DNA from: Planctomycetota bacterium | GTDB lineage: Bacteria > Planctomycetota > Planctomycetia > Gemmatales > Gemmataceae | Assembly: GCA_016177925.1 (NCBI GenBank) | Contig: JACOUH010000133.1 | Location: 1 to 64,000, forward strand | Length of the DNA: 64,000 nucleotides | Direction of reading: 5' to 3' | Position numbers and translations under genes: made by a program | In this document: one piece after another, positions 1 to 64,000 of the stretch | Layout of the letters: every line of letters begins with the position of its first letter | Position numbering within the stretch: position 1 is the first letter of the stretch | The notes under the pieces: model-generated | What the model was told of the DNA's origin: nothing | The model's database searches: none | The model's input: the letters and a program-made list of their open reading frames with translations, nothing else

Positions 1-37
1 CTCACCGGCGGGCTGACGCCGCGCCGCTCGCCGAGCC

Positions 38-2560
38 GTGGAGGAGTTCCTTTCCGTGATGCCGCCAGAAGAACGGGGCCCGTCGCAGGCCGGGTCGGAA
101 CAGCCGGGCCCGGGCGAGGAGGCGAGACCGGCCACACGCGAACTGATCCTGCTGACCCCATTCCGCGTGCCCGCTCAGAGTGCTCTCTATCTCGGTAACG
201 AGGATGTCGCCTGCTTCCTCAACGGGTACATCGCCCTGTGGCACCCGGCCCTGCTGCTGCTCGCGGGTGGCCCGCCGCGCATCAGCTCGCCCTACGACCA
301 TGAGCAGCCGATCGCCGGCCACGTCTATGCCGTCCCCGAAAACCCACCGCTGATCCTGCCCGACGACTGGCAGGACCGCGTTGTCCACGCCGGCGCCGTC
401 GCCTTCCGTGCTTCCACCGACCGGGCAACCACCCTCGCCAATCTGCGCGATGCCCTCCGCCCGCTGCTGGAAGCCGAGGCGGCCGACGCTGAGCGCTTGT
501 CGGATGTACGCCAGGCGCTCGCTCTGCTGGATCTGCCACCCGGGCGCGTGGCGCCGTTCTTTGGCCTCGGCTTCGGCCACGTCCAGCTCGAGGCCCTGTT
601 CGAGGCGATGGACCACCAAAATCTGCTCGATACGCCCGAATTGTGGCAGGACCTGCAGGAGGCCGCCGGTGCCGAGAGCGACGAGGCCGCGCGTCCGCAT
701 CTCGAGTCGGCGGCCAACCGCCTGCTCACCGCCCGCGAGGTGCTCTACCCGGTCGCCGTCCACTTGCTCGACCTGCACCTGGTCACTGACGACAACCTCG
801 ACCAGCCCTTCCCGGCCTCGTTCGACCGCGACGTTCCGCTCAACCTGGCCGCGTCCGCGGCACGCCTGGAGCGCCTCGCGGTTTCGCATCCTGAACGGAT
901 GGAAAAACTGCGTGAACGCATCGCGGCCGGGACGGTCGAAGTGTGCGGCGGCTGCTACGCCGAGCGCGAGGACCCCCTGCTGCCGCTGGAGTCGCAACTG
1001 TGGAACCTGCGCAAGGGACTGGCCGTCAGCGAGGAACTGCTCGGCCAGCCGGTGCGCGTGTTCGCCCGCGGACGGTTCGGCTTCCATCCGCAGACCCCCT
1101 CCTTGCTGCAAGCAGTGGGCCTGACCAGGGCGGTCGTGCTCGCTTTCGACGAGGGCGTACTGCCCTCGCACCGGGCCTCGGTCGTCAACTGGTCGGCGAC
1201 CGACGGCAAGCAGGTCGATGCCTTTTGCCGCTCCCCGCGCGCCGCCGACAACCCGCAGACGTATTTTCACGTCGCCCACTATTTGCACGAGACGATCATG
1301 CAGGACCATGCGGCGACGCTGGTCCTGCTGCACGCGGGAGCGACGGCTCCGTGGTACGAGGACTGGCTGGAGCTGAGTCGCCTCGCCCCGGTGCTCGGCC
1401 AGTGGACCACCCTGTCGCGCTACTTCGACGACGTGACGGCCGGCGACTACACCTCGCCGGCGCCCGCCGATGAGTTCCACGCCGACTACCTCGGCGAGCG
1501 CACCGCCGATGCCGCGTCGCCCGAGGCCATGACCTACGCCTCCGGCCAGGAACCCAAGGTGAGGGCCTACCGCCCGACCGACGAGGCTCGCCGGCACCCG
1601 GTTAGCGCCTTCGCCGCCCACGCCCGCCACCGCCGCCAGCTCGACGCCGCCTGGACCTTCGCTGCCCTGTACCGCAGCCTCGCCGGCAAGGGCGACCCGC
1701 TACTCTTGGAGGACCGCCTCGCCGGGCTGGAGGACCAGGTCGAGGCGAGCGCGCCGGCCCTGCTGTCAGGCAGCGACCTCGGCGAGCGGCGCGGCGTCAG
1801 CCCGCCGGTGTCCGACGTGATGCAGGAGGCGGCCCAAACGCTGGGACAGCGACTGCTGGCGCGGGCCGAGCGCGAGGAGCCAGGTTATCTGCTGCTCAAC
1901 CCGTGCAGTTTTCCGCGGCGCGTCGTGATCGAGTTGGACGGCCTGACGGCGCCGCTGCCGGTCGAGGGGCCGGTCAAGTCGTGCCAGCTCGACGGAAGCG
2001 CGGCGAAATTGGTCGTCGAGGTGCCGGCGCTGGGCTTCGCCTGGGTGCCGAAGACGGCGGGCAAGCCGATGCAGTCACGAATGCGGCTGGCCGACGAGCG
2101 CTGCGTCCGCAACGAGTTCTTCGAGGCCGAGGTCGATCCACAGACCGGCGGCCTGCGCGGCATCCGCGATAACAAGACACGGATCAGCCGCCTCGGCCAG
2201 CAGATGGTCTTCAACCCCGGCAGCGTCATCCGGGTCAAGGAGATCAAGACGACATCGACCGGCCCGGCTTACGGCGAGATCGTCAGCGAGGGCGCCCTCC
2301 TCGACGAGCAGGGGCAGGTTCTCGGGACCTTCCGCCAGCGCTTCCGGGCCTGGCTCGGCCGGCCCGTCCTCGACCTGCGCCTGGAGGTCTTTCCCGAGCA
2401 AGCGCCGTCGGGCTATCCCTGGCACTCGTACTACGGCGCCCGCTTCGCCTGGCGCGACGAGCGAGCGGTCCTGTCACGGCGGACGCATGCTCGACGTGAT
2501 CCTGGTGCCGGAGGGCGAACAGCAGCAGACCTTCGACCTGGCGATCGGCCTGGACCGTGA
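38..2560 (+). CDS. GH38-like alpha-mannosidase-type protein, N-terminal part of a frameshifted gene
   Basis: Residues about 670-800 read like the beta-sandwich part of GH38 alpha-mannosidases (NEFFEAEVDPQTGGLRGI, then ARFAWRDERAVL). The central part carries ARGRFGFHPQTPSLLQ where true GH38 enzymes have the W-x-x-D-P-F-G nucleophile region, so the usual catalytic Asp is not evident and activity on mannosides is doubtful. After about 2475 the frame turns to nonsense (SRRTHARRDPGAGG) while the expected C-terminus continues in another frame at 2487-2972. There is an in-frame stop at 14, so the start lies in the window: GTG at 38, or ATG at 59, which also fits. Residues near 583 (GERRGVSPPV) are encoded by a dispersed palindrome arm at 1781-1810. 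Family assignment is moderately sure, function is not. Confidence 0.65.
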   Translation: MEEFLSVMPPEERGPSQAGSEQPGPGEEARPATRELILLTPFRVPAQSALYLGNEDVACFLNGYIALWHPALLLLAGGPPRISSPYDHEQPIAGHVYAVPENPPLILPDDWQDRVVHAGAVAFRASTDRATTLANLRDALRPLLEAEAADAERLSDVRQALALLDLPPGRVAPFFGLGFGHVQLEALFEAMDHQNLLDTPELWQDLQEAAGAESDEAARPHLESAANRLLTAREVLYPVAVHLLDLHLVTDDNLDQPFPASFDRDVPLNLAASAARLERLAVSHPERMEKLRERIAAGTVEVCGGCYAEREDPLLPLESQLWNLRKGLAVSEELLGQPVRVFARGRFGFHPQTPSLLQAVGLTRAVVLAFDEGVLPSHRASVVNWSATDGKQVDAFCRSPRAADNPQTYFHVAHYLHETIMQDHAATLVLLHAGATAPWYEDWLELSRLAPVLGQWTTLSRYFDDVTAGDYTSPAPADEFHADYLGERTADAASPEAMTYASGQEPKVRAYRPTDEARRHPVSAFAAHARHRRQLDAAWTFAALYRSLAGKGDPLLLEDRLAGLEDQVEASAPALLSGSDLGERRGVSPPVSDVMQEAAQTLGQRLLARAEREEPGYLLLNPCSFPRRVVIELDGLTAPLPVEGPVKSCQLDGSAAKLVVEVPALGFAWVPKTAGKPMQSRMRLADERCVRNEFFEAEVDPQTGGLRGIRDNKTRISRLGQQMVFNPGSVIRVKEIKTTSTGPAYGEIVSEGALLDEQGQVLGTFRQRFRAWLGRPVLDLRLEVFPEQAPSGYPWHSYYGARFAWRDERAVLSRRTHARRDPGAGGRTAADLRPGDRPGP

Positions 2561-2972
2561 CCACCCGATGCTGACCGCGTTTGGAATGGTTTCGCCGGTC
2601 GCGCTGGTGCCGTCGGCGAAGGGCCCACCCCACGTTGGCGCGACGGGCTGGCTGTTCCATCTCGATGCGCCAAACTTGCTGCTGACGAGCCTGCGTCCTG
2701 CGCCGGGCGGCGCCGATGGTGTGGTGGCACGGCTGGTAGAGGTCGGCAACCACAGCGGCCACTCGGAAATGCGCTGCGTGCGCGACCCGCAGCAAGTCCG
2801 CCAGGTGAACGCTCGCGGCGAGGTGCTGGCTGAGCTGGGCTACTCGGGCGACACGGTCTATCTCGACGTCGCCGAGGGGGAGCTGCTGCACCTGCGCATC
2901 GACTTCACCCGCGAGGAGGTGCCCGAGGAGCCTTCCGCTGACGTGGCACCCGAAGAAGCCACCTTCGATTGA
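2487..2972 (+). CDS. C-terminal part of the frameshifted GH38-like protein
   Basis: This frame holds the natural continuation of the upstream gene. It begins CHGGRMLDVILVPEGEQQQT and continues as a beta-sandwich-like tail ending EEVPEEPSADVAPEE. The ATG at 2487 has no convincing ribosome binding site and lies inside the coding overlap, so independent translation is unlikely. The join between the two frames falls at about 2470-2480. From memory of the family, the linking stretch between RDERAVL and the HGGRMLD motif seems shorter than usual, so a small deletion rather than a single-base slip is possible. It ends 21 bases before the MarR start. It could be a true mutation or an assembly error. 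Confidence 0.6.
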   Translation: MLDVILVPEGEQQQTFDLAIGLDRDHPMLTAFGMVSPVALVPSAKGPPHVGATGWLFHLDAPNLLLTSLRPAPGGADGVVARLVEVGNHSGHSEMRCVRDPQQVRQVNARGEVLAELGYSGDTVYLDVAEGELLHLRIDFTREEVPEEPSADVAPEEATFD

Positions 2973-2993
2973 CAGGGGCGATCGGCCGAAGCG

Positions 2994-3521
2994 ATGAGCA
3001 CGACCCCGGGGGACTCACGCGAGCAGCGTTTCGATTCGCTGGAGCAGGAAGCGTTCCTGAACCTCTGGCGGACGTACGACCGCATGCGCGCCATCGAGCA
3101 GGACTTGTTCGGGCGCTACGACCTGACGCCACAGCAGTACAACGCGCTGCGGCTGCTGCGGGCGGCACGACAGCGGCTCGGCGGCAAGTGGCCGGGACGG
3201 TTGGCAACGCTCGACCTGGCTTCGCGTCTCGTGTCGCGCGCCCCCGACATTACGCGCCTGCTCGACCCGTTAGAGCGACGCGGCCTGGTCGAGCGCGACC
3301 GTCCTGCCCACAACCGCCGTGTCGTCTGTGTCGGCATCACGGAGGCTGGCCTGGACCTACTGCGGGAGTTGGGCGAGCAGGTCCGCGCCTGTCACGCCCG
3401 TCAGTTCGGCCACCTGTCGGAGAAAGAACTGCGCGACCTGATCGTCCTGCTCCGCGCCGCCCGTCGACCGCACGAGGAGCCGGACAGCGCCTGGCTCGAC
3501 TCCGGCGAGCGGGGGGTGTGA
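2994..3521 (+). CDS. MarR-family transcriptional regulator
   Basis: A 175-residue winged-helix DNA-binding protein. The pattern is that of MarR: an N-terminal dimerisation helix (EAFLNLWRTYDRMRAIEQDL), LTPQQYNALRLLR, a recognition region (DLASRLVSRAPDITRLLDPL), then the wing (ERRGLVERDRPAHNRRVVCV) and a C-terminal helix. The ligand is unknown. Its last residues (GERGV) and its TGA stop are encoded by the left arm of a 61-bp palindrome (3504-3564), so the natural C-terminus was probably replaced when the palindrome arrived; the hairpin may also end transcription. It lies directly downstream of the GH38-like gene and upstream of two YfhO-type membrane proteins, which it might control. Confidence 0.85.
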   Translation: MSTTPGDSREQRFDSLEQEAFLNLWRTYDRMRAIEQDLFGRYDLTPQQYNALRLLRAARQRLGGKWPGRLATLDLASRLVSRAPDITRLLDPLERRGLVERDRPAHNRRVVCVGITEAGLDLLRELGEQVRACHARQFGHLSEKELRDLIVLLRAARRPHEEPDSAWLDSGERGV

Positions 3522-3564
3522 ACCCCCCGGTAAGCTACCGGGGGGTTCACACCCCCCGCTCGCC
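3504..3564. repeat. 61-bp dispersed palindrome, GGCGAGCGGGGGGTGTGAAC family
   Basis: Near-perfect inverted repeat with arms of about 28 bp around TAAGCT. The same arm begins the palindromes at 40506-40590 and, in degraded form, lies at 11985-12015. It supplies the stop codon of the MarR gene and can form a strong hairpin. Confidence 0.9.
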
Positions 3565-3652
3565 GGGCGGCTACGAGTCGCCCGCGGGACGTTTCCCCGA
3601 TAACATCAGAGGAGGGGCGCCCATTGGAAACGCCGCTGCGGAGAGGCTCGCC

Positions 3653-6058
3653 GTGCTGTCTCGCTGGGGCCCCGTACTGGTCCTGACGCTCCTCGCCCTG
3701 CTCTACTTTTTCCCCCTCGTTTTCCACCCGACGCAGGTCCTCTACGGCGAGGCGTCCGACCTCCTGGCGGAACACATCCCCTCGAAACGCTTCGTGGTGC
3801 GCTCGTTCCACGAGACCGGCGAGTTGCCGCTGTGGTGTCCGTGGCAGTTTGCGGGGACACCCGTCGTACATGACATCCAGCAAGCCCTCTTCTACCCGCC
3901 GCACTTCGTCTTCCTGGTGCTGTCGGAGGAGTGGGTCGGCCCTGTCGTCAGCTGGCTCATCGTCCTGCACGTCCTGCTCGCTGGCCTGCTGATGTTCGTC
4001 TACGTTCGCCACCGCGGACTTCTCCCGTTCCCGGCCACGGTCGCCGCGGCCGGCTACATGTTCGCGGGGCGATGGATGCTGCACCTGCTCGGCGGAGGGC
4101 ACTACATCACGATCGGCCTCGCCTGGCTGCCCCTCGTCCTGCTCTGCCTCGACCGCGCCATCCAGCGCGGCAGTCTACTCTGGGCCACCTGGGCGGGACT
4201 GGTATTTGCCCTGCTCGTCCTTTGTACGCAGCCGCAGTGGACCTTCTACGCGGGCCTGTTCGCGACATTCTCCACCCTCGGCACGGCCCTGGAGGAAGCG
4301 GGCTACCTCAATGGGACGGGGGAGCGCAGCCGTGGCCGAACGGCGCGGGCACTGGGGCGCTGGCTGGGTTTCGGCGCCTGGGCCGTGGGCCTTGCGGTTG
4401 CGCTCGCCGCGGTCCAGCTGCTGCCGACGCTCGAGGCCGCGCGCCACTCCACCCGCGCCGGCGGCGTGGCCCCCGAGGACCCCTACGAGAGCCTGCGCAC
4501 TCTCCTCTTCCTCGTCGGCCCCTCCCTTTTCGGACAGGGCCCCTACCTGATGTGGGAGGACCGCGGCGGACTCACCCTGCTCTGGGCGATCGCCGCCGTG
4601 CTCGCGCCTCTGCTCCGCGGTGGACAGGTTCGCTACCAGGCTGGCCTGTGCGCCGGCATGCTCCTGCTCGCCGTCTTCGGCGCGTTCGCCGGCCGTTGGC
4701 TGCCGGTCTTCAACCTGTTCCGCCAGCACCCGCGCATCCTCGTGGTCGCTTCGCTGCCGATCGCTTACCTCGTCGGCGTCACTACGCAGGCCCTCTTCGT
4801 CGACGCGCCCTCGCCACGACGGCGACGCCTTTGCTTCCGCGTCACGCTGGGACTCGGCGTCCTCGCCTTGCTCGCGACGGCCAGCTTCGTCGTGGCGCGT
4901 CTTGTTCGCGCTGAGGATCTGCGTTTCGATGTCTACTGGGTCTTCATGCCGGTCTTCTTCGTTCTGGCCCTGTGGCTGCTCCGCCCCGACCCGGTGGGGG
5001 AGGCTTCCAGCCTGCCGGAAAAAGGCAGGCTGGAAGCCTCCCCCACGGGACTGCGGCGGGCGCTGCCGTGGGCCGTTCTGCTATTGGCCGACCTGTGGGC
5101 GCTGACCTGGCCGCTGGTCGAAGTACGGCCGGAGGGGGAACTCTTTCGAGCCCCGGTCTCCATTCGCTACCTCGTTGACCACCGTCACAAGGGGCGCGTG
5201 ATGGACATCGAGTACCTGGACGAGGGTTCTCCCCTCGGCCAGGGAGCGCCTGCGGCGCTACTGCTCGACCTCCAGGCGGTGCGGGGTTTCAACCCCATCG
5301 ATGTCCGCTACTACCGCGAGTACCTGGCCTTCATCGCCGACGTGGGGCGGCCTCTCCGCGCGCTTGAGAGTGCGGTCACCCACCCCCTCCCGCTCTCCTT
5401 CCCCCTCGAGAATCGCCGGCTGCTCGATCTGCTCGGCGTCCGCTACCTGCTTCACCCCAGCGCTACGTCCCCGCCAGGCGACCGCTGGCAGGAGAAGGTC
5501 GTGGACAAGGCCCCCCTGGGCTACAGCCTCGTCGTCGGCGGGCTGGTTACTTTGCCTTCTTACACGATCTCCGAAAACCTGGATGTGTTCCCGCGTGCCT
5601 TCGTCGTACCGCGTGCCCGTCCGCTGCCTCCCCGCCTCGAGGTGCTGCACGCCATGAAGACCACCAATTTCAGGGAGATCGTCCTCCTCGACGGGTACGA
5701 CGGCACCGACGAAGCACTCTCCACCTCCGGGTTCCATCCCGCCGACATCCGCCGTTACGAGCCCAACCGCGTCGAGCTGGAAGTCCGTGGAGCGCCCGGC
5801 TTCCTGGTGCTGACCGACGTCTGGTATCCCGGCTGGACCGCCACGGTCGACGGCGAGCCGGTCGAGATCTATCGTGCCAACCACGCGTTCCGCGCCGTCG
5901 CCGTGTCGGCGGGGACGCACACGGTCGTCTTCCGGTTCGAGCCAGCCCCGTACTTTTTGGGCCGTCGCATCAGTCTCGTAGCGCTGGCGGCGGTGGCCGT
6001 GCTGCTCTTGATCCTGACGGCTTGCGCAACGTGGCGCCGTTCTCGTGCCGGGTCGTGA
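3653..6058 (+). CDS. YfhO-type multi-spanning membrane protein (copy 1)
   Basis: About 801 residues with a dozen or so hydrophobic helices and a C-terminal extracytoplasmic domain. YfhO-family hallmarks are visible: ELPLWCPWQFAGTPVVHD near the N-terminus, GGGHYITIGLAWLPLVLLCL, and the C-terminal block FLVLTDVWYPGWTATVDGEP followed by AGTHTVVFRFEPAPYFLGRR. Members are thought to act in cell-envelope glycosylation; the substrate here is unknown. The open frame runs back to 2969, but that part crosses the MarR gene. The GTG at 3653 has GGAGAGG six bases upstream; an ATT at 3623 behind AGGAGGGG is a rarer alternative. A 53-bp palindrome (4994-5046) adds about 18 residues (VGEASSLPEKGRLEASPT) absent from the sister copy. 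TGATG overlap with copy 2. Confidence 0.85.
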   Translation: MLSRWGPVLVLTLLALLYFFPLVFHPTQVLYGEASDLLAEHIPSKRFVVRSFHETGELPLWCPWQFAGTPVVHDIQQALFYPPHFVFLVLSEEWVGPVVSWLIVLHVLLAGLLMFVYVRHRGLLPFPATVAAAGYMFAGRWMLHLLGGGHYITIGLAWLPLVLLCLDRAIQRGSLLWATWAGLVFALLVLCTQPQWTFYAGLFATFSTLGTALEEAGYLNGTGERSRGRTARALGRWLGFGAWAVGLAVALAAVQLLPTLEAARHSTRAGGVAPEDPYESLRTLLFLVGPSLFGQGPYLMWEDRGGLTLLWAIAAVLAPLLRGGQVRYQAGLCAGMLLLAVFGAFAGRWLPVFNLFRQHPRILVVASLPIAYLVGVTTQALFVDAPSPRRRRLCFRVTLGLGVLALLATASFVVARLVRAEDLRFDVYWVFMPVFFVLALWLLRPDPVGEASSLPEKGRLEASPTGLRRALPWAVLLLADLWALTWPLVEVRPEGELFRAPVSIRYLVDHRHKGRVMDIEYLDEGSPLGQGAPAALLLDLQAVRGFNPIDVRYYREYLAFIADVGRPLRALESAVTHPLPLSFPLENRRLLDLLGVRYLLHPSATSPPGDRWQEKVVDKAPLGYSLVVGGLVTLPSYTISENLDVFPRAFVVPRARPLPPRLEVLHAMKTTNFREIVLLDGYDGTDEALSTSGFHPADIRRYEPNRVELEVRGAPGFLVLTDVWYPGWTATVDGEPVEIYRANHAFRAVAVSAGTHTVVFRFEPAPYFLGRRISLVALAAVAVLLLILTACATWRRSRAGS
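4994..5046. repeat. 53-bp palindrome inserted in frame in YfhO copy 1
   Basis: Arms of 23 bp (GTGGGGGAGGCTTCCAGCCT onward) around GGAAAAA. Aligning the two YfhO paralogues leaves this stretch as an unmatched block in copy 1 between ALWLLRPDP and LRRALPWAVLL, so it is an insertion. It reads open in the host frame. Confidence 0.92.
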
Positions 6059-6072
6059 TGGAGGCGCTGACC

Positions 6073-8454
6073 ATGTCGGCCACCGTTCGCGTGCTGCTCA
6101 TCCTCCCTGTGATGACGGTCTCCTTCTTCTCCCCCTTGGTGTACCACCCGGGACAGGTCCTTTACTCCGACCACTCGGACCTGTTGGCGGAGCACATCCC
6201 GGCGAAGCGGTTCCTGGTGCGGTCGTTCCAGGAGACAGGGGAATTGCCCTTATGGTGTCCGTGGCAGTTCGCCGGCACGCCGTTCGTCCATGACATCCAG
6301 GTGGCCATGTTCTACCCGCCGCACCTCGCCCTGTTGCTGGTGCCCGAGGACCAGGTCAGCTTCGCCGTCAGCTGGCTGGTTGTCCTCCACGTCCTGCTCG
6401 CCGGTTGGGCCATGTTCGCCTACACCTGCCACCGCGGCCTCTCTCCGCTCGGCGGAGCGGTCGCCGCGGTCGGCTACATGTTCGCCGGGCGCTGGATGAT
6501 GCACTTGCTGGGCGGGGGCCACTACATCACGATCGGCCTCGCCTGGCTGCCGCTCGTCCTGCTTTGTTTGGAGCGGGCCATCCGGTTGGGGAGTGTCGCC
6601 TGGGCCGTCGGAGCGGGGACCGCCTTCGCGCTGCTCACCCTCGCTACACAGCCGCAGTGGACCTTCTACGCGGGCCTGTTCGCCGCGGCGTGGACACTCG
6701 GCACGGTCCTCGAGGAGGCGAGCTTCCACGGTGGGACAAGGCGCGGGCTGCTGTGCTGGGCGGGGTACGGAGCGCTGGCCGTGGGACTGGCGCTGGCTCT
6801 GACTGCGATCCAGTTGCTGCCGACCCTCGAGGCAGCGGGGCAGTCGAGCCGCGCGGGCGGTGTCGGGACGGAGGCGATCCTCGAAGGTGGAGTGCGTGTC
6901 GTCCTCTTCCTCGTCGGCCCCGCCCTGACGGTCGAGCCCGCCAATCTGATGTGGGAGGACCGCGGCGGCCTAGCCCTGCTGTGGCTGTGTGCCGCCGTGC
7001 TCGCCCCGGTCCTCCGGAGCGGCCGGGTGCGCTACGAGGCGGCGGTCGGCGTCGGGCTGTTCTTGTTCGCCGCGGGTGGGGCGGTGCTGCTGCAACCGTT
7101 GCCCGGCTTCAACCTCTTCCGCCAGCCGGCCCGCATGATGGTGATCGCCTCCTTCCCGGTCGCCTGGCTCGCCGGTGTCTCGGCCCAGGCGCTGTTTCCC
7201 CCCGGCGGGCTGTCCGTGGAACAGCGGCGGCGCTGCCGCCGCTGGATGCTGCGCGTCGGCGCCGCGACCCTGCTGCTGTGCGGGGGCTTTGCCCTGCGCC
7301 AGCTCCTGCAAGGAGCGCCGCTCCGCTTCGACTTCTACTGGCTGTCGGCCCCCCTCCTGTTCGGTCTGGCGTTCCACCTGCTCGGTCGGGGGAGCCGCCC
7401 TTTCCTGCGCTGCCCGCCGGCGGCCGTCTGGGTGTTCCTGCTGGGGTTGGACCTGCTGGCGCTGGATAGTTCGCTGATCGGTGTGTGGCCCGAGCCAGAA
7501 CTCTACGACGTGCCACGGTGCGTGCGCTTCGTCGCCGAGAGGAGTGACGACCGGAGCCGAGTCCTGGAGGTGAACAACCAGGACGGGGGAGGACAGGCAG
7601 GGCCCCTGTGGACCGGCGCTGCGATGGCGCTAATCGGGCAGGTAGAAGCGGTGCGTGGCTACAGTCCGCTCGACGTGCTGCGTTATCGAGAGTTCCTGCA
7701 ATTCATCGCCGATCGCGACGACGCACTCGGCGCCCTGGACAGCACCTTTACCCACCCAGTGAGCGATAATTCCGATTTGAAAAATCGTTCTCTGCTGGAC
7801 CTGCTCGGTGTCCGCTACCTACTGCTGCCGGTCGGTGTAGATCCCCCAGGAGTCGGTTGGAAGGAGGTCAGCCGGCAGGATGAAGTCACCGTCTACGACT
7901 TCATCCTCGGCGGCTGGTGGAACGTGGGCGGGTACGTCGTCCACGAGAACGCGGCCGTCCTGCCCCGGGCGTTCGTCGTCCCTCATGCCGAGGGATTGCC
8001 GGAGGGGCCGGCCGTCCTGAGGACACTGAAGACAACGGACTTCCACCAGACGGTCCTGCTGGAGGACTACGATCCGCCCGCCGGGGCACCCGTGCCAGCG
8101 GGTCGCGGGGGCCAGCCGGGCACGGGGCACACGGTCCAGGTCCACTGCTACGAACCCAACCGCGTTGAGATGGAGGTGAAGGGCGCGGGTGGCTTCCTGG
8201 TGCTGACCGACGTCTGGTATCCCGGCTGGACCGCCACGGTCGACGGCGAGACGGTGCGCGCGTACCGGGCGAACTATGTCTTCCGGGCGGTCGAGGTGTC
8301 GGCCGGCCGGCACGAGGTGATCTTTCGTTTCGAGCCGGCCTCCTACCGGCGCGGCCGGCTGATGAGCCTGGGGACGCTCGCGGCGGTCGGGTTATTCGGA
8401 GTTGTCGTGCTGGTCCGGCGGCTTCGCTCGCGTTTTGGGGAGCGGGGGACGTGA
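6073..8454 (+). CDS. YfhO-type multi-spanning membrane protein (copy 2)
   Basis: About 793 residues, clearly a tandem duplicate of the preceding gene: the same SDLLAEHIPAKRFLVRSF, ELPLWCPWQFAGTPFVHD, GGGHYITIGLAWLPLVLLCL and FLVLTDVWYPGWTATVDGE blocks in the same order. The ATG at 6073 has GGAGG eight bases upstream; an ATG at 6058 overlaps the previous stop (TGATG) and is also possible. The two genes are surely co-transcribed. The substrate is unknown; polyprenyl-sugar-dependent envelope glycosylation is what is proposed for the family. Copy 2 lacks the palindrome seen in copy 1, which makes the pair a natural insertion/no-insertion comparison. Confidence 0.85.
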   Translation: MSATVRVLLILPVMTVSFFSPLVYHPGQVLYSDHSDLLAEHIPAKRFLVRSFQETGELPLWCPWQFAGTPFVHDIQVAMFYPPHLALLLVPEDQVSFAVSWLVVLHVLLAGWAMFAYTCHRGLSPLGGAVAAVGYMFAGRWMMHLLGGGHYITIGLAWLPLVLLCLERAIRLGSVAWAVGAGTAFALLTLATQPQWTFYAGLFAAAWTLGTVLEEASFHGGTRRGLLCWAGYGALAVGLALALTAIQLLPTLEAAGQSSRAGGVGTEAILEGGVRVVLFLVGPALTVEPANLMWEDRGGLALLWLCAAVLAPVLRSGRVRYEAAVGVGLFLFAAGGAVLLQPLPGFNLFRQPARMMVIASFPVAWLAGVSAQALFPPGGLSVEQRRRCRRWMLRVGAATLLLCGGFALRQLLQGAPLRFDFYWLSAPLLFGLAFHLLGRGSRPFLRCPPAAVWVFLLGLDLLALDSSLIGVWPEPELYDVPRCVRFVAERSDDRSRVLEVNNQDGGGQAGPLWTGAAMALIGQVEAVRGYSPLDVLRYREFLQFIADRDDALGALDSTFTHPVSDNSDLKNRSLLDLLGVRYLLLPVGVDPPGVGWKEVSRQDEVTVYDFILGGWWNVGGYVVHENAAVLPRAFVVPHAEGLPEGPAVLRTLKTTDFHQTVLLEDYDPPAGAPVPAGRGGQPGTGHTVQVHCYEPNRVEMEVKGAGGFLVLTDVWYPGWTATVDGETVRAYRANYVFRAVEVSAGRHEVIFRFEPASYRRGRLMSLGTLAAVGLFGVVVLVRRLRSRFGERGT

Positions 8455-8484
8455 GCTTCTTGAATGTGAAAAGCCGGACGCCTC

Positions 8485-9198
8485 TCACGGCGAGCGCAGG
8501 TTGGCGAGGCGCACCTCCCACGGCGGGTGCGACGAGAAGTAGCCCACCAACTCGCCCGGCATTGCGAAAAGCTGCCGCAATTTGTCGAGGAATCGCGGCC
8601 CTGCGGCGGGATCGAAACCCGCGCGCCGGGCGATCTCGGTGCCGAGGCGGTCGGCCTCCAGTTCCTGGTCCTGCGAGTAGCCCTGCTGCAAGAGAACGCT
8701 CATTAGCCCGGCCATCGGCCCGCGCAGCAGGCGGAACGGGTTCAGCCTCCCGACGGCGGCGCCGATCAGCGAGCGCGCGACCATACGCTCCATGACGTGC
8801 CCTCTCAGGACGTGCGCCATCTCGTGGCCCAGGACGAAAGCGAGATCGTCGTGGCTACCCTGGCAGAGTCGCAGCAGCGCACGACTGACGAAGATGAACC
8901 CGCCTGGCAGGGCGAAGGCGTTGGGCTCCGGCACCAGCAGCGAGCGAAAAGCGAAGGGACGCTCCTTCTGGCCAACGGCGGCGGCGAGCAATCCGCCGAC
9001 CTCCGCGAGCCAGTGGGCGACATCTGGGTCGGGATCGGCCTCAACCTGTCCGAGAACATCCCGGGCGAGGTCACGGCCGACCGCCTCTTCGGCCCGGACC
9101 GCCTCGGCCTCAGTGCCGGTCAGCGACCGGAAGGCCCAGTTGGCCTTGCGCGACTGGTTGCCGAGGAACCGACCCAGCCTGTAGAAGAAACCGCCCAA
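8485..9198 (-). CDS. M48-family metalloprotease
   Basis: A 237-residue zinc metallopeptidase. The HExxH motif is HEMAH at about residues 125-129 and the third zinc ligand is in ELEADRLG (about 180), the standard M48 pair. NAFALPGGFIFVSRALL precedes the active helix, as in HtpX/BepA-like proteins. Only one or two weakly hydrophobic stretches are visible and there is no clear signal peptide. It is oriented against the YfhO pair and follows the HtrA gene on the same strand across a palindrome. A role in protein quality control is likely from the family; the substrate is unknown. Confidence 0.88.
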   Translation of the reverse strand: MGGFFYRLGRFLGNQSRKANWAFRSLTGTEAEAVRAEEAVGRDLARDVLGQVEADPDPDVAHWLAEVGGLLAAAVGQKERPFAFRSLLVPEPNAFALPGGFIFVSRALLRLCQGSHDDLAFVLGHEMAHVLRGHVMERMVARSLIGAAVGRLNPFRLLRGPMAGLMSVLLQQGYSQDQELEADRLGTEIARRAGFDPAAGPRFLDKLRQLFAMPGELVGYFSSHPPWEVRLANLRSP

Positions 9199-9234
9199 GC
9201 TTCGCCCCTCGTGCCTCGCTCCCCCGTAACTCTT

Positions 9235-9299
9235 GGCGAGCGGCGCGGCGTCAGCCCGCCGGTTTCGGCTGCACCGGCGGGCTTACGCCGCGCCGCTCA
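9235..9299. repeat. 65-bp palindrome, GGCGAGCGGCGCGGCGTCAG family
   Basis: Left arm GGCGAGCGGCGCGGCGTCAG plus CCCGCCGGT, spacer TTCGGCTGC, then the complementary arm. Single arms of the same family lie at 4-32 (first bases of the window) and 1781-1810 (inside the GH38-like gene). The right arm overlaps the stop codon of the HtrA gene. Confidence 0.88.
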
Positions 9300-10796
9300 C
9301 GGCAAGGGAAGCGTGACGCGCTTCGAGTTACCGCCCTCGAGCAACGTCAGCTCAACCTCGTCCTTAGCGCGGGCCATCTCCTGGAGATACTCGGCGGGAC
9401 TATGGACACGGCGGCCATTGACGTGCGTGATGATCCGGTCGGGCTGGAGGCGAGCCTTGTCAGCAGCACTGCCGGGCACGATCTCGCGAATCAGCACGCC
9501 GTCGGGAATGCCCTCGGGATGCTCGCCGCCCACGCGCTGGACGTACACGCTGGCATGGTCGACGCGCAGCCCGCCGCGGGCCGGGGGTCGCTGCGAGGCG
9601 ATGAACGGCAGCGGGAGGTAATACTTGCTCAGTGTCACCGACACTTTCTCGGTGCCGCCGTCGCGCACCCGCTCCACCTCGACCGTCGAGCCGGCCAGGT
9701 TCAGACCCAGCGCCAGGAAGACATCGTCGAAGTGGCGCACCTTCATGCCGCCAATCGACACGAGGGAGTCGCCGGGGCTCAGCCCGGCCCGCTCGGCGCC
9801 CGAGCGCTTGATTATTTGCGCGATGCGGGCTCCGTCGCGCTGCGCCGGCTCGAAGCGGGCGCCGAGGAAGCCGTACTCCACCTCCTCGCCGCGTTTGAGC
9901 ACGTCGATGATCCGCCGCAGCGAGGCGTTCATCGGGATCGCGAATCCGCCGGGCGTCTCCACGCCCGTGAGGGCCGCCTTCGCCGTCGTCAGTCCGATCA
10001 GTTCCCCCTCGAGGTTCATGAGCGCCCCGCCGCTGCAGCCGGGATTCAGCCGCGCGTCAGTCTGGATGAGTGTCCCGAACTGGTGCAGGGAGAGCTTGCT
10101 GCGGTCGCCCTCGCTGGTGTAGCCGGGGGAGCGCCGCCGCAGGTTGCCGATGATGCCCCACGACGCGGTCGGGCTGCCGTCGTGGAAGCCGGCGGCGAAC
10201 GGGTTGGCCAGCGAGAGGACGAACTGCCCCTTGCGGGCTCGGTCACCGTTTCCCAGCGTGATCGGCTGCAGGTTGGCCGGGCGGTCGATGAGACGCAGGA
10301 CCGCAAGGTCACTGCGCGTGTCGAGGGCGTGGATGTCGGCATAGCTGCCCGCCCCGCCCGGCAAGCGGACGAACACCTTGGTAGCGCCGCGGACGACATG
10401 GGCGTTGGTGAGGATCAGCCCACTCCGGTCCAGGACGACCCCGCTGCCGTACGATTCCGGCGTGTTGTCCGGGTCGGACAGGTCCAGCGACTTGAGCAGT
10501 TTCCAGCGTTCTTCGTCCTTGTGCCAGGGCCCAGGAGGGAAACGGGGACGGTCGAAGCCGCCTAGCTGGCCGGAAACCCCCTCGGCCATGGCCGGGCGCG
10601 GCCGGTGCTCGAAGCGGCAATACAGTTCGCTCCGCGACACGAGGATGCAGACGACGCTCGGCTCCGCCTTCTTGACGGCCGCCTCGACGGCTCGCTCGAG
10701 GGCCAAAAGCGGAGCCTTCTCCTCCCCACCTGCCGCTGGAAGAGGCCAGCAGGCGAGCAGGGCGACCAGAGGCGCAGCGCAGCACGTGGGGCACAT
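9297..10796 (-). CDS. HtrA/DegP-like trypsin-family serine protease with PDZ domains
   Basis: About 499 residues. The start at 10796 has a strong AAGGAGG seven bases upstream and yields a short Cys-rich signal-like segment (MCPTCCAAPLVALLACWPLP). Catalytic residues are His133 (TNAHVV), Asp163 (RSDLAVL) and Ser255; the serine motif reads GCSGGA instead of the usual GNSGGA. The protease domain ends near 300. A first PDZ domain follows (FLGARFEPAQRDGARIAQII...GLSPGDSLVSIGG) and a second near the C-terminus (IVPGSAADKARLQPDRIITHVNG). Likely a periplasmic quality-control protease. It sits on the same strand as the M48 gene. Confidence 0.9.
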   Translation of the reverse strand: MCPTCCAAPLVALLACWPLPAAGGEEKAPLLALERAVEAAVKKAEPSVVCILVSRSELYCRFEHRPRPAMAEGVSGQLGGFDRPRFPPGPWHKDEERWKLLKSLDLSDPDNTPESYGSGVVLDRSGLILTNAHVVRGATKVFVRLPGGAGSYADIHALDTRSDLAVLRLIDRPANLQPITLGNGDRARKGQFVLSLANPFAAGFHDGSPTASWGIIGNLRRRSPGYTSEGDRSKLSLHQFGTLIQTDARLNPGCSGGALMNLEGELIGLTTAKAALTGVETPGGFAIPMNASLRRIIDVLKRGEEVEYGFLGARFEPAQRDGARIAQIIKRSGAERAGLSPGDSLVSIGGMKVRHFDDVFLALGLNLAGSTVEVERVRDGGTEKVSVTLSKYYLPLPFIASQRPPARGGLRVDHASVYVQRVGGEHPEGIPDGVLIREIVPGSAADKARLQPDRIITHVNGRRVHSPAEYLQEMARAKDEVELTLLEGGNSKRVTLPLP

Positions 10797-11092
10797 CAGC
10801 CATCCCCTCCTTGGCGGTCGCAGGGCGCCGACGGACGGCCTCGACAACCGGACGGTCCAGCAGGGTTGCGAGTCGGATCGAAACGTTCAGACAAAGTATG
10901 GAGGCCCGGCCCCGGTCGAGTCCTCGGGACCGTCCCAGCAGTCTCGTTGTACCCTCTCCAGGGAGGGATTTCCAGTACCTATGAGAATTTCATGAGAAAA
11001 CGGAACAGGAGCAAGCCGGCGGAACGAACAACGGAGCCATCTCGAGGCGCGTCAGGTCGGCATGAAGGGCCCATCGCCCCTCTGGGCGTCGC

Positions 11093-11581
11093 TCACCCCA
11101 CCACGACGGTTTCCACCGCGCCGCCGGGCAGGTCGAGGAGGACGAACGTCTTCGGGTCGGCGCGGTGCAGGGCGCCGGGGTTGATGACACGGGTCGGCCC
11201 GGTGTGGTGCTCCTCCGCCTTGTGCGTGTGGCCGTAGAAAAGGAAGTCGAAATCGCCGCTCTCCTCGATCTCCATCATCAGTTTCTTGTCGTGGCCGTGT
11301 ACGAAGGCAATCTGGACGCCCTCCCGTTCGACGCGGCCGTAGGGCCGGTGCAGTTCGCCGCCGATGCCGTAGACCGCCTGCTGGATGCTGAGCGGCTCCA
11401 GGACGTCGCAGTTGCCGAGGACGAAGTGGGCGGTGAAGCCGTGGAACAGCCAGACCGTGTCGGCGTCTTCGATATCGCCACAGTGCAGGACGAAGTTGAC
11501 GTTCCGCTGTTGCAGCAGCGCGACCGCCTTCTCCACGGTGTGGTAGCGGCTGTGCGTGTCGCTCAGGATTGCGATCTTCAT
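11093..11581 (-). CDS. YfcE/MJ0936-type metallophosphoesterase
   Basis: A 162-residue calcineurin-like phosphoesterase from MKIAILSDTHSRYHTV. Metal-binding motifs in order are SDTHS, CGDIEDAD, GNCD, VHGHD and YGHTHKAEE, the full set for this superfamily, and the size is normal for the YfcE group of phosphodiesterases. The start was chosen at 11581 because the upstream extension is not conserved-looking and the ATG falls one base after the GH88 stop, showing a two-gene operon. The substrate cannot be told from sequence. Confidence 0.9.
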   Translation of the reverse strand: MKIAILSDTHSRYHTVEKAVALLQQRNVNFVLHCGDIEDADTVWLFHGFTAHFVLGNCDVLEPLSIQQAVYGIGGELHRPYGRVEREGVQIAFVHGHDKKLMMEIEESGDFDFLFYGHTHKAEEHHTGPTRVINPGALHRADPKTFVLLDLPGGAVETVVVG

Positions 11582-11582
11582 C

Positions 11583-12740
11583 TCACCACCCCGCCTCGGA
11601 CGTGCCGGCGATGGCCTTGACCAGCGCCTCGACAAAGAAGTGGTCGCCCCAGGCGACCGATTCGTCGACGCCCAATCCCTTGTGGAAATGATAGACGCCG
11701 TGCATCAGGATACCCTCCCACTCGGGGCGTTGCAGCGGCAGGAATGCGTCGGTGCAGAGAGTCTGCAGGATGGCCAGCGCGGCAGAGCGGTAGCGTTGCT
11801 GCTCGCCGGTGTCGGACACCGCCTCGGACAGGTCCCACAGTCCGCTCGCCGTGATCGCCGCGGCGGAGCTGTCCCACAGGTGAGGGGCTTCGGGTGGCAA
11901 GTCGAAGTCCCAGGGCGGCACGAAGCTGGCCGGGACGCGCCGCAGATAGCAGTCGGCGCAGCGGCGGGCAACGTCCAGGAACTCACCGGGGGTTACACAA
12001 GACCCCCCGCTCGCCAGGCGATGGGCCGTGGTGAAGCCGTAGAGCGCCCAGGCCAGGCCGCGCGACCAGGTGCTGTCTGCACGCCAGCCCTGCTGAGTGC
12101 TCTGCCGCAGGAACTGCCCCGTCTCGACGTCGAAGATCCCCTCGTGGGCCGTGCTGCCATCGCCGCGCACCAGGTGACGGGCGGTCATGCGGCAGTGCTC
12201 CCGCGCGATCCGGAACAGGTCCTGGTCGCCCGTCTCGCGAGCGGCCCAGAAGACGAGACCGACGTTCATCATGATGTCGATGAACAGCGAGTGCGGACCG
12301 AGGAACGAGCACAGATAGCCGCCCTGTTGCCTCCGCAAAGCAAGGGTACGACCCGCCTGGATGAGGACGTTGCGCAGCTGCGGCTCGGCTGTGAGGTGAT
12401 ACTCGCGCAGATACGTCGAGAAGAAGAGGAAGCCGAGGTCATGGACAGCGCGGTCGTGCTGGCGCGGCTCGAGGCGACGGCTGAGGCTGCGGGCAGGACC
12501 GAGCCATGTTTCGTCGCCCGTGGCGCGGTGCAGCAGCCAGAGAATACCGGGGAAGAACCCCTCGCACCAGTGTGTCCAGCGCTCGCCCTCATGGCCCCAC
12601 TTGCCGCCGACGGTGTACATCGGCAGGTAGTTGGGATACCGTTCGAGGACGAGCCGTGCCCGGCCCGCCGCAAGATCGAGGGCCCGGCGCAGTTCAGGGA
12701 GCAGCGACTCGCGGGTCGGCGACGTGTCGGACGGATTCAC
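11583..12740 (-). CDS. GH88-like unsaturated glucuronyl/rhamnogalacturonyl hydrolase family protein
   Basis: About 385 residues with an (alpha/alpha)6-barrel-like pattern: WTHWCEGFFPGILWLLHRAT, HDLGFLFFSTYLREYHLT, DIMMNVGLVFWAAR, WRADSTWSRGLAWALYGF, WDSSAAAITASGLWDL and GVDESVAWGDHFFVEAL, all typical of GH88/GH105 proteins that open unsaturated uronide ends. GTG at 12740 is preferred because GGGAGGAG lies five bases before it; an upstream TTG/ATG frame runs to 12794. Residues about 243-252 (LASGGSCVTPG) come from a degraded palindrome arm (11985-12015). Probably acts on uronic-acid-containing polysaccharide fragments. Confidence 0.85.
   Translation of the reverse strand: MNPSDTSPTRESLLPELRRALDLAAGRARLVLERYPNYLPMYTVGGKWGHEGERWTHWCEGFFPGILWLLHRATGDETWLGPARSLSRRLEPRQHDRAVHDLGFLFFSTYLREYHLTAEPQLRNVLIQAGRTLALRRQQGGYLCSFLGPHSLFIDIMMNVGLVFWAARETGDQDLFRIAREHCRMTARHLVRGDGSTAHEGIFDVETGQFLRQSTQQGWRADSTWSRGLAWALYGFTTAHRLASGGSCVTPGEFLDVARRCADCYLRRVPASFVPPWDFDLPPEAPHLWDSSAAAITASGLWDLSEAVSDTGEQQRYRSAALAILQTLCTDAFLPLQRPEWEGILMHGVYHFHKGLGVDESVAWGDHFFVEALVKAIAGTSEAGW
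11985..12015. repeat. Degraded palindrome arm inside the GH88-like gene
   Basis: The minus strand reads GGCGAGCGGGGGGTCTTGTG then TAACCCCCGGT, the GGCGAGCGGGGGGT arm of the family at 3504-3564, with a short mirrored end. It is read in frame as part of LASGGSCVTPG. Confidence 0.7.
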
Positions 12741-12954
12741 AAAGGCTCCTCCCGTTGTTCGGGCTCGAGTCATTGTTATACGCGAGGATGCCATCGAAAA
12801 TCGATGCGCAGGCCGACCGACACCTCCCTCAAGCGTAGCCCTGGCCGCCTCGAACGAGTTGCGGTATTCTCGTGGTCATGGAGGCCCCCCACCGACTGCC
12901 CCCGCGGAGGCGCCGCCATCGTGGGGTTGCCCGAGGGGGAAAGGAGTTAATCCT

Positions 12955-14442
12955 GTGCGCCATGTTGAGATGCCCCAGGGCCTGTGCCAGCTTGGCATTG
13001 CCCGCTGCGACGTCACTCCGCCGGTCGGCATCTACCACCGCCTGTGGGGGGCAGCGACCCACGAGCGGGCCGCCGGTGTCCACCGCCCGCTGACCGCGAC
13101 CGCGTTGGTTTTTCGCGCCCACGGCCTGCCGGCGAGCCCCGACACCGAGCAGGTGGTCATCGCCGTGGACCACTGCCTGCTGTGGGCACGGGAGATGGAC
13201 GCGCTGCTGGCCTCGGTCTGCCCGCGGACCGGGCTGGCGCGAGAGCAACTCTCCGTCGCCTTTTCGCACACGCACGCGGGGGGACTGATGGACACCGGCC
13301 GCGTTCATCTGCCCGGCGGCGACCTGATCCCGCCTTACCTGGAGCAGCTGGCCGGCGACATCGCCAGGATCATCCACACGGCCCGTCAGTCGGTGCAGCC
13401 GGCCACGCTCGCCTACACGGCCGGGCGCTGCACCGTCGCCGGCAACCGCGATTTCTGGGACGAGGTGACCGGCCAGTTCGTGTGCGGTTTCAACCCGGAG
13501 GGACCGGCCGACGACACGGTCCTGGTAGTGCGCGCCACCGACGGTGAGGGCAAGGTCCTCGCCACGGTCGTCAACTATGCCTGCCACCCGACCACGCTGG
13601 CCTGGGAAAACACGTTGATCAGTCCTGACTACCCGGGGGCAATGCGAGACGTGGTCGAGAGGTCGACGGGGGCGCCGTGCGCGTTCCTGCAAGGAGCATC
13701 GGGCGACCTCGGGCCGTGCGAGGGGTTCGTCGGCGACACGGCGGTGGCGGACCGCAACGGCCGGCAACTGGGTTACGCGGTCCTCGCCGCCCTGGAGAGC
13801 TTATCGCCGCCCCTGACGCGCTTCGAGTACCAGGGACCAGTCGTGTCCGGTGCGACGCTCGGGGCCTGGGCACACGTCCCACTCGATGAGCGGGGCCGGC
13901 AGAGCAAGGCTCGCTGGCGGCTGCGGCGCTGGGTAGTGGACCTGCCCTACCGGCCCGAGTTGCCGACGGTCGAGCAGACGCAGGCCGAACGTGCCCGCTG
14001 GCAGGAGGGTGAGCGAGCCGCGCTCGCGGCCGGCGATGCGGCACGGGCGCGCGACTGCCACGCCCAGGTCGAGCGTCAGGACCGCTGGTTGACCCGCCTG
14101 GCGACGTTGCCGCCAGGCAAGACGTTTCCGCTTCCGGTTGCCCTGTGGCAGGTCGGGGACGGGTTCTGGCTGGCGGTCGAAGGGGAGCACTACCAGGTCT
14201 TGCAGCGCCATCTGCGGGAGGAGTTGCCCGGCGTGCCCCTCGTGGTGGCGACGGTGGTCAACGGCTCGCGGCCGACGTACCTGCCGCCGCGGGAGGCCTA
14301 CGGCAAGGGCCTCTACCAGGAGTCGGTCGCGGTCCTGGCACCCGGCAGCCTGGAACAGTTGATCCAGGCCATCGGCGAGCAGTTGCACTCCTGGTCGGCC
14401 GAACAATTGCGTACCTCCCCTCATCCGTGTCGTCTACACTAA
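12955..14442 (+). CDS. Neutral/alkaline ceramidase-like protein
   Basis: About 495 residues. N-terminal ARCDVTPPVG, then FSHTHAGG, a long central domain with VVNYACHPTTLAWENTLISPDYPGAM and FLQGASGDLGPCEGF match the neutral/alkaline non-lysosomal ceramidase domain; in that family the conserved histidines bind zinc. It lacks the full C-terminal immunoglobulin-like domain of true ceramidases, as do many planctomycete paralogues, so the substrate may be something else. The long open frame starts at 12631, but the GTG at 12955 has AAGGAG eight bases upstream and begins just before the conserved region. It is divergent from the GH88/phosphoesterase operon. Confidence 0.85.
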   Translation: MRHVEMPQGLCQLGIARCDVTPPVGIYHRLWGAATHERAAGVHRPLTATALVFRAHGLPASPDTEQVVIAVDHCLLWAREMDALLASVCPRTGLAREQLSVAFSHTHAGGLMDTGRVHLPGGDLIPPYLEQLAGDIARIIHTARQSVQPATLAYTAGRCTVAGNRDFWDEVTGQFVCGFNPEGPADDTVLVVRATDGEGKVLATVVNYACHPTTLAWENTLISPDYPGAMRDVVERSTGAPCAFLQGASGDLGPCEGFVGDTAVADRNGRQLGYAVLAALESLSPPLTRFEYQGPVVSGATLGAWAHVPLDERGRQSKARWRLRRWVVDLPYRPELPTVEQTQAERARWQEGERAALAAGDAARARDCHAQVERQDRWLTRLATLPPGKTFPLPVALWQVGDGFWLAVEGEHYQVLQRHLREELPGVPLVVATVVNGSRPTYLPPREAYGKGLYQESVAVLAPGSLEQLIQAIGEQLHSWSAEQLRTSPHPCRLH

Positions 14443-14470
14443 CCCCGAACGATCAATCGGGAGAAACGCA

Positions 14471-14842
14471 ATGTCCGATGAACGGGAGGAGCAGCTGCGC
14501 GAAGTAGCGGCAAAGCTGGGCGTGGGTGCCTATCACCGACACGTTTTTCTCTGCACCGGCCCGAACTGCTGCACGCCCGAGGTGGGTACGGCGGCGTGGG
14601 AGGTGCTCAAGCGCGAGATCAAGGAGAAGGGCCTTGGCGCTGGCGAACACGCGTGCTATCGCACCAAGGTCGGCTGTTTGCGCATCTGCTGCCACGGCCC
14701 GACGATGGTCGTCTACCCCGAAGGGACCTGGTATCACGGCATGACCGCAGAGCGCATTCCGCTGTTCGTGCAGCAGCACCTCGTCGAGGGCAAGCCGGTC
14801 GAGGAGTGGGTCTTCGCAAGGAACCCGCTGCCTCTTCCATAG
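14471..14842 (+). CDS. Thioredoxin-like [2Fe-2S] ferredoxin
   Basis: A 123-residue protein with HVFLCTGPNCCTPEVG and CYRTKVGCLRICCHGPTMVVYP, the four-cysteine pattern of thioredoxin-fold [2Fe-2S] ferredoxins, and a VQQHLVEGKPVEEW tail typical of them. Preceded by CGGGAGAAACGCA, a good ribosome binding site. The partner enzyme is unknown; small electron carrier in the cytoplasm. Its stop is followed at once by a short palindrome (14842-14861) and then by the remains of an ABC ATPase. Confidence 0.9.
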   Translation: MSDEREEQLREVAAKLGVGAYHRHVFLCTGPNCCTPEVGTAAWEVLKREIKEKGLGAGEHACYRTKVGCLRICCHGPTMVVYPEGTWYHGMTAERIPLFVQQHLVEGKPVEEWVFARNPLPLP

Positions 14843-14861
14843 GGCAGGCGGCTCGCCTGCC
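14842..14861. repeat. Short palindrome GGGCAGGCGGCTCGCCTGCC
   Basis: Arms GGCAGGCG/CGCCTGCC around GCT. It marks the 5' end of the truncated ABC ATPase fragment. A related core (ACAGGCGGCTCGCCTGT) sits in the palindrome at 56508-56571. Confidence 0.65.
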
Positions 14862-14871
14862 ACTCGCAGCG

Positions 14872-15306
14872 GGCCTCGACCCGCAGAACCGTGCCGGGCT
14901 GTGGAAGCACCTGGAGCGGCTGAACAAGGAGGAAGGACCGACGATCTTCCTGACGACGCACTACATGGAGGAAGCGGACCGGCTGTGCGACCGGCTGGCG
15001 ATCATCGACCACGGCCGCCTCATCGCCGAGGGCAGCCCGGCGAGCCTGAAAGGCCAGCTCGGCGGCGACGTCATCGCCCTGAACTTCAAGGAAGCGAGCG
15101 AACCAGCCAACGCGGAAAAGGAGCGAGCCACCGTACTGCTGCGTGGTCTGCCGCTGGTCCGCGACGTGACGGCGACCGACGAGGGCGTCAACGTGATCGT
15201 CCAGGATGGCGGGGCGGCGGTCCCGGAACTGCTGCGCGTCCTGGGCGAGGCGGGGCTCGGCGTCGCGCGGCTGTCGCTGACGAGCCGAGCAGCACGTTCA
15301 CGATAG
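14872..15306 (+). pseudogene. Truncated ABC transporter ATPase (DrrA-like), lacking both ends
   Basis: The frame begins in the middle of an ATPase: GLDPQNRAGLWKHLERLNKE continues as PTIFLTTHYMEEADRLCDRL and AIIDHGRLIAEGSPASLKGQ, the D-loop and H-loop half of DrrA-type exporters. The Walker A, Q-loop and signature motif are missing; the 5' break is at the short palindrome next to the ferredoxin stop. At the 3' end the usual tail after VARLSLTSR is replaced by AARSR and a stop, where the inverted two-gene cassette begins. No ATPase could be made from this. The matching permease follows at 16210. Confidence 0.85.
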
Positions 15307-15541
15307 CCCCGAGGACCGGAGGGAGCAGCGCCCAGCGCCTCTTGCCTGCTTCTTCCAGTTCCCGTTTCACCTCCTTGATCTCTTCACGGACCGCGTCCAG
15401 CCCCGCGACGAGAACCGGGATTACGACTACTGCCTGTTCCAGTTGCGTGATGTTGCCACGTGCAGTGTTCACCCGCTCCTGGAGGACGGCAACCTCGATC
15501 GAGAGGTCACGGATAATCTCGTCGTGAGTGGGCTTCGCCAC
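15188..15541 (-). CDS. Small coiled-coil protein with a hydrophobic segment (cassette gene 2)
   Basis: Unrecognised. 117 residues from a GTG with GAGGAG just upstream. The first about 90 residues form a plausible protein: HDEIIRDLSIEVAVLQERVN is a heptad-like helix, followed by a hydrophobic stretch (LEQAVVVIPVLVAGLDAV), a charged helix (REEIKEVKRELEEAGKRR) and a second hydrophobic end (WALLPPVLGAIVNVLLGS). The last 25 residues (ARRRAPPRPGRAAVPGPPPR) are antisense to the broken ABC gene, so the natural stop was probably lost at the insertion junction. It starts two bases after the stop of its partner at 15544-15876; the two form an operon opposite to the ABC genes. Confidence 0.6.
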   Translation of the reverse strand: MAKPTHDEIIRDLSIEVAVLQERVNTARGNITQLEQAVVVIPVLVAGLDAVREEIKEVKRELEEAGKRRWALLPPVLGAIVNVLLGSSATAARRRAPPRPGRAAVPGPPPRHPGRSR

Positions 15542-15543
15542 GG

Positions 15544-15876
15544 TTACTCCTCTTCCGCCAGGTATTGCAGCAGCCTTTTGATCCGCTTCTTCGATTGCAG
15601 TTGCAGGAGGTCATCCCACAAGTCGCGGAAGCGACTGCGCATGTGGTTTGGCTGCCCCAGTTCGTCGGGGGTGAAGGTCGCCGAAACCGCTTCCGTACCG
15701 TCCGAGAGTGTCAGAGAGTAGATAGGGTGCCCTCGCTGGTCCTGACTCCAATCCCACTGTGCGGAAAATTTCCCGAGGTCGGGGTTCACTATCTTTTCCA
15801 GGATCTTCGTTGCCTGCTCGAGCAGGAGGTGGTCCTCGGCCCTCTGCCTGGTCTGATCGTTGTAGGTGACGTTCAC
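15544..15876 (-). CDS. Small hypothetical protein (cassette gene 1)
   Basis: Unrecognised. 110 residues from GTG at 15876, chosen because TGAGGAGG lies six bases upstream; the open frame extends to 15903. The chain (NVTYNDQTRQRAEDHLLLEQ, then WDWSQDQRGHPIYSLTLSDG, EAVSATFTPDELGQPNHMRS) is a normal-looking soluble alpha/beta protein with no motif I know. Its GC content seems lower than that of the neighbours. With the following gene it makes a two-gene unit inserted, in inverted orientation, between the ATPase remnant and permease of an ABC exporter. Confidence 0.65.
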   Translation of the reverse strand: MNVTYNDQTRQRAEDHLLLEQATKILEKIVNPDLGKFSAQWDWSQDQRGHPIYSLTLSDGTEAVSATFTPDELGQPNHMRSRFRDLWDDLLQLQSKKRIKRLLQYLAEEE

Positions 15877-16097
15877 AATAAACCTCCTCAAGGTCGATTG
15901 CACTCAAGAGAGAGTACAGAAAAAAAGATGTCCCGCGCCAGCGCTTCTTCGCGAGCCCGTGCCGCCTCATTATACCCTCCTGGCATCGCCAGGGTATCCG
16001 AAACCCGGCTTCGCCAAACCGAACAAACCTTGAAGAGACGGCGAACAGAAGCGCGAATACAAAAGGCCCAGTATTACGCCGGCACGGATGTTCGTCA

Positions 16098-16154
16098 CAC
16101 ACTAACCCGAAGCGCCAGCGAGGGCCGCCCTCGCTGGCGCTTCGGGTTAGTGTG
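16098..16154. repeat. 57-bp palindrome, CGCCAGCGAGG family
   Basis: CACACTAACCCGAAGCGCCA plus GCGAGGGC, mirrored. The same core (CTTAGCCCGACGCGCCAGCG) is found at 23518-23574 and 60923-60976. It lies between the inverted cassette and the ABC permease. Confidence 0.88.
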
Positions 16155-16209
16155 GATCTTTCATGCCGGGGTAATAGCGAGGCCAAATCAGCTCGGCAGG
16201 AGAGAGACG

Positions 16210-17067
16210 ATGAGCACACAGCCGTCCGTTGACGTGATTCCCCGCGGTACCGCCGCTTTTGCTGCCGAGACGTTTGTCCTGTTCCGGCGCTCGTTCAGGA
16301 AGCTGCTGCGACGGCCGATCGCCATCTACTTCTCGCTGATCCAGCCGGTGATCTGGCTGCTGTTGTTCGGGCAGATTTTCAACGGCGTCGCCAAGCTGCC
16401 GACAGCCGCCGAGTATTTCGGCGGCAAGAGCTACTTCCAGTTCTTCGTCCCTGCCGTGCTGCTGCAGACGCTGCTGTTCAGCGCCCCGCAATCGGGTATT
16501 GGCATCATCAGTGACATGCAGAGTGGCTTCCTGAACAAACTGCTGACGACGCCGGTTCACCGCATGGCGATCCTGCTGGGACGAATATTTGGCGATCTGG
16601 TGCGAATGATCTTGCAGGGATTGATCATCGTCGTGCTGGCATGGCTGTTCGGCCAGCTGCAGGAAGACCCCGTGCGCTACGAGTACGGCATCCCCGGCAT
16701 GCTGGGAGCGCTGGCCATTGCGCTCTTGTTCGGCCTGGGGTTGGCGGGGTTCAACGTCTACATCGCCCTGCGGACGAAGAACACGGAATCGACGTTCCTG
16801 ATCGCCAACTTCCTGGCGCTGCCGTTGCTGTTCAGCAGCTCAGCCCAGCTGCCGCTGCCGTTACTGCCGAGCTGGCTGCAGCGGGTGGCGATGTTCAACC
16901 CGGTGACGTATGCCATCGACTCGATGCGGCTGCTGCTGAATGGGCCGCAGGCGGTGCGCGGGACTGAGCCGGGCCTGTTGCTGCTCAAGACAGTGCTGAT
17001 CCTGGGAGCGATCGCGGCGGTCACACTGACACTGGCGGTGCGCAGCTTCCGAAAAAGTGTACGATAG
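16210..17067 (+). CDS. ABC-2-type exporter permease (DrrB-like)
   Basis: A 285-residue integral membrane protein with six hydrophobic helices and the ABC-2 pattern: LLRRPIAIYFSLIQPVIWLLLF, a periplasmic loop with YFGGKSYFQFFVPAVLLQ, GIISDMQSGFLNKLLTTPV and the C-terminal FNPVTYAIDSMRLLL. ATG at 16210 has GGAGAGA upstream. Normally co-transcribed with a DrrA ATPase; here the ATPase gene (14872-15306) is broken and 900 bases away, so the exporter is likely dead unless another ATPase serves it. Confidence 0.88.
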   Translation: MSTQPSVDVIPRGTAAFAAETFVLFRRSFRKLLRRPIAIYFSLIQPVIWLLLFGQIFNGVAKLPTAAEYFGGKSYFQFFVPAVLLQTLLFSAPQSGIGIISDMQSGFLNKLLTTPVHRMAILLGRIFGDLVRMILQGLIIVVLAWLFGQLQEDPVRYEYGIPGMLGALAIALLFGLGLAGFNVYIALRTKNTESTFLIANFLALPLLFSSSAQLPLPLLPSWLQRVAMFNPVTYAIDSMRLLLNGPQAVRGTEPGLLLLKTVLILGAIAAVTLTLAVRSFRKSVR

Positions 17068-17100
17068 CCCTCCGCATCAGAGGGTAAAGGGAGGTGACTC

Positions 17101-18432
17101 GTGGGACGATGCCTGATACTCGCAACCTTCGTGGCCGTTTGTGCCGTACCGGTCCGTGCCGACGAACGGCCGGCCGATCACGCGGCGGTCACGAAGGCCT
17201 TCGTCGAGGCCCTGAAGAAGGCCGAGTTCGAGAAGGCGACGAAGGATTTCGACGCCACCATGCAGAAGGTGTCGGGCGCCGACAAGCTGGAGGAATTCTG
17301 GAAGATGCTCACTGGGCAGGTCGGCGCCCTGAAGAAGACGGGCACACTGCGCACCGAGAAGAAGGGGAAGTACAACTTCGTTTTCGTGCCCTGCGAGTTC
17401 GAGAAACGCAAGTTCGACCTGAAAGTGGTCTTCGACCTCGACGGCAAGATCACCGGCTTCGGCCTGGAATTGCCGCGTGGCGACCACGCCCTCAAGCCGC
17501 CGCCCTACGCCCGGCCGGAGTCGTTCCGCGAGCACGAGGTGACGGTAGGCGACGGCGAGTGGAAACTCCCGGGGACGCTGGCGCTGCCCAAGGGCGACGG
17601 TCCCTTCCCCGCCGCGGTGCTGGTGCATGGCTCCGGCCCACACGATCGCGACGAGACGATCGGTTCCAACAAGCCGTTGCGTGATCTGGCCTGGGGCCTT
17701 GCCTCGCGCGGCATCGCCGTCCTGCGCTATGAAAAGCGCACACACGCCCACGCCGAGAAGATGGTCAAAATCGTGGACAAGATCACCATCAAGGAAGAGG
17801 TCGTTGACGACGCGGTGGCCGCCGTGGCGCTGCTCCGCAAGACCGAGAAGATCGATCCGAAAAAGATATTTGTGATCGGTCACAGTCTCGGGGCGGGGGC
17901 GGCGCCGCGGGTTGCGGAGATCGAGCCGGCCGTCGCCGGCACCGTCCTGATGGCCGGCAACCAGCGTCCGCTGGAGGATGTGCTGCTGGACCAGGTGACG
18001 TACTTCTTCTCTCTTGAAAAGGAACTGACGGAGGCACGCAAGAAGAACCTGGAGGAATTCAAGAAGCAGGTGGCGCGGGTCAAGGACCCGAAGCTATCGC
18101 CGGACACGCCGAGGAAGGATTTGCCGTTCGGCTCGCCCGCCGCGTACTGGATGGCTCTGAACGCCTACGACCAGTCCGCGACGGCGGCGCGGCTGAAGCA
18201 GCCGGTGCTCGTGTTGCAGGGCGAGCGCGACTACCAGGTGACGATGGCCGATTTCGCAGGGTGGAAGAAAGTGCTGGCGGGCAAGAAGAATGCCCGGTTG
18301 AAGAGCTATGCCGATCTCAATCACCTGTTCATCGTCGGCAAGGGCAAGAGCAAGCCGGACGAGTACGAGAAGGCGGGGCACGTCGATGTTGTCGTCATCG
18401 AGGACATCGCGGCCTGGATCAAGGAGCATTGA
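17101..18432 (+). CDS. Secreted alpha/beta hydrolase with N-terminal DUF3887-like domain
   Basis: 443 residues. A signal peptide (MGRCLILATFVAVCAVPVRA) is followed by a domain of about 100 residues resembling the DUF3887 region found ahead of such hydrolases, then an alpha/beta hydrolase. Oxyanion region LVHGSGPHDRDE, nucleophile elbow GHSLGAG, acid in LQGERDYQV and His in ADLNHLF complete a Ser-Asp-His triad. The GTG at 17101 has GGGAGGTGA upstream. Similar to proteins annotated as dienelactone hydrolase or serine aminopeptidase; the substrate is unknown. The palindrome array at 18438-18542 follows its stop by five bases. Confidence 0.88.
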   Translation: MGRCLILATFVAVCAVPVRADERPADHAAVTKAFVEALKKAEFEKATKDFDATMQKVSGADKLEEFWKMLTGQVGALKKTGTLRTEKKGKYNFVFVPCEFEKRKFDLKVVFDLDGKITGFGLELPRGDHALKPPPYARPESFREHEVTVGDGEWKLPGTLALPKGDGPFPAAVLVHGSGPHDRDETIGSNKPLRDLAWGLASRGIAVLRYEKRTHAHAEKMVKIVDKITIKEEVVDDAVAAVALLRKTEKIDPKKIFVIGHSLGAGAAPRVAEIEPAVAGTVLMAGNQRPLEDVLLDQVTYFFSLEKELTEARKKNLEEFKKQVARVKDPKLSPDTPRKDLPFGSPAAYWMALNAYDQSATAARLKQPVLVLQGERDYQVTMADFAGWKKVLAGKKNARLKSYADLNHLFIVGKGKSKPDEYEKAGHVDVVVIEDIAAWIKEH

Positions 18433-18437
18433 ACCCC

Positions 18438-18542
18438 GTGGGGCAGGCTTCCAGCCTGCCGGGCCGAGGCAGGCTGGAAGCCTGCCGGGCCGAGGCAGGC
18501 TGGAAGCCTGCCGGGCCGAGGCAGGCTGGAAGCCTGCCCCAC
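18438..18542. repeat. 105-bp tandem palindrome array
   Basis: One arm GTGGGGCAGGCTTCCAGCCT, then three exact copies of a 26-bp unit (GGGCCGAGGCAGGCTGGAAG plus CCTGCC), ending GCCCCAC. The ends match the two-arm palindromes at 36912 and 58177, so this is that element with the spacer plus right arm multiplied. It lies between convergent genes. Confidence 0.92.
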
Positions 18543-18549
18543 GAAGGGT

Positions 18550-19779
18550 TCAGCCGTTGCGGCGGAGGGAGCCAATGCCGCCAGCGGTGGGACGCAGGCC
18601 AGGGTTGCTGCCGGTGCCGTTGACTCCCGGACGCAGCGCCGTGCCGTTGGCGCTGGAACCTGCCGCACGTACCATCGTTCCGTTGGAACTGCTGCCGGTG
18701 CCGCCCTGGCAGAAGCGGCGCAGCGGCACCGACACCGCCAGCGGGATCTGGTAGCGAGCCTCGGGCTGCTTGGCGACCATCTTGTGGAGAATCATCGCCA
18801 CCTCCTCGGGCACGTCAGGCCGCAGCGAGCAGATCGGCGGCGGCTCGGCCTGCTGGTGCTGGAGGATCTTCTGCATCAGTGACGAGCCGGGAAACGGCGG
18901 TTGGCCCGTCAGCAGGTAGTAGAACGTGCAACCCAGCGAGTAGATGTCGGCGCGGATGTCGACCAGGCGCGGGTCGCGCGCCTGCTCGGGGGCAATGTAG
19001 TCCGCCGTGCCAACCAGCATCCCCTCCTCGGTGCCGGCACTGACGGCGTCGGGCCCCTCCGCAACTCCCTGCAAGCGGGCCAAGCCCCAGTCGAGGATCT
19101 TGATGACGGGATCGGCGGGGCGTTTCCAGGTGATCCCGGGCGCCGGCTTGTCGTAACCGGGCGGCGTGATCAAGAACAGGTTCGCCGGCTTGATGTCGCG
19201 ATGGACCAGGCCCATCGTGTGGGCGTACTGCAGTCCCGAGGCAACCTGGCGGATGCAGTCGCAGGCATCGGCGACCGGCAGGGGGCCGGACAGTTGCACC
19301 ACCTTGCCGAGGTCGGTCCCCTCGACACACTCCATGGCGAAGTAGTGCGTGTTGCCGACGCGGTCGGCGTCGAAGGTGCGGACGATGTTCGGGTGCGCCA
19401 GCCGCGTGACCGCCTGCAGTTCGCGCTCGAACTGGCGGACGGCGTCGGGTTCGCAGCGCAGGTCCTGGCGCAGGACCTTCAGGGCGACATGGCGATTCTT
19501 GCGCACGTCCCAGGCCTTGTAGACCTCGCTGACCCCTCCCTCGCCCAGGCGATCGCGGATACAATAAGGACCGATGACCAGGTCCTGAGCGTGGTCCTCG
19601 AAGAGGTGGTTGATCTGGTAGACTGTCAGCCAGCCGAGTTGAACGAGGTACTTGGCGAGCGCCCGGGGACTGTCGAACTGGGCCAGGATCTCCTCCGTCA
19701 GCTGGGCGAGTTGGTCCTGCGCGAGCAGGTGCTCGTAGCGGAGGGCCTCGACCAGGGTGGTGACAGAGTCGATGGTCAT
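18550..19779 (-). CDS. Ser/Thr protein kinase
   Basis: 409 residues. A short alpha-helical N-terminal region of about 65 residues (LVQLGWLTVYQINHLFEDHA) of a type common in planctomycete kinases precedes a full kinase domain: GEGGVSEV loop (79-86), Lys101, HRDIKPAN (193-200), DWG at 230-232 in place of DFG, and YIAPEQARDP. The C-terminal 60 residues are low-complexity (GTGSSSNGTMVRAAGSSANG). No membrane segment. The DWG change is common in this group and keeps the metal-binding Asp. Convergent with the upstream hydrolase across the palindrome array. Target unknown. Confidence 0.9.
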   Translation of the reverse strand: MTIDSVTTLVEALRYEHLLAQDQLAQLTEEILAQFDSPRALAKYLVQLGWLTVYQINHLFEDHAQDLVIGPYCIRDRLGEGGVSEVYKAWDVRKNRHVALKVLRQDLRCEPDAVRQFERELQAVTRLAHPNIVRTFDADRVGNTHYFAMECVEGTDLGKVVQLSGPLPVADACDCIRQVASGLQYAHTMGLVHRDIKPANLFLITPPGYDKPAPGITWKRPADPVIKILDWGLARLQGVAEGPDAVSAGTEEGMLVGTADYIAPEQARDPRLVDIRADIYSLGCTFYYLLTGQPPFPGSSLMQKILQHQQAEPPPICSLRPDVPEEVAMILHKMVAKQPEARYQIPLAVSVPLRRFCQGGTGSSSNGTMVRAAGSSANGTALRPGVNGTGSNPGLRPTAGGIGSLRRNG

Positions 19780-19806
19780 GACGGAGTCCGGTTGGTCCCT
19801 CGATCA

Positions 19807-20088
19807 GGTGGTTCGGTGGTTGGGTGGTTAGAGCGGTTTGCATTTGCTCGTAGCACAGGCGTCTCGCCTGTGCGCTGTCGCGGTTCGGCACAGGCGAGAC
19901 GCCTGTGCTACGGCCGACTGCAAAACGCCTTGTGGCGTGCATCGCGAAGGATGGCCGCCCCCACGGCGAGACGCCTGTGCTACGGCCGACTGCAAAACGC
20001 TCTAGGTGGTTCGATGGGACTTGGCCTCGGGAATAATGCAGGGTCAGCGCCCTATCAACCACCCAACCACCGAACCACCCAACCACCT
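19807..20088. mobile_element. About 282-bp MITE-like composite element with 23-bp terminal inverted repeats
   Basis: Left end GGTGGTTCGGTGGTTGGGTG plus GTT at 19807-19829, perfect inverted copy at 20057-20079 and a further partial repeat to 20088. Inside lies a palindrome GTAGCACAGGCGTCTCGCCT mirrored at 19850-19911, and a second half of it at 19965-20002; the block CTACGGCCGACTGCAAAACG occurs twice. It has no coding capacity and fills the gap between the kinase and thiolase genes. Confidence 0.8.
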
Positions 20089-20223
20089 TGCTGAGCAAAT
20101 GTGCCCGGTATCTTCCGCAACGCCACCTCAAACGTAGCTCACGATTTCCTCTGGGGCGAAAGAAAGAACCGGGTCCCTCGCGTGCCCCGCCGCAAGCGGT
20201 AGGGCGTTCTTCGGAGGATTCTC

Positions 20224-21381
20224 ATGCGACATGCTGTCATCATCGAGGCCGTCCGCACGCCGATTGCCCGCGCTCACCCCGAGAAGGGGTATTACCGCGA
20301 CGTGCGCGCCGACGACCTCTCCGCCGACCTGATGAACGCCCTCCTGAAGAAGACAGGCGTGCCCGCGGCGGAGGTCGAAGACATCCAGTGGGGCTGCGTC
20401 AAACAGCAAGGCGAGCAGGGTTACGACATAGCTCGCATGGCGGCGCTGATCGCGGGGCTGCCTCTGGAGGTCGGCGGCGTGACGATCAACCGCAACTGCG
20501 GCTCGAGCCTGCAGGCGATCAACTCGGCGGCGGCGAGCATTGCGGCCAACGCCGAGGACGTGCAGATTGCTGGCGGCGTCGAGCACATGCACCACATCCC
20601 GATGGAGGCCGGTTTCGACGCCAGTCCCCGGCTCTACTATCGCCACAGTCCGGCGACGATGAACATGGGCCTGACCGCGGAGAACCTCGCCATCCGCTAC
20701 AAGATCAGCCGCAAGGAGCAGGACGACTTCGCCTTGCGCAGTCATCGCCGCTCTGCCGAGGCGACCGACAGCGGGGCGTTCGCCCGCGAGATCGTGCCGA
20801 CCTGGGGTCGCGACGAGGAAGGGCGGCGCAAGGTCATGCACGAGGACCAGGGCTTCCGCCGCGACACGAGCCTCGAAGCACTGTCGGCGCTGAAGCCGGC
20901 GTACATGCCGGAGGGTGGCACGGTGACGGCGGGCAACGCCAGCCAGATCAGCGTTGGCGCTGCAGCGGTGCTGATCATGTCGGAGGAACGGGCGAAGGAG
21001 CTGGGGCTGAAGCCACGTGCCCGGATTCGGGCGATGGCGGTGGCAGGCGTCGACCCCTCGGTGATGGGCATCGGCCCGGTGCCGGCGACGCACAAGGCAC
21101 TGCAACGTGCCGGCCTGAAGCTGGAGGACATCGACCTGATCGAGATCAACGAGGCGTTCGCGGCGCAGACGTTGGCGGTCGTGAAGCATCTGAAGGCCGA
21201 CCCGGAGAAGGTGAACGTGCGCGGCGGGGCAATCGCCCTGGGCCACCCGCTCGGCGCCAGCGGCGCCCGCCTGGCGACAACGCTGCTGCACGCGATGGAG
21301 GATCGCAAGGCGCGGTTCGGCCTGGCGACGATGTGCATCGGTGCCGGCCAGGGCATCGCCACCATTTTCGAGAGCGTCTGA
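20224..21381 (+). CDS. fadA: Acetyl-CoA acyltransferase (thiolase)
   Basis: 385 residues, normal length. Nucleophile Cys92 in NRNCGSSLQAIN, the INEAFAAQTL helix, GHPLGASGAR near 340 and the second catalytic Cys in MCIGAGQG near 372 are all present. The type fits degradative acetyl-CoA C-acyltransferases (last step of beta-oxidation), though an acetoacetyl-CoA biosynthetic role cannot be excluded from sequence alone. ATG at 20224 is preceded by CGGAGGATTCTC. No multifunctional FadB-type partner is present nearby. Confidence 0.88.
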   Translation: MRHAVIIEAVRTPIARAHPEKGYYRDVRADDLSADLMNALLKKTGVPAAEVEDIQWGCVKQQGEQGYDIARMAALIAGLPLEVGGVTINRNCGSSLQAINSAAASIAANAEDVQIAGGVEHMHHIPMEAGFDASPRLYYRHSPATMNMGLTAENLAIRYKISRKEQDDFALRSHRRSAEATDSGAFAREIVPTWGRDEEGRRKVMHEDQGFRRDTSLEALSALKPAYMPEGGTVTAGNASQISVGAAAVLIMSEERAKELGLKPRARIRAMAVAGVDPSVMGIGPVPATHKALQRAGLKLEDIDLIEINEAFAAQTLAVVKHLKADPEKVNVRGGAIALGHPLGASGARLATTLLHAMEDRKARFGLATMCIGAGQGIATIFESV

Positions 21382-21403
21382 GCGGGGGAGGGGAACGCAG
21401 GTG

Positions 21404-21715
21404 ATGAGGCTATCGACAAGCCCTTCTTCTCGGCAAATCACGGCGGAGACGCGGCCCCCACGGCTGCACAACGGGGACCGGCTGACGCGCGCGGAGTTCG
21501 AGCGCCCCTATGAGGCCTTGCCGGACCTCAAAAAGGCAGAGTTGATCGATGGCATCGTCTGCATCGCTGCGCCGGCCTGCAGCGCGCATGCGACGGCACA
21601 CGCCGCCTTCCGCCCAGTTCCAGCAGGCGGCGGCGCGGAAGCCGCCCCGCAAGCGCCGGCCGCGTCGCCCGAGTCCGTGACCTTCCCTGTCGTCCGGAGG
21701 GAACCTCTGGTATAG
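21404..21715 (+). pseudogene. Truncated Uma2-family (DUF820) nuclease-like remnant
   Basis: The first about 50 residues (HNGDRLTRAEFERPYEAL, PDLKKAELIDGIVCIAAP) match the N-terminus of Uma2 proteins, a PD-(D/E)xK-like family greatly expanded in planctomycetes and cyanobacteria. After that the frame becomes Ala/Pro-rich (AAFRPVPAGGGAEAAPQAPA) and stops; the catalytic core is absent. It looks like a remnant left after deletion or frameshift. The ATG at 21404 follows GGGAACGCAGGTG. Confidence 0.72.
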
Positions 21716-21783
21716 TATCCTCCGAACGACCCCCGGGCGCGGGTCGCTCCGGAACGGGGATCGTCCGCCGGAAGCAGCGACTC

Positions 21784-22665
21784 ATGGAACGCCTCAACAA
21801 ATACCTGGCCCACGCTGGCGTCAGCTCGCGGCGGCAGTGCGATGAGCTGATCGCCGGCGGCCACGTGAGCGTCGATGGGCAGACGGTGCGCGACCTCGGC
21901 ACGCGCGTCGACCCCGAGAAGCAGAAGGTCGCCGTCGATGGACAGGCGGTGCGCGCCGAGCGGTCCGTGTACTGGCTCGTCAACAAACCGCGCGGTTACC
22001 TGTGTACCAACTACGACCCGGCGGGCCGGCCGCGCGCCGTCGACCTGGTGCCACACGTCCGCCAGCGCGTCTACACCGTCGGCCGACTCGACGAGGACAG
22101 CGAGGGCCTGCTGCTGCTGACCAACGACGGCGAACTGGCAAATCGACTCATGCATCCCCGTTACGGAGTCGAAAAGACGTATCTCGTGCAGGTCGCGGGC
22201 AACCCCAACCACGACGACCTGCACCAGCTGCTCAAGGGTGTCTGGCTCAGTGATGGACACGTCCACGCTCGCCGTGTCAAGCGACTGCGCCACCAGGGCG
22301 ATAGTACCTGGCTGGAAATCGTCCTCAGCGAGGGCAAGAACCGCGAGGTTCGCCGCATGCTTGCCCGCCTCGGGCACAAGGTGATGCGGCTGCGGCGCAT
22401 CGCCCTGGGCCGCGTCCACCTCGGTCGACTCGGCCTCGGCAAGGCGCGGCCGCTGAAGGCTAACGAGTTGGAGAGCTTGCGCAGGGTCGCCGAGGGCGTT
22501 CGGCACCGCGACCAGCGCAAGACGGTCCGCGTCGGCGAAAAGGTCGACCAACGGCAGCGGCACGGGGCACCTGCGCCAGTTCGCTGCCCTCCCGCGACAG
22601 TGGGGCGGGCGGGCGGTCACGGCCGGGCACGGAATGGCCGGCGGGAGAAGAAGAAGCCACGATGA
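21784..22665 (+). CDS. Pseudouridine synthase, RsuA/RluB family
   Basis: 293 residues: an S4 RNA-binding domain (1-60, RLNKYLAHAGVSSRRQCDEL), then the synthase domain with GRLDEDSEGLLLLTNDG holding the catalytic Asp, EGKNREVRRMLARLGHKV and LRRIALG. It converts uridine to pseudouridine in rRNA, most likely 23S (RluB/E/F type). The last about 60 residues are a basic tail, part of which (APAPVRCPPATVGRAGG) corresponds to a degraded palindrome of the GCGCCAG..GCCCTCCCGCG family. Stop overlaps the next start (ATGA). Confidence 0.9.
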   Translation: MERLNKYLAHAGVSSRRQCDELIAGGHVSVDGQTVRDLGTRVDPEKQKVAVDGQAVRAERSVYWLVNKPRGYLCTNYDPAGRPRAVDLVPHVRQRVYTVGRLDEDSEGLLLLTNDGELANRLMHPRYGVEKTYLVQVAGNPNHDDLHQLLKGVWLSDGHVHARRVKRLRHQGDSTWLEIVLSEGKNREVRRMLARLGHKVMRLRRIALGRVHLGRLGLGKARPLKANELESLRRVAEGVRHRDQRKTVRVGEKVDQRQRHGAPAPVRCPPATVGRAGGHGRARNGRREKKKPR

Positions 22666-23492
22666 CGAGCCTGGTCCACGCTACCGTGCCGGTGGGCGAG
22701 AACGTCCGCCTGGCCCGCGACACTTACCGCATCCGCCTCGACTGCCCCGACCTGGCCCGTGCCATCCGGCCGGGACAGTTCCTCATGGTACGTCTGCCCG
22801 GCAGTACCGACCCACTGCTGGGCCGTCCCTTCGCCCTGTACGACACCATCCTCGATGGGACAGGGCAACCTGCCGGTGTCGATGTCGTTTATCTCGTCGT
22901 CGGCAAGCTAACAGGACTGCTGAAGGAGGTGCGGGCCAGCGAGTCGGTGACCGTCTGGGGCCCGCTCGGCAACGGCTTCCCCGATCTTCCGCCCCTCGAA
23001 CAGGTCGGCCTTGTTGCGGGCGGCATTGGACAGACTCCCTTCCTGGCCCACATTCGCGAGTTACTCGGTGGCCGCGGCTACGGCGGGCGGCCGGCGCAGC
23101 AGACTGCCCAGCGCGTGTCGCTGTTCTACGGCGTGCGGACGGCGGACCTGGCGGCGGGGGTCGACGACTTCCGCGCGGCCGGGGCGGACGTCCACCTGGC
23201 GAGCGACGATGGCAGCGTGGGCTTTCGTGGCTTCGTGACGCAGCGGCTGCAACAGCACGTACCGCGGCCGGCGCACCTGGTCGGCTGCGGGCCCGAGCCG
23301 ATGCTGAAAGCACTGGCGGAACTGGCGTGCGAGTGGGGCGTGCCCTGTCATCTGTCGCTGGAGACGCCGATGGCCTGCGGGCTGGGCGTCTGCTTCAGCT
23401 GCGTGACGAAAGTCCGCACGGCCGCCGGCTGGGACTATCGCCGCGTCTGCGTCGACGGCCCCGTCTTTGATGTCCAGGCGCTCTGCTGGTAG
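22662..23492 (+). CDS. PyrK-like dihydroorotate dehydrogenase electron-transfer subunit
   Basis: 276 residues with an FAD-binding ferredoxin-reductase fold: RPGQFLMVRLPGSTDPLLGR, PFALYDT, a VWGPLGNGF turn, VAGGIGQTPFLAHI for nucleotide binding, and a C-terminal [2Fe-2S] cluster motif CGLGVCFSCVTKV with a last Cys in YRRVCVDGP. This is the layout of PyrK, which couples PyrD to NAD. No pyrD is adjacent; translationally coupled (ATGA) to the pseudouridine synthase. Confidence 0.88.
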   Translation: MTSLVHATVPVGENVRLARDTYRIRLDCPDLARAIRPGQFLMVRLPGSTDPLLGRPFALYDTILDGTGQPAGVDVVYLVVGKLTGLLKEVRASESVTVWGPLGNGFPDLPPLEQVGLVAGGIGQTPFLAHIRELLGGRGYGGRPAQQTAQRVSLFYGVRTADLAAGVDDFRAAGADVHLASDDGSVGFRGFVTQRLQQHVPRPAHLVGCGPEPMLKALAELACEWGVPCHLSLETPMACGLGVCFSCVTKVRTAAGWDYRRVCVDGPVFDVQALCW

Positions 23493-23517
23493 CAACGAAT
23501 ACGCGCCGGGGGGCCGC

Positions 23518-23574
23518 CTTAGCCCGACGCGCCAGCGAGGTTCACAGTGAACCTCGCTGGCGCGTCGGGCTAAG
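23518..23574. repeat. 57-bp palindrome, CTTAGCCCGACGCGCCAGCG family
   Basis: Arms of 26 bp around ACAG. It contains the TGA stop and last residues (SPTRQRGSL) of the PAP2 gene on the minus strand, and can form a hairpin between the convergent pyrK-like and PAP2 genes. Confidence 0.9.
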
Positions 23575-24264
23575 CCGCATACGGACGCTCTCGAAGGCGG
23601 TCACGCACGCCGTCAGCCAGGCGGCGCCGATGCAATAGCCACCCACGACGTCGCTGAAGTAATGAGCGCCAAGGTAGACGCGGCTGAAGCCGATCGCCAG
23701 GATCAGCACGACCGCCCCGGCGAAAAGGATGACACGCACCACCCGGCGCGGGCAGGTCCGCACCGCCACGTAGGCCAGGAAGCCGAGCAGGACGATCGAT
23801 GCGGATGAGTGCCCGCTCGGGAAGCTTTCGTTCGCCTCGTAGACCCACGAGTCTTTCCAGGGCGGCCGCGGCCGGCCAAAGGAATGCTTCAACGCCGTGT
23901 TGATCAGGGAGCTGCCGGTCCCCGCGAGGAGCCAGACGACCGCAAGCAGCCGTCGATGGCACAGCCAGAAGCCCACTCCCCCGATCGGCACCAGGACGAG
24001 CAGTACGTCGGAGGCGCCCAGCAGCGTCAGACCGATCAGAACGGCACGCACCACCGGCCCCGACGCCCGGTGCTCCGCGAGCCGCTGTCCCACCGCGGCA
24101 TCAACCTCGGTCAGCGCACCAGCCGTGTCCACCTGCCGCGCGACCAGGGCGAAGGCCACCGCCATCATGACGCTGAGCAGCAGCCCCACTGCCAGGTGCA
24201 ACCCCAGGTAATCCTTGCGGGACAATCGCCGCGCCAGAAATTCCCTCATCCTTTGCCACACCAT
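23542..24264 (-). CDS. PAP2-family phosphatase, membrane-bound
   Basis: About 240 residues with five to six hydrophobic helices. The three phosphatase motifs are KHSFGRPRPP, SFPSGHSSAS and SRVYLGAHYFSDV, giving the conserved Arg and two His of lipid phosphatases (phosphatidate or undecaprenyl-pyrophosphate type). The ATG at 24264 is used; a TTG at 24282 lies only three bases after AAGGAGG, which is too close for a usual site. The C-terminal nine residues (SPTRQRGSL) are encoded by a palindrome and are unlikely to be original. Confidence 0.87.
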   Translation of the reverse strand: MVWQRMREFLARRLSRKDYLGLHLAVGLLLSVMMAVAFALVARQVDTAGALTEVDAAVGQRLAEHRASGPVVRAVLIGLTLLGASDVLLVLVPIGGVGFWLCHRRLLAVVWLLAGTGSSLINTALKHSFGRPRPPWKDSWVYEANESFPSGHSSASIVLLGFLAYVAVRTCPRRVVRVILFAGAVVLILAIGFSRVYLGAHYFSDVVGGYCIGAAWLTACVTAFESVRMRLSPTRQRGSL

Positions 24265-24403
24265 GGCCGTGTCCCTCGCCAAGTCCCTCCTTCGCCGGTG
24301 CGGGCGGTGCTCATGGCAGCGACCAGCGACGAGACGGCAGAATCCGCGAATCGACTTCTCAAGATTTTAGGCGGTGTCCAGGGAAGAGCCAGTCAGGAAG
24401 AAA

Positions 24404-24478
24404 GGGGTCAGGGGTCAGGGGTCAGGGAAGAAGAGCCTTTGTCTTTGCTGACCCCTGACCCCTGACCCCTGACCCCTG
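24404..24478. repeat. Inverted array of the heptamer GGGGTCA
   Basis: Three and a half copies of GGGGTCA, a 22-base spacer (GAAGAAGAGCCTTTGTCTTT), then four copies of the complement TGACCCC. It lies in the 340-bp gap before the second kinase, which holds nothing else recognisable. Confidence 0.9.
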
Positions 24479-24601
24479 CGAAGCCGCTGATCCCGGGCAA
24501 ATGTGCTCGACACCTGTCTGCACCCCCGATAGAGTGAAATATTCTCATTTACCCTCCCCGGGTCAGTGCGCCCGGGAACGGCCGACGCGAGGGACTCCCT
24601 C

Positions 24602-26638
24602 ATGACTCCCGACGCCCTCCTCCGGCAGCGGCAGCTGCTCCAGGAACAGCTCCAACGACGAGAGATCGACCAGGCGACCTACGACCGTATGCTCGCCTTC
24701 TTCCAGGCGCTCGAAGGTTCGCCCTCGGCAGCGACGCCCTCGAACGAAACGCCGACGATGCCGACCGCGACGCCGGCCAAGACGGCAGGCGACGCGACCC
24801 CGGCCACGCTGTTTCCCTCGACGGCGCCGCTGCCCGGGGGCGAACGGCCGCGACCGGGACTGCAGGTCGGCGACTACCGGCTGGACGTCCCTCTCGGCGC
24901 CGGCGGCATGGGCGAGGTCTGGAAGGCCTGGGACCTTGTCGGCGAACGGCCCGTCGTCCTCAAGTTCCTCGTCGCCGAGTTCCAGCACAATGATGCCGAG
25001 ATGGCCCGGGTCAAGCAGACGTTCCAGCGCGTCTACGCCTTGCAGCACCAGCACATCTGCCCCGTCCTCCACCTTGGCCAGGACGCTCGCCTGGGCTACT
25101 TCGTCGTCATGAAGTTCATCGCCGGCAAGACGCTCTCCACTCATCGCGCCGCCGCCGGCGAACCGCTGACCCTGGAAGAACTGGTGCGGCTGCTGCGCCC
25201 GGTTGCCGACGCCTTGGACTACGCGCACCGCCAACGCATCGTCCATCGCGACATCAAGCCGTCCAACATCATGGTGAGTCCCGACGGGCAGGACGTCCAG
25301 GTGATCGACTTCGGCCTCGCCGCCGAGGTGCGAACCAGCGCCACGCGCATCAGCCGGGTCAGCATGGACGTCTCGGGCACCTACCCGTACATGGCCCCGG
25401 AACAATGGCGCGGCCAGTTCCAGGATGGCCGCACCGATCAGTACGCCCTGGCCGTGGTCGTCTACGAAATGCTGGCCGGCCGTGTGCCGTTCGAGGCGCC
25501 CGATCCGATGGTACTGGCTCGCATCGTCCTCGAGGAGCCGGTGCCGCCCATCGAGGGCCATCCGCCGCAGGTCAACGCGGCGCTGGCGCGGGCGCTGGCC
25601 AAGAAACGCGAGGATCGCTTCGCCACCTGCCGCGAGTTTGTCGAGGCGCTGGTCCGGCCGCTGGACCCTGTCGAGGCGGACATCCAGGCCGGCATCGCCG
25701 ACGTGGACGGGGCCATCGCTCGCCTGCCGCAGGCGCCGGGGTCGGCCCGCCTGGCACACGTCTGCGAGACAGTCGGAGTCGCCATCTCGCACGGGGCGCC
25801 GGTCTACAACCTGGGTATCCGCGACCCCGGGCGCCGCTTCGCCTGCTACGGCGGCTGTGCGCGGATCTATCTGCACACGGCACGGCAGCTCCTCGGCTGG
25901 CTGGAGCGCACCGCCCCCGCCGACCTGCCGGACCTCGCCGTCGCCCGTCGTGGCCTCTCCCGGCCGGTCGACGAGTTCGGGGACGTGACCGAGGACAACG
26001 CAGAGGACTTCGCCTGGGCCCTGCGCGGCGCGTTCGACCTGACGCTGTACGTCGACGTTCTCGACCAGGCACTCGGTGGGCTGCGAGCCTCCGGGCGAGC
26101 ATTGGGACTCAGCGTCGTGCAGCAGATGGCGCAGGCGGTACTCGAGCGCGGAGCCGCCCTGATCCAGACCCGGTCGCTGAGCGGCTGCGCCGAGCTGTTC
26201 CTGCACATCGCCCGCGGCTTGCTGCGGCTGGTCGAGGTGGGCAAGCCGGACGGTGCCGTCGTGGCCGCCCTCGCCGGGCTGGCCGCAGTGGTCCGCGACA
26301 ACCCGCAGATCAGCGAGGCCACCGTTGCCCCGCTGGTAAGACATCTTCTGGCCGAGTACCAGACACTGGCGCAGGGGTCGCGCCAGCCCGCGGAAGGACC
26401 AGCGGAGCGACCCGAAGCGGCCGGCAACGAGGAGGAACTCGAAGAAGATCTGAAACATGCACAGGAGATGCTGAAAGTCCGCAAGCGGCGCCTGCGCGTC
26501 CTGGAACTGCAGGAAGCGAAGGAAGGCGCGAACACTCCGGCCGAGCTGATCATCGAACTGGAAGACTTGCGTGCCGAGATCGCCGCCCTACAGGAAAGGA
26601 TCACGGGGCTGGAGCGCCGCCTCGGCCGGCGACGGTAA
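24602..26638 (+). CDS. Ser/Thr protein kinase with long helical C-terminal region
   Basis: 678 residues. The N-terminal 30 residues form a helix-hairpin (LLRQRQLLQEQLQRREIDQA), followed by a Pro/Thr-rich linker and a kinase domain at about 92-370: GAGGMGEV (99-106), Lys121, HRDIKPSN (215-222), DFG 236-238, PYMAPEQW. After the kinase, about 230 residues of an unassigned helical domain contain YGGCARIYLHTARQLLGWLE and repeated ALF/LLRLVE helices, and the last 70 residues are a charged coiled coil (EELEEDLKHAQEMLKVRKRR). No membrane segment. ATG at 24602 follows GAGGGACTCCCTC. Confidence 0.9.
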   Translation: MTPDALLRQRQLLQEQLQRREIDQATYDRMLAFFQALEGSPSAATPSNETPTMPTATPAKTAGDATPATLFPSTAPLPGGERPRPGLQVGDYRLDVPLGAGGMGEVWKAWDLVGERPVVLKFLVAEFQHNDAEMARVKQTFQRVYALQHQHICPVLHLGQDARLGYFVVMKFIAGKTLSTHRAAAGEPLTLEELVRLLRPVADALDYAHRQRIVHRDIKPSNIMVSPDGQDVQVIDFGLAAEVRTSATRISRVSMDVSGTYPYMAPEQWRGQFQDGRTDQYALAVVVYEMLAGRVPFEAPDPMVLARIVLEEPVPPIEGHPPQVNAALARALAKKREDRFATCREFVEALVRPLDPVEADIQAGIADVDGAIARLPQAPGSARLAHVCETVGVAISHGAPVYNLGIRDPGRRFACYGGCARIYLHTARQLLGWLERTAPADLPDLAVARRGLSRPVDEFGDVTEDNAEDFAWALRGAFDLTLYVDVLDQALGGLRASGRALGLSVVQQMAQAVLERGAALIQTRSLSGCAELFLHIARGLLRLVEVGKPDGAVVAALAGLAAVVRDNPQISEATVAPLVRHLLAEYQTLAQGSRQPAEGPAERPEAAGNEEELEEDLKHAQEMLKVRKRRLRVLELQEAKEGANTPAELIIELEDLRAEIAALQERITGLERRLGRRR

Positions 26639-26751
26639 ACCGTCCCGCCCGGAACAGCGTGAAACAACACGCTCTGTCCGGCATTCTTCCCGCACACGAG
26701 AGCCTCGGCACGACGCCCTGGGAACGAGAGGGAAGACATGGCGAAACAGAA

Positions 26752-27804
26752 TCAGGAGTGAGCCGCCACGTTGCGCAGGTCCTTCAAGAACGCCTCGACG
26801 TCTTGCGGCTCGGTGTCCCACGAGCCCATAAGGCGCTCGCCGCCCGCGATCGTGTAGAAGTGCCAGCCACGGCGGTGCAGTTCCTCGACCCAGCGCGGCG
26901 GCATCTGCACGAACACGGCGTTGGCCTGCACTGGATAGAGGATGCTGACGCCGTCCACACCGCGCAGTCCGGTCTCCAGTTCGCGGGCCATCGCGTTGGC
27001 GTGTTCGGCGTTTCGCAACCACGCACCCGATTCCAGCATCGCTGCCCACGGCGCGGCGACGTAGCGCATCTTGGCGAGCAGATGCCCAGCTTGCTTGCGA
27101 ATGTACTCGAACCCCTCGGCCAGCGCCCCATCGAAGAAGACCACCGCGTCGCCAAAGGCCATGCCGTTCTTCGTTCCGCCGAACGACAGCACGTCGACGC
27201 CTGCCTGCCAGGTCAGGGCCTTCGGCGGCAGGCGCAGGCTCGCGACGGCGTTGGCGAAACGGGCGCCGTCGACATGGAGGCGCAGTCTCAGGGCGCGGGC
27301 CGCCTCGCCAAGCGCTCGCAGTTCCTGGACTGTGTAGACGGTGCCTGCCTCGGTTGCCTGGCTGAGGCTCAGCACGCCCGGCTTGTGACTGTGAACATCG
27401 CGGCGCTTGCTGGCGGCCTCGCGCACGAGGTCCGGCGTGAGCTTCCCTTCAGCGCCCGGCACCGGGACGATCTTAATGCCGCCGGCGGCGTGCTCCGGCG
27501 CCCCGCACTCGTCGGTCTGAATGTGTGCGTCAGCATGACAGAGGACGCTGTGATAGGAGCGGCACAGGGCGGCCAGCGCGAGGGCATTCGCTGCGGTCCC
27601 TGTCGGCACGAAGAAGACGGCGCAGTCCGTCTCGAAAAGGTCGCGCAGCAGCGCCGTCGCCCGTGCCGTCCACGGATCATCGCCGTAGGCCGGCGCGTGG
27701 CCCTCGTTGGCACGCGCCAGCGCCTCGAGGGCCTCGGGACAAATGCCGGCGTAGGTGTCGCTGGCGAACTGTGGAGGAGGGTGCCGGTCCGCGTTGTTGT
27801 TCAT
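26752..27804 (-). CDS. Low-specificity threonine aldolase family protein
   Basis: 350 residues of a fold-type I PLP enzyme. The PLP lysine is in SFGGTKNGMAFGD; FFVPTGTAANALALAAL, HADAHIQTDECGAPEHAAGG, LSLSQATEAGTVYT and LHVDGARFANA match threonine aldolases, which cleave L-threonine to glycine and acetaldehyde. The ORF extends to 27858 but MNNNADRHPPPQFASD at 27804 starts closest to the conserved FASDTYAGI. Stands alone, convergent with the kinase. Confidence 0.88.
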   Translation of the reverse strand: MNNNADRHPPPQFASDTYAGICPEALEALARANEGHAPAYGDDPWTARATALLRDLFETDCAVFFVPTGTAANALALAALCRSYHSVLCHADAHIQTDECGAPEHAAGGIKIVPVPGAEGKLTPDLVREAASKRRDVHSHKPGVLSLSQATEAGTVYTVQELRALGEAARALRLRLHVDGARFANAVASLRLPPKALTWQAGVDVLSFGGTKNGMAFGDAVVFFDGALAEGFEYIRKQAGHLLAKMRYVAAPWAAMLESGAWLRNAEHANAMARELETGLRGVDGVSILYPVQANAVFVQMPPRWVEELHRRGWHFYTIAGGERLMGSWDTEPQDVEAFLKDLRNVAAHS

Positions 27805-27829
27805 GGCGGCGCGATGGTCAGAGGGATAA

Positions 27830-29362
27830 TCAACAGGAGGGCAACAGGCAGCCGTCACAGTCCTTGCCGCGGGCGCCGCTCAGGATACAGAGCAAGGAAG
27901 ACGCCGACCAGGGGAGGAACGGGGGTAGCTCCACAAGAGGCTCCAGGACAGTGCATCGCGGACGGGAGAGACGTGGGCGGAGGCCCGTCGCCTGGTCGCC
28001 GGTCCGCCGCCGGGTCTCCGGAAGGTCAGCCTGCCAGGCAGCCTGCCAACTCACGCCCCCTCGTGGCAGGCTGCCCCGTCGCCGCAACCGCCTTGATCCA
28101 CAAGGAGTTGCGGCAGGCGAATCGAGCAGCGTGCCAACCTGCCACGGTGTCTCGGGAGGAGGTGCCTGCTCAGGCACGCGACCGGTCTGCCCGCATGGGG
28201 GACTTTCTGTCGCCTTCCGCCTGCTCGACGACGTTGCTGTCTTCGCCCCGCCGCAGGAGGCGGCCCACGCGGAGCCGGCGGCGAAGGACTTCGCCGCGTT
28301 CCGCTTGACCCGCTGCATGCCGCAGTGCAGCATCAGGGGCGGGACGATCTGTGCAAGAATGCGCATTGGCTCTTCGACAACGGGTTGTGGACGCTCAGCG
28401 ATGACTGCAAGGTGGTGGTCGCCGTCGGACAGTTCACGGAGCACAGTCCTGACCAGAAGGCCCTCTCCGCGTACCACGGCTGCCAGATCGGCGGGGCCCG
28501 ATTCCTCCTCTTCCTTCGGCTGACGCTTTATCTTCAGCGTCTCGCCGAGGATGGAGGCGGTGAACGCTCCCTCGGCCATCGTCAGGTGCAGGTCGGGCAG
28601 ATCCTCGGTCTTCTCGTGTACCTGGGCGAGGAGCGCTTGGATGGGAGTGTGGACGTAGAGCTGAAGAAACCGGCTGAGTGTCGTTCCGGCCAGCGAGTCG
28701 AAGTGCTTCCAGGCGTCCCGGCCGATGTGTACCTCGCCGCCCTCGGCGAGGAACTTCCGCTTCAGCTCGTCGAGCTTCGGATTCGGGGTCGGGTCGAGCA
28801 CCACGAGAACGGGGACATAGCCGCTGAATTTGCAGTCCGTGGGGAAGTCCAGCTCCTCCCTCCAGCGGCCCTGACCCGACGCGGCAATCGTGACCCGGAT
28901 CTTGATTTCGTACGCCCTCTTCTCCAGCACGCAATCGCACTGGCGGCCCTTCCTCAGCGCTTTGGGGACGATCGTCCCGAACTGGAGGAGCCCGCGAGGC
29001 CCGACCTGATCGATGGTCGGCACGGGCTGGGTCTGCAGGATGCGGGCGTACTTCAGGCGGGTCTTGTGGAGGGTCGCGAGGCAGGAAAAGTACGTGTCGG
29101 CGTTCGCGTCGAGACCGACGAGCCGCTCGAACATCGCGACGAAATCGACCGAGGGGATCACGAGGCCCTCCAACGAACCGGAACTGAAGAACTTCGGCAC
29201 GCGCTTCGGCAGTTCCGGGAATTGCTTCAGAAGGTTGAGGTCGCGCGCGATGACGCCGACGAGGAAGGCGCAGGCCCCGTCGCTGAGGGCGACCCCCTGC
29301 TTGCCTCCACCCACTGCGCGGGCCTTGGAGAGGATCGTCCGCTGCACCTGTGTCAGTCCCAT
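27830..29362 (-). CDS. Putative type II restriction endonuclease with aberrant C-terminus
   Basis: 510 residues in the open frame, but only about the first 290 look natural. ATG at 29362 overlaps the end of the methyltransferase gene by 10 bases. A likely PD-(D/E)xK core is D143...YEIK at 151-154, continued as IRVTIAASGQGRWREELDFP and VPVLVVLDPTPNPKLDELKR. No named restriction family is claimed. From about residue 291 the reading frame is antisense to an HNH-nuclease remnant on the plus strand (28325-28489) and turns to Arg/Ser/Pro-rich sequence, so the original 3' end was lost and translation runs on. Function inferred from the neighbour methyltransferase. Confidence 0.65.
   Translation of the reverse strand: MGLTQVQRTILSKARAVGGGKQGVALSDGACAFLVGVIARDLNLLKQFPELPKRVPKFFSSGSLEGLVIPSVDFVAMFERLVGLDANADTYFSCLATLHKTRLKYARILQTQPVPTIDQVGPRGLLQFGTIVPKALRKGRQCDCVLEKRAYEIKIRVTIAASGQGRWREELDFPTDCKFSGYVPVLVVLDPTPNPKLDELKRKFLAEGGEVHIGRDAWKHFDSLAGTTLSRFLQLYVHTPIQALLAQVHEKTEDLPDLHLTMAEGAFTASILGETLKIKRQPKEEEESGPADLAAVVRGEGLLVRTVLRELSDGDHHLAVIAERPQPVVEEPMRILAQIVPPLMLHCGMQRVKRNAAKSFAAGSAWAASCGGAKTATSSSRRKATESPPCGQTGRVPEQAPPPETPWQVGTLLDSPAATPCGSRRLRRRGSLPRGGVSWQAAWQADLPETRRRTGDQATGLRPRLSRPRCTVLEPLVELPPFLPWSASSLLCILSGARGKDCDGCLLPSC
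27859..28324. other. Gap with no convincing gene
   Basis: Between the threonine aldolase start and the HNH remnant nothing is recognisable except the run-on end of the restriction gene on the minus strand. The plus-strand stretch around 28195-28305 (GGLSVAFRLLDDVAVFAPPQ) might be a decayed coding fragment but is not identifiable. Confidence 0.5.
28325..28489 (+). pseudogene. HNH endonuclease C-terminal remnant
   Basis: 55 codons read DDLCKNAHWLFDNGLWTLSD followed by KVVVAVGQFTEHSPDQKALS and AYHGCQI, the strand-helix end of HNH nucleases in which LCKNAHWLFDNGLW carries the catalytic and metal-binding residues. Upstream the frame is not like HNH proteins, and downstream it becomes antisense to the restriction gene. 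It is a fragment with no plausible start site. Confidence 0.7.
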
Positions 29363-30618
29363 AGCAGCGTTTCCTTCGGCGTCTGCTTCTTCAGGAACGT
29401 GGCCCGTACCCGCTGCGTCACCCGCTCCAGCGCCGGGCTCTTGCCGTTGGAGAGCGTGGGGACGAAGCTGAGGAGCTGACCGTTTCCGGCCTGGGCGACG
29501 GCATTTTCCAGGTCCTTCAGCAGCGTCTCGCCAATCACTTTCGCCAGCAGCACCGGAACCGCATTGCCGATGAGGAGGGCCTGTTCGGAAACGGTCCCGC
29601 TGAACAGGAAGTCGTCGGGAAACGTCTGCACCCTCGCACACTCCCGCAGCGTGAGGTTCCGGTGCTCGGTCGGGTGAAGGAACTCGGACAGCGCCCCTCC
29701 GGTGATCGCCTTGCAGGGCTGATCGGGCTCCAGCCGCCGGACGCCAGACGGGGGGCCGCCACGCCGCTCTGTCGGGGTCCCGTCCATCACCCGCCGATAG
29801 GCACGGCGGCGGTAGCTATCGTGCCACAGCCCCTCGGGCAGGTCCCGCATCCTCTGCCCGGGTTTCAGAGCCTTCGCCCGCTCCAGATCGACGCCCACCA
29901 GCGGGCGGAAGAAGTGCCCCGGCGGGGTCCCCGGCTCCTCCGTGGAAGGCTCGGGGAGCCCCGCCAGGGATTCCTCCAGCGTCGGCGTTCTGGGGTACCC
30001 GTTGCCGGCCAGCCTCGCCCCGGGCGCGCCGTAGGCGGAGTGCGTCGGCTCAGGGAAGCCCGGGTCCCAGCCGAGCCCGCCGATGGCGAGGACGCGCTTT
30101 CGATGTTGGGGGACGCCGAAGTTCGCCGCGTTCACCTTGCGGAGGTGGATGCGGTACCCGGTCTCCACGAGCGGCGAGAGAAGATCCATCACGTAGGCGC
30201 CGTCTTCACTCGTGAGGAACCCTTCGACGTTCTCGAACACAAACGCGAGAGGCCGCCGCCGGGCTACTATTCTGGCGAAGCACGTCACGAGCGTATTGCG
30301 CTGATCCCCCTGTCGGCGCAGCCCCGCCGAGGAGAACCCCTGACAAGGCGGGCCGCCGGCGATTACGTCGGCGTCGGGGAGGTCGGTCTCTTCCGAAATG
30401 CTCTCTTCCCTGCAGTGCTGGCCGAAGTTCTCCCGGTAAGTCTGGACGGCCGCCTTGCTGTTGTCCACGGCGGAGAGGAGTTCAAAGCCGGCGAGTTTCA
30501 GGCCCAGCGACAGGCCACCGGCGCCGCAGAAGAGATCGACGCACCTCGGAACGAAACGGAACGGCAGAGATGCTGCCACGTTCTCCTGGCAAGCCATGTT
30601 CTTCCGCTTACGAGACAT
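29353..30618 (-). CDS. dcm: DNA (cytosine-5-)-methyltransferase
   Basis: 421 residues with all landmark motifs: I (CVDLFCGAGGLSLGL), IV with the catalytic Cys (GGPPCQGFSSAG), VI (VFENVEGF), VIII (GVPQHRKRVLAIGG), a target-recognition region at about 190-310, IX (LTLRECARVQTFPDDF) and X (LIGNAVPVLLAKVI). It methylates cytosine at C5 in a sequence that cannot be told from here. Its 3' end overlaps the start of the putative restriction gene by 10 bases, so the two are a type II restriction-modification pair. Confidence 0.95.
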   Translation of the reverse strand: MSRKRKNMACQENVAASLPFRFVPRCVDLFCGAGGLSLGLKLAGFELLSAVDNSKAAVQTYRENFGQHCREESISEETDLPDADVIAGGPPCQGFSSAGLRRQGDQRNTLVTCFARIVARRRPLAFVFENVEGFLTSEDGAYVMDLLSPLVETGYRIHLRKVNAANFGVPQHRKRVLAIGGLGWDPGFPEPTHSAYGAPGARLAGNGYPRTPTLEESLAGLPEPSTEEPGTPPGHFFRPLVGVDLERAKALKPGQRMRDLPEGLWHDSYRRRAYRRVMDGTPTERRGGPPSGVRRLEPDQPCKAITGGALSEFLHPTEHRNLTLRECARVQTFPDDFLFSGTVSEQALLIGNAVPVLLAKVIGETLLKDLENAVAQAGNGQLLSFVPTLSNGKSPALERVTQRVRATFLKKQTPKETLLWD

Positions 30619-30981
30619 CCCGGCACCCGCTCATATCTCAGAGAGCGACCCGCGCGTAGCGGACGGCTTACTATACGCACGGACATTATTACCTGGCGCA
30701 GGTGTTGATTCCAGAGTAACTTGCGCGGTTTGCGTAAGTGCGCGCAGCCCTTGCACTTATCGTCAATTGGGGAGATGGGAGTGAGGAAATTGCAGCGCAT
30801 GCTGCCTTCGTCGTCGCCGTCCGGAGTCTGAGGATCTGAGCCCCTCCAGCCGCGACAGCGGGTACAATGGGGCGCGGCCCCCGGACGCAAGCCGGTGTGG
30901 CAGAGGCGACGCTGCTGCCGCTGCATGCATTGGTCACAGCCAGAGCGGAGTTCCGAGGAGATGGGGCTCTGGCGGTGTCGC
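30619..30981. other. AT-richer intergenic stretch
   Basis: No gene is supported. It holds the upstream region of the methyltransferase, a run of TTACTATACGCACGGACATT type lower-GC sequence, and a degraded arm (CCAGCCGCGACAGCGGGTAC) of a dispersed palindrome near 30848. It separates the two halves of the defence island. Confidence 0.5.
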
Positions 30982-32064
30982 TTATGCCTGGGAGTCGATC
31001 CAGAACGCGAATCTCCGCGCGGCATCTAGAAAGCGCTGGGCATGTGGTCTCTCGCAATAGATGTCCTTGCCCAGGCTGTCATCATGGTAGTAGCAGTCGG
31101 CCTCATGCTGCGTGTTGCGGGCTCTATAGAGATGCAGCAAGTCTTGAAGCCCGGCACGATCCACCGTGACGTAGAGCGGCCGGCTGCCCTGCTGCAAGAC
31201 CGTTTCGATCTTCTGATCGAAGGGAAGATGCTTAGGCGGGAAGGACACACCCCACTCAGCGCAATAGAAGCGGAGGGCGGCGTCGACCGCCGAGCCGGCT
31301 GAGCGGATGCAGTCCTTGACGTCGCCCCGCTGCAGAGCTTCTTCAGCTCTCCTCAACTCGTCTTTAGAGCCGTAGTGGGTCTTGAGTGCTTTTGCGCGCT
31401 TTCTGATTGCGGTGTCGTCGGTGACGGGATTTGTGCGGCTGGGGAAGGAAAATGCCTGGCTCCACACGAGACCGAGGGTATGTAGCGCGGGGCCTGCCTC
31501 CGTGAATCCGAACCCTGCGAGTGATGCATGGCCCGGCCCCCGAGGTTCTCCGCAGTCGGCGTTCACGTACTTGCCGGGTGCCGGGACCGGATTGCAGACG
31601 AAATCAAGGCCTGGCGTCCAGTAGCCATAACGGTAGCCGTCTCTGCTTAGCAGCTGGTCGGTCAGCGCTTTCACTTCGGGGAGATCAAAGATTTCAAAGC
31701 CAACGAGCGTGCGCATCCTTTGGAGGATGTCACACTCCGCTGCCGTGTCGAGGGTATCCGCCTTCACGTCCGCGCTGAAGCTGGCAAGTGCATATGAAGG
31801 CCAGCGGATCTCGGCATAGGGATCTACCCATTGGACCGCACCGATCGATGGGCCGTCCTGGCTCTCCCAGGGATGCGCGTAATTTGGGCGCACCTTGGTG
31901 CTTTCAGCGGCGCCGGTGAGGAGCGGCGCACCGAACTGGACCTTGAGATAGCCGTCCAGGGATAGGCCGCCCTTCGTGATCAGGACGGCTTTGGGCAGCG
32001 CAAGGTCTTCGCGGGTAAAGGACCGCGAAAAGAACTGGACGGCACGAAGTTGGAGCGTTTGCAT
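30982..32064 (-). CDS. Hypothetical protein with HEPN-like C-terminal helices
   Basis: 360 residues, unrecognised as a whole. The N-terminal about 215 residues are alpha/beta, with FSRSFTREDLALPKAVLITK and YAHPWESQDGPSIGAVQWVD but no motif I know. The C-terminal about 130 residues have the helical pattern of HEPN-like domains (EEALQRGDVKDCIRSAGSAV, DAALRFYCAEWG, LQDLLHLYRARNTQHEADCY); a catalytic R-x4-6-H is not certain, though RNTQH might serve. Lower GC than the surrounding genes suggests transfer. Position inside the restriction island suggests a defence role; this is inference. Confidence 0.6.
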   Translation of the reverse strand: MQTLQLRAVQFFSRSFTREDLALPKAVLITKGGLSLDGYLKVQFGAPLLTGAAESTKVRPNYAHPWESQDGPSIGAVQWVDPYAEIRWPSYALASFSADVKADTLDTAAECDILQRMRTLVGFEIFDLPEVKALTDQLLSRDGYRYGYWTPGLDFVCNPVPAPGKYVNADCGEPRGPGHASLAGFGFTEAGPALHTLGLVWSQAFSFPSRTNPVTDDTAIRKRAKALKTHYGSKDELRRAEEALQRGDVKDCIRSAGSAVDAALRFYCAEWGVSFPPKHLPFDQKIETVLQQGSRPLYVTVDRAGLQDLLHLYRARNTQHEADCYYHDDSLGKDIYCERPHAQRFLDAARRFAFWIDSQA

Positions 32065-32281
32065 GGAGAGTCATTCCGCAGGGCAAAGCCGGTCGCTGCC
32101 ACCACAAGGCATTGTAGCGTGAGAGCAGGAGGCGACTAATCACCAGGACACGCGGCGGAACGAAAAGGTTTGCACGTGGCACGCCTGATTGCCAGCCAGA
32201 CGCGCAAGCGCTAGATCTGCTCGATCTGGTGCCGCCGCTCCTCTTCGTCCCCCCTCCGGAGCAGAATCCACGCGCTGATGA

Positions 32282-32392
32282 GTTGGGACGCGCCAGCGCC
32301 TCGAAGGACGGCCCGTCCTATCGCTCGATGTCTTCGACCCGCCCGAGGGCGCGACCTCGCAAGGCCAGCCACGGAAGGACGGCCATGAATGA
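32282..32392 (+). pseudogene. Possible remnant of a gene upstream of the dndD-like fragment
   Basis: The frame ending PVLSLDVFDPPEGATSQGQP then RKDGHE stops at 32390-32392, overlapping the dndD-like ATG as ATGA, the usual coupling of genes in one operon. No longer homology can be named and a stop precedes it at about 32276, so this may be the tail of a lost gene. Confidence 0.35.
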
Positions 32393-32478
32393 TCCTCGAC
32401 AAGCTGACGCTGCGCAACTTCTGCCTGTTCCACGGCAAACAGCTTCTCGACCTGTCGCCCGGCAGGCGGAACGGCAAG
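32389..32478 (+). pseudogene. dndD-like SMC-type ATPase, N-terminal fragment
   Basis: Thirty codons, MILDKLTLRNFCLFHGKQLL then DLSPGRRNGK, are the usual first strand and turn of DndD-like ATPases, which continue into a Walker A segment. After GRRNGK the frame turns to CCALLRAGAEPRGGG and stops at 32577 without a Walker A. The middle of the same type of gene reappears at 35073. Confidence 0.7.
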
Positions 32479-32602
32479 GGGCGGCGCTGCTGCGCACTGC
32501 TCAGAGCCGGAGCTGAGCCCCGAGGAGGTGGGGTCTGTCACGGCTCTTCCGGAGATGGGGGCAAGCGAGCAGATTGAAGCGGCGGGTGGGAGACGGCTTT
32601 CG

Positions 32603-32630
32603 TTGAAAACAGCGGATCGCCGGGTAGAAT
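32603..32630 (+). promoter_or_regulatory. Sigma70-type promoter of the second methyltransferase
   Basis: -35 TTGAAA at 32603-32608, 16-bp spacer, -10 TAGAAT at 32625-32630. It lies about 50 bases before the methyltransferase ATG, with an inverted repeat (32628-32645) on its downstream edge. Confidence 0.65.
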
Positions 32631-32645
32631 ATACAGACGTATATT
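32628..32645. promoter_or_regulatory. Candidate operator palindrome AATATACAGACGTATATT
   Basis: Perfect 7-bp arms AATATAC/GTATATT around AGAC, overlapping the -10 element. AT-rich against a GC-rich background. It is placed as expected for autoregulation of a restriction-modification operon by the methyltransferase or a small controller protein; no controller gene is visible nearby. Confidence 0.6.
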
Positions 32646-32680
32646 GAGCCGGCCGCTGGTCCTTGCTGCAGGTGCGTGGG

Positions 32681-34024
32681 ATGGCGAGGAAGAAGACACG
32701 AGCCCATTCTGGTCCTTCCCTGTTCCCGGAGGAAGAACTGCGGAACGGGCATTCAAATGGCGTCCACCGGAAAGTCCCGGTGGAGCGGCTGCCAACGAAC
32801 ACCACGACGCACCAGCATCCGATCCATCGCTGGTTTAACTGCATCGCGGGTTTTTCTCCTGAGTTTGTCCATGAATGCTGCGAGGAGGTCGCCCATCAGG
32901 AGCATCCCGTTAGCTTTCTTGATCCCTTCGCGGGATGCGCGACAGGACCGCTGGTCGCCTGCCAGCGGGGGATGCGAGCGATTGGCTATGAGCCGCACCC
33001 CTTCTTCTTCCGGATCGCAAAAGCCAAGCTCCCTGGCCCGGAGGCGATTCCGCAGCTTGATCAGATCGAGCGGGTGCTCGCCAAAGGGTTCCTCCAGCCA
33101 AAACCTCTCTCGCTGTTGCCGGAAGCGCCGGCAATCTTCCTGCACAAGCTGTTCCCAGAGAACTCCCTCGAGTCCCTGCTCGGGGCACGGGAAGCATTGT
33201 TCTCTGCGGAACTACGGGACAATGACCTCGCCTTCCTCGTGCTGTCACGAGTGTTGGACAAGAGTTCGCATTCGCAGACGGACGGCATCTACAAGGCTCC
33301 TACCTCTCGGAAAGGAGCCACGTCTCCTCTCGCAGCTTTTCACGGATCGGTGCGGGCGATCCGGTCCGATCTAGAGACGGCCAAGGGTCGCGATTACAGG
33401 AGCCTTGCGCTCATCAACCAGGCCTCCGCCGAGCGAATGCAGGCCGTTGCCGCCGATTCGGTGTCGCTGATCGTGACGTCTCCGCCTTATCTGAATAATT
33501 TCGACTTTGCGGAAATGACAAGGATGTATCTGTATTTCTGGGGGATGGCAACGACGTGGGGAGACATTACCGACCGGGTGCGAAGCAAGCTGATTGTGAA
33601 TACCACGACCGCTCTCAAGGGGCACAAAGCTCGCCAGGAAGAATACCGAGCTAACGTCCCCCTTCGACTGCGCCCTGACCTTGATTCGCTCGTGAAGGAG
33701 CTGGCGAATCGACGGACCACCAAGGCGGGGAAGAAAGAGTACGACTTCCTCGTTTATCCGTACTTCTCACAGATGACCACTGTGCTGAGGGAGTGCTTGC
33801 GTTGTCTGCGCCGGGGGGCGGGGATTCACCTCATGGTTGCAGATGCGGCACTCTACGGTGTTCACATCAGCACGCCGCAGGTGCTGTGCGAAACGCTCAG
33901 GGAGGTTGGGTTTCGCAATACCTCCTGCTCGTTGGTGAGGAAACGCGGTCACCGCTGGATTCTGTCTAAGCGGGAGGGATCTCAACAGGGGCTCGGCGAG
34001 TACCACGTATCGGCAATCAAATAG
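32681..34024 (+). CDS. DNA methyltransferase (amino-group, TSPPY type)
   Basis: 447 residues from ATG at 32681 (a TTG at 32663 opens the frame but lies nearer the promoter). Motif I is FLDPFAGCATGPLVA at about 82 and the catalytic motif IV is VTSPPYLNNFDFAEM at about 268, so AdoMet-binding precedes the catalytic block. TSPPY is most usual in N4-cytosine enzymes, but N6-adenine activity is possible. The N-terminal HPIHRWFNCIAGFSPEFV is shared with similar orphan and type II methyltransferases. GC content is clearly lower than outside the island. Followed after 18 bases by a putative nuclease gene. Confidence 0.85.
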   Translation: MARKKTRAHSGPSLFPEEELRNGHSNGVHRKVPVERLPTNTTTHQHPIHRWFNCIAGFSPEFVHECCEEVAHQEHPVSFLDPFAGCATGPLVACQRGMRAIGYEPHPFFFRIAKAKLPGPEAIPQLDQIERVLAKGFLQPKPLSLLPEAPAIFLHKLFPENSLESLLGAREALFSAELRDNDLAFLVLSRVLDKSSHSQTDGIYKAPTSRKGATSPLAAFHGSVRAIRSDLETAKGRDYRSLALINQASAERMQAVAADSVSLIVTSPPYLNNFDFAEMTRMYLYFWGMATTWGDITDRVRSKLIVNTTTALKGHKARQEEYRANVPLRLRPDLDSLVKELANRRTTKAGKKEYDFLVYPYFSQMTTVLRECLRCLRRGAGIHLMVADAALYGVHISTPQVLCETLREVGFRNTSCSLVRKRGHRWILSKREGSQQGLGEYHVSAIK

Positions 34025-34042
34025 CAGGGTGGGGTGGTTACG

Positions 34043-35071
34043 ATGGCTGAACCTGAATCGACCCTGTATCAGGTAGCCGACGCCGAGATTCGGTCCTGCA
34101 TTGACGTATATCTTCAGCTGATGCGGGCGACGAAGGGACTGAGCGACATGAAGCCCGAGCACCTCCAAGAGGAGCGGGCACGGATCATTTTGCTGGCCGG
34201 GCTGGCGATTCAGCAGTTCCAGTACACTCCCGAACAGGCAGTGGAGGAGTGGAAGAGGCGGCAGGCCATCCCGTTTGACCTGGAGGCGGCGGTTACCTTC
34301 GGCGTCTACAGAAACATCAGGCAGTGTGGTGTCCGGTTTCTCGACAACGTGGAGAAGATGACGAAGGGGTTCACCGAGTTCGAGCCTGATTTCATCCAGC
34401 AGAACCCCTACTTGCTCCCCATCCTTCAGCACTTGGCTGGCATCTTCAGCAAGTCCGCGTTGAAGAAGAAGGTGGGCAGTGTTTCCGACACTGCCATTTC
34501 AAAGCCGGCGTCCAAGCGACTTTCGGAGTTGTTGAAAGAGCGGGTTGATCCAAAATCGGTCAACAAAGGAGAGATTCTCCAACGACTTGAATCAACGCTG
34601 GAGGGCATCGTTCGCGATCTCGTCGGTCGGGTCCTGCTCGAATCGATCGTGGCGAGCGCACTCCAGGTCCAGGCCGTGCCCTTCAAACGAGAGGACGAGT
34701 ACGAGGCTCTGCCGGGAGTTGTGTATGACTTCCGAGCGGACTTTGTCATGCCCGACCCGGACAAACCGATGGCATTCATCGAGGTAAGAAAGTCTTCCGC
34801 CCGACACGCATCCCTCTATGCCAAGGACAAGATGTTCTCGGCGATCAATTGGAAAGGGAAGAATCCGCAGCTGCTGGCCGTTCTCGTTATTGACGGGGAG
34901 TGGACTGGAGAAACCCTTCGCGTGATGGCGAACGTCTTCGACTACGTCGTCCCGATCGGACGTGTCCCAGAACTCGTTGAGACCATCAAGGCGTACCTCG
35001 CCGGTGACAAGACAAAGCTGAAGTGGCTCATCCACTTCAAGATTACCGCAGCAGAGCCTCCAAAGGCATAA
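34043..35071 (+). CDS. Putative restriction endonuclease partner
   Basis: 342 residues. No named family is recognised. The N-terminal two thirds are helical (YLQLMRATKGLSDMKPEHLQ, FLDNVEKMTKGFTEFEPDFI). A likely nuclease core follows: YDFRADFVMPDPDKPMAFIE then VRKSSARHASLYAKDKMFSA; the active-site run reads E-V-R-K rather than a clean E-x-K, so the assignment is tentative. ATG at 34043 has GGGGTGG upstream; GTG at 34034 is possible. Directly behind the methyltransferase on the same strand, and its stop codon abuts the dndD-like remnant. Confidence 0.65.
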   Translation: MAEPESTLYQVADAEIRSCIDVYLQLMRATKGLSDMKPEHLQEERARIILLAGLAIQQFQYTPEQAVEEWKRRQAIPFDLEAAVTFGVYRNIRQCGVRFLDNVEKMTKGFTEFEPDFIQQNPYLLPILQHLAGIFSKSALKKKVGSVSDTAISKPASKRLSELLKERVDPKSVNKGEILQRLESTLEGIVRDLVGRVLLESIVASALQVQAVPFKREDEYEALPGVVYDFRADFVMPDPDKPMAFIEVRKSSARHASLYAKDKMFSAINWKGKNPQLLAVLVIDGEWTGETLRVMANVFDYVVPIGRVPELVETIKAYLAGDKTKLKWLIHFKITAAEPPKA

Positions 35072-35072
35072 G

Positions 35073-35673
35073 GGACCGCTTGCTCCGCGACGCCGGTGCC
35101 AAGACCGACCTGCTCCGGCGCGTGGCCGAGCACCTCGACCGCGACCGGCAGAAACGCATCGTCGCGGCCTACCCTGGCTGGCGGCTGGGACTCTCCGAGG
35201 CGGCGCGCGCCCTGCTGCATCACCTGCGCGGGCAACGCCTCGCCGAGTTCGACGCCGAGGTGCGCGGCCTGCTCGACAAGCTGGCGCACGTCGGGCAGGA
35301 GCGCGAGGACCGGGAGCGAGCCCTCGCGGCGACGCCCAGCGAGGCGGACATCGCCGCCGTCGTCGAGCGCTTCCGCAAGGCGACCGAGAACCTCACCCTG
35401 CTGAACGAGACGGCGGTTCGCCTCGATGGTCAGCTCAACGCCCGCAAGGTCGAGGCCGAGTTCGTCATGAAGAAGCTGGAGCAGCTCTGGGAGGCGACGG
35501 CGAAGGATGAGGCCGAGCGCGAGGATCGCCAGCGCATGGTCGGGCTGGCCTCCCGCACCCGCGAGACGATGCAGGTCTTCCTGCGGCGGGCGACGGAACG
35601 CAAGATCGCTCGCCTGTCGCGGCTGATCACGGAGTCGTTCCGCTTCCTGCTGCGCAAGCAGAAGGGAATCTGA
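35073..35673 (+). pseudogene. dndD-like ATPase, middle fragment (coiled coil)
   Basis: The frame begins RDRLLRDAGAKTDLLRRVAE one base after the nuclease stop and continues as a long charged coiled coil (VERFRKATENLTLLNETAVR, LDGQLNARKVEAEFVMKKLE) ending ATERKIARLSRLITESFRFL then LRKQKGI. This resembles the coiled-coil region of DndD before its C-terminal ATPase half, which is missing. No start site. Together with 32389-32478 it brackets the methyltransferase/nuclease pair, as if that pair had landed in a dndD gene, with deletion on both sides. Confidence 0.7.
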
Positions 35674-35896
35674 AGCGCAAGGTCAGGCACTTCCCGTAGC
35701 GGATCGGCTCGCGCCAGCCGCCGGCCAGAAAAACGAAGTGGACCCGGGGACCTTGTTGACAGCCCTCCCCACCCCTGCTATGTTTGTCGTCACCAAGCCA
35801 TTGATCGTTTCGCCTCAAGGAGATACGGCCTCGCCCTCTTCGCAACGGAGGCCCCACGGGACGGGGAGGGCAGGATCGCCAACGGAGGTCGCGGGC

Positions 35897-36907
35897 GTGC
35901 TGATTCGTAGAAACTGGCGCGAGCACCTGCCCTGGATCATCGTCATCCTGGCCATCTCGGTGGTGTCCATCTACTGGTACGGCGTCCTCGCCGCCGAGAC
36001 GCCCTGGGACCGCCGGCCCAAGGGCAGCGACCTCGCCCTGTTCGTGTTCGGCATCGCCGGCGGCAGTATCTGCTTGTTCGAGTTCCTTCTCTGGCCGCGC
36101 AAACGCTGGCGCGTCCTGCGCCTGGGGCCGACCAAGGTCTGGATGCGCGCCCACATCTGGCTCGGCCTGCTCGCCGTGCCGCTCCTGATCCTGCACAGCG
36201 GCTTCTACTTCCGCAACTTCGAGGCGACGCTCCTGCTCGTCCTGTTCTTGATCGTCATCCTTAGCGGCGTGTGGGGGTTGATCCTGCAGCAGATCATCCC
36301 GCAACGCATGCTTGCCGAGGTGCCCGCCGAGACGATCTATTCGCAGATCGAGCATGTCTCCAACCTGCTCGTCGAGGAGGGCGACCGGCTGGTGATCGCC
36401 ACCTGCGGCGTGACGAAAGCGACCGAGGCCGAGCCGGCGACCGCCCTCATCACCGCCCGCGAGGAGGAGGCGCTGCTGGCCGCCGCGGCCGCCAGCACGC
36501 ACTACACGGTCGGCGCCGTCCGGCAGGTCGGCGGCGTCCAGGGCATGGTCCTCGAGTCCAAGCCGGCCCTGCAGCCGGTGCCCAACTCGGAGCCGCTGCG
36601 CGACTTCTTCAACCAGACGGCCGCCCGCTACCTCAAGCGCGGCGCCGAGTCCCGCTCGCCGCTGGTCGACCCGACCCAGGCCCGCATCCTGTTCAGCGAC
36701 CTGCGCCTGGCCCTCGATCCGGCCGCCCACGAGGCCGTCGCCGCCCTGGAGAACCTCTGCGACCAGCGCCGCCAGTTCGACCGCCAAGCCAAGCTGCACT
36801 ACTGGCTGCACAACTGGCTGTGGGTCCACCTGCCGCTGTCGCTGGCCCTGATCCTTCTGATGTTCGTCCACATCTACAAGACCCTGCAATACTGGTGGCC
36901 GGGCTGA
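35897..36907 (+). CDS. Haem-b-like membrane electron-transfer protein
   Basis: 336 residues from GTG at 35897, which has GGAGG eight bases upstream. Five hydrophobic helices: four near the N-terminus (HLPWIIVILAISVVSIYWYG, DLALFVFGIAGGSICLFEFL, HIWLGLLAVPLLILHSGFYF, TLLLVLFLIVILSGVWGLIL) and one at the end (WVHLPLSLALILLMFVHIYK), with a soluble loop of about 170 residues between. Histidines in helix 3 (two, about 13 apart) and helix 5 (two, about 14 apart) could bind two b haems, as in cytochrome b561-like and ferric-reductase proteins. First gene of the redox operon, so probably the quinone- or membrane-side partner of the decaheme cytochrome. Confidence 0.75.
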   Translation: MLIRRNWREHLPWIIVILAISVVSIYWYGVLAAETPWDRRPKGSDLALFVFGIAGGSICLFEFLLWPRKRWRVLRLGPTKVWMRAHIWLGLLAVPLLILHSGFYFRNFEATLLLVLFLIVILSGVWGLILQQIIPQRMLAEVPAETIYSQIEHVSNLLVEEGDRLVIATCGVTKATEAEPATALITAREEEALLAAAAASTHYTVGAVRQVGGVQGMVLESKPALQPVPNSEPLRDFFNQTAARYLKRGAESRSPLVDPTQARILFSDLRLALDPAAHEAVAALENLCDQRRQFDRQAKLHYWLHNWLWVHLPLSLALILLMFVHIYKTLQYWWPG

Positions 36908-36911
36908 CCCG

Positions 36912-36965
36912 GTGGGGCAGGCATCTTGCCTGCCTCTGTCGTGGCAGGCTAGAAGCCTGCCCCAC
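36912..36965. repeat. 54-bp palindrome, GTGGGGCAGGC family
   Basis: Imperfect arms (GTGGGGCAGGCATCTTGCCT and GGCAGGCTAGAAGCCTGCCC plus CAC) in the gap between the first two genes of the redox operon. Confidence 0.88.
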
Positions 36966-37020
36966 GGACGGAAGGCATTGATCTCTCATCTGGGACTCGA
37001 GCAGCGGGAACGGCACTCCC

Positions 37021-38664
37021 ATGCCAATCACTGAAGGCAAACAGCGGGCGTCGCGCATCCCCCTGGATTATTACAAGCACCCCGACCCGCTGGTGCGCTG
37101 GAAGCGTCTGCTCGCCTGGGGGCTGAGCGGCCTGACCGTCGTCTGGATCGCCTCGGCCCTCCTCGGCGGCGACAAGGGTATTCTCGGCCAGCGCCGCTTC
37201 TCGCACGGTGCCGTCGCCGTCGCCCACAAGCCGATCGAACACGACTGTGCCGCCTGCCACGCCAGCTTCGGCCTGCTCGCTGGCAAGGAGAGCGTCGACG
37301 CGAAGTGCCAGACGTGCCACCTGGAATCTCCACGAGACTTCCATCACGATCAGAAGGAGTCAATGACGCCCAACTGCGGGCGCTGTCACTCCGACCACCA
37401 CGGCCTCGACTTCAACCTGGTCCGCACCACCGACCGCGACTGCATCGTCTGCCACAAGAACCTGCCCGGCTCGACGGACAAATCGCAGCTCGACTACATG
37501 GCGAAGATCAGTTCCTTCAGCGACGACCATCCCGAGTTCAAACTGCTCCGCGACAAGGAACCGGACCCGGGCAAGCTCAAGTTCAACCACAAGTACCACA
37601 TGACCGAGGGCATCGTCCTGGCCAAGGGCGGCAAAGTGATCACGGTCGGCGACATTGTCTCCGGCGAGCAGCAAAGTCGCTTCGGCAACAGCCGCAAGAA
37701 GACCGATGCCGTCAAGCTCGAGTGCGCCAACTGCCACGAGACGGAAACTCGCACCGAGCCCAGCAAGGACGACTGGCCCAATCCCGACCAGGATCGCAAG
37801 GGCTGGGAGGAAGCCGTCCGCAAGTATTACGCGGCGAAGCAGGATGCTCGCGGGCGCCTCCCCTCGGGGGAACTGCTGCCGCCGCGCAAGACCGGCAAGT
37901 ACATGAAGCCGATCAACTATGATAATCACTGTGCCGGTTGCCACCCGCTCAACTTCGACCCGAAGATCGACCGGCCCGTCGAACACGGCCTGCCGCTCAT
38001 GTCGGCGAAAGAGCAGGATCGCACGCTGCGCAAGGAGCTGACGAGGATCTACGAGGCCGAGTACGAGAAGGCCCCGACCAGCCTCGTGACGCGGTCGCCG
38101 TCGTTCCTGCCCCTGCCCGGCAAGCGGCGGGACGTCGAGGAGCCCAACCGCAGCCTGATCCCCGAGAAGGTCGACGAGGCGATGCGATCACTGCTGGCGG
38201 GCAAGCGGGCCTGCGGCGAATGCCACACCGACCGCGAGGGCAACGACCTGACCCTTGCGAGCACGGGCATCGCCAAACCGGACCTCCCCGTGATCTGGCT
38301 GAAACACGCTCGCTTCGACCACGCTGCCCACGACACGCGCGGCATCGATTGCGCCGTCTGCCACAAGGACGCTTATCCAAGCACCGAGAAGGACCTTCTC
38401 GATGCCTACGCCAGCCCGCGCAAGGGAGCGGAGAAGGTCCTGATTGAGGGCATCAACAACTGCAAGCAGTGTCACTCGTCGTCGCCCAAGCCGGAGTTCG
38501 CCGACCGCGGCTGGCAGGCCAAGCAGGACTGCACCGAGTGCCACTCGTATCACCAGGGCAAAGCGGGAACAGCGACCGCGCACCGTCCAGGCGGCGGCTT
38601 CCACGCCCAGCGGACGCGACATCTCGAGGAGTTGTTAGGACAACCGCTTAGCCCGAAGCGCTAG
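37021..38664 (+). CDS. Membrane-anchored decaheme cytochrome c
   Basis: 547 residues with ten CxxCH haem-binding motifs in order: CAACH, CQTCH, CGRCH, CIVCH, CANCH, CAGCH, CGECH, CAVCH, CKQCH and CTECH. One N-terminal membrane segment (LLAWGLSGLTVVWIASALLG, about residues 30-49) follows a basic stretch and has no cleavage site, so the haem domain is held to the membrane on the periplasmic side. Extra histidines (HSDHHG, FNHKYHM, HARFDHAAHD) could be distal ligands. The first four haems resemble the NapC/NrfH-type cytochrome c3-like spacing. Last residues (LSPKR) border a palindrome-like TTAGCCCGAAGCGC. Likely passes electrons between the haem-b-like protein and an outside acceptor. Confidence 0.9.
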   Translation: MPITEGKQRASRIPLDYYKHPDPLVRWKRLLAWGLSGLTVVWIASALLGGDKGILGQRRFSHGAVAVAHKPIEHDCAACHASFGLLAGKESVDAKCQTCHLESPRDFHHDQKESMTPNCGRCHSDHHGLDFNLVRTTDRDCIVCHKNLPGSTDKSQLDYMAKISSFSDDHPEFKLLRDKEPDPGKLKFNHKYHMTEGIVLAKGGKVITVGDIVSGEQQSRFGNSRKKTDAVKLECANCHETETRTEPSKDDWPNPDQDRKGWEEAVRKYYAAKQDARGRLPSGELLPPRKTGKYMKPINYDNHCAGCHPLNFDPKIDRPVEHGLPLMSAKEQDRTLRKELTRIYEAEYEKAPTSLVTRSPSFLPLPGKRRDVEEPNRSLIPEKVDEAMRSLLAGKRACGECHTDREGNDLTLASTGIAKPDLPVIWLKHARFDHAAHDTRGIDCAVCHKDAYPSTEKDLLDAYASPRKGAEKVLIEGINNCKQCHSSSPKPEFADRGWQAKQDCTECHSYHQGKAGTATAHRPGGGFHAQRTRHLEELLGQPLSPKR

Positions 38665-38671
38665 CAAGAGT

Positions 38672-38734
38672 TGTAGGACGGATTTCCAATCCGTCCGGGC
38701 GTCACGCCGGGACGGATTTCCAATCCGTCCTACA
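38672..38734. repeat. 63-bp palindrome, GGACGGATTTCCAATCCGTC family
   Basis: TGTAGGACGGATTTCCAATC plus CGTCC, spacer GGGCGTCACGCC, and its mirror. Each arm is itself palindromic. A second copy is at 62184-62243. It lies between the cytochrome and nuoEF-like genes. Confidence 0.92.
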
Positions 38735-38765
38735 GAAGGCGAGGGACAGAAGAGGAACAGCATCC

Positions 38766-40481
38766 ATGATCGTTCAAGAGTTGCGTCACATCCAGGAGCG
38801 CCTGGGCTGGCTGCCCAAGGAGGAGATGAAGGCCCTTGCCGAGCGCCTCGGCGTCCCGCTGCACCGCGTTCACGAGGTCGCCAGCTTCTATCCGTTGTAC
38901 AAGCTCTCGCCCCCCAAGGGCGTCGAAGTCAAGGTCTGCCGCGATATGGCCTGCCACCTCCGTGGAGCGCCACGGCTGCGCCAGACCCTTGAGGCGTTCG
39001 CCCAGGAAATTAGCCGTCCCGGTTGCCAGGTGACTGTCGAGGGTGTTTCGTGCCTGGGCCAGTGCGACCGGGCCATCGCCGTCTCGATCGAGGACCACTA
39101 CATCTACAAGGGTCTGCCCGAGTCCCAGCTCAAGCTGTGCATCGAGACGGCGGTCAAGAAGGGCAAGATGCCCTATCGCAAGGCCGGCCGCGAGCCGCTG
39201 GGCTGGAAGATCGACGTCTACAACGGCACGCCGCACTACGAGGCGGTCGGCCGCTTCATCCGCGGCGATCTCAACGCCGAAAAGGTCATTGCCGCCCTGA
39301 AGGCCTCCGGCCTGCGCGGCCTCGGCGGCGCCGGCTTCCCGACCTTCCGCAAGTGGGACACCGTCCGCCGCACCGCCGAAACTGTCAAGTACATTGTCTG
39401 CAATGCGGACGAGAGCGAGCCGGGGACCTTCAAGGATCGCGAATTGATGCGGCGCACCCCCTGGCTGGTGATCGAGGGAATGGTGCTCGCGTCCCTGGTA
39501 ACCGGGGCCGAGAAGGGCTACCTGTACCTGCGCCACGAGTACCCCGACGAGGAGGAGGCCCTCGCCGAGGCCCTGCGCGAGGCGCGGGGGAAATACCAGG
39601 TCATCGGCGATAGCATCCTGGGCAGCAACCGCAAGTTCGACCTTGAACTGTTCATCAGCCCCGGCGGCTATGTGCAGGGCGAGGAGTCGTCGCTGCTCGA
39701 GGCGATCGAGGACAAGCGCGGCGAGCCGCGCAACAAGCCGCCGTTCCCCGTCTTCCAGGGACTGTTCGGCAAGCCGACGGTCATCAACAACGTCGAGACG
39801 CTGTCGTGGACGCCCGGCATCGTGCTCAACGGCGGGGACTGGTACGCCAAGGGCGGGGTCAACGGCGCCAACGGCATGCGCTTCATTTCCATCTCCGGCG
39901 ATGTCGCCAAGCCGGGCGTCTACGAGGCGCCCTTCGGACTGACCGTGCGCGACCTGATTTACAAGTATTCCGGCGGCATGCGCGACGGCCAGCAACTGCT
40001 GGCGATCGCCCCCTCGGGCCCCTCGGGCGGCTTCCTCCCCGCCGTCCTCCGGCGCGAGAACCTGCCCGAAAAGTTCGTCGAGCAGAAAATGAAGGGCGCG
40101 AACATCTACGACGTGCTCGACCTGACGCTGGATAACGGCACGTTGTCGCTGGCCGGCTCGATGCTCGGCGCGGCCTTCGTCGTCTACGGCGACCGGGCCA
40201 ACATCGTCGAGCAGGCGCTCAACTGCGTCGAGTTCTACCGCAACGAATCGTGCGGCAAGTGCGTGCCGTGCCGCACCGGCTCGCAGAAGCTGGTCAACAT
40301 GATCCAGGAACTACTGGCCGGCAAGTCGAGCCGCGAGAGAATGAGCCTGGTCGGCGACCTGTCCGATACCATGATCCTGACGTCGATCTGCGGCCTCGGT
40401 CAGGTCGCCTCCAATCCGATCGCCTCGGTCCTGCGGCACTTCCGCCCCGATGTCGAGAAGTATCTCGCGGCCGGTCGCTGA
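38766..40481 (+). CDS. NuoE-NuoF fusion, NADH-dehydrogenase-type flavoprotein
   Basis: 571 residues. The NuoE part (1-140) has the [2Fe-2S] cysteines C58, C63, C96 and C100 (CRDMAC...SCLGQC). The NuoF part carries the FMN/NADH site (GLRGLGGAGFPTFRKWD, NADESEPGTFKDRELM), the SLBB-like segment (GDVAKPGVYEAPFGLTVRDL) and the 4Fe-4S motif ESCGKCVPCRTG near 493 with its last Cys in TSICGLGQV. Such fusions occur in hydrogenase and formate-dehydrogenase diaphorases; no Nuo membrane arm, hydrogenase or FdhA is in the window, so it must feed the iron-sulfur protein next door. Reaction: NAD(P)H oxidation or its reverse. Confidence 0.93.
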   Translation: MIVQELRHIQERLGWLPKEEMKALAERLGVPLHRVHEVASFYPLYKLSPPKGVEVKVCRDMACHLRGAPRLRQTLEAFAQEISRPGCQVTVEGVSCLGQCDRAIAVSIEDHYIYKGLPESQLKLCIETAVKKGKMPYRKAGREPLGWKIDVYNGTPHYEAVGRFIRGDLNAEKVIAALKASGLRGLGGAGFPTFRKWDTVRRTAETVKYIVCNADESEPGTFKDRELMRRTPWLVIEGMVLASLVTGAEKGYLYLRHEYPDEEEALAEALREARGKYQVIGDSILGSNRKFDLELFISPGGYVQGEESSLLEAIEDKRGEPRNKPPFPVFQGLFGKPTVINNVETLSWTPGIVLNGGDWYAKGGVNGANGMRFISISGDVAKPGVYEAPFGLTVRDLIYKYSGGMRDGQQLLAIAPSGPSGGFLPAVLRRENLPEKFVEQKMKGANIYDVLDLTLDNGTLSLAGSMLGAAFVVYGDRANIVEQALNCVEFYRNESCGKCVPCRTGSQKLVNMIQELLAGKSSRERMSLVGDLSDTMILTSICGLGQVASNPIASVLRHFRPDVEKYLAAGR

Positions 40482-40505
40482 GGCTGCTACAGTAAGAAGA
40501 TTCAC

Positions 40506-40590
40506 GGCGAGCGGGGGGTGTGAACCCCCTGATAAAGTCATCATCGCCAGAAAGATAAAGTCATCAGGGGGCTCACGCCCCCCGCTCGCC
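40506..40590. repeat. 85-bp palindrome, GGCGAGCGGGGGGTGTGAAC family
   Basis: Arms GGCGAGCGGGGGGTGTGAAC plus CCCCTGATAAAGTCATC and GATAAAGTCATCAGGGGG with GCTCACGCCCCCCGCTCGCC, around ATCGCCAGAAA. It contains a direct repeat of GATAAAGTCATC. Located between the nuoEF-like gene and the next gene. Confidence 0.9.
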
Positions 40591-40630
40591 AGAAAGTTCC
40601 GTCCCGCTCGCTTACTCATAAGGACCTCTC

Positions 40631-43030
40631 ATGGCCGCCGATAGTCCCCAGCAGAATGTCTTCGCCGCCATCATCGACGAGCACTACATCGAAGAGCCGA
40701 AGCTGGTCCAGCTCCTCAGCGCTCCGCCCGCCAAGATCACGATCGATGGCAAGGAAATTACGATTAAGCGGACCGCTTATGCCACCGACCCGGTGACCGG
40801 CAAGCCGTTCGCGCGACCGACGACGATCTACGACGCGGCGCTCCAGCTGGGGATCAACATCCCCATCCTGTGCCACCGTGAGCACATGACGCCGGTGGCC
40901 GTCTGCCGCTTTTGCGTCGTCGAGTTGGAGGGGCAGTATCGCCTGGCTCCCGCCTGCCAGCGCCAGGTCGAGGCCGGCATGGTGGTCAAGACAATCGCCA
41001 CCAGCGACCGCGTCAAGAACGCCGTCAAGATCCTGACGGAGTTGCTGCTGGCCGACCACGACACGCCGCGCGAGGCGCACAAGGAGTACGGCGAGAACGA
41101 GCTGCGTGTCATCGCCCGGCAACTCAACCTCGACCCGCACTCGTCGCGCTTCCCGCGCACCGCCCGCGACCGCGGTCACGACGAGTCGTCGATCGTGATC
41201 GCCGTCGACCACAACGCCTGCATCCTGTGCGACCGCTGCATCCGTGGCTGCGGCGAGATCCGCAACAACCAGATCATCGGCCGCATGAACAAGGGCTATC
41301 GCGCCCGCATCGCCTTCGACCTCAACGAGCCGATGGGCGAGTCCAACTGCGTCTCGTGCGGCGAGTGCATGGTGTCGTGCCCGACCGGCGCCCTGACCAA
41401 CCGCAAGTTTGTCCTGCCGCAGGTGACCGAGCGGCAGACCAACGTGCAGCGGATCACCGTCGAGGAACTGGCCCCGCATCCCCTCTTCCAGGGCGTGTCG
41501 AAGCAGTTCCTCGGCTGGAACGAGGGCGCCATCGTGCGCCGCCGTTTCAAGGCGGGCGAAATGATCTGCCGGGAAGGCGAATTCGGCAACAGCGCGTTCA
41601 TCATCGAGTCGGGCCAGCTCGAAGTCTTCATCGCCGCCCCCATGAAGCACGTCAAGGCCCGCAAGAACCGGGGCAAGGGCGACAAGGTCAACCGCGGTCT
41701 GTTCGGCCTGGTGCGCCGCTTCACCAGCAGCCTCGTCAGCACCAAGGACGACCGGATCGACCATCGCGACGGCGGCGCGTCGGGCCACCCCCAGCGCTAC
41801 ATCCCCATCGACGCCCCGGTCTCGCTCAACTTCGACGACCCGGTCGCAACGCTGACCGCCGACGACCTGATCTTCGGCGAAATGTCGTGCATGAACAACT
41901 ACCCGCGCTCGGCCAGCGTGCGCGCCAAGACCGACGTCGTCGTGCTGGAGATCCTGCGCAATGTCCTGTACATCCTGCAGCGCAACAAGAAGTCGAAGGC
42001 GATGCTCGACGAGGTCTATCGCCGCCGCTCCATCGAGGGGCACTTGCGCAGCGTGCCGATGTTCTCGAACCTGATGCGCGACGAGGACCGCTTCCGCCAG
42101 TTCCTCGAGGACTTCCGCGAGCGGATGACGCTGGTGCGGCTGAACCCCGGCGAGGTGATCTTCCGCCAGGGCGACGCAGCCGACAACTTCTATCTCGTCA
42201 AGTTCGGCTTCGTGAAAGTGTCGCAGAAGCAGCCCGGCGGCGAGCACGTCCTCAGCTACGTCGGGCCCGGCGGCTACATCGGCGAGATCGGCCTGTTGTC
42301 GGAGATCCCCGAGATCGCGGCGCTGGCTCCGCCGGGACGTCGCGTCGCCACCTGTCAGGCGCTGGACCACGTCGACCTGGTCAAGATCACCGGCGCCGCC
42401 TTCCAGGAGATCCTCGCCAAGTTCCCCGAGGTCCGCGAGCAGCTGGTGCAGGTCGCGCTGGACCGCCTGCACGAGAACGAGGTCAGCCGGCAGCGCGCCG
42501 AAACGACATCGATGGGCGAGTTCGTGCGGCAGGGCCTGATGAACGCCCAGAGCCTGCTGGTACTCGACCTGACCAAGTGTACGCGCTGCGACGAGTGTAC
42601 CAAGGCGTGCGCCGACGCCCACGACGGCGTGACGCGGCTGATCCGCGACGGTCTGCGCTTCGAGAACTGGCTGGTAGCGTCGTCGTGCCGGTCGTGCCTG
42701 GACCCGTACTGCATGGCCGGCTGCCCGGTCGACGCCATCCACCGCAAGAAGACGCGCGAGATGGTCATCGAGGACTGGTGCATTGGCTGCGGCAACTGCG
42801 CCAAGAACTGCCCCTACGGCAACATCAACATGCACGGCTTCGAGGTACAGGAAGAGGACCCGAACCACCCCGGTCATCAGATGGCGGTCGTCAAGCAGAA
42901 GGCGACCATGTGCGACCTCTGTTCGGAGCTGGACGGCAAGCCGAGCTGCGTCTACGCCTGTCCGCACGACGCCGCCCACCGCTACTCCGGCGACGAGTTC
43001 CGCAAGATCGTCGAGGGCCGGCAGCGCTAG
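40631..43030 (+). CDS. Multidomain iron-sulfur protein with two cyclic-nucleotide-binding domains
   Basis: 799 residues with an unusual layout. Residues 35-115: plant-type [2Fe-2S] domain (ILCHREHMTPVAVCRFCVVE, PACQRQ) as at the start of NuoG. 120-280: NuoG-like His-Cys stretch then two 4Fe-4S clusters (CILCDRCIRGC, CVSCGECMVSC). 290-460: first cyclic-nucleotide-binding domain (RFKAGEMICREGEFGNSAFI, then after an about 100-residue insert LIFGEMSCMNNYPRSASV). 470-620: second one (LNPGEVIFRQGDAADNFYLV, GGYIGEIGLL). 640-790: four-cluster ferredoxin of the HybA/NrfC/DmsB kind (CTRCDECTKAC, CRSCLDPYCMAGC, CIGCGNCAKNC, CDLCSELDGKPSC). The molybdenum domain of NuoG is absent. Probably an electron hub between NuoEF-like and membrane partners, gated by a nucleotide; the gating is inference. 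Confidence 0.92.
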   Translation: MAADSPQQNVFAAIIDEHYIEEPKLVQLLSAPPAKITIDGKEITIKRTAYATDPVTGKPFARPTTIYDAALQLGINIPILCHREHMTPVAVCRFCVVELEGQYRLAPACQRQVEAGMVVKTIATSDRVKNAVKILTELLLADHDTPREAHKEYGENELRVIARQLNLDPHSSRFPRTARDRGHDESSIVIAVDHNACILCDRCIRGCGEIRNNQIIGRMNKGYRARIAFDLNEPMGESNCVSCGECMVSCPTGALTNRKFVLPQVTERQTNVQRITVEELAPHPLFQGVSKQFLGWNEGAIVRRRFKAGEMICREGEFGNSAFIIESGQLEVFIAAPMKHVKARKNRGKGDKVNRGLFGLVRRFTSSLVSTKDDRIDHRDGGASGHPQRYIPIDAPVSLNFDDPVATLTADDLIFGEMSCMNNYPRSASVRAKTDVVVLEILRNVLYILQRNKKSKAMLDEVYRRRSIEGHLRSVPMFSNLMRDEDRFRQFLEDFRERMTLVRLNPGEVIFRQGDAADNFYLVKFGFVKVSQKQPGGEHVLSYVGPGGYIGEIGLLSEIPEIAALAPPGRRVATCQALDHVDLVKITGAAFQEILAKFPEVREQLVQVALDRLHENEVSRQRAETTSMGEFVRQGLMNAQSLLVLDLTKCTRCDECTKACADAHDGVTRLIRDGLRFENWLVASSCRSCLDPYCMAGCPVDAIHRKKTREMVIEDWCIGCGNCAKNCPYGNINMHGFEVQEEDPNHPGHQMAVVKQKATMCDLCSELDGKPSCVYACPHDAAHRYSGDEFRKIVEGRQR

Positions 43031-43035
43031 GCGAC

Positions 43036-43095
43036 CCCGCCGCTTGCGGCTTAGTATCTCCGGCCGCGCCGGGCTGCTAAGCCGCAAGCGGCGGG
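43036..43095. repeat. 60-bp palindrome, CCGCTTGCGGCTTAG family
   Basis: CCCGCCGCTTGCGGCTTAG at 43036 and its mirror CTAAGCCGCAAGCGGCGGG at 43077. A second copy is at 47882-47926. It fills the gap between the iron-sulfur gene and the SthA-like gene. Confidence 0.92.
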
Positions 43096-43114
43096 TTGCG
43101 GGAGGGGCACGGTC

Positions 43115-44647
43115 ATGGGGGAAGGGCCCTGTCATGAGTTCGACCTCGTCGTGATCGGCTCGGGGCCGGCCGGCGAGAAGGGAGCGGCCGCGGCCGCGTA
43201 TTTCGGCAAGCGCGTCGCCTTGATCGAGAAGGACGATCACTACGGCGGCGCCGCGGCCAACACCGGCACCCTGCCCTCCAAGACGCTGCGCGAGACCGCC
43301 CTCATCCTGTCGGGGCTGCGGCAGCGGCAGATCTTCGGCCTGAAGTTCGGCCTGGAGGGCAACCTCCGCATCCAGGACTTCCTGTCCCACGAACGCCGCG
43401 TCAAGGATTACGAGCGATTCCGTATCCGCAACAACCTCAAGTATCACGGCGTCACCGTCTTTGCAGGCCGCGCCTCCTTCGTCGACGATCACACCGTCCA
43501 GGTCACGCCGCAGCGGTCGAAACCCGATCGGTTACGAGGCGAGAAGATCCTGATCGCCACCGGTTCCTATCCTTTTCGGCCGAAGGAATTGTTCCCGTTC
43601 ACCAGCACGCGCGTCTTCGACTCGGACACGATCCTGTCCCTGTACGAAATCCCCAAGTCGCTGCTCGTCGTTGGCGGTGGCGTGATCGGATGCGAATATG
43701 CTTGCATGTTCGCGGCGCTGGGGGTGGCGGTGACGATGGTCGAGAAGCGCGGCGGGCTGCTCGGCGGCGTTGACCGCGAGATTGCCGAGTCGCTCCACGA
43801 GCAGATGAGCGACGCCGGCATGGAAATCATCCTCCAGGACGAGGTCGCCGAGATCCGCAATCACCCGGCGCCGCGCGTCCCGCTCGGGCAGCGCGGCGGG
43901 ACGCCGCCCGAGCCCGACGCCCCTCTGGAAGCCGAGTTGAAGTCCGGCCGCGTGCTGCACCCCGCCGCCATCCTCGTCTCGTCGGGCCGCAGCGGGCAGA
44001 CGGCGGGGCTGGAGCTGGACCGGATCGGCATCGAGGTCAACGAACGCGGCCACATCAAGGTTGACTCGAAGACGTTTCAGACGAACGTGCCGCACATCTA
44101 CGCGGCCGGCGACGTCATCGGCAACCCGGCCCTGGCGTCGACGGCGATGGCGCAGGCGCGCATGGCCGTCGCCCATGCCTTCAACTTGCCCTTCAACACC
44201 GGCCTGGCCGAGATGCTGCCGGCCGGCATCTTCACGATCCCCGAGTGCTCCAGCGTCGGCGAGACGGAAGAGTCGCTGAAGAAGAAGGACATCGGCTACG
44301 TCGCCGGGCGAGCGTTCTATGCCGGCAATGCCCGCGGCCAGATCATCGGCGATAGCAAGGGCTTCCTCAAACTGCTCTTTCATCAGGACGACCTCGCCCT
44401 GCTCGGCATCCACGTGATCGGCGAGCAGGCTACCGAACTGGTCCACATCGGCCTGACCGCCCTGCTGATGAAGGCTAAGGCCGACTTGTTCATCCACACT
44501 TGCTACAACTACCCGACGTTGTCGGAGCTGTACAAGTACGCAGCGTATGACGCCCTGGGGAAGTGGCAGAAACTGCGCTGCGAGGGCGACGCCGAAGCGG
44601 GGATCGCAGAGCAGGTGCTCCAGGCCGAGCCGACGAAAGCTGTGTGA
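43115..44647 (+). CDS. sthA: SthA-like FAD/NAD(P)-binding oxidoreductase (soluble transhydrogenase-like)
   Basis: 510 residues of the dihydrolipoamide-dehydrogenase-like family. FAD motif VVIGSGPAGEKGAAAA, second nucleotide motif LLVVGGGVIGCEYACMFAALG, FAD-binding IYAAGDVIGNPALAS and the dimerisation tail (HTCYNYPTLSELYKYAAYDA) are present. The redox-active pair is absent: the segment reads GGAAANTGTLPSKTLRE, with no cysteine, as expected for transhydrogenases that use FAD alone. Predicted reaction: hydride transfer between NADPH and NAD. A small palindrome (GCGTCCCGC...GCGGGACGC, 43876-43905) is read in frame near residue 257. Belongs to the redox operon. Confidence 0.88.
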   Translation: MGEGPCHEFDLVVIGSGPAGEKGAAAAAYFGKRVALIEKDDHYGGAAANTGTLPSKTLRETALILSGLRQRQIFGLKFGLEGNLRIQDFLSHERRVKDYERFRIRNNLKYHGVTVFAGRASFVDDHTVQVTPQRSKPDRLRGEKILIATGSYPFRPKELFPFTSTRVFDSDTILSLYEIPKSLLVVGGGVIGCEYACMFAALGVAVTMVEKRGGLLGGVDREIAESLHEQMSDAGMEIILQDEVAEIRNHPAPRVPLGQRGGTPPEPDAPLEAELKSGRVLHPAAILVSSGRSGQTAGLELDRIGIEVNERGHIKVDSKTFQTNVPHIYAAGDVIGNPALASTAMAQARMAVAHAFNLPFNTGLAEMLPAGIFTIPECSSVGETEESLKKKDIGYVAGRAFYAGNARGQIIGDSKGFLKLLFHQDDLALLGIHVIGEQATELVHIGLTALLMKAKADLFIHTCYNYPTLSELYKYAAYDALGKWQKLRCEGDAEAGIAEQVLQAEPTKAV

Positions 44648-44703
44648 ACATTCTTCTCCCCTTTCCCCCGAGGGGAGCGGGGGAAGAAGACGGGAGGAAC
44701 GCA

Positions 44704-44796
44704 ATGGTTTGGGACGCCATCCTGACGGGGGCCGTCGTCGTGGCAGTGGTCGGGCTTCTGCTCTGGCTCTTGCCGCGCCTGGGCAAGGGCGGCTGA
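44704..44796 (+). CDS. 30-residue single-helix membrane peptide ending the redox operon
   Basis: ATG at 44704 has GGGAGG six bases upstream. The peptide MVWDAILTGAVVVAVVGLLL then WLLPRLGKGG is one hydrophobic helix of about 18 residues with a basic end, 57 bases behind the sthA-like gene. Small subunits of this kind often accompany membrane redox complexes; the role is inference. Confidence 0.6.
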   Translation: MVWDAILTGAVVVAVVGLLLWLLPRLGKGG

Positions 44797-45095
44797 GGCC
44801 CGCGCGGGTGCTCCGGCACCTCCGGCCCGTCGGGCCGTTCCGCAGAGCCGGTGTCTCGCCCTGACGAGATGGCAGACCGGCCCCCCGATTTCTGAGCCGC
44901 CCGCGCGGAATTTCCAAAAAAGTCATCGTCTTCGATTTGACCGCCCCTCAACTTCTGTTCTAGATTTCCTTTAGCAGCGCAATTTGCCCCTGCCTTTTCG
45001 CCTCGGGCGCAACGGCTCGGAGGAAACCATCCTTCGTCCCGGTCGACTCGCATCCTGGGGGCAAGCCGCTCATTCTCCCGGAGGATTTCACGTCG
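44797..45095. other. Regulatory gap before the two-component genes
   Basis: Noncoding. It carries a promoter-like pair (44937-44966) and a stretch of lower GC just before the histidine kinase gene; otherwise nothing is recognised. Confidence 0.5.
44937..44966 (+). promoter_or_regulatory. Sigma70-type promoter candidate for the histidine kinase operon
   Basis: -35 TTGACC at 44937-44942, 18-bp spacer, -10 TAGATT at 44961-44966, in a locally AT-rich stretch 130 bases before the kinase start. Confidence 0.5.
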
Positions 45096-46811
45096 ATGGC
45101 AGCGATCAACCACGCCCCCGGGACCTCCCCGAGTGATCGCAGCCGCGCCGTGCTGGAGTTGATTCACGGCTGGCTGAGCCAGCCAGGAGCGGAGCGTTCC
45201 TCCCTTGTCGACCTGGTCCGCGATTTGGCAGAGGCATTCGCCGCCAGCGCCGCCGGGGTCGCCGTCCTGACCGACGGCGCTGTGCTGGTGCGCGAGGCGG
45301 TCGGAGCCGGTCCGGAATCTCAAGGGGCCCTGCCGTGGGTTGAGCAGCCTGGGCTCCTGGCCGAAGTGCGCCGCAGCGTGTCGGCGCTCTCCGTGCCGTC
45401 GCGTCAGGGCCGGATGTTTTTGTGTACAGCCGTCCAACCGCGTGGGGCTTGCGGATGGCTCTTCTGGGTCGAGGCGGAGGCGGGTCGAACGTGGAGTCCC
45501 GCTGAGTCGGCGGCCCTGGCGCTGGCGGGACAGGCGGCTGTCCGCTGGCTGGAGGCACAAGACGCGGGGCCTGCGTGGGCTCATCAGCTGGAGCACGCCG
45601 CCCAGCAGCGCCGGCTCGAGGACGCCGCCGTGTGGACGCGGCGCCTGGCCCATGACTACGGCAACGTGTTAACCAGCATCCTCGGCTTCACCGAGCTGAG
45701 CCTGTCCCAGCTTTCCGACAGTTCCCCGCTCCGGCGTTACCTGAGCGAGGTCCACCGCGGGGCTCAGCAGGGGGCCCTTCTGACCGAGCGTCTGCGTCTG
45801 TTCGCGCGGCGGCCGGCGTCGTCGGGACAGGCCACGTTCCTGGGACACGTTCTCGCCCAGCAGCGGGAACGATTTGCGAACGAGGGCCCCGCTGTCGAAT
45901 TGCGGTTGGACCTCCCCGCCAACCTGCCGCCGGTGGCCCTCGGCTCGGACGCCTTGCAGGACGTCTTGGGGCCGCTGCTCGACAACGCCCGGGAGGCGAT
46001 CGCCCAGAAGGGTCGCGTGACGGTAACGGCACAGTTCGTGCAGCTATCCTCTGTTGACTGCCTTGCGCTGTGGGGCAGCCCCGGACCGGGCCCCCAGGTG
46101 TGCGTCGAGATCAGCGACACGGGTTGTGGCCTGACCGCCGACGCCGAGGCGAAACTGTTCCGCGAGCCGTTCTTTACGAACAAGCCGCGCCACCGCGGCC
46201 TCGGCCTGGCAACCGTCTATGGCGTGCTGGTGTCCAACCGCAGCGGTTTCGCCCTGCTGCCGGGCCCGCAGGGCGGCGTGATCGCCCGCGTGTACTTGCC
46301 CATCGCGGCAGGGGCCCTTCTCCCGGCGCGACCCGCTGGCGCGGGCGGGGCCCCTGCGCCAGCTCGGTGCCCTCCCGCGCCAGCGGGTCGCGCCGGCACG
46401 GAGGGGAAGATCCTCGTCGTTGATGACGACCCTGGTGTTCTGGAAATGGTCAGCGATACGCTCCGCCAGGTGGGCTATCGGGTGCAGACGGCCGCCAGCG
46501 CTGCCGAGGCGGTGGCGCTGGTTGGGGCCTCGCGGATGCAGCCGTTCAACCTGGTGCTGTCCGATATCGTCATGGAGCCGACCTCGGGCGTGGAACTCGC
46601 CCGCCAGCTGCTCTGCCGCGACGCCAACCTGCGTCTGCTGTTCATGAGCGGGGAGGTGTCGCAGGAATCCCTGCGGGGCGACCTTGGCGGGCAGCCGTTC
46701 GAGCTGCTGGCCAAGCCGTTCCGCGTCGACGGCCTGCTGCGGGCCGTGCATAAGGCACTGCAAGACCCGCCGCGGCCCGACCCGCTCGCGCGGGTGCCCT
46801 TGAAGACCTGA
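45096..46811 (+). CDS. Histidine kinase fused to a receiver domain
   Basis: 571 residues, cytoplasmic, no membrane helix. A GAF-like N-terminal sensor (about 25-170) precedes the HisKA helix with the phosphorylated His in RRLAHDYGNVLTSILGF (near 189), the ATPase domain (LLDNAREAIAQKG, ISDTGCGL, FFTNKPRHRGLGLATVYG) and a C-terminal receiver (KILVVDDDPGVLEMVSDTLR, LVLSDIVM, LLAKPFR). Residues 410-434 between ATPase and receiver (ARPAGAGGAPAPARCPPAPA) are encoded by a 74-bp palindrome, so a repeat forms the interdomain linker. GGAGG lies upstream of the ATG. Probably pairs with the next gene. Confidence 0.92.
   Translation: MAAINHAPGTSPSDRSRAVLELIHGWLSQPGAERSSLVDLVRDLAEAFAASAAGVAVLTDGAVLVREAVGAGPESQGALPWVEQPGLLAEVRRSVSALSVPSRQGRMFLCTAVQPRGACGWLFWVEAEAGRTWSPAESAALALAGQAAVRWLEAQDAGPAWAHQLEHAAQQRRLEDAAVWTRRLAHDYGNVLTSILGFTELSLSQLSDSSPLRRYLSEVHRGAQQGALLTERLRLFARRPASSGQATFLGHVLAQQRERFANEGPAVELRLDLPANLPPVALGSDALQDVLGPLLDNAREAIAQKGRVTVTAQFVQLSSVDCLALWGSPGPGPQVCVEISDTGCGLTADAEAKLFREPFFTNKPRHRGLGLATVYGVLVSNRSGFALLPGPQGGVIARVYLPIAAGALLPARPAGAGGAPAPARCPPAPAGRAGTEGKILVVDDDPGVLEMVSDTLRQVGYRVQTAASAAEAVALVGASRMQPFNLVLSDIVMEPTSGVELARQLLCRDANLRLLFMSGEVSQESLRGDLGGQPFELLAKPFRVDGLLRAVHKALQDPPRPDPLARVPLKT
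46323..46396. repeat. 74-bp palindrome encoding the kinase-receiver linker
   Basis: CCGGCGCGACCCGCTGGCGC plus GGG and its mirror around GCGGGGCCCCTGCGCCAGCT. It is read through in frame. Relatives are at 46895-47000 and, as half copies, near 46776 and 22568. Confidence 0.88.
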
Positions 46812-46854
46812 ACCCCCCGACCCAGACGTCGGGCAATCGAAGGAGATCCTAGCG

Positions 46855-47655
46855 GTGAGTTTTCGCGTACCCAATAACGTCTCGACTGTGAACACGGCTC
46901 GACCCGCTCTCGCGGGTGCCCCGAATGCCCACGAGGCTCCGCTCGATAGCCGGGGCATCTGCGCCAACTCGGTGCCCTCCCGCGACAGCGGGTCGGGCCG
47001 GCCGCGCAACGCGGAGCCGGCGACCGAGTCTTCCGGCCTGTACTGCTCCGGCGAGGTGCGCATCCTCGTCCTGGATGACGACGACCAGGTCGGCCGCATG
47101 ATCCGCGAGGCGCTGGAGGGCAAGGGCTTTCACGTCGACGTCGTCTCCGACACGCGCCAGATCGGGGCGCAGCTGCGCCAGCAGCCGTACCACCTCATCA
47201 TTCTCGACTATGTGCTGCCGGGCCTCGACTCCGAGCAGGTGCTCGACTGGATCAAGGAGCATCAGGCCGACGCCAGCATCATCGTGGTGACGGCGTACCC
47301 GTCGGTCGACAGCGCCCTGAGCTGCCTGCGGGCGCGCACCTACGACTACCTGACCAAGCCGTTCCAGATCACGCACCTGCAAGGGGTGGTGACGCGCTGC
47401 CTGGAGAGCAAGGGCCTGCTGCGACTGTCGGAGGACGCTCTGAAAGTGGCCCTGGGGGCTGCGATCCGCGAACGCCGCAAGGGCCTCGGCCTGACGCTGG
47501 CCCAGATGGCGCAGCGGACCAGCGTGTCGCTGGGTTACCTGTCGCAGATCGAACTGGGCAAGAACTCGGCGTCGATCGAGACGCTCTACCGCATCTCGCT
47601 GGGACTTGGCATCCGCATGAGCGATCTGTTCCAGGCGGTGCAGGCCGCGCTGTAG
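46855..47655 (+). CDS. Response regulator with receiver and XRE-type DNA-binding domains
   Basis: 266 residues. The GTG at 46855 has AAGGAG upstream. Residues 14-49 (RPALAGAPNAHEAPLDSRGI) are encoded by a palindromic repeat. The receiver spans about 66-185 (RILVLDDDDQVGRMIREALE, phospho-Asp in LIILDYVLPG, VVTAYPS, YLTKPFQ). The C-terminal domain is an XRE-type helix-turn-helix (GLTLAQMAQRTSVSLGYLSQ then IELGKNSASIETLYRISLGL). Receiver plus XRE is a less usual pairing than OmpR, NarL or NtrC types. Likely output partner of the kinase 43 bases upstream. Confidence 0.92.
   Translation: MSFRVPNNVSTVNTARPALAGAPNAHEAPLDSRGICANSVPSRDSGSGRPRNAEPATESSGLYCSGEVRILVLDDDDQVGRMIREALEGKGFHVDVVSDTRQIGAQLRQQPYHLIILDYVLPGLDSEQVLDWIKEHQADASIIVVTAYPSVDSALSCLRARTYDYLTKPFQITHLQGVVTRCLESKGLLRLSEDALKVALGAAIRERRKGLGLTLAQMAQRTSVSLGYLSQIELGKNSASIETLYRISLGLGIRMSDLFQAVQAAL
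46895..47000. repeat. Palindromic repeat at the 5' end of the response regulator gene
   Basis: CGGCTCGACCCGCTCTCGCG plus GGTGCC at the left, complementary CCCGCGACAGCGGGTCGGGC plus CG at the right, with a longer spacer. Read in frame as residues 14-49. Confidence 0.8.
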
Positions 47656-47675
47656 AGCATTTTGCCAACGCGTGT

Positions 47676-47749
47676 GGCGAGCGGGGTCCGTAATGACCCC
47701 GGTTTGCTGCTGGTTGTTCGTACCGGGGTCATTACGGACCCCGCTCGCC
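47676..47749. repeat. 74-bp palindrome, GGCGAGCGGGGTCCGTAATG family
   Basis: Arms GGCGAGCGGGGTCCGTAATG plus ACCCCGG, spacer TTTGCTGCTGGTTGTTCGTA. It shares the GGCGAGCGGGG tip with the family at 3504. It lies between the convergent response regulator and selD genes. Confidence 0.92.
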
Positions 47750-47751
47750 AG

Positions 47752-47796
47752 GGATGAAAAAAGGGCCGGCAGATGCAGCACGTCTGCCGGCCCGTA
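47752..47796 (-). terminator. Rho-independent terminator downstream of selD
   Basis: Hairpin GGGCCGGCAGA...TCTGCCGGCCC with the loop TGCAGCACG. On the minus strand it is followed by CTTTTTTCAT, a proper U-run, so it serves transcripts coming from selD. Confidence 0.75.
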
Positions 47797-47881
47797 AAAG
47801 GACCTCCCCAGGCGAGGAGTCCTCTCCTTGTCTCGAAAGGAGAGACGTCCGAGGGGAAGCGATTATTCACGGCGATTCGCC

Positions 47882-47926
47882 TTGCCGCTTGCGGCTTAGC
47901 ATCCCGTGCTAAGCCGCAAGCGGCAA
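47882..47926. repeat. 45-bp palindrome, CCGCTTGCGGCTTAG family
   Basis: TTGCCGCTTGCGGCTTAGCA and its mirror around TCCCG, two bases from the selD stop codon. It matches the copy at 43036-43095. Confidence 0.9.
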
Positions 47927-47927
47927 A

Positions 47928-48992
47928 TCACGGCCGGAGCAGGAGAGCCAGCCCGGGACGCGGTCGCTCGAGCACCTCGCCAATGATGCAGGTTCGGCTC
48001 GCGCTGCGCTTGCGGGCCGCCTCGACGAGGACGTCGGCTTTCTCGGCCTCGATACTCACCAGTAAGCCGCCCGACGTCTGGGCGTCGTAGAAGACCTCCA
48101 GCCGCACCGGATCGGGCTTGCCCTCGACTTGCAGGCCATCGGCGACATACTCGCGGTTGGTGGCACTGGCCCGCGTCAGGTGTCGGCGCTGGACGAGCGG
48201 CTCGACGTCGGGCAAGAGCGGCAAACGCGACAGGTCGATCGCCAGCGTCACGCCGCTGCCCTCGGCCATCTCGAAGGCGTGGCCGGCGAGGCCGAAACCC
48301 GTCACGTCGGTGACGGAGTGAGCGCCGCCGACCTCGACGACGGCGGCGCGGCCGATGGCGTTCAACTGCACCATGCTGGCACAGGCGGCCTCGAGCGTCT
48401 CTTCGGGACAGTCGTTGGCCTTGTGGGCAGTGGTGACGAAGCCGGTGCCAAGCGGCTTGGTCAGCACGAGCCGATCGCCCGGGCGGGCGGTGGCGTTGGT
48501 CCAGATCTTTTGCGGGTGGACAAGGCCGGTCACGGACAGACCGAACTTGATCTCGGCATCGCGCACCGTGTGCCCGCCCAGGACGACGGCGCCGGCCTCC
48601 GTGCAGCGCTCGGCCCCGCCGCGCAGGATCTCGCCGAGCCAGTCGAGGCTGAGCTTATCGTCGGGGTAGCCGACGAGGTTGAGGGCGGTCTTCGGGATAC
48701 CGCCCATCGCGTAGACGTCGGACAGCGCATTCGCCGCGGCAATCTGCCCGTAGACAAACGGGTCGTTGACCACCGGCGGAAAGAAGTCGAGCGTCTGGAC
48801 GAGGGCGATCTCGTCGGTCAGCCGATAGACGCCGGCGTCGTCGTGCGTCTCGGTGCCGACAAGCAGGTTGGGGTCGTTCAGGCGGGTGATGTTGCGCAAG
48901 ACTTGCGCAATGCCCTGCGGGGGCAATTTGCCCGCTCAGCCGGCGCAGGAGGCGTAATCGATCAAACGTTTCTTGCGGCCGAAGAAGAGCAT
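47928..48992 (-). CDS. selD: Selenide, water dikinase, itself a selenoprotein (Sec19)
   Basis: Reading through one in-frame TGA gives a 354-residue SelD. ATG at 48992 has AAAGGA seven bases upstream; the N-terminus reads MLFFGRKKRLIDYASCAG-U-AGKLPPQGIAQ, where the TGA at 48938-48936 sits exactly at the active-site Cys/Sec position of SelD and C16 is the partner Cys. ATP-binding features follow (THDDAGVYRL, TLDFFPPVVNDPFVYGQIAA, GGHTVRDAEIKFGLSVTG, FYDAQTSGGLL). It makes selenophosphate from selenide and ATP for Sec-tRNA. Straight ORF calling begins after the TGA at 48926. A hairpin-forming stretch just after the TGA (GCGGGCAAATTGCCCCCGC) could be the bacterial SECIS. Ends in a terminator at 47752. 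Confidence 0.93.
48917..48938 (-). promoter_or_regulatory. Candidate bacterial SECIS element of selD
   Basis: On the minus strand TGA is followed at once by GCGGGCAAATTGCCCCCGC, which can pair GCGGG with CCCGC, and inside it GGGCAA with TTGCCC. A stem-loop right after the UGA is what SelB needs in bacteria. Confidence 0.6.
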
Positions 48993-49083
48993 GGAACGGT
49001 CCTTTCTCCCACCCCGGTTCCATCCCAGCGCGGGAGAAAAGACCGGACGGCCGAGTCGACCTGGGTGGAGGCGGCGCGGCCGC

Positions 49084-49323
49084 TTACTTGTTCGCGCGAG
49101 CCTCGAGGGTGTCGACCACCCACTGCTCGTCGGGGAACGTACCGGTTTCGAGCTTCGAGTAGACCAGCTTGCCGTTGACGGTCACCTCGAAGCACCCGCC
49201 GCTGGATGGGATCAATTCGAGAGCCTTGATCTTCTGCTTGAAGTTAGTCAACAGTGTGGACGTCAAACTGACGGCCTTCGGTTCGTAGCCTCACATCGAG
49301 CAATACTTGATTGCCACCTTCAT
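49084..49323 (-). CDS. SelW-like (Rdx family) selenoprotein with CxxU motif
   Basis: A 79-residue protein when the TGA at 49293-49291 is read as selenocysteine: MKVAIKYCSM-U-GYEPKAVSLTSTLLTNF, then KALELIPSSGGCFEVTVNGK, YSKLETGTFPDEQWVVDTLE. The CxxU pair (C8, U11) at the end of the first strand and the later GGCFEV and G-x-F-P segments are those of Rdx/SelW proteins, thiol-redox proteins of thioredoxin-like fold. ATG at 49323 has AAAGGAGAGG upstream. It lies 91 bases upstream of selD on the same strand, so the two are likely one operon. Ordinary ORF calling finds only the part after the TGA. Confidence 0.9.
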
Positions 49324-49426
49324 GGCCTCTCCTTTGTCGGAAAAAGAGGACCGTGTCCCCCTCTCCCTCATGGTAGCGGCGCCGACTCGGCGCAACAAGA
49401 CCCGCCCCGTTCCACCCCGCCCGCCC

Positions 49427-49456
49427 TTGACTGTGTACTTGCGTTCACTCTATGAT
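49427..49456 (+). promoter_or_regulatory. Strong sigma70-type promoter of the Y-family polymerase gene
   Basis: -35 TTGACT at 49427-49432, 18-bp spacer, -10 TATGAT at 49451-49456. The ATG at 49452 lies inside the -10 element and cannot be the start codon of a transcript made here. Confidence 0.75.
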
Positions 49457-49502
49457 TGACTGGAGCCTATCTCCCAGCGGTAGGCCAGCGGTGGGGTTGG
49501 GC

Positions 49503-50729
49503 ATGGGCGTTCCTGCGGCGGTGGGCCACCTCGACGCCGACTGTTTCTACATCTCGGCGGAGCGGGTGCGCAACACTTTCCTCCTTGGCAAGCCGGTGGG
49601 CGTCCTGGGCAACCAGGGCGCCTTCGTCATTGCCAAGAGCTACGAGATGAAGGCGGCCGGCGTCAAGACCGGCGACCCCATCTGGGAGGCGATCGTCAAG
49701 TGCCCCCACGGCGTCTACCTGAAGCGCGACTTCCGCTGGTACGAAGTCCTTTCCCGCCTGATGCTCGACGTCGTCCGTGAATTTTCCCCCGAGGTCGAGT
49801 ACTACTCGATCGACGAGTTCTTCTTCCGCGTCCCGAGCGACAGCGAGCGCTCGCTGCAGGAGACTGCCGAAGTGATGCGCCACCGCATCCTGCAGCAGGT
49901 GCGCGTGCCGGTGACGGTCGGCATCGCGCGGAGCAAAACGCTGGCCAAGCTGATCTCCGACCAGGCCAAGCCGTTCGGCGCCCTGGCGCTGGTCGATCCC
50001 GAGGCCGAGCGGGCGCTGCTCGACCGGACGGCGGTGCAGGAAATCTGTGGCATCGGCGAACGGCGAGCGAAGCGCCTCGCCGAGTACAAGGTTTTCACGG
50101 CGCTGGACCTGGCGCTGGCTAATCGCAAACTCATCCGCTCTCTTTTGACGGCTGTCGGCGAGGCACTCTGGTTCGAGCTGAACGGCGACCCGGTGCTGCC
50201 GTTGTACAGTCAGCGTCCGCCGCACAAGATGCTGTCGCGCGGCGGGGCGATCGGCAAGCCGAGCGCCGACTTCAATTACATCTGGGGTTGGCTGGTGCGC
50301 AGCCTGGAGCGACTGATCGAGGAGCTGGAGTACCACCGCGTCTGCGCCGGGCGGCTGGAGACGTGGGTGATGCATTACGATGGGCAGGTCGGCGTCGGCA
50401 AGGTGGAACTGAACGGCCCGACCGATCGCTTCGACCTGTTGCTGGAAGCGGCTCGCCTCGGGTTGCGCAGGGCGTGGCTGCCGCGCCGGACGGTGGCGCG
50501 GCTGAACCTGGTGGCGACGCATTTGCAGTGGCCCGGCTCGGTGCAGCGGGGGCTGTTCGACCCGCCGGCAGAGCGGGCCGAGACCCTGGCGCGGCTGAAG
50601 CGCGAGGTCAACGACCGCTGCGGCCGATTCGCGCTGCGCAGCGGGGCGACCTTGTTCGTCAACGAGTTCTACAAGGACGAGGCGTACTCTTACGAGGTCT
50701 GCGACGTCCGCGGCAAGATATGCTTCTAA
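49503..50729 (+). CDS. Y-family (DinB/UmuC-type) translesion DNA polymerase
   Basis: 408 residues from ATG at 49503. The first catalytic motif is HLDADCFYISAERVRN, the second YYSIDEFFF with the paired acidic residues, and a helix-hairpin-helix part reads VQEICGIGERRAKRLAEYKV; the little-finger domain follows at about 250-370. The longer frame from 49452 is rejected because that ATG is part of the -10 promoter element. Copies DNA across lesions with low fidelity; PolIV/UmuC-like rather than the inactive ImuB type, since the catalytic acids are kept. The next gene on the same strand is its likely companion. Confidence 0.9.
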   Translation: MGVPAAVGHLDADCFYISAERVRNTFLLGKPVGVLGNQGAFVIAKSYEMKAAGVKTGDPIWEAIVKCPHGVYLKRDFRWYEVLSRLMLDVVREFSPEVEYYSIDEFFFRVPSDSERSLQETAEVMRHRILQQVRVPVTVGIARSKTLAKLISDQAKPFGALALVDPEAERALLDRTAVQEICGIGERRAKRLAEYKVFTALDLALANRKLIRSLLTAVGEALWFELNGDPVLPLYSQRPPHKMLSRGGAIGKPSADFNYIWGWLVRSLERLIEELEYHRVCAGRLETWVMHYDGQVGVGKVELNGPTDRFDLLLEAARLGLRRAWLPRRTVARLNLVATHLQWPGSVQRGLFDPPAERAETLARLKREVNDRCGRFALRSGATLFVNEFYKDEAYSYEVCDVRGKICF

Positions 50730-50738
50730 AAGAAATTG

Positions 50739-50878
50739 GCCACAGATGAACACAGATAAACACAGATAGAAGAGAAGATGGAGAGAAGGAGGGTCAAAAG
50801 GTGTTGGCGGAGACCGCTGCCCTTCTACCCTTTTTAGTCCTCTTTCTTCATCTGTGTTTATCTGTGTTCATCTGTGGC
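50739..50878. repeat. 140-bp inverted repeat with CACAGATGAACACAGATAAA arms
   Basis: GCCACAGATGAACACAGATA plus AACACAGAT at the left and the complement ATCTGTGTTTATCTGTGTTC plus ATCTGTGGC at the right, about 80 bases apart. Arms consist of an internal direct repeat ACACAGATRAAC. Much richer in A/T than the rest; no coding potential. Confidence 0.92.
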
Positions 50879-50902
50879 TCATTCTTCTTTTTCAGAGGGG
50901 CC

Positions 50903-51370
50903 ATGTTCGGCGGGATTGCACTATCCTGGAGCGCGTTGCCGCTCGAGGTGCTCGAGCAGGACGAGCTGCGCCGCCGCGTCCACGAACGCGGCGGCGAACG
51001 TGAGGTCCAGTTCCTGTTCCGCGACTACGCGCCGATCCTGCCGGTCTGGCACGAGGGACAGCTGCGGTTGGTAACGTGGGGCAACCGCCGCCGCGACAGC
51101 CGGCGTCTGCCCTGCACCGGCTGGACCTGGCTGGCGACCGTCGAGGCCGGCGGCTGGAGCCGCTGCGACGCCGAGCCGATCGACATCCCGGCGACGATGG
51201 GCCTGGAAAACGGCGTCTGGTATCAGGTCCGCCAGGGCATCCGCGGTCTGCTCGTCCGCGACGAACACGGCGCGGCGCGCGTCTACATGATCTGCGAACC
51301 CGCCAGCTACTACTACCGCGTCATGACGCGCAGTCACTGGATGCCCGTCCTGATCGGCGAGCGTTTCTGA
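50903..51370 (+). CDS. Conserved-looking hypothetical protein next to the polymerase
   Basis: 155 residues from ATG at 50903 (AGAGGGG just before). Not firmly recognised. The string FRDYAPILPVWHEGQLRLVT then WGNRRR, TGWTWLATVEAGGW and the last residues VMTRSHWMPVLIGERF recall the order of blocks in SRAP/HMCES proteins (YedK), which protect abasic sites, but the N-terminal catalytic Cys at position 2 is missing (MFGG), so that link is weak. Location after a translesion polymerase supports a DNA-damage role by inference. Confidence 0.6.
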   Translation: MFGGIALSWSALPLEVLEQDELRRRVHERGGEREVQFLFRDYAPILPVWHEGQLRLVTWGNRRRDSRRLPCTGWTWLATVEAGGWSRCDAEPIDIPATMGLENGVWYQVRQGIRGLLVRDEHGAARVYMICEPASYYYRVMTRSHWMPVLIGERF

Positions 51371-51428
51371 TTGCGACGACCGGAGAAAGGCAACCGTATA
51401 TTCCGTGGTTGTCCTTCTTGGTGTTGCG

Positions 51429-54400
51429 TCAGTCCCAGCGCTTGATCTCCTCGAGCAGGTGCAGCACGTCGTTGCGGCGCTTCTCGAACAGGGCAAACAG
51501 CGCCAGGATCGCGCTGCCCAGGACGATCCCCGACACGTACCACACCCACGTCTGCGTGCGGTCGACCGCCGCGTGCCAGATCATGGCGAAGACGTCCAGG
51601 CACAGGAACGTCAGTCCCATGAACAGGAACGCCCGCACCCGCAGCTGGATGCCCGCCAGCACGCCGAGGACCGACAGCACCGCCAGCACCACCGGCCACA
51701 CCGCCGAATTGCCGACGCCGGCGATGAACAGGTCCGCGGTCGACGACACGTACAGCATGCTCAGCCCGACGTAGCGAAGCGTCAAGCTCTGCTCGCGGCT
51801 GAGCCGGTCCCGGTTGATCTGCTCCGACACGAGCACAATCAGCGCCAGCGGAATGAGCCACATCTGCGGGTGAAGCAGGAACGCGACGTCGAAGTGCAGC
51901 AGCAGCGTCCACAGGCCGAAGTTAGCCGCCAGCGCCGCCAGCAACGCGTAACGGAACGACCGCCGCGACAGGGCGACCAGGATGTACAGGACACTCAGCA
52001 GGAACCACAACAGCGAGTGCCGGTCGTAAGCCGGCGGCAGCTTGCGGAGGTAGTCCAGCAAGGGAGCCAGGCCGGGCGCGGCGCTCTCGGCGGCGTGCGT
52101 CAGGGCCAGCGGCGGGCGCAGCCAGAAGACCAGGATCGGCAGCAGCGGCAGGAACAGGCCGGTCCGCTGCAGGGGGCCCGCCAGCACGCGCAGCCCGCGG
52201 CGCTGGAAGAGTTCGCCCAGGCCGACGCCGACGTACGCCAGAGCCATCACCAGCAGCGTCCAGTATTTCGCGCCCCACTCTCCGAACAGCCCCGGTACAT
52301 TCAGCTTGAGGTGGACGAACAGCAGCACCAGCAGCAACTCGCTCCCGTAGACGTAGAGCGTCCGCCCGTGGGGCAGGTTGCCAACCTGCCTGGGAGAAGA
52401 AGGCAGGTTGGCAACCTGCCCCACGGCGGAGCGAAGGGCGAGGACGATGAGCGCCACAACGGCGAGGACTACCAGCAGCACTTCCAGGACGGTCAGGGGC
52501 GTCTGCTTGCTCACCTTGTCGTAGAGCAGAAACTCCTGGCCGAGTAGTACCAGAAGGACCAGCGGCGCGAGGGCGGCGAGGACCGCGGACGTGCGGACGA
52601 AACAGCCCTGCCAGGCACTCGCCGGCGGGAGCAATCGCCCGAGAAGATCGCGATACGCCACGGCCAGCAGCGTCAGCACGGTCAGGCACGCGGCGCTATG
52701 ATGCAGCCAGCCGGACGCCCCCGGCGCGAGCGGCACCCAGCTCGCCTCGACGCAGCCCACAACGCCCAGGACGAGCGCCGCGTAGCGCAGTTCCGTGACC
52801 CACCGCGGCGGCGCCCGGTCCGCCAGGAAGAAGCACGCGGGCAGGAGCAGGGCGACGGCGACGGGGCCGGCTACACGTCCGCCGGCAGTGGCGAACGACA
52901 GGCACACCCACAGGCTCACGGTCAGGGCGATGCTGGCGAGCGCGGCGACCGTGTGGCGGAACCAGTCGCGCGGGGGCTCCTCATAGAGGCTTGTGGGGAG
53001 TCGGAGGGTTCGCAGAAGGTCGGACAGCCGGGGGACGGCCCAGGCAGCCGCCGTGGTCAGGACGAGGTAACCGGCCAGCGTCAGGCAGGCGGCACGGACA
53101 AACTCCGTGGCGCCCAGCGGCAATGCTTGCAGCAACAACGCGGCGGCCAGCAGCCCCGCGGCGAACAGACCGGCCGGGGCAAACCGCGCCTCCCGATCCC
53201 ACAGGGCCGCGCCCAGGGCCGCCACCGTCAGCAGCAGGGCCGCCCATGCCAGCGCGCCGCCGGCCCGGAAGCTCTCTTCCGCAAAGACCGCTGCGACACC
53301 GGACGCGACCACCGCGCCGACCACCCCCAACGCCAGCCGCACGGCCACGTGCTGGAAGGAGAGCGAGAGCCCCCGGACACGGAAGGGTGGGACGCGCCCC
53401 GACAGCAGGTCCACCAGCGTCCAGGCGAGCGCGCCGAGGGCGAGCGACAGGGCGACGGTCAGGGCCAGCGTGTCCGGCGTGCCTGTGCCCCACGCGACCC
53501 AGACAAGGACACCCGCCAGAGTGAGCAAGATTCCGGAGAGGTAAACGTATCGTTGCTGGCGCAGGCCCAGCGCCAGCCCGGCCGCCATCAGCATCGCCAC
53601 ACACACGGGGCCAGCAGAGGCATACGGGCGAAGCGGGTCGTCCAAGCCGACGCGCAATCCCAGCAGGACCAGTGCCAGCCCAAGTCCCACCGCCCAGTGC
53701 CGCAGGGCAGGCATCGACCACAAGCGGGCGCGGACATCCGTGGCCGCGCGCCGGGCCTGCTCGCGGAGTGCCAGCAGGGCCCGGATGGTTGCCGCAGAGC
53801 CGAGTATGCCCCAGCAGACCGTCAGGACGTGGTAGGGCAACCACCCCGTCGACCAGCGGTTCGCCACGCACGCCGCCAGTACGCCGAGCGAAAGACAGCC
53901 GGTTCCCAGGGCGCTGACGAAGAGTCGCGGCACCCGGCGGGCGCTGAACCAGAGCGCGGCCACGGTCGCGAGCAGGCACGCAGCCCAGCCGATAGGCTCG
54001 CCGAAGCGCGACAAGTGAATCGCCAGCGGGTGACCCGGGGCGAGCACCAGCGCCATCAGCGGGACCGACAGCAGCAGAGCGTTGCCGGCGAGGCCCGCCA
54101 GGGACTGGACACCCAGCAGAGGGATTTTCTCCCTGTGCCAGGACTCCCACACGGAGAAGCGCCGGTCCGCCAGCAGCCAGAGCAGGGCGACCGCGGCAGA
54201 CGCGAGGACGTTGGCCTGGACGAGGACGATCCACAGGCCCGGATTCGCCAGACCCTCCAGGTGGCAGACAGCGAGAGAGGCCGCCAGGTTGACGCCGAAT
54301 CCCGCCGTGAACGCCCAGCGCTCCCGCCGCAGCCAGAAGGCCATGCACGCCCCCGCCGCACTGGCCAGCCCGACCGTCCCTGACGCCCACAGCCAGTCGC

Positions 54401-57400
54401 CGTGAACGAACGCGGCCTTCAGGGCGAGCAGGACCGCCGACAGGCCGAGGCCCGCCACCCAGGCGGACGCCGTCTCCGCCGGCGGGAATGGCGCAAGCAC
54501 GCGGAGCCGCAAGGGCCGGCGTTCGATGAATTGACCCAGCGACCAGAGCAGCGCCTGCCCGGCCAACCCCAGCAGGAAGACGCGGTAGCCCCAGCCGGGG
54601 AAGAGACGCTCGGCGGTGCAGCCGAGCAACCCGGCCGTCACAGCGCCGCCCAGCCCGACACCGTGCCAAGACAGGCATTCGCCCCGTCGCACAAGCCGCA
54701 GAGGTGGGGCGGTCAGTGCGGCGAGCAGGGCCAGCCAGCCGAGCAGGGAGCCGGTTTCCGTCGTCAGCGGTCCCGGCTCACGGGCTGGCGCGGCCAGGAC
54801 CAGCGGAACCAGGCCCAGGCAGAGGACGAGGGCAATCCCGCCGAGTGCCAGGCCGAGCTGGGCGAGCATCAGCGGTCGGGCCGTCTTCGTGGCCGGCATC
54901 TCGCGCCAGGCAGATGTCCACGGGTAGGCGAGCAGCCATGCCAGCGCCCACAGCCCAGCCGCCAGGCTGCCCAGCTGCACAAGGCGCACCGATTGCACCT
55001 CGTCGAGGCGGCCGCCGCCCGTCACCACGGCCAGGGCGTAGCCTCCCACCAGGGCGACGTTCGCCACCAGCCCGCCCGAGAAGGCGTAGCCAGGCGAGCG
55101 CTCGCGCAAGGCGTGTCCGACCAGCCCGAGACAGAGCAAGGCGAGAGGCGTCACGTTACTCGCCACCCAGCCCAGCCGGCGGAACAACGATCCGACGGCG
55201 GGGCCCGATGGGCTCTCTCCCGCGAAACCCAGCGCGGCAACCACTGCGGTCAACAGCAGGACGGGAGCGACCGTGCCGCTGACCACGAGGGCGCGCGTCC
55301 AGCGGCTTACCGGCAGGGCCGTCGGCGCTTCGATGCCCAGCCGGCCCGCCAAGCGTCCGGCCGGCTCGCGCAACCAGAGCAGCGCCGAACAGGCGAGCAG
55401 CGCCAGGCCGAGTCCCCAGCGCACGGCCGTCGCCGTCGCCAACTCGCCGTCCCAGCGGGCCGCCGCGAGGACAGGGACCGTCAGCGCCACGGTCGCCAGG
55501 CCGAGTACGCCGAGCGCGATGCGGTCCCACAGCGTTGCCACCAGCACGAACGCCAGCACGCCGAGGAGCAGCCAGCCGCCGGGGCCTGCGGCGACTCCCC
55601 CGGCGTCGACATCGAGAGGCAGCCCGCGTGGAGTCAACTCGCGCACGATCCCCGGCCACGTCTCCCCGACTGCCAGGACAAGCTGACCGAGTACCACCCC
55701 GGCCAGCACCAGCCGGTCCCACGCCGGCCACGGCGGTTCCAGGAGCGGACGAGCCCGCTCCTGACCACGCAGCGCCAGCCGCAGCCCGACCCACACCAAC
55801 CCGAGCAGCCCCAGCCCCACTCCAAGGGCCTGCAGCGTGCGCGGGTCGCCCAGATCGGCCGGCCCGGTGCCCCACGGCTGGGCCTCGACCCAGCCCGCGG
55901 CGGCCAGCAGCGCTGCCGTACTGAGGGCCGCCTGGAAGGCGGTGAACCACCCCGGCGAGGACTCCATGCAGGAGAACGCCAGCCAGAGCACGGCCAGCCA
56001 CGTCACGTAGCCAGCCAGGACAAGGGGCTCTCCCCATGCGGACGCTCCCATGACTGGAATGCTGATCAGAGAGGTCAGCAAGCCCGCCCGCCCGAGCGGG
56101 CCTCGGAACAGCATATCGATCCGGTCAGGATTCGTGGGGCAGGTTGCCAACCTGCCTGGGAGAAGAGGCAGGTTGGCAACCTGCCCCACGAAGGCGAGAA
56201 ACAGCCGCGCGAGCATCAGGAGGGTTACATGTCCGAGCAAGGCCACCAGCCCGGGGCGCGCGACCCACCCCTCGGGAATGTCCCACACCAGTGCGTGGGT
56301 CAGCCCGGCCCAGAGGAACGCGGCGCCGACCCAGGTGCCGAAGGACCAGCCGTTGACCCACACCAGGAGCCAGGTCGCTGCCGCGAGGATGAACACGGTC
56401 AGCGTGTGACCGGTGCCTTCGGGGAAACCCGGGGCGGACAGGTCGAATAGCAGCGCCAGGGACCCGGCGACCCAAGCGAGGTCGTGACAGGGGGCTGTCA
56501 GCACCTCGTAGCGACAGGCGGCTCGCCTGTCGGGCTGTCGGACTGGGACAGCCGAGCCGGCTGTCCCTACGAGCCCGTGCCACACGGCCAGCGCCGCCAG
56601 GCCCAGCGCCTCGAGGGCCAGCACTACTCCCCACAAGGGCGGTCGCCCCGGCCAGCCCGCGAGCAGTGCCCACAGCGTCGCGGTGAGGAACAGCCCCTGC
56701 CCGGCATAGCTCAGGCTGATGCGCTGCCAGCGCACGTTCGCCAGCAGGGCCGTGACCGCGTACAGCCCACAGACGAGAGCTGCCCGTCCCGGCTCCGAGA
56801 GGCCCTCCGCGCTCACCAGCCAGAGGCTCAGCCCGGCCACCGCGGCGCTCCCCAGCGCCTGGGCGACCGCGTGCTCGCGAAGTCCCCTGCGGGCCAGCAG
56901 TTCAGCCGTCCCGCTCAGCAGCACCACGAGTACCGCCAGGACCGCACCGCTCGCGCCCGAGAAGAGTTCCGCCGCCAGCCTCACGCCGTCTCCGCGCGAC
57001 AGGGCCAGGTTGCCCACGGCGAGGTGGAAGGCGGTCAGGGAGCCCAGGACGAGGCACGGCAGGGCGGCGGCGTGCGCGAGCGGCATGTGCTGGCGGAAGG
57101 CGAGGTAGGTCAGCACCGCCGCGTCGACGGCGCAGACGGCCAGGAGCACGCCCGGGTCAGGCCAGGCCAACGTCACGGCCCCGAGCAGGACTAACATCCC
57201 GGCCAGGGCGACAGCCGTGGACACGGTCCGCAGTCCGCCCAGCGAGGGACTCTCGTCTCCGAAATGGGAGGGCGAGGCTCCTGCCGAGTCGGCAATCGGC
57301 TCGGCAGGAGCCTCGCCCTCCCCTCCGAGGCGTCGTTGCAGCAGCAGCCCGGCCGACAGGACCGGCACGCCGGACACAGCCAGCGGCAGCGCCAGGTACT

Positions 57401-58757
57401 GGAGGGCTATCCGCATGTCGGCGGCCCGAGACAGGAGGAAGCCCAGGGGGACCGCCAGCGCGAACGTACACAGCCCGAGGAAGAGCAGGATGCGATAAAC
57501 CTCTCCCTCGCCGAGCGCTTCGTGGGGCAGGTTGCTAACCTGCCTGGGAGAAGAGGCAGGTTGAAAACCTGCCCCACGAAGAAGGCGGAGGCGCCATCCG
57601 ATCGCCGTCAGCTGACAGCCGACCGCCAGGCAGGCCGGCAGGGCGAAGAGCCACGCGCCAGGTGGGTCGGGAAGACGCGGCACCAGAAGCTGCGTCGACG
57701 CGGCCCCCGCCACGCCGAGCGCCAGCAACCAGCGCGCCCTGGCCGCGAGCACGCGCCCCGCGCTGGCGACCACGGCCACGGACAGCATCAGGCCTGCCGC
57801 CATCGTCGCCGTCTCGGCCAGTCCTCCTTCCCGGCCGCGCAAGCGTCCGGCCAGCACCAGCAGATTGAGCGGAATCAGCAGCGTGGCGATGACCAGCAGG
57901 CCGCGGCTGGTCGACTCCAGTTTCCAGTGGTGCAGCGTGTAGTGGCCAGCCCCGAACAGGGCGAGGGTGATGCTGGAGAAGACGACGAAGGGAAAATAGG
58001 GGATCTGCTCCAGTGTCTGCCAGAGTGTGATGACCAGGGCGACGGAGCAGCCGACGATCAGCAGCCCGCCGACCAACTCGCCCCAGAGGATGTTGCGCTC
58101 CTCCATGAACCCGGCCAGCACATCGGTCCAGGATCGCCGCGGCCGTGCGGGCATCGGGGGAGATGCCTCGACCGGCGTGGGGCAGGCTTCCAGCCTGCCT
58201 TGGCCTGGCAGGCTGGAAGCCTGCCCCACGGGAAGAGGATGGGCGGGAGGCGGAGGGGGCTTTTGCTCGGCCGATTCCAGCAGGGGGAGGGCGACGGGAA
58301 TTTCCTCGCGGGGCGTTTCTGGCAGTTCGGGCCGCACGGCATCCGCTCTTGCGACCTCGGAGGGTACGGGCTCCGCGCGTCGGGGCACGCGGGCGGGGGA
58401 CCTGGCGCGGCCCAGCAAGGTGTCGCGCCGGCGGGCAAGGCACCGCAGCAGCCGGCCTGCCGTTTCCTCGTCCAGGTCGCCCTGCCGCGCCAGCCGGTGA
58501 ACGTTGCGCTCGGTGACTTCCAGCTCGCGAAACTCGTCCGAGTCCGCGCCGCGGGCGAGGCCACAGTTCGGACAGACACGCATCCAGGACCGAAGCCGTT
58601 GCCCGCACTCGGCACAGGGCGCCGCCTGTTGAATCGTTCCCCGGCCGCCCTCTCCACCAAGCAGGCCACGAAAGAGCGTGCCGAACAACACCCACAGGCC
58701 GTGGCCCAGGAGGGTGATCAGCCCCACCACCAGCGCGAGGTAGAAGAGGATCTCCAC
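51429..58757 (-). CDS. Giant polytopic membrane protein with N-terminal zinc ribbon, carrying six palindrome insertions
   Basis: About 2442 residues. One hydrophobic helix, then a zinc ribbon (CAECGQRLRSWMRVCPNCG, about 45-65), a helical linker (NVHRLARQGDLDEETAGRLL), a Pro-rich part and dozens of hydrophobic helices to the C-terminus, with no known catalytic motif. GTG at 58757 is used because the first helix begins there; a TTG at 58778 is possible. The open frame is unbroken over 7.3 kb although six palindromes lie in it (58177, 57522, 57266, 56508, 56134, 52368). Leu/Ala/Gly bias and high GC match the neighbours. Function unknown; large repetitive membrane proteins of this type are found in planctomycetes. 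Confidence 0.85.
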   Translation of the reverse strand: MEILFYLALVVGLITLLGHGLWVLFGTLFRGLLGGEGGRGTIQQAAPCAECGQRLRSWMRVCPNCGLARGADSDEFRELEVTERNVHRLARQGDLDEETAGRLLRCLARRRDTLLGRARSPARVPRRAEPVPSEVARADAVRPELPETPREEIPVALPLLESAEQKPPPPPAHPLPVGQASSLPGQGRLEACPTPVEASPPMPARPRRSWTDVLAGFMEERNILWGELVGGLLIVGCSVALVITLWQTLEQIPYFPFVVFSSITLALFGAGHYTLHHWKLESTSRGLLVIATLLIPLNLLVLAGRLRGREGGLAETATMAAGLMLSVAVVASAGRVLAARARWLLALGVAGAASTQLLVPRLPDPPGAWLFALPACLAVGCQLTAIGWRLRLLRGAGFQPASSPRQVSNLPHEALGEGEVYRILLFLGLCTFALAVPLGFLLSRAADMRIALQYLALPLAVSGVPVLSAGLLLQRRLGGEGEAPAEPIADSAGASPSHFGDESPSLGGLRTVSTAVALAGMLVLLGAVTLAWPDPGVLLAVCAVDAAVLTYLAFRQHMPLAHAAALPCLVLGSLTAFHLAVGNLALSRGDGVRLAAELFSGASGAVLAVLVVLLSGTAELLARRGLREHAVAQALGSAAVAGLSLWLVSAEGLSEPGRAALVCGLYAVTALLANVRWQRISLSYAGQGLFLTATLWALLAGWPGRPPLWGVVLALEALGLAALAVWHGLVGTAGSAVPVRQPDRRAACRYEVLTAPCHDLAWVAGSLALLFDLSAPGFPEGTGHTLTVFILAAATWLLVWVNGWSFGTWVGAAFLWAGLTHALVWDIPEGWVARPGLVALLGHVTLLMLARLFLAFVGQVANLPLLPGRLATCPTNPDRIDMLFRGPLGRAGLLTSLISIPVMGASAWGEPLVLAGYVTWLAVLWLAFSCMESSPGWFTAFQAALSTAALLAAAGWVEAQPWGTGPADLGDPRTLQALGVGLGLLGLVWVGLRLALRGQERARPLLEPPWPAWDRLVLAGVVLGQLVLAVGETWPGIVRELTPRGLPLDVDAGGVAAGPGGWLLLGVLAFVLVATLWDRIALGVLGLATVALTVPVLAAARWDGELATATAVRWGLGLALLACSALLWLREPAGRLAGRLGIEAPTALPVSRWTRALVVSGTVAPVLLLTAVVAALGFAGESPSGPAVGSLFRRLGWVASNVTPLALLCLGLVGHALRERSPGYAFSGGLVANVALVGGYALAVVTGGGRLDEVQSVRLVQLGSLAAGLWALAWLLAYPWTSAWREMPATKTARPLMLAQLGLALGGIALVLCLGLVPLVLAAPAREPGPLTTETGSLLGWLALLAALTAPPLRLVRRGECLSWHGVGLGGAVTAGLLGCTAERLFPGWGYRVFLLGLAGQALLWSLGQFIERRPLRLRVLAPFPPAETASAWVAGLGLSAVLLALKAAFVHGDWLWASGTVGLASAAGACMAFWLRRERWAFTAGFGVNLAASLAVCHLEGLANPGLWIVLVQANVLASAAVALLWLLADRRFSVWESWHREKIPLLGVQSLAGLAGNALLLSVPLMALVLAPGHPLAIHLSRFGEPIGWAACLLATVAALWFSARRVPRLFVSALGTGCLSLGVLAACVANRWSTGWLPYHVLTVCWGILGSAATIRALLALREQARRAATDVRARLWSMPALRHWAVGLGLALVLLGLRVGLDDPLRPYASAGPVCVAMLMAAGLALGLRQQRYVYLSGILLTLAGVLVWVAWGTGTPDTLALTVALSLALGALAWTLVDLLSGRVPPFRVRGLSLSFQHVAVRLALGVVGAVVASGVAAVFAEESFRAGGALAWAALLLTVAALGAALWDREARFAPAGLFAAGLLAAALLLQALPLGATEFVRAACLTLAGYLVLTTAAAWAVPRLSDLLRTLRLPTSLYEEPPRDWFRHTVAALASIALTVSLWVCLSFATAGGRVAGPVAVALLLPACFFLADRAPPRWVTELRYAALVLGVVGCVEASWVPLAPGASGWLHHSAACLTVLTLLAVAYRDLLGRLLPPASAWQGCFVRTSAVLAALAPLVLLVLLGQEFLLYDKVSKQTPLTVLEVLLVVLAVVALIVLALRSAVGQVANLPSSPRQVGNLPHGRTLYVYGSELLLVLLFVHLKLNVPGLFGEWGAKYWTLLVMALAYVGVGLGELFQRRGLRVLAGPLQRTGLFLPLLPILVFWLRPPLALTHAAESAAPGLAPLLDYLRKLPPAYDRHSLLWFLLSVLYILVALSRRSFRYALLAALAANFGLWTLLLHFDVAFLLHPQMWLIPLALIVLVSEQINRDRLSREQSLTLRYVGLSMLYVSSTADLFIAGVGNSAVWPVVLAVLSVLGVLAGIQLRVRAFLFMGLTFLCLDVFAMIWHAAVDRTQTWVWYVSGIVLGSAILALFALFEKRRNDVLHLLEEIKRWD
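52368..52424. repeat. 57-bp in-frame palindrome (giant protein, copy 6)
   Basis: GTGGGGCAGGTTGCCAACCT plus GCC and mirror around TGGGAGAAGAA. Read as AVGQVANLPSSPRQVGNLPH on the minus strand. Confidence 0.92.
56134..56189. repeat. 56-bp in-frame palindrome (giant protein, copy 5)
   Basis: Same sequence as 52368-52424 with a shorter spacer (TGGGAGAAGA). Read in a different frame as FVGQVANLPLLPGRLATCPT. Confidence 0.92.
56508..56571. repeat. 64-bp in-frame palindrome (giant protein, copy 4)
   Basis: GTAGCGACAGGCGGCTCGCC plus TGTCGG facing GGGACAGCCGAGCCGGCTGT plus CCCTAC. Imperfect arms. Read as SAVPVRQPDRRAACRYE. Confidence 0.8.
57266..57322. repeat. 57-bp in-frame palindrome (giant protein, copy 3)
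   Basis: GGGAGGGCGAGGCTCCTGCC plus GAG, spacer TCGGCAATCGG, mirror. A family not seen elsewhere in the window. Read as GGEGEAPAEPIADSAGASPS. Confidence 0.9.
57522..57577. repeat. 56-bp in-frame palindrome (giant protein, copy 2)
   Basis: GTGGGGCAGGTTGCTAACCT plus GCC, spacer TGGGAGAAGA, right arm with two mismatches (GGCAGGTTGAAAACCTGCCC). Read as GAGFQPASSPRQVSNLPHEA with the flanks. Confidence 0.92.
58177..58229. repeat. 53-bp in-frame palindrome (giant protein, copy 1)
   Basis: GTGGGGCAGGCTTCCAGCCT plus GCC and perfect mirror around TTGGCCT. Read as VGQASSLPGQGRLEACPTPV. Nearly the same arms as 18438 and 4994. Confidence 0.92.
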
Positions 58758-58918
58758 GCGGCGGCCCTCGGACGGCAAGAAACGTGCCCCGCCACGGCCC
58801 TCCCGAGGCTGGCGGGATCGAAAGAATGATCCCGGCCCAGGAGAATTATTCCCGCCAGGGCACCGTGACTCCCCTCATGAAAGGCCCGCTGGGAGCAATC
58901 GCGTCACGGCCGCGCAAG

Positions 58919-58988
58919 AAAAGAAGAAGGGCAACCACGGAATACACGATGGGTGCCCGCCGTGTGTTCCGTGGTGGCCCTTCTTCGT
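58919..58988 (-). terminator. Long hairpin after the hydroxyacid dehydrogenase gene
   Basis: GAAGAAGGGCAACCACGGAA plus TACAC pairs with GTGTTCCGTGGTGGCCCTTC plus TTC; on the minus strand it lies right behind the dehydrogenase stop. A degraded related half (GGCAACCGTATATTCCGTGG) sits at 51388-51416, so it may be a repeat family used as a terminator. Confidence 0.6.
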
Positions 58989-58989
58989 T

Positions 58990-59976
58990 TTACCACTTAA
59001 AGCGATCGCGGACAGCGGGGTTGACCACCTTCTCCGCCGGCCACTCGCCGCGGCTCAACGAAATCACCGCCTGCGCCGCTGACAGTGCCATGTCATCGCG
59101 TGACTGCAGGTCGGTCCCGGCGGCGTGCGGCGTCACCACCACGTTGTCCAAATCGCACAGCTCCAACTTTCCCGGCGGCGGCTCCTGCTCGAACACGTCC
59201 AGGCCGGCGCCCGCGAGACGCTTGGCCCGCAGCGCCTCCAGCAGGTCCGCTTCGTTGACCAGCGAGCCGCGCGACAGGTTGAGGAGAAAAGCGGTCGGCT
59301 TCATCAGCGCCAGCGTCCGGTGGTTGATCAGGTGTTTCGTCTCCGGTGTCGCCGGCAGGTGCAGCGACAGGTAGTCGGACTCGGCCGCCAGCTGCTCGAA
59401 GGTCGGCACAAACCTGACGCCATGAGCCTGGGCAAAGGCGTTGTCGGGGACCGGATCGTAGGCGACCAGTCGCATGCCGAAGGCCTTGCCGCGCAGGGCG
59501 ACCGCCTTGCCGATGCGGCCCAGCCCCGCCACCCCCAGGATGCGGCCGCGCAACGGCAGCGTTGCTCGTCGCGGCCAGCCGCCCTCTTTCATCGCACAGT
59601 GCTGCGGCACCAGGTCCTTCGCCAGCGCCAGCAGCAGCGCGAAGGTCTGCTCCGCGACCGCCTCCTGGTTGGTGTTCGGGGCGATCGTCACCGCGATGCC
59701 CGCTGCCGTCGCCGCCTCCACGTCGACGGCATCGTAGCCGACGCCAACCCGAGCGATCACCCGCAGCTGGGGGTGTGCTTTGATCACCCGCGCCGTGTAC
59801 GGCTCCGACCCCGCAACGCTCGCCTTGATGCCCTTCAGATGCCCGAGCAACTCGTCCTCGAGCAGTTGATGGGCGACCGGCGGATAGACCAGCTCGAACC
59901 CCGCTGCGCGGAGCACCCGCACCCACTCGCCGTCGAGCCCTGCCAAGGTCATGGGCCCAATCAGGACTTTCTCCAT
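58990..59976 (-). CDS. D-isomer-specific 2-hydroxyacid dehydrogenase (phosphoglycerate-dehydrogenase-like)
   Basis: 328 residues. NAD-binding fold with GVAGLGRIGKAVALRGKAFG at about 148; catalytic Arg in NLSRGSLVNEADL, Glu in VFEQEPPPGKL and His in VVVTPHAAGTD, the complete set. IARVGVGYDAVDVEAATAAG is typical of SerA-like members, but no ACT or other C-terminal regulatory domain is present, so it may reduce or oxidise another 2-hydroxyacid. Its start lies six bases behind the PxpC-like stop, in one operon. Confidence 0.9.
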   Translation of the reverse strand: MEKVLIGPMTLAGLDGEWVRVLRAAGFELVYPPVAHQLLEDELLGHLKGIKASVAGSEPYTARVIKAHPQLRVIARVGVGYDAVDVEAATAAGIAVTIAPNTNQEAVAEQTFALLLALAKDLVPQHCAMKEGGWPRRATLPLRGRILGVAGLGRIGKAVALRGKAFGMRLVAYDPVPDNAFAQAHGVRFVPTFEQLAAESDYLSLHLPATPETKHLINHRTLALMKPTAFLLNLSRGSLVNEADLLEALRAKRLAGAGLDVFEQEPPPGKLELCDLDNVVVTPHAAGTDLQSRDDMALSAAQAVISLSRGEWPAEKVVNPAVRDRFKW

Positions 59977-59982
59977 CGATTT

Positions 59983-60906
59983 TCACCTTTCCTTCCGCCG
60001 TTCCGCAACGTACAACCGGACCAGCCACTCCTGCAGCTCGCGCCGCTTGCGCCGGTAGAGATCCTCCGCCTCCTCGACGCTCACGCGCCGGAAACGGGCC
60101 CGTTCGCCCGGCCGAAGTTGGCCGAGTTTGTCGAGATCGGCGGCGATCACCTGTGCAATCTTGGGATAGCCACCGATGGTCTGCCCGTCCACCCCCAGGA
60201 CGATGCACTGCCCGTCGCGCGTCACCTGCACGCTGCCGGGACAGACCGGCTCCGACACGATCTCGCGCTCGGATGAACCCAGCGGCTCGGCATGCAGTCG
60301 CAGTCCCATGCGGTTGCTCGCCGGCGTGATCGTGAACTCCTGTCCCGTCAAGCGATCTTCGCTGAACCACTCCGCTTGCGCCCCCGGCAGGAAGCGCAGC
60401 ACCCCCGGCTCGGCGTTCCACTCGAAGGATGAACGAAGGAAGCGTGACATGATCGTCCCGCGGCGGCAGGGCAGTTCGGCACCAGCGACGACCGGCTGCA
60501 GCGACGATCGGCTGCCCAGGACCTCGGGACCATCGATCCCCCCGCCGATGCACAGGTAGGCGCGTGCCCGCTCGGACGTGCCGTGAATCGACAATTCCTC
60601 TCCAGCGAGGAGGGTAAAGGTCTTGCCGGCGGCGAGGCGGCGCCCGCCCGCATTCAACTCGAACGGTGCCCCGAACAGGACGCAGGCCAGGTCCTCGTCG
60701 GCGCACAGGACCGGACCGCTCAGGCAGACCTCGAGGGCGGGGGCGTCGGGCGGGTTGCCAACCAGGGCGTTGCCGAGCGCGAGGGAGAACGCATCCGCGG
60801 CGCCGCCGACCGGGACACCCAGGCTGCGCGTGCGCGGCCGGCCGCGGTCGACCAGCAGCGTATACAGGCCAGGCGACAGGATCGTTAGCGTGGCAATGGC
60901 AGGCAC
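59983..60906 (-). CDS. PxpC/KipA-like biotin-dependent carboxyltransferase-family protein
   Basis: About 307 residues. ILSPGLYTLLVDRGRP, GVPVGGAADAFSLALGNALV, IGGGIDGPEVLGSRSS, ASNRMGLRLHAEP, VCPGSVQVTRDGQCIVLGVD and QTIGGYPKIAQVI are the conserved order of 5-oxoprolinase subunit C/KipA. The usual partners PxpA and PxpB are not adjacent, so oxoprolinase activity is uncertain. The GTG at 60906 starts right before conserved sequence and after a palindrome (60923-60976); the open frame beyond is repeat-derived. Confidence 0.87.
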   Translation of the reverse strand: MPAIATLTILSPGLYTLLVDRGRPRTRSLGVPVGGAADAFSLALGNALVGNPPDAPALEVCLSGPVLCADEDLACVLFGAPFELNAGGRRLAAGKTFTLLAGEELSIHGTSERARAYLCIGGGIDGPEVLGSRSSLQPVVAGAELPCRRGTIMSRFLRSSFEWNAEPGVLRFLPGAQAEWFSEDRLTGQEFTITPASNRMGLRLHAEPLGSSEREIVSEPVCPGSVQVTRDGQCIVLGVDGQTIGGYPKIAQVIAADLDKLGQLRPGERARFRRVSVEEAEDLYRRKRRELQEWLVRLYVAERRKER

Positions 60907-60922
60907 CGGGTGGTTGCCGACG

Positions 60923-60976
60923 AGCCCGAAGCGTGAGCGAGGGGAGAGAAGAAAACCCTCGCTGGCGCGTCGGGCT
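60923..60976. repeat. 54-bp palindrome, CGCCAGCGAGG family, imperfect
   Basis: AGCCCGAAGCGTGAGCGAGG plus G and CCCTCGCTGGCGCGTCGGGC plus T around a purine-rich spacer. It lies between the DHH and PxpC-like genes. Confidence 0.8.
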
Positions 60977-60994
60977 AAGCAACCACCCCACCAC

Positions 60995-62083
60995 TCAGCT
61001 TTGCAGGTTCTGGAGCATCTCGCGGCGCGATACCAGGCGATGGCCGCGACACTCGTCAATGTGCAGGGCCTTCAGCAACCGGCGACGCAACTCTCCTTGC
61101 AGGCCCTCGATGGCGCTGGCCGCCGTCGACGACAGCGGGATCGTCCCGCCGGCGCGACGGTCGTGCCCGCCGGCGCGGCCCAGGTCGCCGACCACCTGCT
61201 TGAGCATGTCGCCGACGTTCGCGTTCTCCACGGCTGCCCGCACCGACAGAATCAGCTTGTCGTTGAAGACACCAGCGCAGACCGCCCAGTCGACCTCCTC
61301 GAAGCGAATCAGGAAGTCGACCACCTCGGCCGCCAGCTCCGGCTGCGGTAGTTCGTTGACCCAGCTGATGATCAGCCGGTCGTAGATGAACGAACTCTGC
61401 AGCGCTTGCAGCATGCACTCGAAATGGCTCTGCGGCAGGCGGGCGTTGCGAATGCGCGCCAGCAGGTCCTTGTCGGCCAGCGGGTAGAGGAACAAAAGCG
61501 CCCGGTCGTCCAGGCCGCTCGCCTCGCGCGGATAGCCGCTCACTTCCGTCTCGATGCCGTACAGCAGGCCCGTCGCCAGCCGCGGCGGGACGGCAACGTC
61601 CTGCTCGATCAGGTAACTGGTGACCAGGGAGCAGGTCGCTCCCAGGCTGCGGCGGACGTCGACGAAGGGAATGCCCTCCAGATCGCCCTTGGTGTCGTGA
61701 TGGTCGATCACCCCGTACAGGGGGACCGCCGGGTCGAGCGAGTGCCGGCCGGTGTTCGGCTGGCTGTCGACCATGACGAGGGCCTCGCCCTCTTGCCACT
61801 CGATCTGGCTGATCGGCACCAGGTCGAGGTTGAGCAATTCGACCATCGCCTTGTTCTCGGCCCGGCTGATCAGGCCGTCGCGGGTCATCCGCGTGGGGAT
61901 GCCGAGGTTCGTCTCGACCAGGTGGGCCAGCCCCATCATGCTGCCGAGGCCGTCCGGGTCGGGGTGAACATGCGAAACGAATGTTACGGCAGTCACATGC
62001 GCCAGGCCGTCCAGGAAGCGCTCCGAACGCCGGGTCAAGGTTGATCTGCCATCGATTGCCGTCTCGGCGCTTCGCCGCGCCAT
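60995..62083 (-). CDS. DHH-family phosphoesterase (NrnA-like)
   Basis: 362 residues from ATG at 62083 (GGAGGG nine bases upstream). HVHPDPDGLGSMMGLAHLVE gives motif I, the second Asp lies in VMVDSQPNTG, and VIDHHDTKGDLEG is the DHH motif; the C-terminal DHHA1-like part contains AGGHDRRAGGTIPL. Such enzymes degrade oligoribonucleotides, pAp or cyclic dinucleotide products (NrnA/GdpP relatives). No membrane or PAS part is present, so the NrnA type is favoured. Manganese-dependent in the family. Confidence 0.88.
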   Translation of the reverse strand: MARRSAETAIDGRSTLTRRSERFLDGLAHVTAVTFVSHVHPDPDGLGSMMGLAHLVETNLGIPTRMTRDGLISRAENKAMVELLNLDLVPISQIEWQEGEALVMVDSQPNTGRHSLDPAVPLYGVIDHHDTKGDLEGIPFVDVRRSLGATCSLVTSYLIEQDVAVPPRLATGLLYGIETEVSGYPREASGLDDRALLFLYPLADKDLLARIRNARLPQSHFECMLQALQSSFIYDRLIISWVNELPQPELAAEVVDFLIRFEEVDWAVCAGVFNDKLILSVRAAVENANVGDMLKQVVGDLGRAGGHDRRAGGTIPLSSTAASAIEGLQGELRRRLLKALHIDECRGHRLVSRREMLQNLQS

Positions 62084-62183
62084 GGCTTGCAGCCCTCCAA
62101 CAGACTCGGGGATCGCCCTCCTGGCACTGTACAAATTTTACGGACCCGCTCGACTTCCGCCAAGAGGCTCCCGACCCCTGCCC

Positions 62184-62243
62184 TGTGGGACGGATTTCCA
62201 ATCCGTCCGGGCCGAAGAGGACGGATTGGAAATCCGTCCTACA
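62184..62243. repeat. 60-bp palindrome, GGACGGATTTCCAATCCGTC family
   Basis: TGTGGGACGGATTTCCAATC plus CGTCC, spacer GGGCCGAAGA, mirror ending CGTCCTACA. Same family as 38672-38734. It lies between the EVE and DHH genes. Confidence 0.92.
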
Positions 62244-62262
62244 CGGCTCGCTCCGTGGTTGA

Positions 62263-62691
62263 CTATTCCGCACGTCCTGTGCCGCTCAATTCCTCCACGC
62301 GCTGCCATTGCGCTCGTGTAACCGGCACGACTGACAGGCGCGGCAAGCGCACCAGGTCCCAGTCGCCCAGCAGGGCATCCGCCTTGATCTGTTCCAGGGT
62401 AACGGAAAGCAGCCGGCGGACTGGCGCGACCTCCACGACAACGTGTCTTTCTCCGTCGGAGGCCGGCCGTGGCCCAGCCACGACTACCATCTCACCGACC
62501 ACCGCCTTCTGCTTGCCCGTGTGGTAGAACAGGATGCGATCGCCCACGCGGACCTGTCGAAGGTTCTTTTGCGCCAGACTGTTGGTCACGCCGTCCCAGA
62601 CCGTTCGGCCGTCCCGCTCCAGGTCGGCGTAGCTGTAGCACTCCGGCTCTTGCTTGAACAACCAATACCCTGTTTTCTCATCGCCCGCCAT
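62263..62691 (-). CDS. EVE-domain protein
   Basis: 142 residues: GYWLFKQEPECYSYADLERD then WDGVTNSLAQKNLRQVRVGD and ILFYHTGKQKAVVGEMVVVA are typical of EVE (PUA-like) domains, which bind modified bases in DNA or RNA. ATG at 62691 has GAGGGTGG upstream; the longer frame to 62793 is less likely. Single-domain, full length for the family. Such proteins often go along with modification-dependent defence, but the immediate neighbours here are metabolic. Confidence 0.9.
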   Translation of the reverse strand: MAGDEKTGYWLFKQEPECYSYADLERDGRTVWDGVTNSLAQKNLRQVRVGDRILFYHTGKQKAVVGEMVVVAGPRPASDGERHVVVEVAPVRRLLSVTLEQIKADALLGDWDLVRLPRLSVVPVTRAQWQRVEELSGTGRAE

Positions 62692-63055
62692 CAGGGCCAC
62701 CCTCTCGCGCGCCCGGGAACATCCTCTCCCGGACAAACAACCGTCGCAACACTGCCGCCCCCCGGCAGGGGCCGCATCTTCTCCGGGCGTCAAAGTTTAT
62801 CCGCGACGGAGTGAAAAAAAGTGCAGCAGCGCAGCCCGCGAGCCGTTGCCTGCTTCGGGGCTGCGTAGAATGATGGGGCCGATCGATGACGCTGGTTTCG
62901 GTCCGGCAACCCTCTCGTGACGACACCCTGACAGCCGGAACCAGCGTCTCCTTTCTCCATGACTTTCCCCCGACGGGCGCAAGGGCGATCCTCCCGGAGC
63001 GTTCAAGGGGGACTCCTGTCTGCGAGTCTGCGTGTACCTTTCAGCGGGAGGCCTT
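62692..63055. other. Divergent intergenic region
   Basis: No gene is supported between the EVE start and the small ORF at 63056. It presumably contains promoters in both directions, but no clear -35/-10 pair is visible. Confidence 0.4.
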
Positions 63056-63256
63056 ATGACGGCTCTACAGGTCCTTCGTTTCGAGGCAGCACTGTGGGGG
63101 ATGGCCGAGGAAGCTGCGTTCGCCGGGGAGCCGCGTCCCGGCCGCACCGACCCGCCTCTCGCCGCAGAAACAGCGTCCCCCAACGAGAAGCCGGCCTCCG
63201 CGAGCGGCTACCGTGCCGGGTGCGATCTGCAGCGCTGGCTTGATCTCTGTGCCTGA
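63056..63256 (+). CDS. Small hypothetical protein upstream of the UspA gene
   Basis: 66 residues (MTALQVLRFEAALWGMAEEA, AFAGEPRPGRTDPPLAAETA, ending GCDLQRWLDLCA). GGGAGG lies four bases before the ATG, and the two ends are amphipathic helices with a polar, Pro-rich middle. Not recognised. It stands alone between the EVE and UspA genes; reality is probable but not certain. Confidence 0.5.
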   Translation: MTALQVLRFEAALWGMAEEAAFAGEPRPGRTDPPLAAETASPNEKPASASGYRAGCDLQRWLDLCA

Positions 63257-63552
63257 ATCGGAGGGGAACATCCGTCCCCTCCTGTCTCCTTCTCTTTCCC
63301 CACTATCCTACCCCGGAAGGAGTCTGTTCGCAAGGGCCACCGCCGACGCGCGGGTGCCCTCCTGCTCGCCAATACCGAGCGGTTGGGCGTTTGCGGAGAG
63401 TGTTTGGCTCTTCCTGGCGCAACTGGTAACATGGGAGTGAAGGACGGTCCCGCGGGGGGACCGCCCGCGCGCGGGTGCGGCCGGCATTGTTCTCCCCTGG
63501 TTCTCCGCCAGCCGGTCCCGCTTCCCGCTGGAGGCCGCAGGAGGTTCAGGAG
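63257..63552. other. Leader region of the UspA gene
   Basis: Noncoding. It includes GCGCGGGTGCCCTCCTGCTC near 63350 and CGCGCGCGGGTGCGG near 63465, echoes of the GCGGGTGCCC repeat family, and GGAGG shortly before the UspA ATG. Confidence 0.4.
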
Positions 63553-64000
63553 CATGATTCACATCAAGAAGATTCTTTACCCGACCGACTTCTCGTCGTA
63601 CTCGAACCAGGCGTACTTTCACGCCGTCGCCCTGGCGGAGAACCACGGCGCCAGCCTGACGGTCCTGTTCGTCCACACGCCCGACTTCACCGCCCCGGAC
63701 CGGCCGCAGGACGCTGCCGCAGCGCAGAGCTTCTGGCAGAGCCAGCTTGAGCAGATCCGTCCGCTGAACCCCGACATCCCTGTCCAGCACATCTTCCTCG
63801 CGGGCGATCCGGCCTCCGCCATCGTCGGCTACGCGCGCGATGCGGCCATGGACCTGATCGTCATGGGCACTCACGGACGGACCGGCCTGGACCGCCTGCT
63901 GCTAGGCAGCGTCGCCGAGAAGGTGCTGCGCGATGCCCCGTGCTCGGTCCTGGTGGCCAAGTTGCCCAAGGGCATCCCGGCAGCCCAGAAAGCGGACGTC
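63553..64000 (+). CDS. Universal stress protein, UspA family (cut by window end)
   Basis: ATG at 63553 preceded by AGGAG; 149 codons are visible and the frame is still open at the edge. IHIKKILYPTDFSSYSNQAY is the N-terminal strand with its conserved Asp, and DLIVMGTHGRTGLDRLLLGS then VAEKVLRDAPCSVLV contains the G-x2-G-x9-G-S ATP-binding pattern. It is thus an ATP-binding Usp, a cytoplasmic stress protein; a second domain may follow beyond the window. Confidence 0.92.

Follow-up and report, generated by a model that had tools for sequence, protein, structure and literature searches.

Palindromic repeats made of two inverted REP units lie in frame inside protein-coding genes of a Gemmataceae bacterium, and comparison with orthologues shows, at the level of sequence, that they were inserted there. 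Six of them sit in a single giant membrane-protein gene of the stretch that we analysed (hereafter the window; 64,000 nt of GenBank contig JACOUH010000133.1). In our view, the best explanation, to which we assign a probability of about 0.87, is that these palindromes are REPINs, non-autonomous repeats dispersed by RAYT/IS200-type transposases, which land genome-wide and whose harmless genic copies survive.

The genome that contains the window is a fragmented metagenome-type assembly (MAG; 7.35 Mb in 484 contigs, 83% complete), the nearest named relatives of which belong to the Gemmataceae (Planctomycetota); Limnoglobus roseus was among the family genomes compared. The repeat census covered 1.43 Mb of the 7.35 Mb, with 1131 genes called by a purpose-written codon-usage caller and 85% of the DNA coding. 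Calls close to gene starts are uncertain, and therefore a copy was scored as intragenic only if the DNA to its left and to its right had a coding signal. In the first part of the census, contigs were partly picked for carrying the GGCAGG repeat, so per-family copy density is not derived from it.

Each arm of the palindromes consists of a tetranucleotide tag (GTGG, GTAG or GGAG) followed by a stem–loop, i.e. a classical REP, and a tag with a stem–loop of ~20 nt was found for GTGG-GGCAGGTTGCCAACCTGCC, GTAG-GACGGATTTCCAATCCGTCC, GTAG-CACAGGCGTCTCGCCTGTG and GGAG-GGCGAGGCTCC. The dominant element reads GTGG-GGCAGG-N7-CCTGCC, followed by a short spacer and the reverse complement. Its inverted doublets span 52–62 nt, their arms are almost perfectly complementary, and longer clusters are rare. 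Such pairing of REP units in inverted orientation is the arrangement known as REPIN or BIME, which is associated with RAYT transposases. With one degenerate position allowed, the arm GTGGGGCAGG-N7-CCTGCC occurs 351 times in the 7.35-Mb genome (185 forward and 166 reverse matches), while the reversed control pattern has no match; variants of the GGCAGG arm recur in several further Gemmataceae genera (G003, G046, G052 and others). No direct target-site duplication of 2–6 nt was found at 43 unique dimer flanks, and in this respect the elements differ from classical DDE-type MITEs. The copies discussed here are listed in Table 1.

Table 1. Host gene and repeat palindromes of the window
Position	Strand	Feature	Evidence
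51429..58778	-	Host gene, giant polytopic membrane protein, 2449 aa, ~61 TM-like segments, six REP dimers	Unbroken frame, coding score, orthologues, hydropathy
52366..52426		REPIN, GTGG-GGCAGGTTGCCAACCTGCC twice, inverted; encodes VGQVANLPSSPRQVGNLPH; 6/6 frames open	
56131..56192		REPIN, GTGG-GGCAGGTTGCCAACCTGCC twice, inverted; encodes VGQVANLPLLPGRLATCPT; 6/6 frames open	
56505..56573		GTAG-tagged imperfect palindrome (GTAG-CGACAGGC..GCCTGTCG); encodes VGTAGSAVPVRQPDRRAACRYE; 4/6 frames open	
57266..57322		GGAG-tagged palindrome (GGAG-GGCGAGGCTCC); encodes GGEGEAPAEPIADSAGASPS; 6/6 frames open	
57518..57581		REPIN, diverged copy (TTGCTAACC / TTGAAAACC arms); encodes GAGFQPASSPRQVSNLPHE; only 3/6 frames open	
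58176..58230		REPIN, GTGG-GGCAGGCTTCCAGCCTGCC twice, inverted; encodes VGQASSLPGQGRLEACPT; 6/6 frames open	
4994..5046		Dimer of the same class (GTGGGGGAGGCTTCCAGCCTGCC) inside gene 3518-6058 (+), YfhO-like membrane protein; encodes VGEASSLPEKGRLEASPT	
18437..18543		GGCAGGCTTCCAGCCTGCC REP, four-unit cluster, intergenic	
19850..19911		GTAG-CACAGGCG REP dimer, intergenic	
36912..36965		GTGG-GGCAGG REPIN, intergenic	
38672..38734		GTAG-GACGGAT REP dimer, intergenic	
47675..47750		GCGAGCGGGG palindrome, intergenic; family on both sides of HUH transposase gene L005 elsewhere in the genome	
47882..47926		GCTTGCGGCTTAGC palindrome, intergenic; family adjoins HUH transposase gene of L009	
62180..62247		GTAG/GTGG-GACGGAT REP dimer, intergenic	

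The giant frame runs on the minus strand without a stop, and all six palindromes lie within it, just as the original prediction had it; their sizes, given there as 53–64 bp, come to 55–69 bp when measured. Codon scores are positive to the left and right of all six inserts, and related proteins of 2073–2462 aa occur in other Gemmataceae genera: the frame is a real gene. Its six inserts are drawn from three families. The 19 intragenic repeat palindromes in 1.16 Mb of coding DNA outside the window give an expectation of 0.12 for a gene of 7.35 kb, against which six have a Poisson P of ~4e-9, a value uncorrected for the window having been picked and still small when multiplied by thousands of genes. 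Orthologues of the giant protein (~25–50% identity) are without the peptides at the six sites and mostly have shorter, variable segments there, and hydropathy places all six sites in or beside loops between membrane-like segments. The giant protein would be a sink for inserts because it has many variable loops between its membrane segments. Immediately upstream of the gene, a 72-bp inverted repeat of non-REP type (AAAAGAAGAAGGGCAACCACGG.., 58919-58990) sits at the 3′ end of gene 58990-59976.

Elsewhere in the genome, in-frame inserts lie in hosts as varied as a carboxyltransferase, a DUF1553 protein, a kinase-TPR protein, a P-type ATPase and others, and every insert checked was absent from the orthologues examined. 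The carboxyltransferase (PF01039; L025:14909-16696) carries VGQVANLPTERQVGNLPH in its middle, and its linker is 21 residues (63 nt, in frame) longer than that of its closest orthologues. The corresponding peptide was found in none of the 28 orthologous loci read first and in none of the 108 orthologous sequences of a larger set. Alignment to PDB 4q0g and 9tps places the insert in the variable linker that joins the enzyme's two halves. In the same linker, four different, unrelated palindromes lie in frame in L116/L324, L122, L265 and L276; the linker was invaded independently in at least four other planctomycete lineages, at least five in all. The linker of a DUF116-polyprenyl synthetase protein similarly carries a window-type repeat in our genome and another palindrome in L182, and for both this host and the DUF1553 protein, orthologue comparison puts the insert in a variable segment. 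The net change differs from the dimer length in the two best cases, with a 54-nt dimer and a net gain of 63 nt in the carboxyltransferase, and a 55-nt dimer and a net gain of 33 nt in the DUF1553 protein (L018), which means that flanking changes accompany or follow insertion. These orthologues come from other genera, so their empty sites are not the exact pre-insertion DNA. The view of the palindromes as dispersed mobile repeats that form peptide-coding inserts in frame is borne out by these orthologues, which have neither the palindrome nor the peptide.

The original prediction went further, proposing that selection or the insertion process favours repeats that are harmless in any frame, so that they spread as peptide-coding inserts. 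Some of the underlying observations hold. All six frames are open in the copies at 52366, 56131 and 58176, but stops occur in three of the six at 57518 and in other GGCAGG copies, and two of the six giant-gene copies (56505 and 57518) have stops in other frames. Copies are indeed read in different frames, with two phases of the 5′ arm in use (VGQ.. and GAG..). Among the intragenic GGCAGG copies, these two phases are found six times each and the third (WGR) never, an outcome with a chance probability of ~0.8% for 12 copies, although many variants would leave the WGR phase open. The claim that stop-bearing families lie between genes or at gene ends applies to the window (3502, 38672 and 23518, and on direct inspection 43036), but elsewhere in the genome some of them are inside genes (e.g. 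L079, L085, L223 and L241).

The census offers support for such selection at first sight. The mostly stop-free families (GGCAGG, GGCAAG and GGCGAGG) have 15 of 74 copies (20%) inside genes, against 8 of 180 (4%) for the others (Fisher P = 0.0002), and copies open in all frames make up 13 of the 23 inside genes but 47 of the 231 outside (P = 0.0004). Stop-containing families are therefore rarer in genes, and the equal frequency that had been named as counting against the idea is not seen; yet survivorship explains the difference. A null model of plain survivorship, which keeps inserts in proportion to their open frames and discards any that land in a closed one, predicts that 32% of the intragenic copies are all-open, and 57% are observed (P = 0.014). 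The window, however, was picked because of its giant gene, and without it the excess vanishes (33% predicted and 8 of 16, or 50%, observed; P = 0.125). When only GTGG-GGCAGG copies outside the window are taken, survivorship predicts 61% all-open copies inside genes, and 5 of 8 are observed; within this family, copies with and without stops are alike in this regard (P = 0.35 and 0.71 when the window is included and left out, respectively). Nor are stop-free arms improbable in themselves, since 7–48% of shuffled arms, depending on composition, are open in all six frames. All-frame openness is a trait of some variants (TTGCCAA and CTTCCAG) and not of the GGCAGG family as a whole, in which 33 of 61 copies are all-open and about half have a stop in some frame. 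The lengths of the intragenic elements show no bias towards multiples of three (mod-3 counts of 3, 3 and 4), which argues that the elements are not adapted to coding. Most copies are, moreover, extragenic: of the 257 repeat palindromes in 1.43 Mb, 194 are intergenic, 37 lie at gene ends, 23 (9%) are clearly inside genes and 3 are doubtful, and the gene with six inserts is the exception. As 85% of the DNA is coding, this depletion implies that most insertions have been purged. Survival in open frames accounts for the stop-free enrichment inside genes and no special selection is needed; we regard selection for any-frame harmlessness as quite improbable.

That the inserts serve as functional peptides or regulatory hairpins under positive selection, acting through translation attenuation or linker-length tuning, would fit with the unrelated in-frame palindromes gained by one carboxyltransferase linker in at least five lineages, and with six independent insertions in the giant gene. 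The inserts at that one site nevertheless belong to different families and encode different peptides, and the linkers are hypervariable, which speaks for tolerance rather than function. The absence of each checked insert from the orthologues examined argues in the same direction. Palindrome integrity is equal inside and outside genes, with a mean of 0.92 and 0.66 arm mismatches, respectively (P = 0.36), and thus gives no sign of a different selective regime. Altogether, we consider a positively selected function very improbable. As for an artefact of assembly or gene calling, with chimeric contigs or a spurious long frame, the fragmented state of the assembly might raise such a concern; however, the frames have a coding signal, and orthologues align, on both sides of the inserts, and the same type of event recurs in many contigs and in other genomes, leaving this explanation with hardly any credibility.

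Turning to how REPINs would reach these sites, REPs are substrates of single-strand HUH transposases, as demonstrated for E. coli and other TnpA_REP (PMC8266576), and mobilization in trans by RAYTs, followed by purging, is therefore the most likely route. According to the published work, the REP tag takes part in the choice of cleavage site, and one system retains cleavage with a GTGG tag (PMC8266576). In this scheme, RAYT/IS200-type HUH tyrosine transposases would disperse REPINs in trans by acting on single-stranded hairpin DNA, and the elements would insert across the genome. Nearly all genic copies would then be lost through a frame shift, a stop or a damaged fold. The survivors would be those that landed in an open phase with a net change divisible by three, flanking bases having been added or removed in some cases, and that lie in loops or linkers able to tolerate ~20 more residues, which we infer to be neutral. 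Because intragenic dimers do not come in multiples of three, the reading frame must be restored by bases gained or lost at the flanks.

The genome encodes nine Y1_Tnp genes, several of which are flanked by palindromes, and one of which passes the NCBIfam cut-off for RAYTs. This protein (L001) scores 83.9 bits against NF047646 (REP-associated tyrosine transposase; cut-off 80) and is, by this match, a genuine RAYT; GTAG-GTCAGGCTTTCCAGCCTGAC REPs, with a core similar to the CTTCCAG variant of the family in the window, lie ~0.7 kb from its gene. At L003, GTAG-GCGGGG REPs are present on both sides of the matched stretch, a flanking that counts only as a hint because the match falls in a long frame with an incomplete domain. 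Palindromes of the 47675 type lie on both sides of the HUH transposase gene L005, a related family is found on both sides of L006, and L009 is located beside the 47882-type family. No RAYT accompanied by GTGG-GGCAGG REPs was found in the 83%-complete genome or among the RAYT loci of the family that were read, so we infer the mobilizer of this family. The RAYTs of G043 were considered as its cognates and rejected: a single copy lies between two of them, and the REPs of the nearer one are GTAG-CCCCGG/CCCAGG.

The flanks of the GTGG dimers are complementary beyond the element itself, over a mean of 1.67 bp compared to 0.77 bp in shuffles (none of 2000 shuffles as high), and 12 of 43 dimers have at least 3 bp of such complementarity, against 3.1 expected. 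Complementarity of 3–7 bp (gaac..gttc, cctt..aagg, tccgcc..ggcgga and ggtcttc..gaagacc) is seen at L025:15803-15856, L026:6425-6480, L027:17931-17982 and L069:3874-3931, and at 56134-56189 and 57522-57577 of the window. Such flanks could mean that the targets are themselves palindromic, or that insertion duplicates target bases in inverted orientation. An extended reading, which we think unlikely, combines REPIN insertion that leaves an inverted copy of the flank with the idea that tags which have lost the TAG stop (GTGG and GGAG in place of GTAG) are coding-compatible variants, the genic niche having shaped tag evolution. Inside-gene copies number 13 of 58 for tags without TAG and 2 of 29 for GTAG, which is only a trend (P = 0.08; 0.26 without the window). 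If this reading were true, TAG-less REP families would gain extra copies by surviving inside genes. Opitutus terrae, which holds the published record for intragenic GTAG repeats, has a GTGG family as well.

Several elements of this picture are already known. Di Nocera, De Gregorio and Rocco (2013; PMC3733652) described tagged REP dimers contained entirely within genes, where they code for 20–30 residues, as well as GTAG REPs in PVC bacteria including Planctomycetes; in their survey, Opitutus terrae had the most intragenic GTAG repeats, the tag of its family GTAG-20 was mostly GTGG, and RAYT genes had either REPs or unrelated long inverted repeats (TIRs) at their flanks. The intragenic tagged dimers, the GTGG family and the types of RAYT flanking are common to both studies, with L005, L006 and L009 resembling the TIR-flanked class. 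Our case differs in its REP sequences, its Gemmataceae host, the empty sites in orthologues, the numerical survivorship test, and the repeated hits on one linker by unrelated families. The REPINs of Pseudomonas fluorescens, which Bertels and Rainey (2011; PMC3116915) studied in extragenic DNA, share with ours the inverted REP doublets, short spacer, hairpin, high copy number and RAYT genes in the genome, whereas here about one-fifth of one family lies inside genes and the cognate RAYT was not found. In-frame insertion is likewise known for the Rickettsia palindromic elements (RPEs), which are ~150 bp long, or shorter and CGTC-tagged with no known transposase, and which reportedly encode a conserved peptide (PMC10969869, PMC3733652). 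Like the repeats described here, they are mobile palindromes that have entered a wide range of unrelated genes in frame. Length and tag, the two features compared, set ours apart (52–62 bp, with GTGG, GTAG or GGAG tags), and ours are read in more than one phase. What is new is thus the Gemmataceae case with its empty sites, the survivorship test, the gene with six inserts from three families, and the repeated hits on a single enzyme linker.

These findings mean that REP/REPIN elements supply segments of ~20 residues to bacterial proteins, a core carboxyltransferase included, and the Gemmataceae would be well suited to estimating how frequently mobile palindromes turn into protein. Peptides of this kind (VGQVANLP.., RQVGNLPH and GRLEACPT) will confront both gene callers and domain models across planctomycete proteins.

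Two further kinds of inverted structure were observed in the genome. The GTGG dimers at L020:11523, L027:10677 and L064:19405 are enclosed in a longer inverted repeat (GGTTTCAAAAC..GTTTTGAAACC) with near-identical copies, and the whole may be a composite mobile unit of greater size. At L014:16713, L019:10142-12778, L024:8012 and L084:4690, short units (GCAGATT, GATGAAG and GAACGTC) are repeated in inverted arrays that form long hairpins, and several of these arrays fall within called genes, where they are read in frame.
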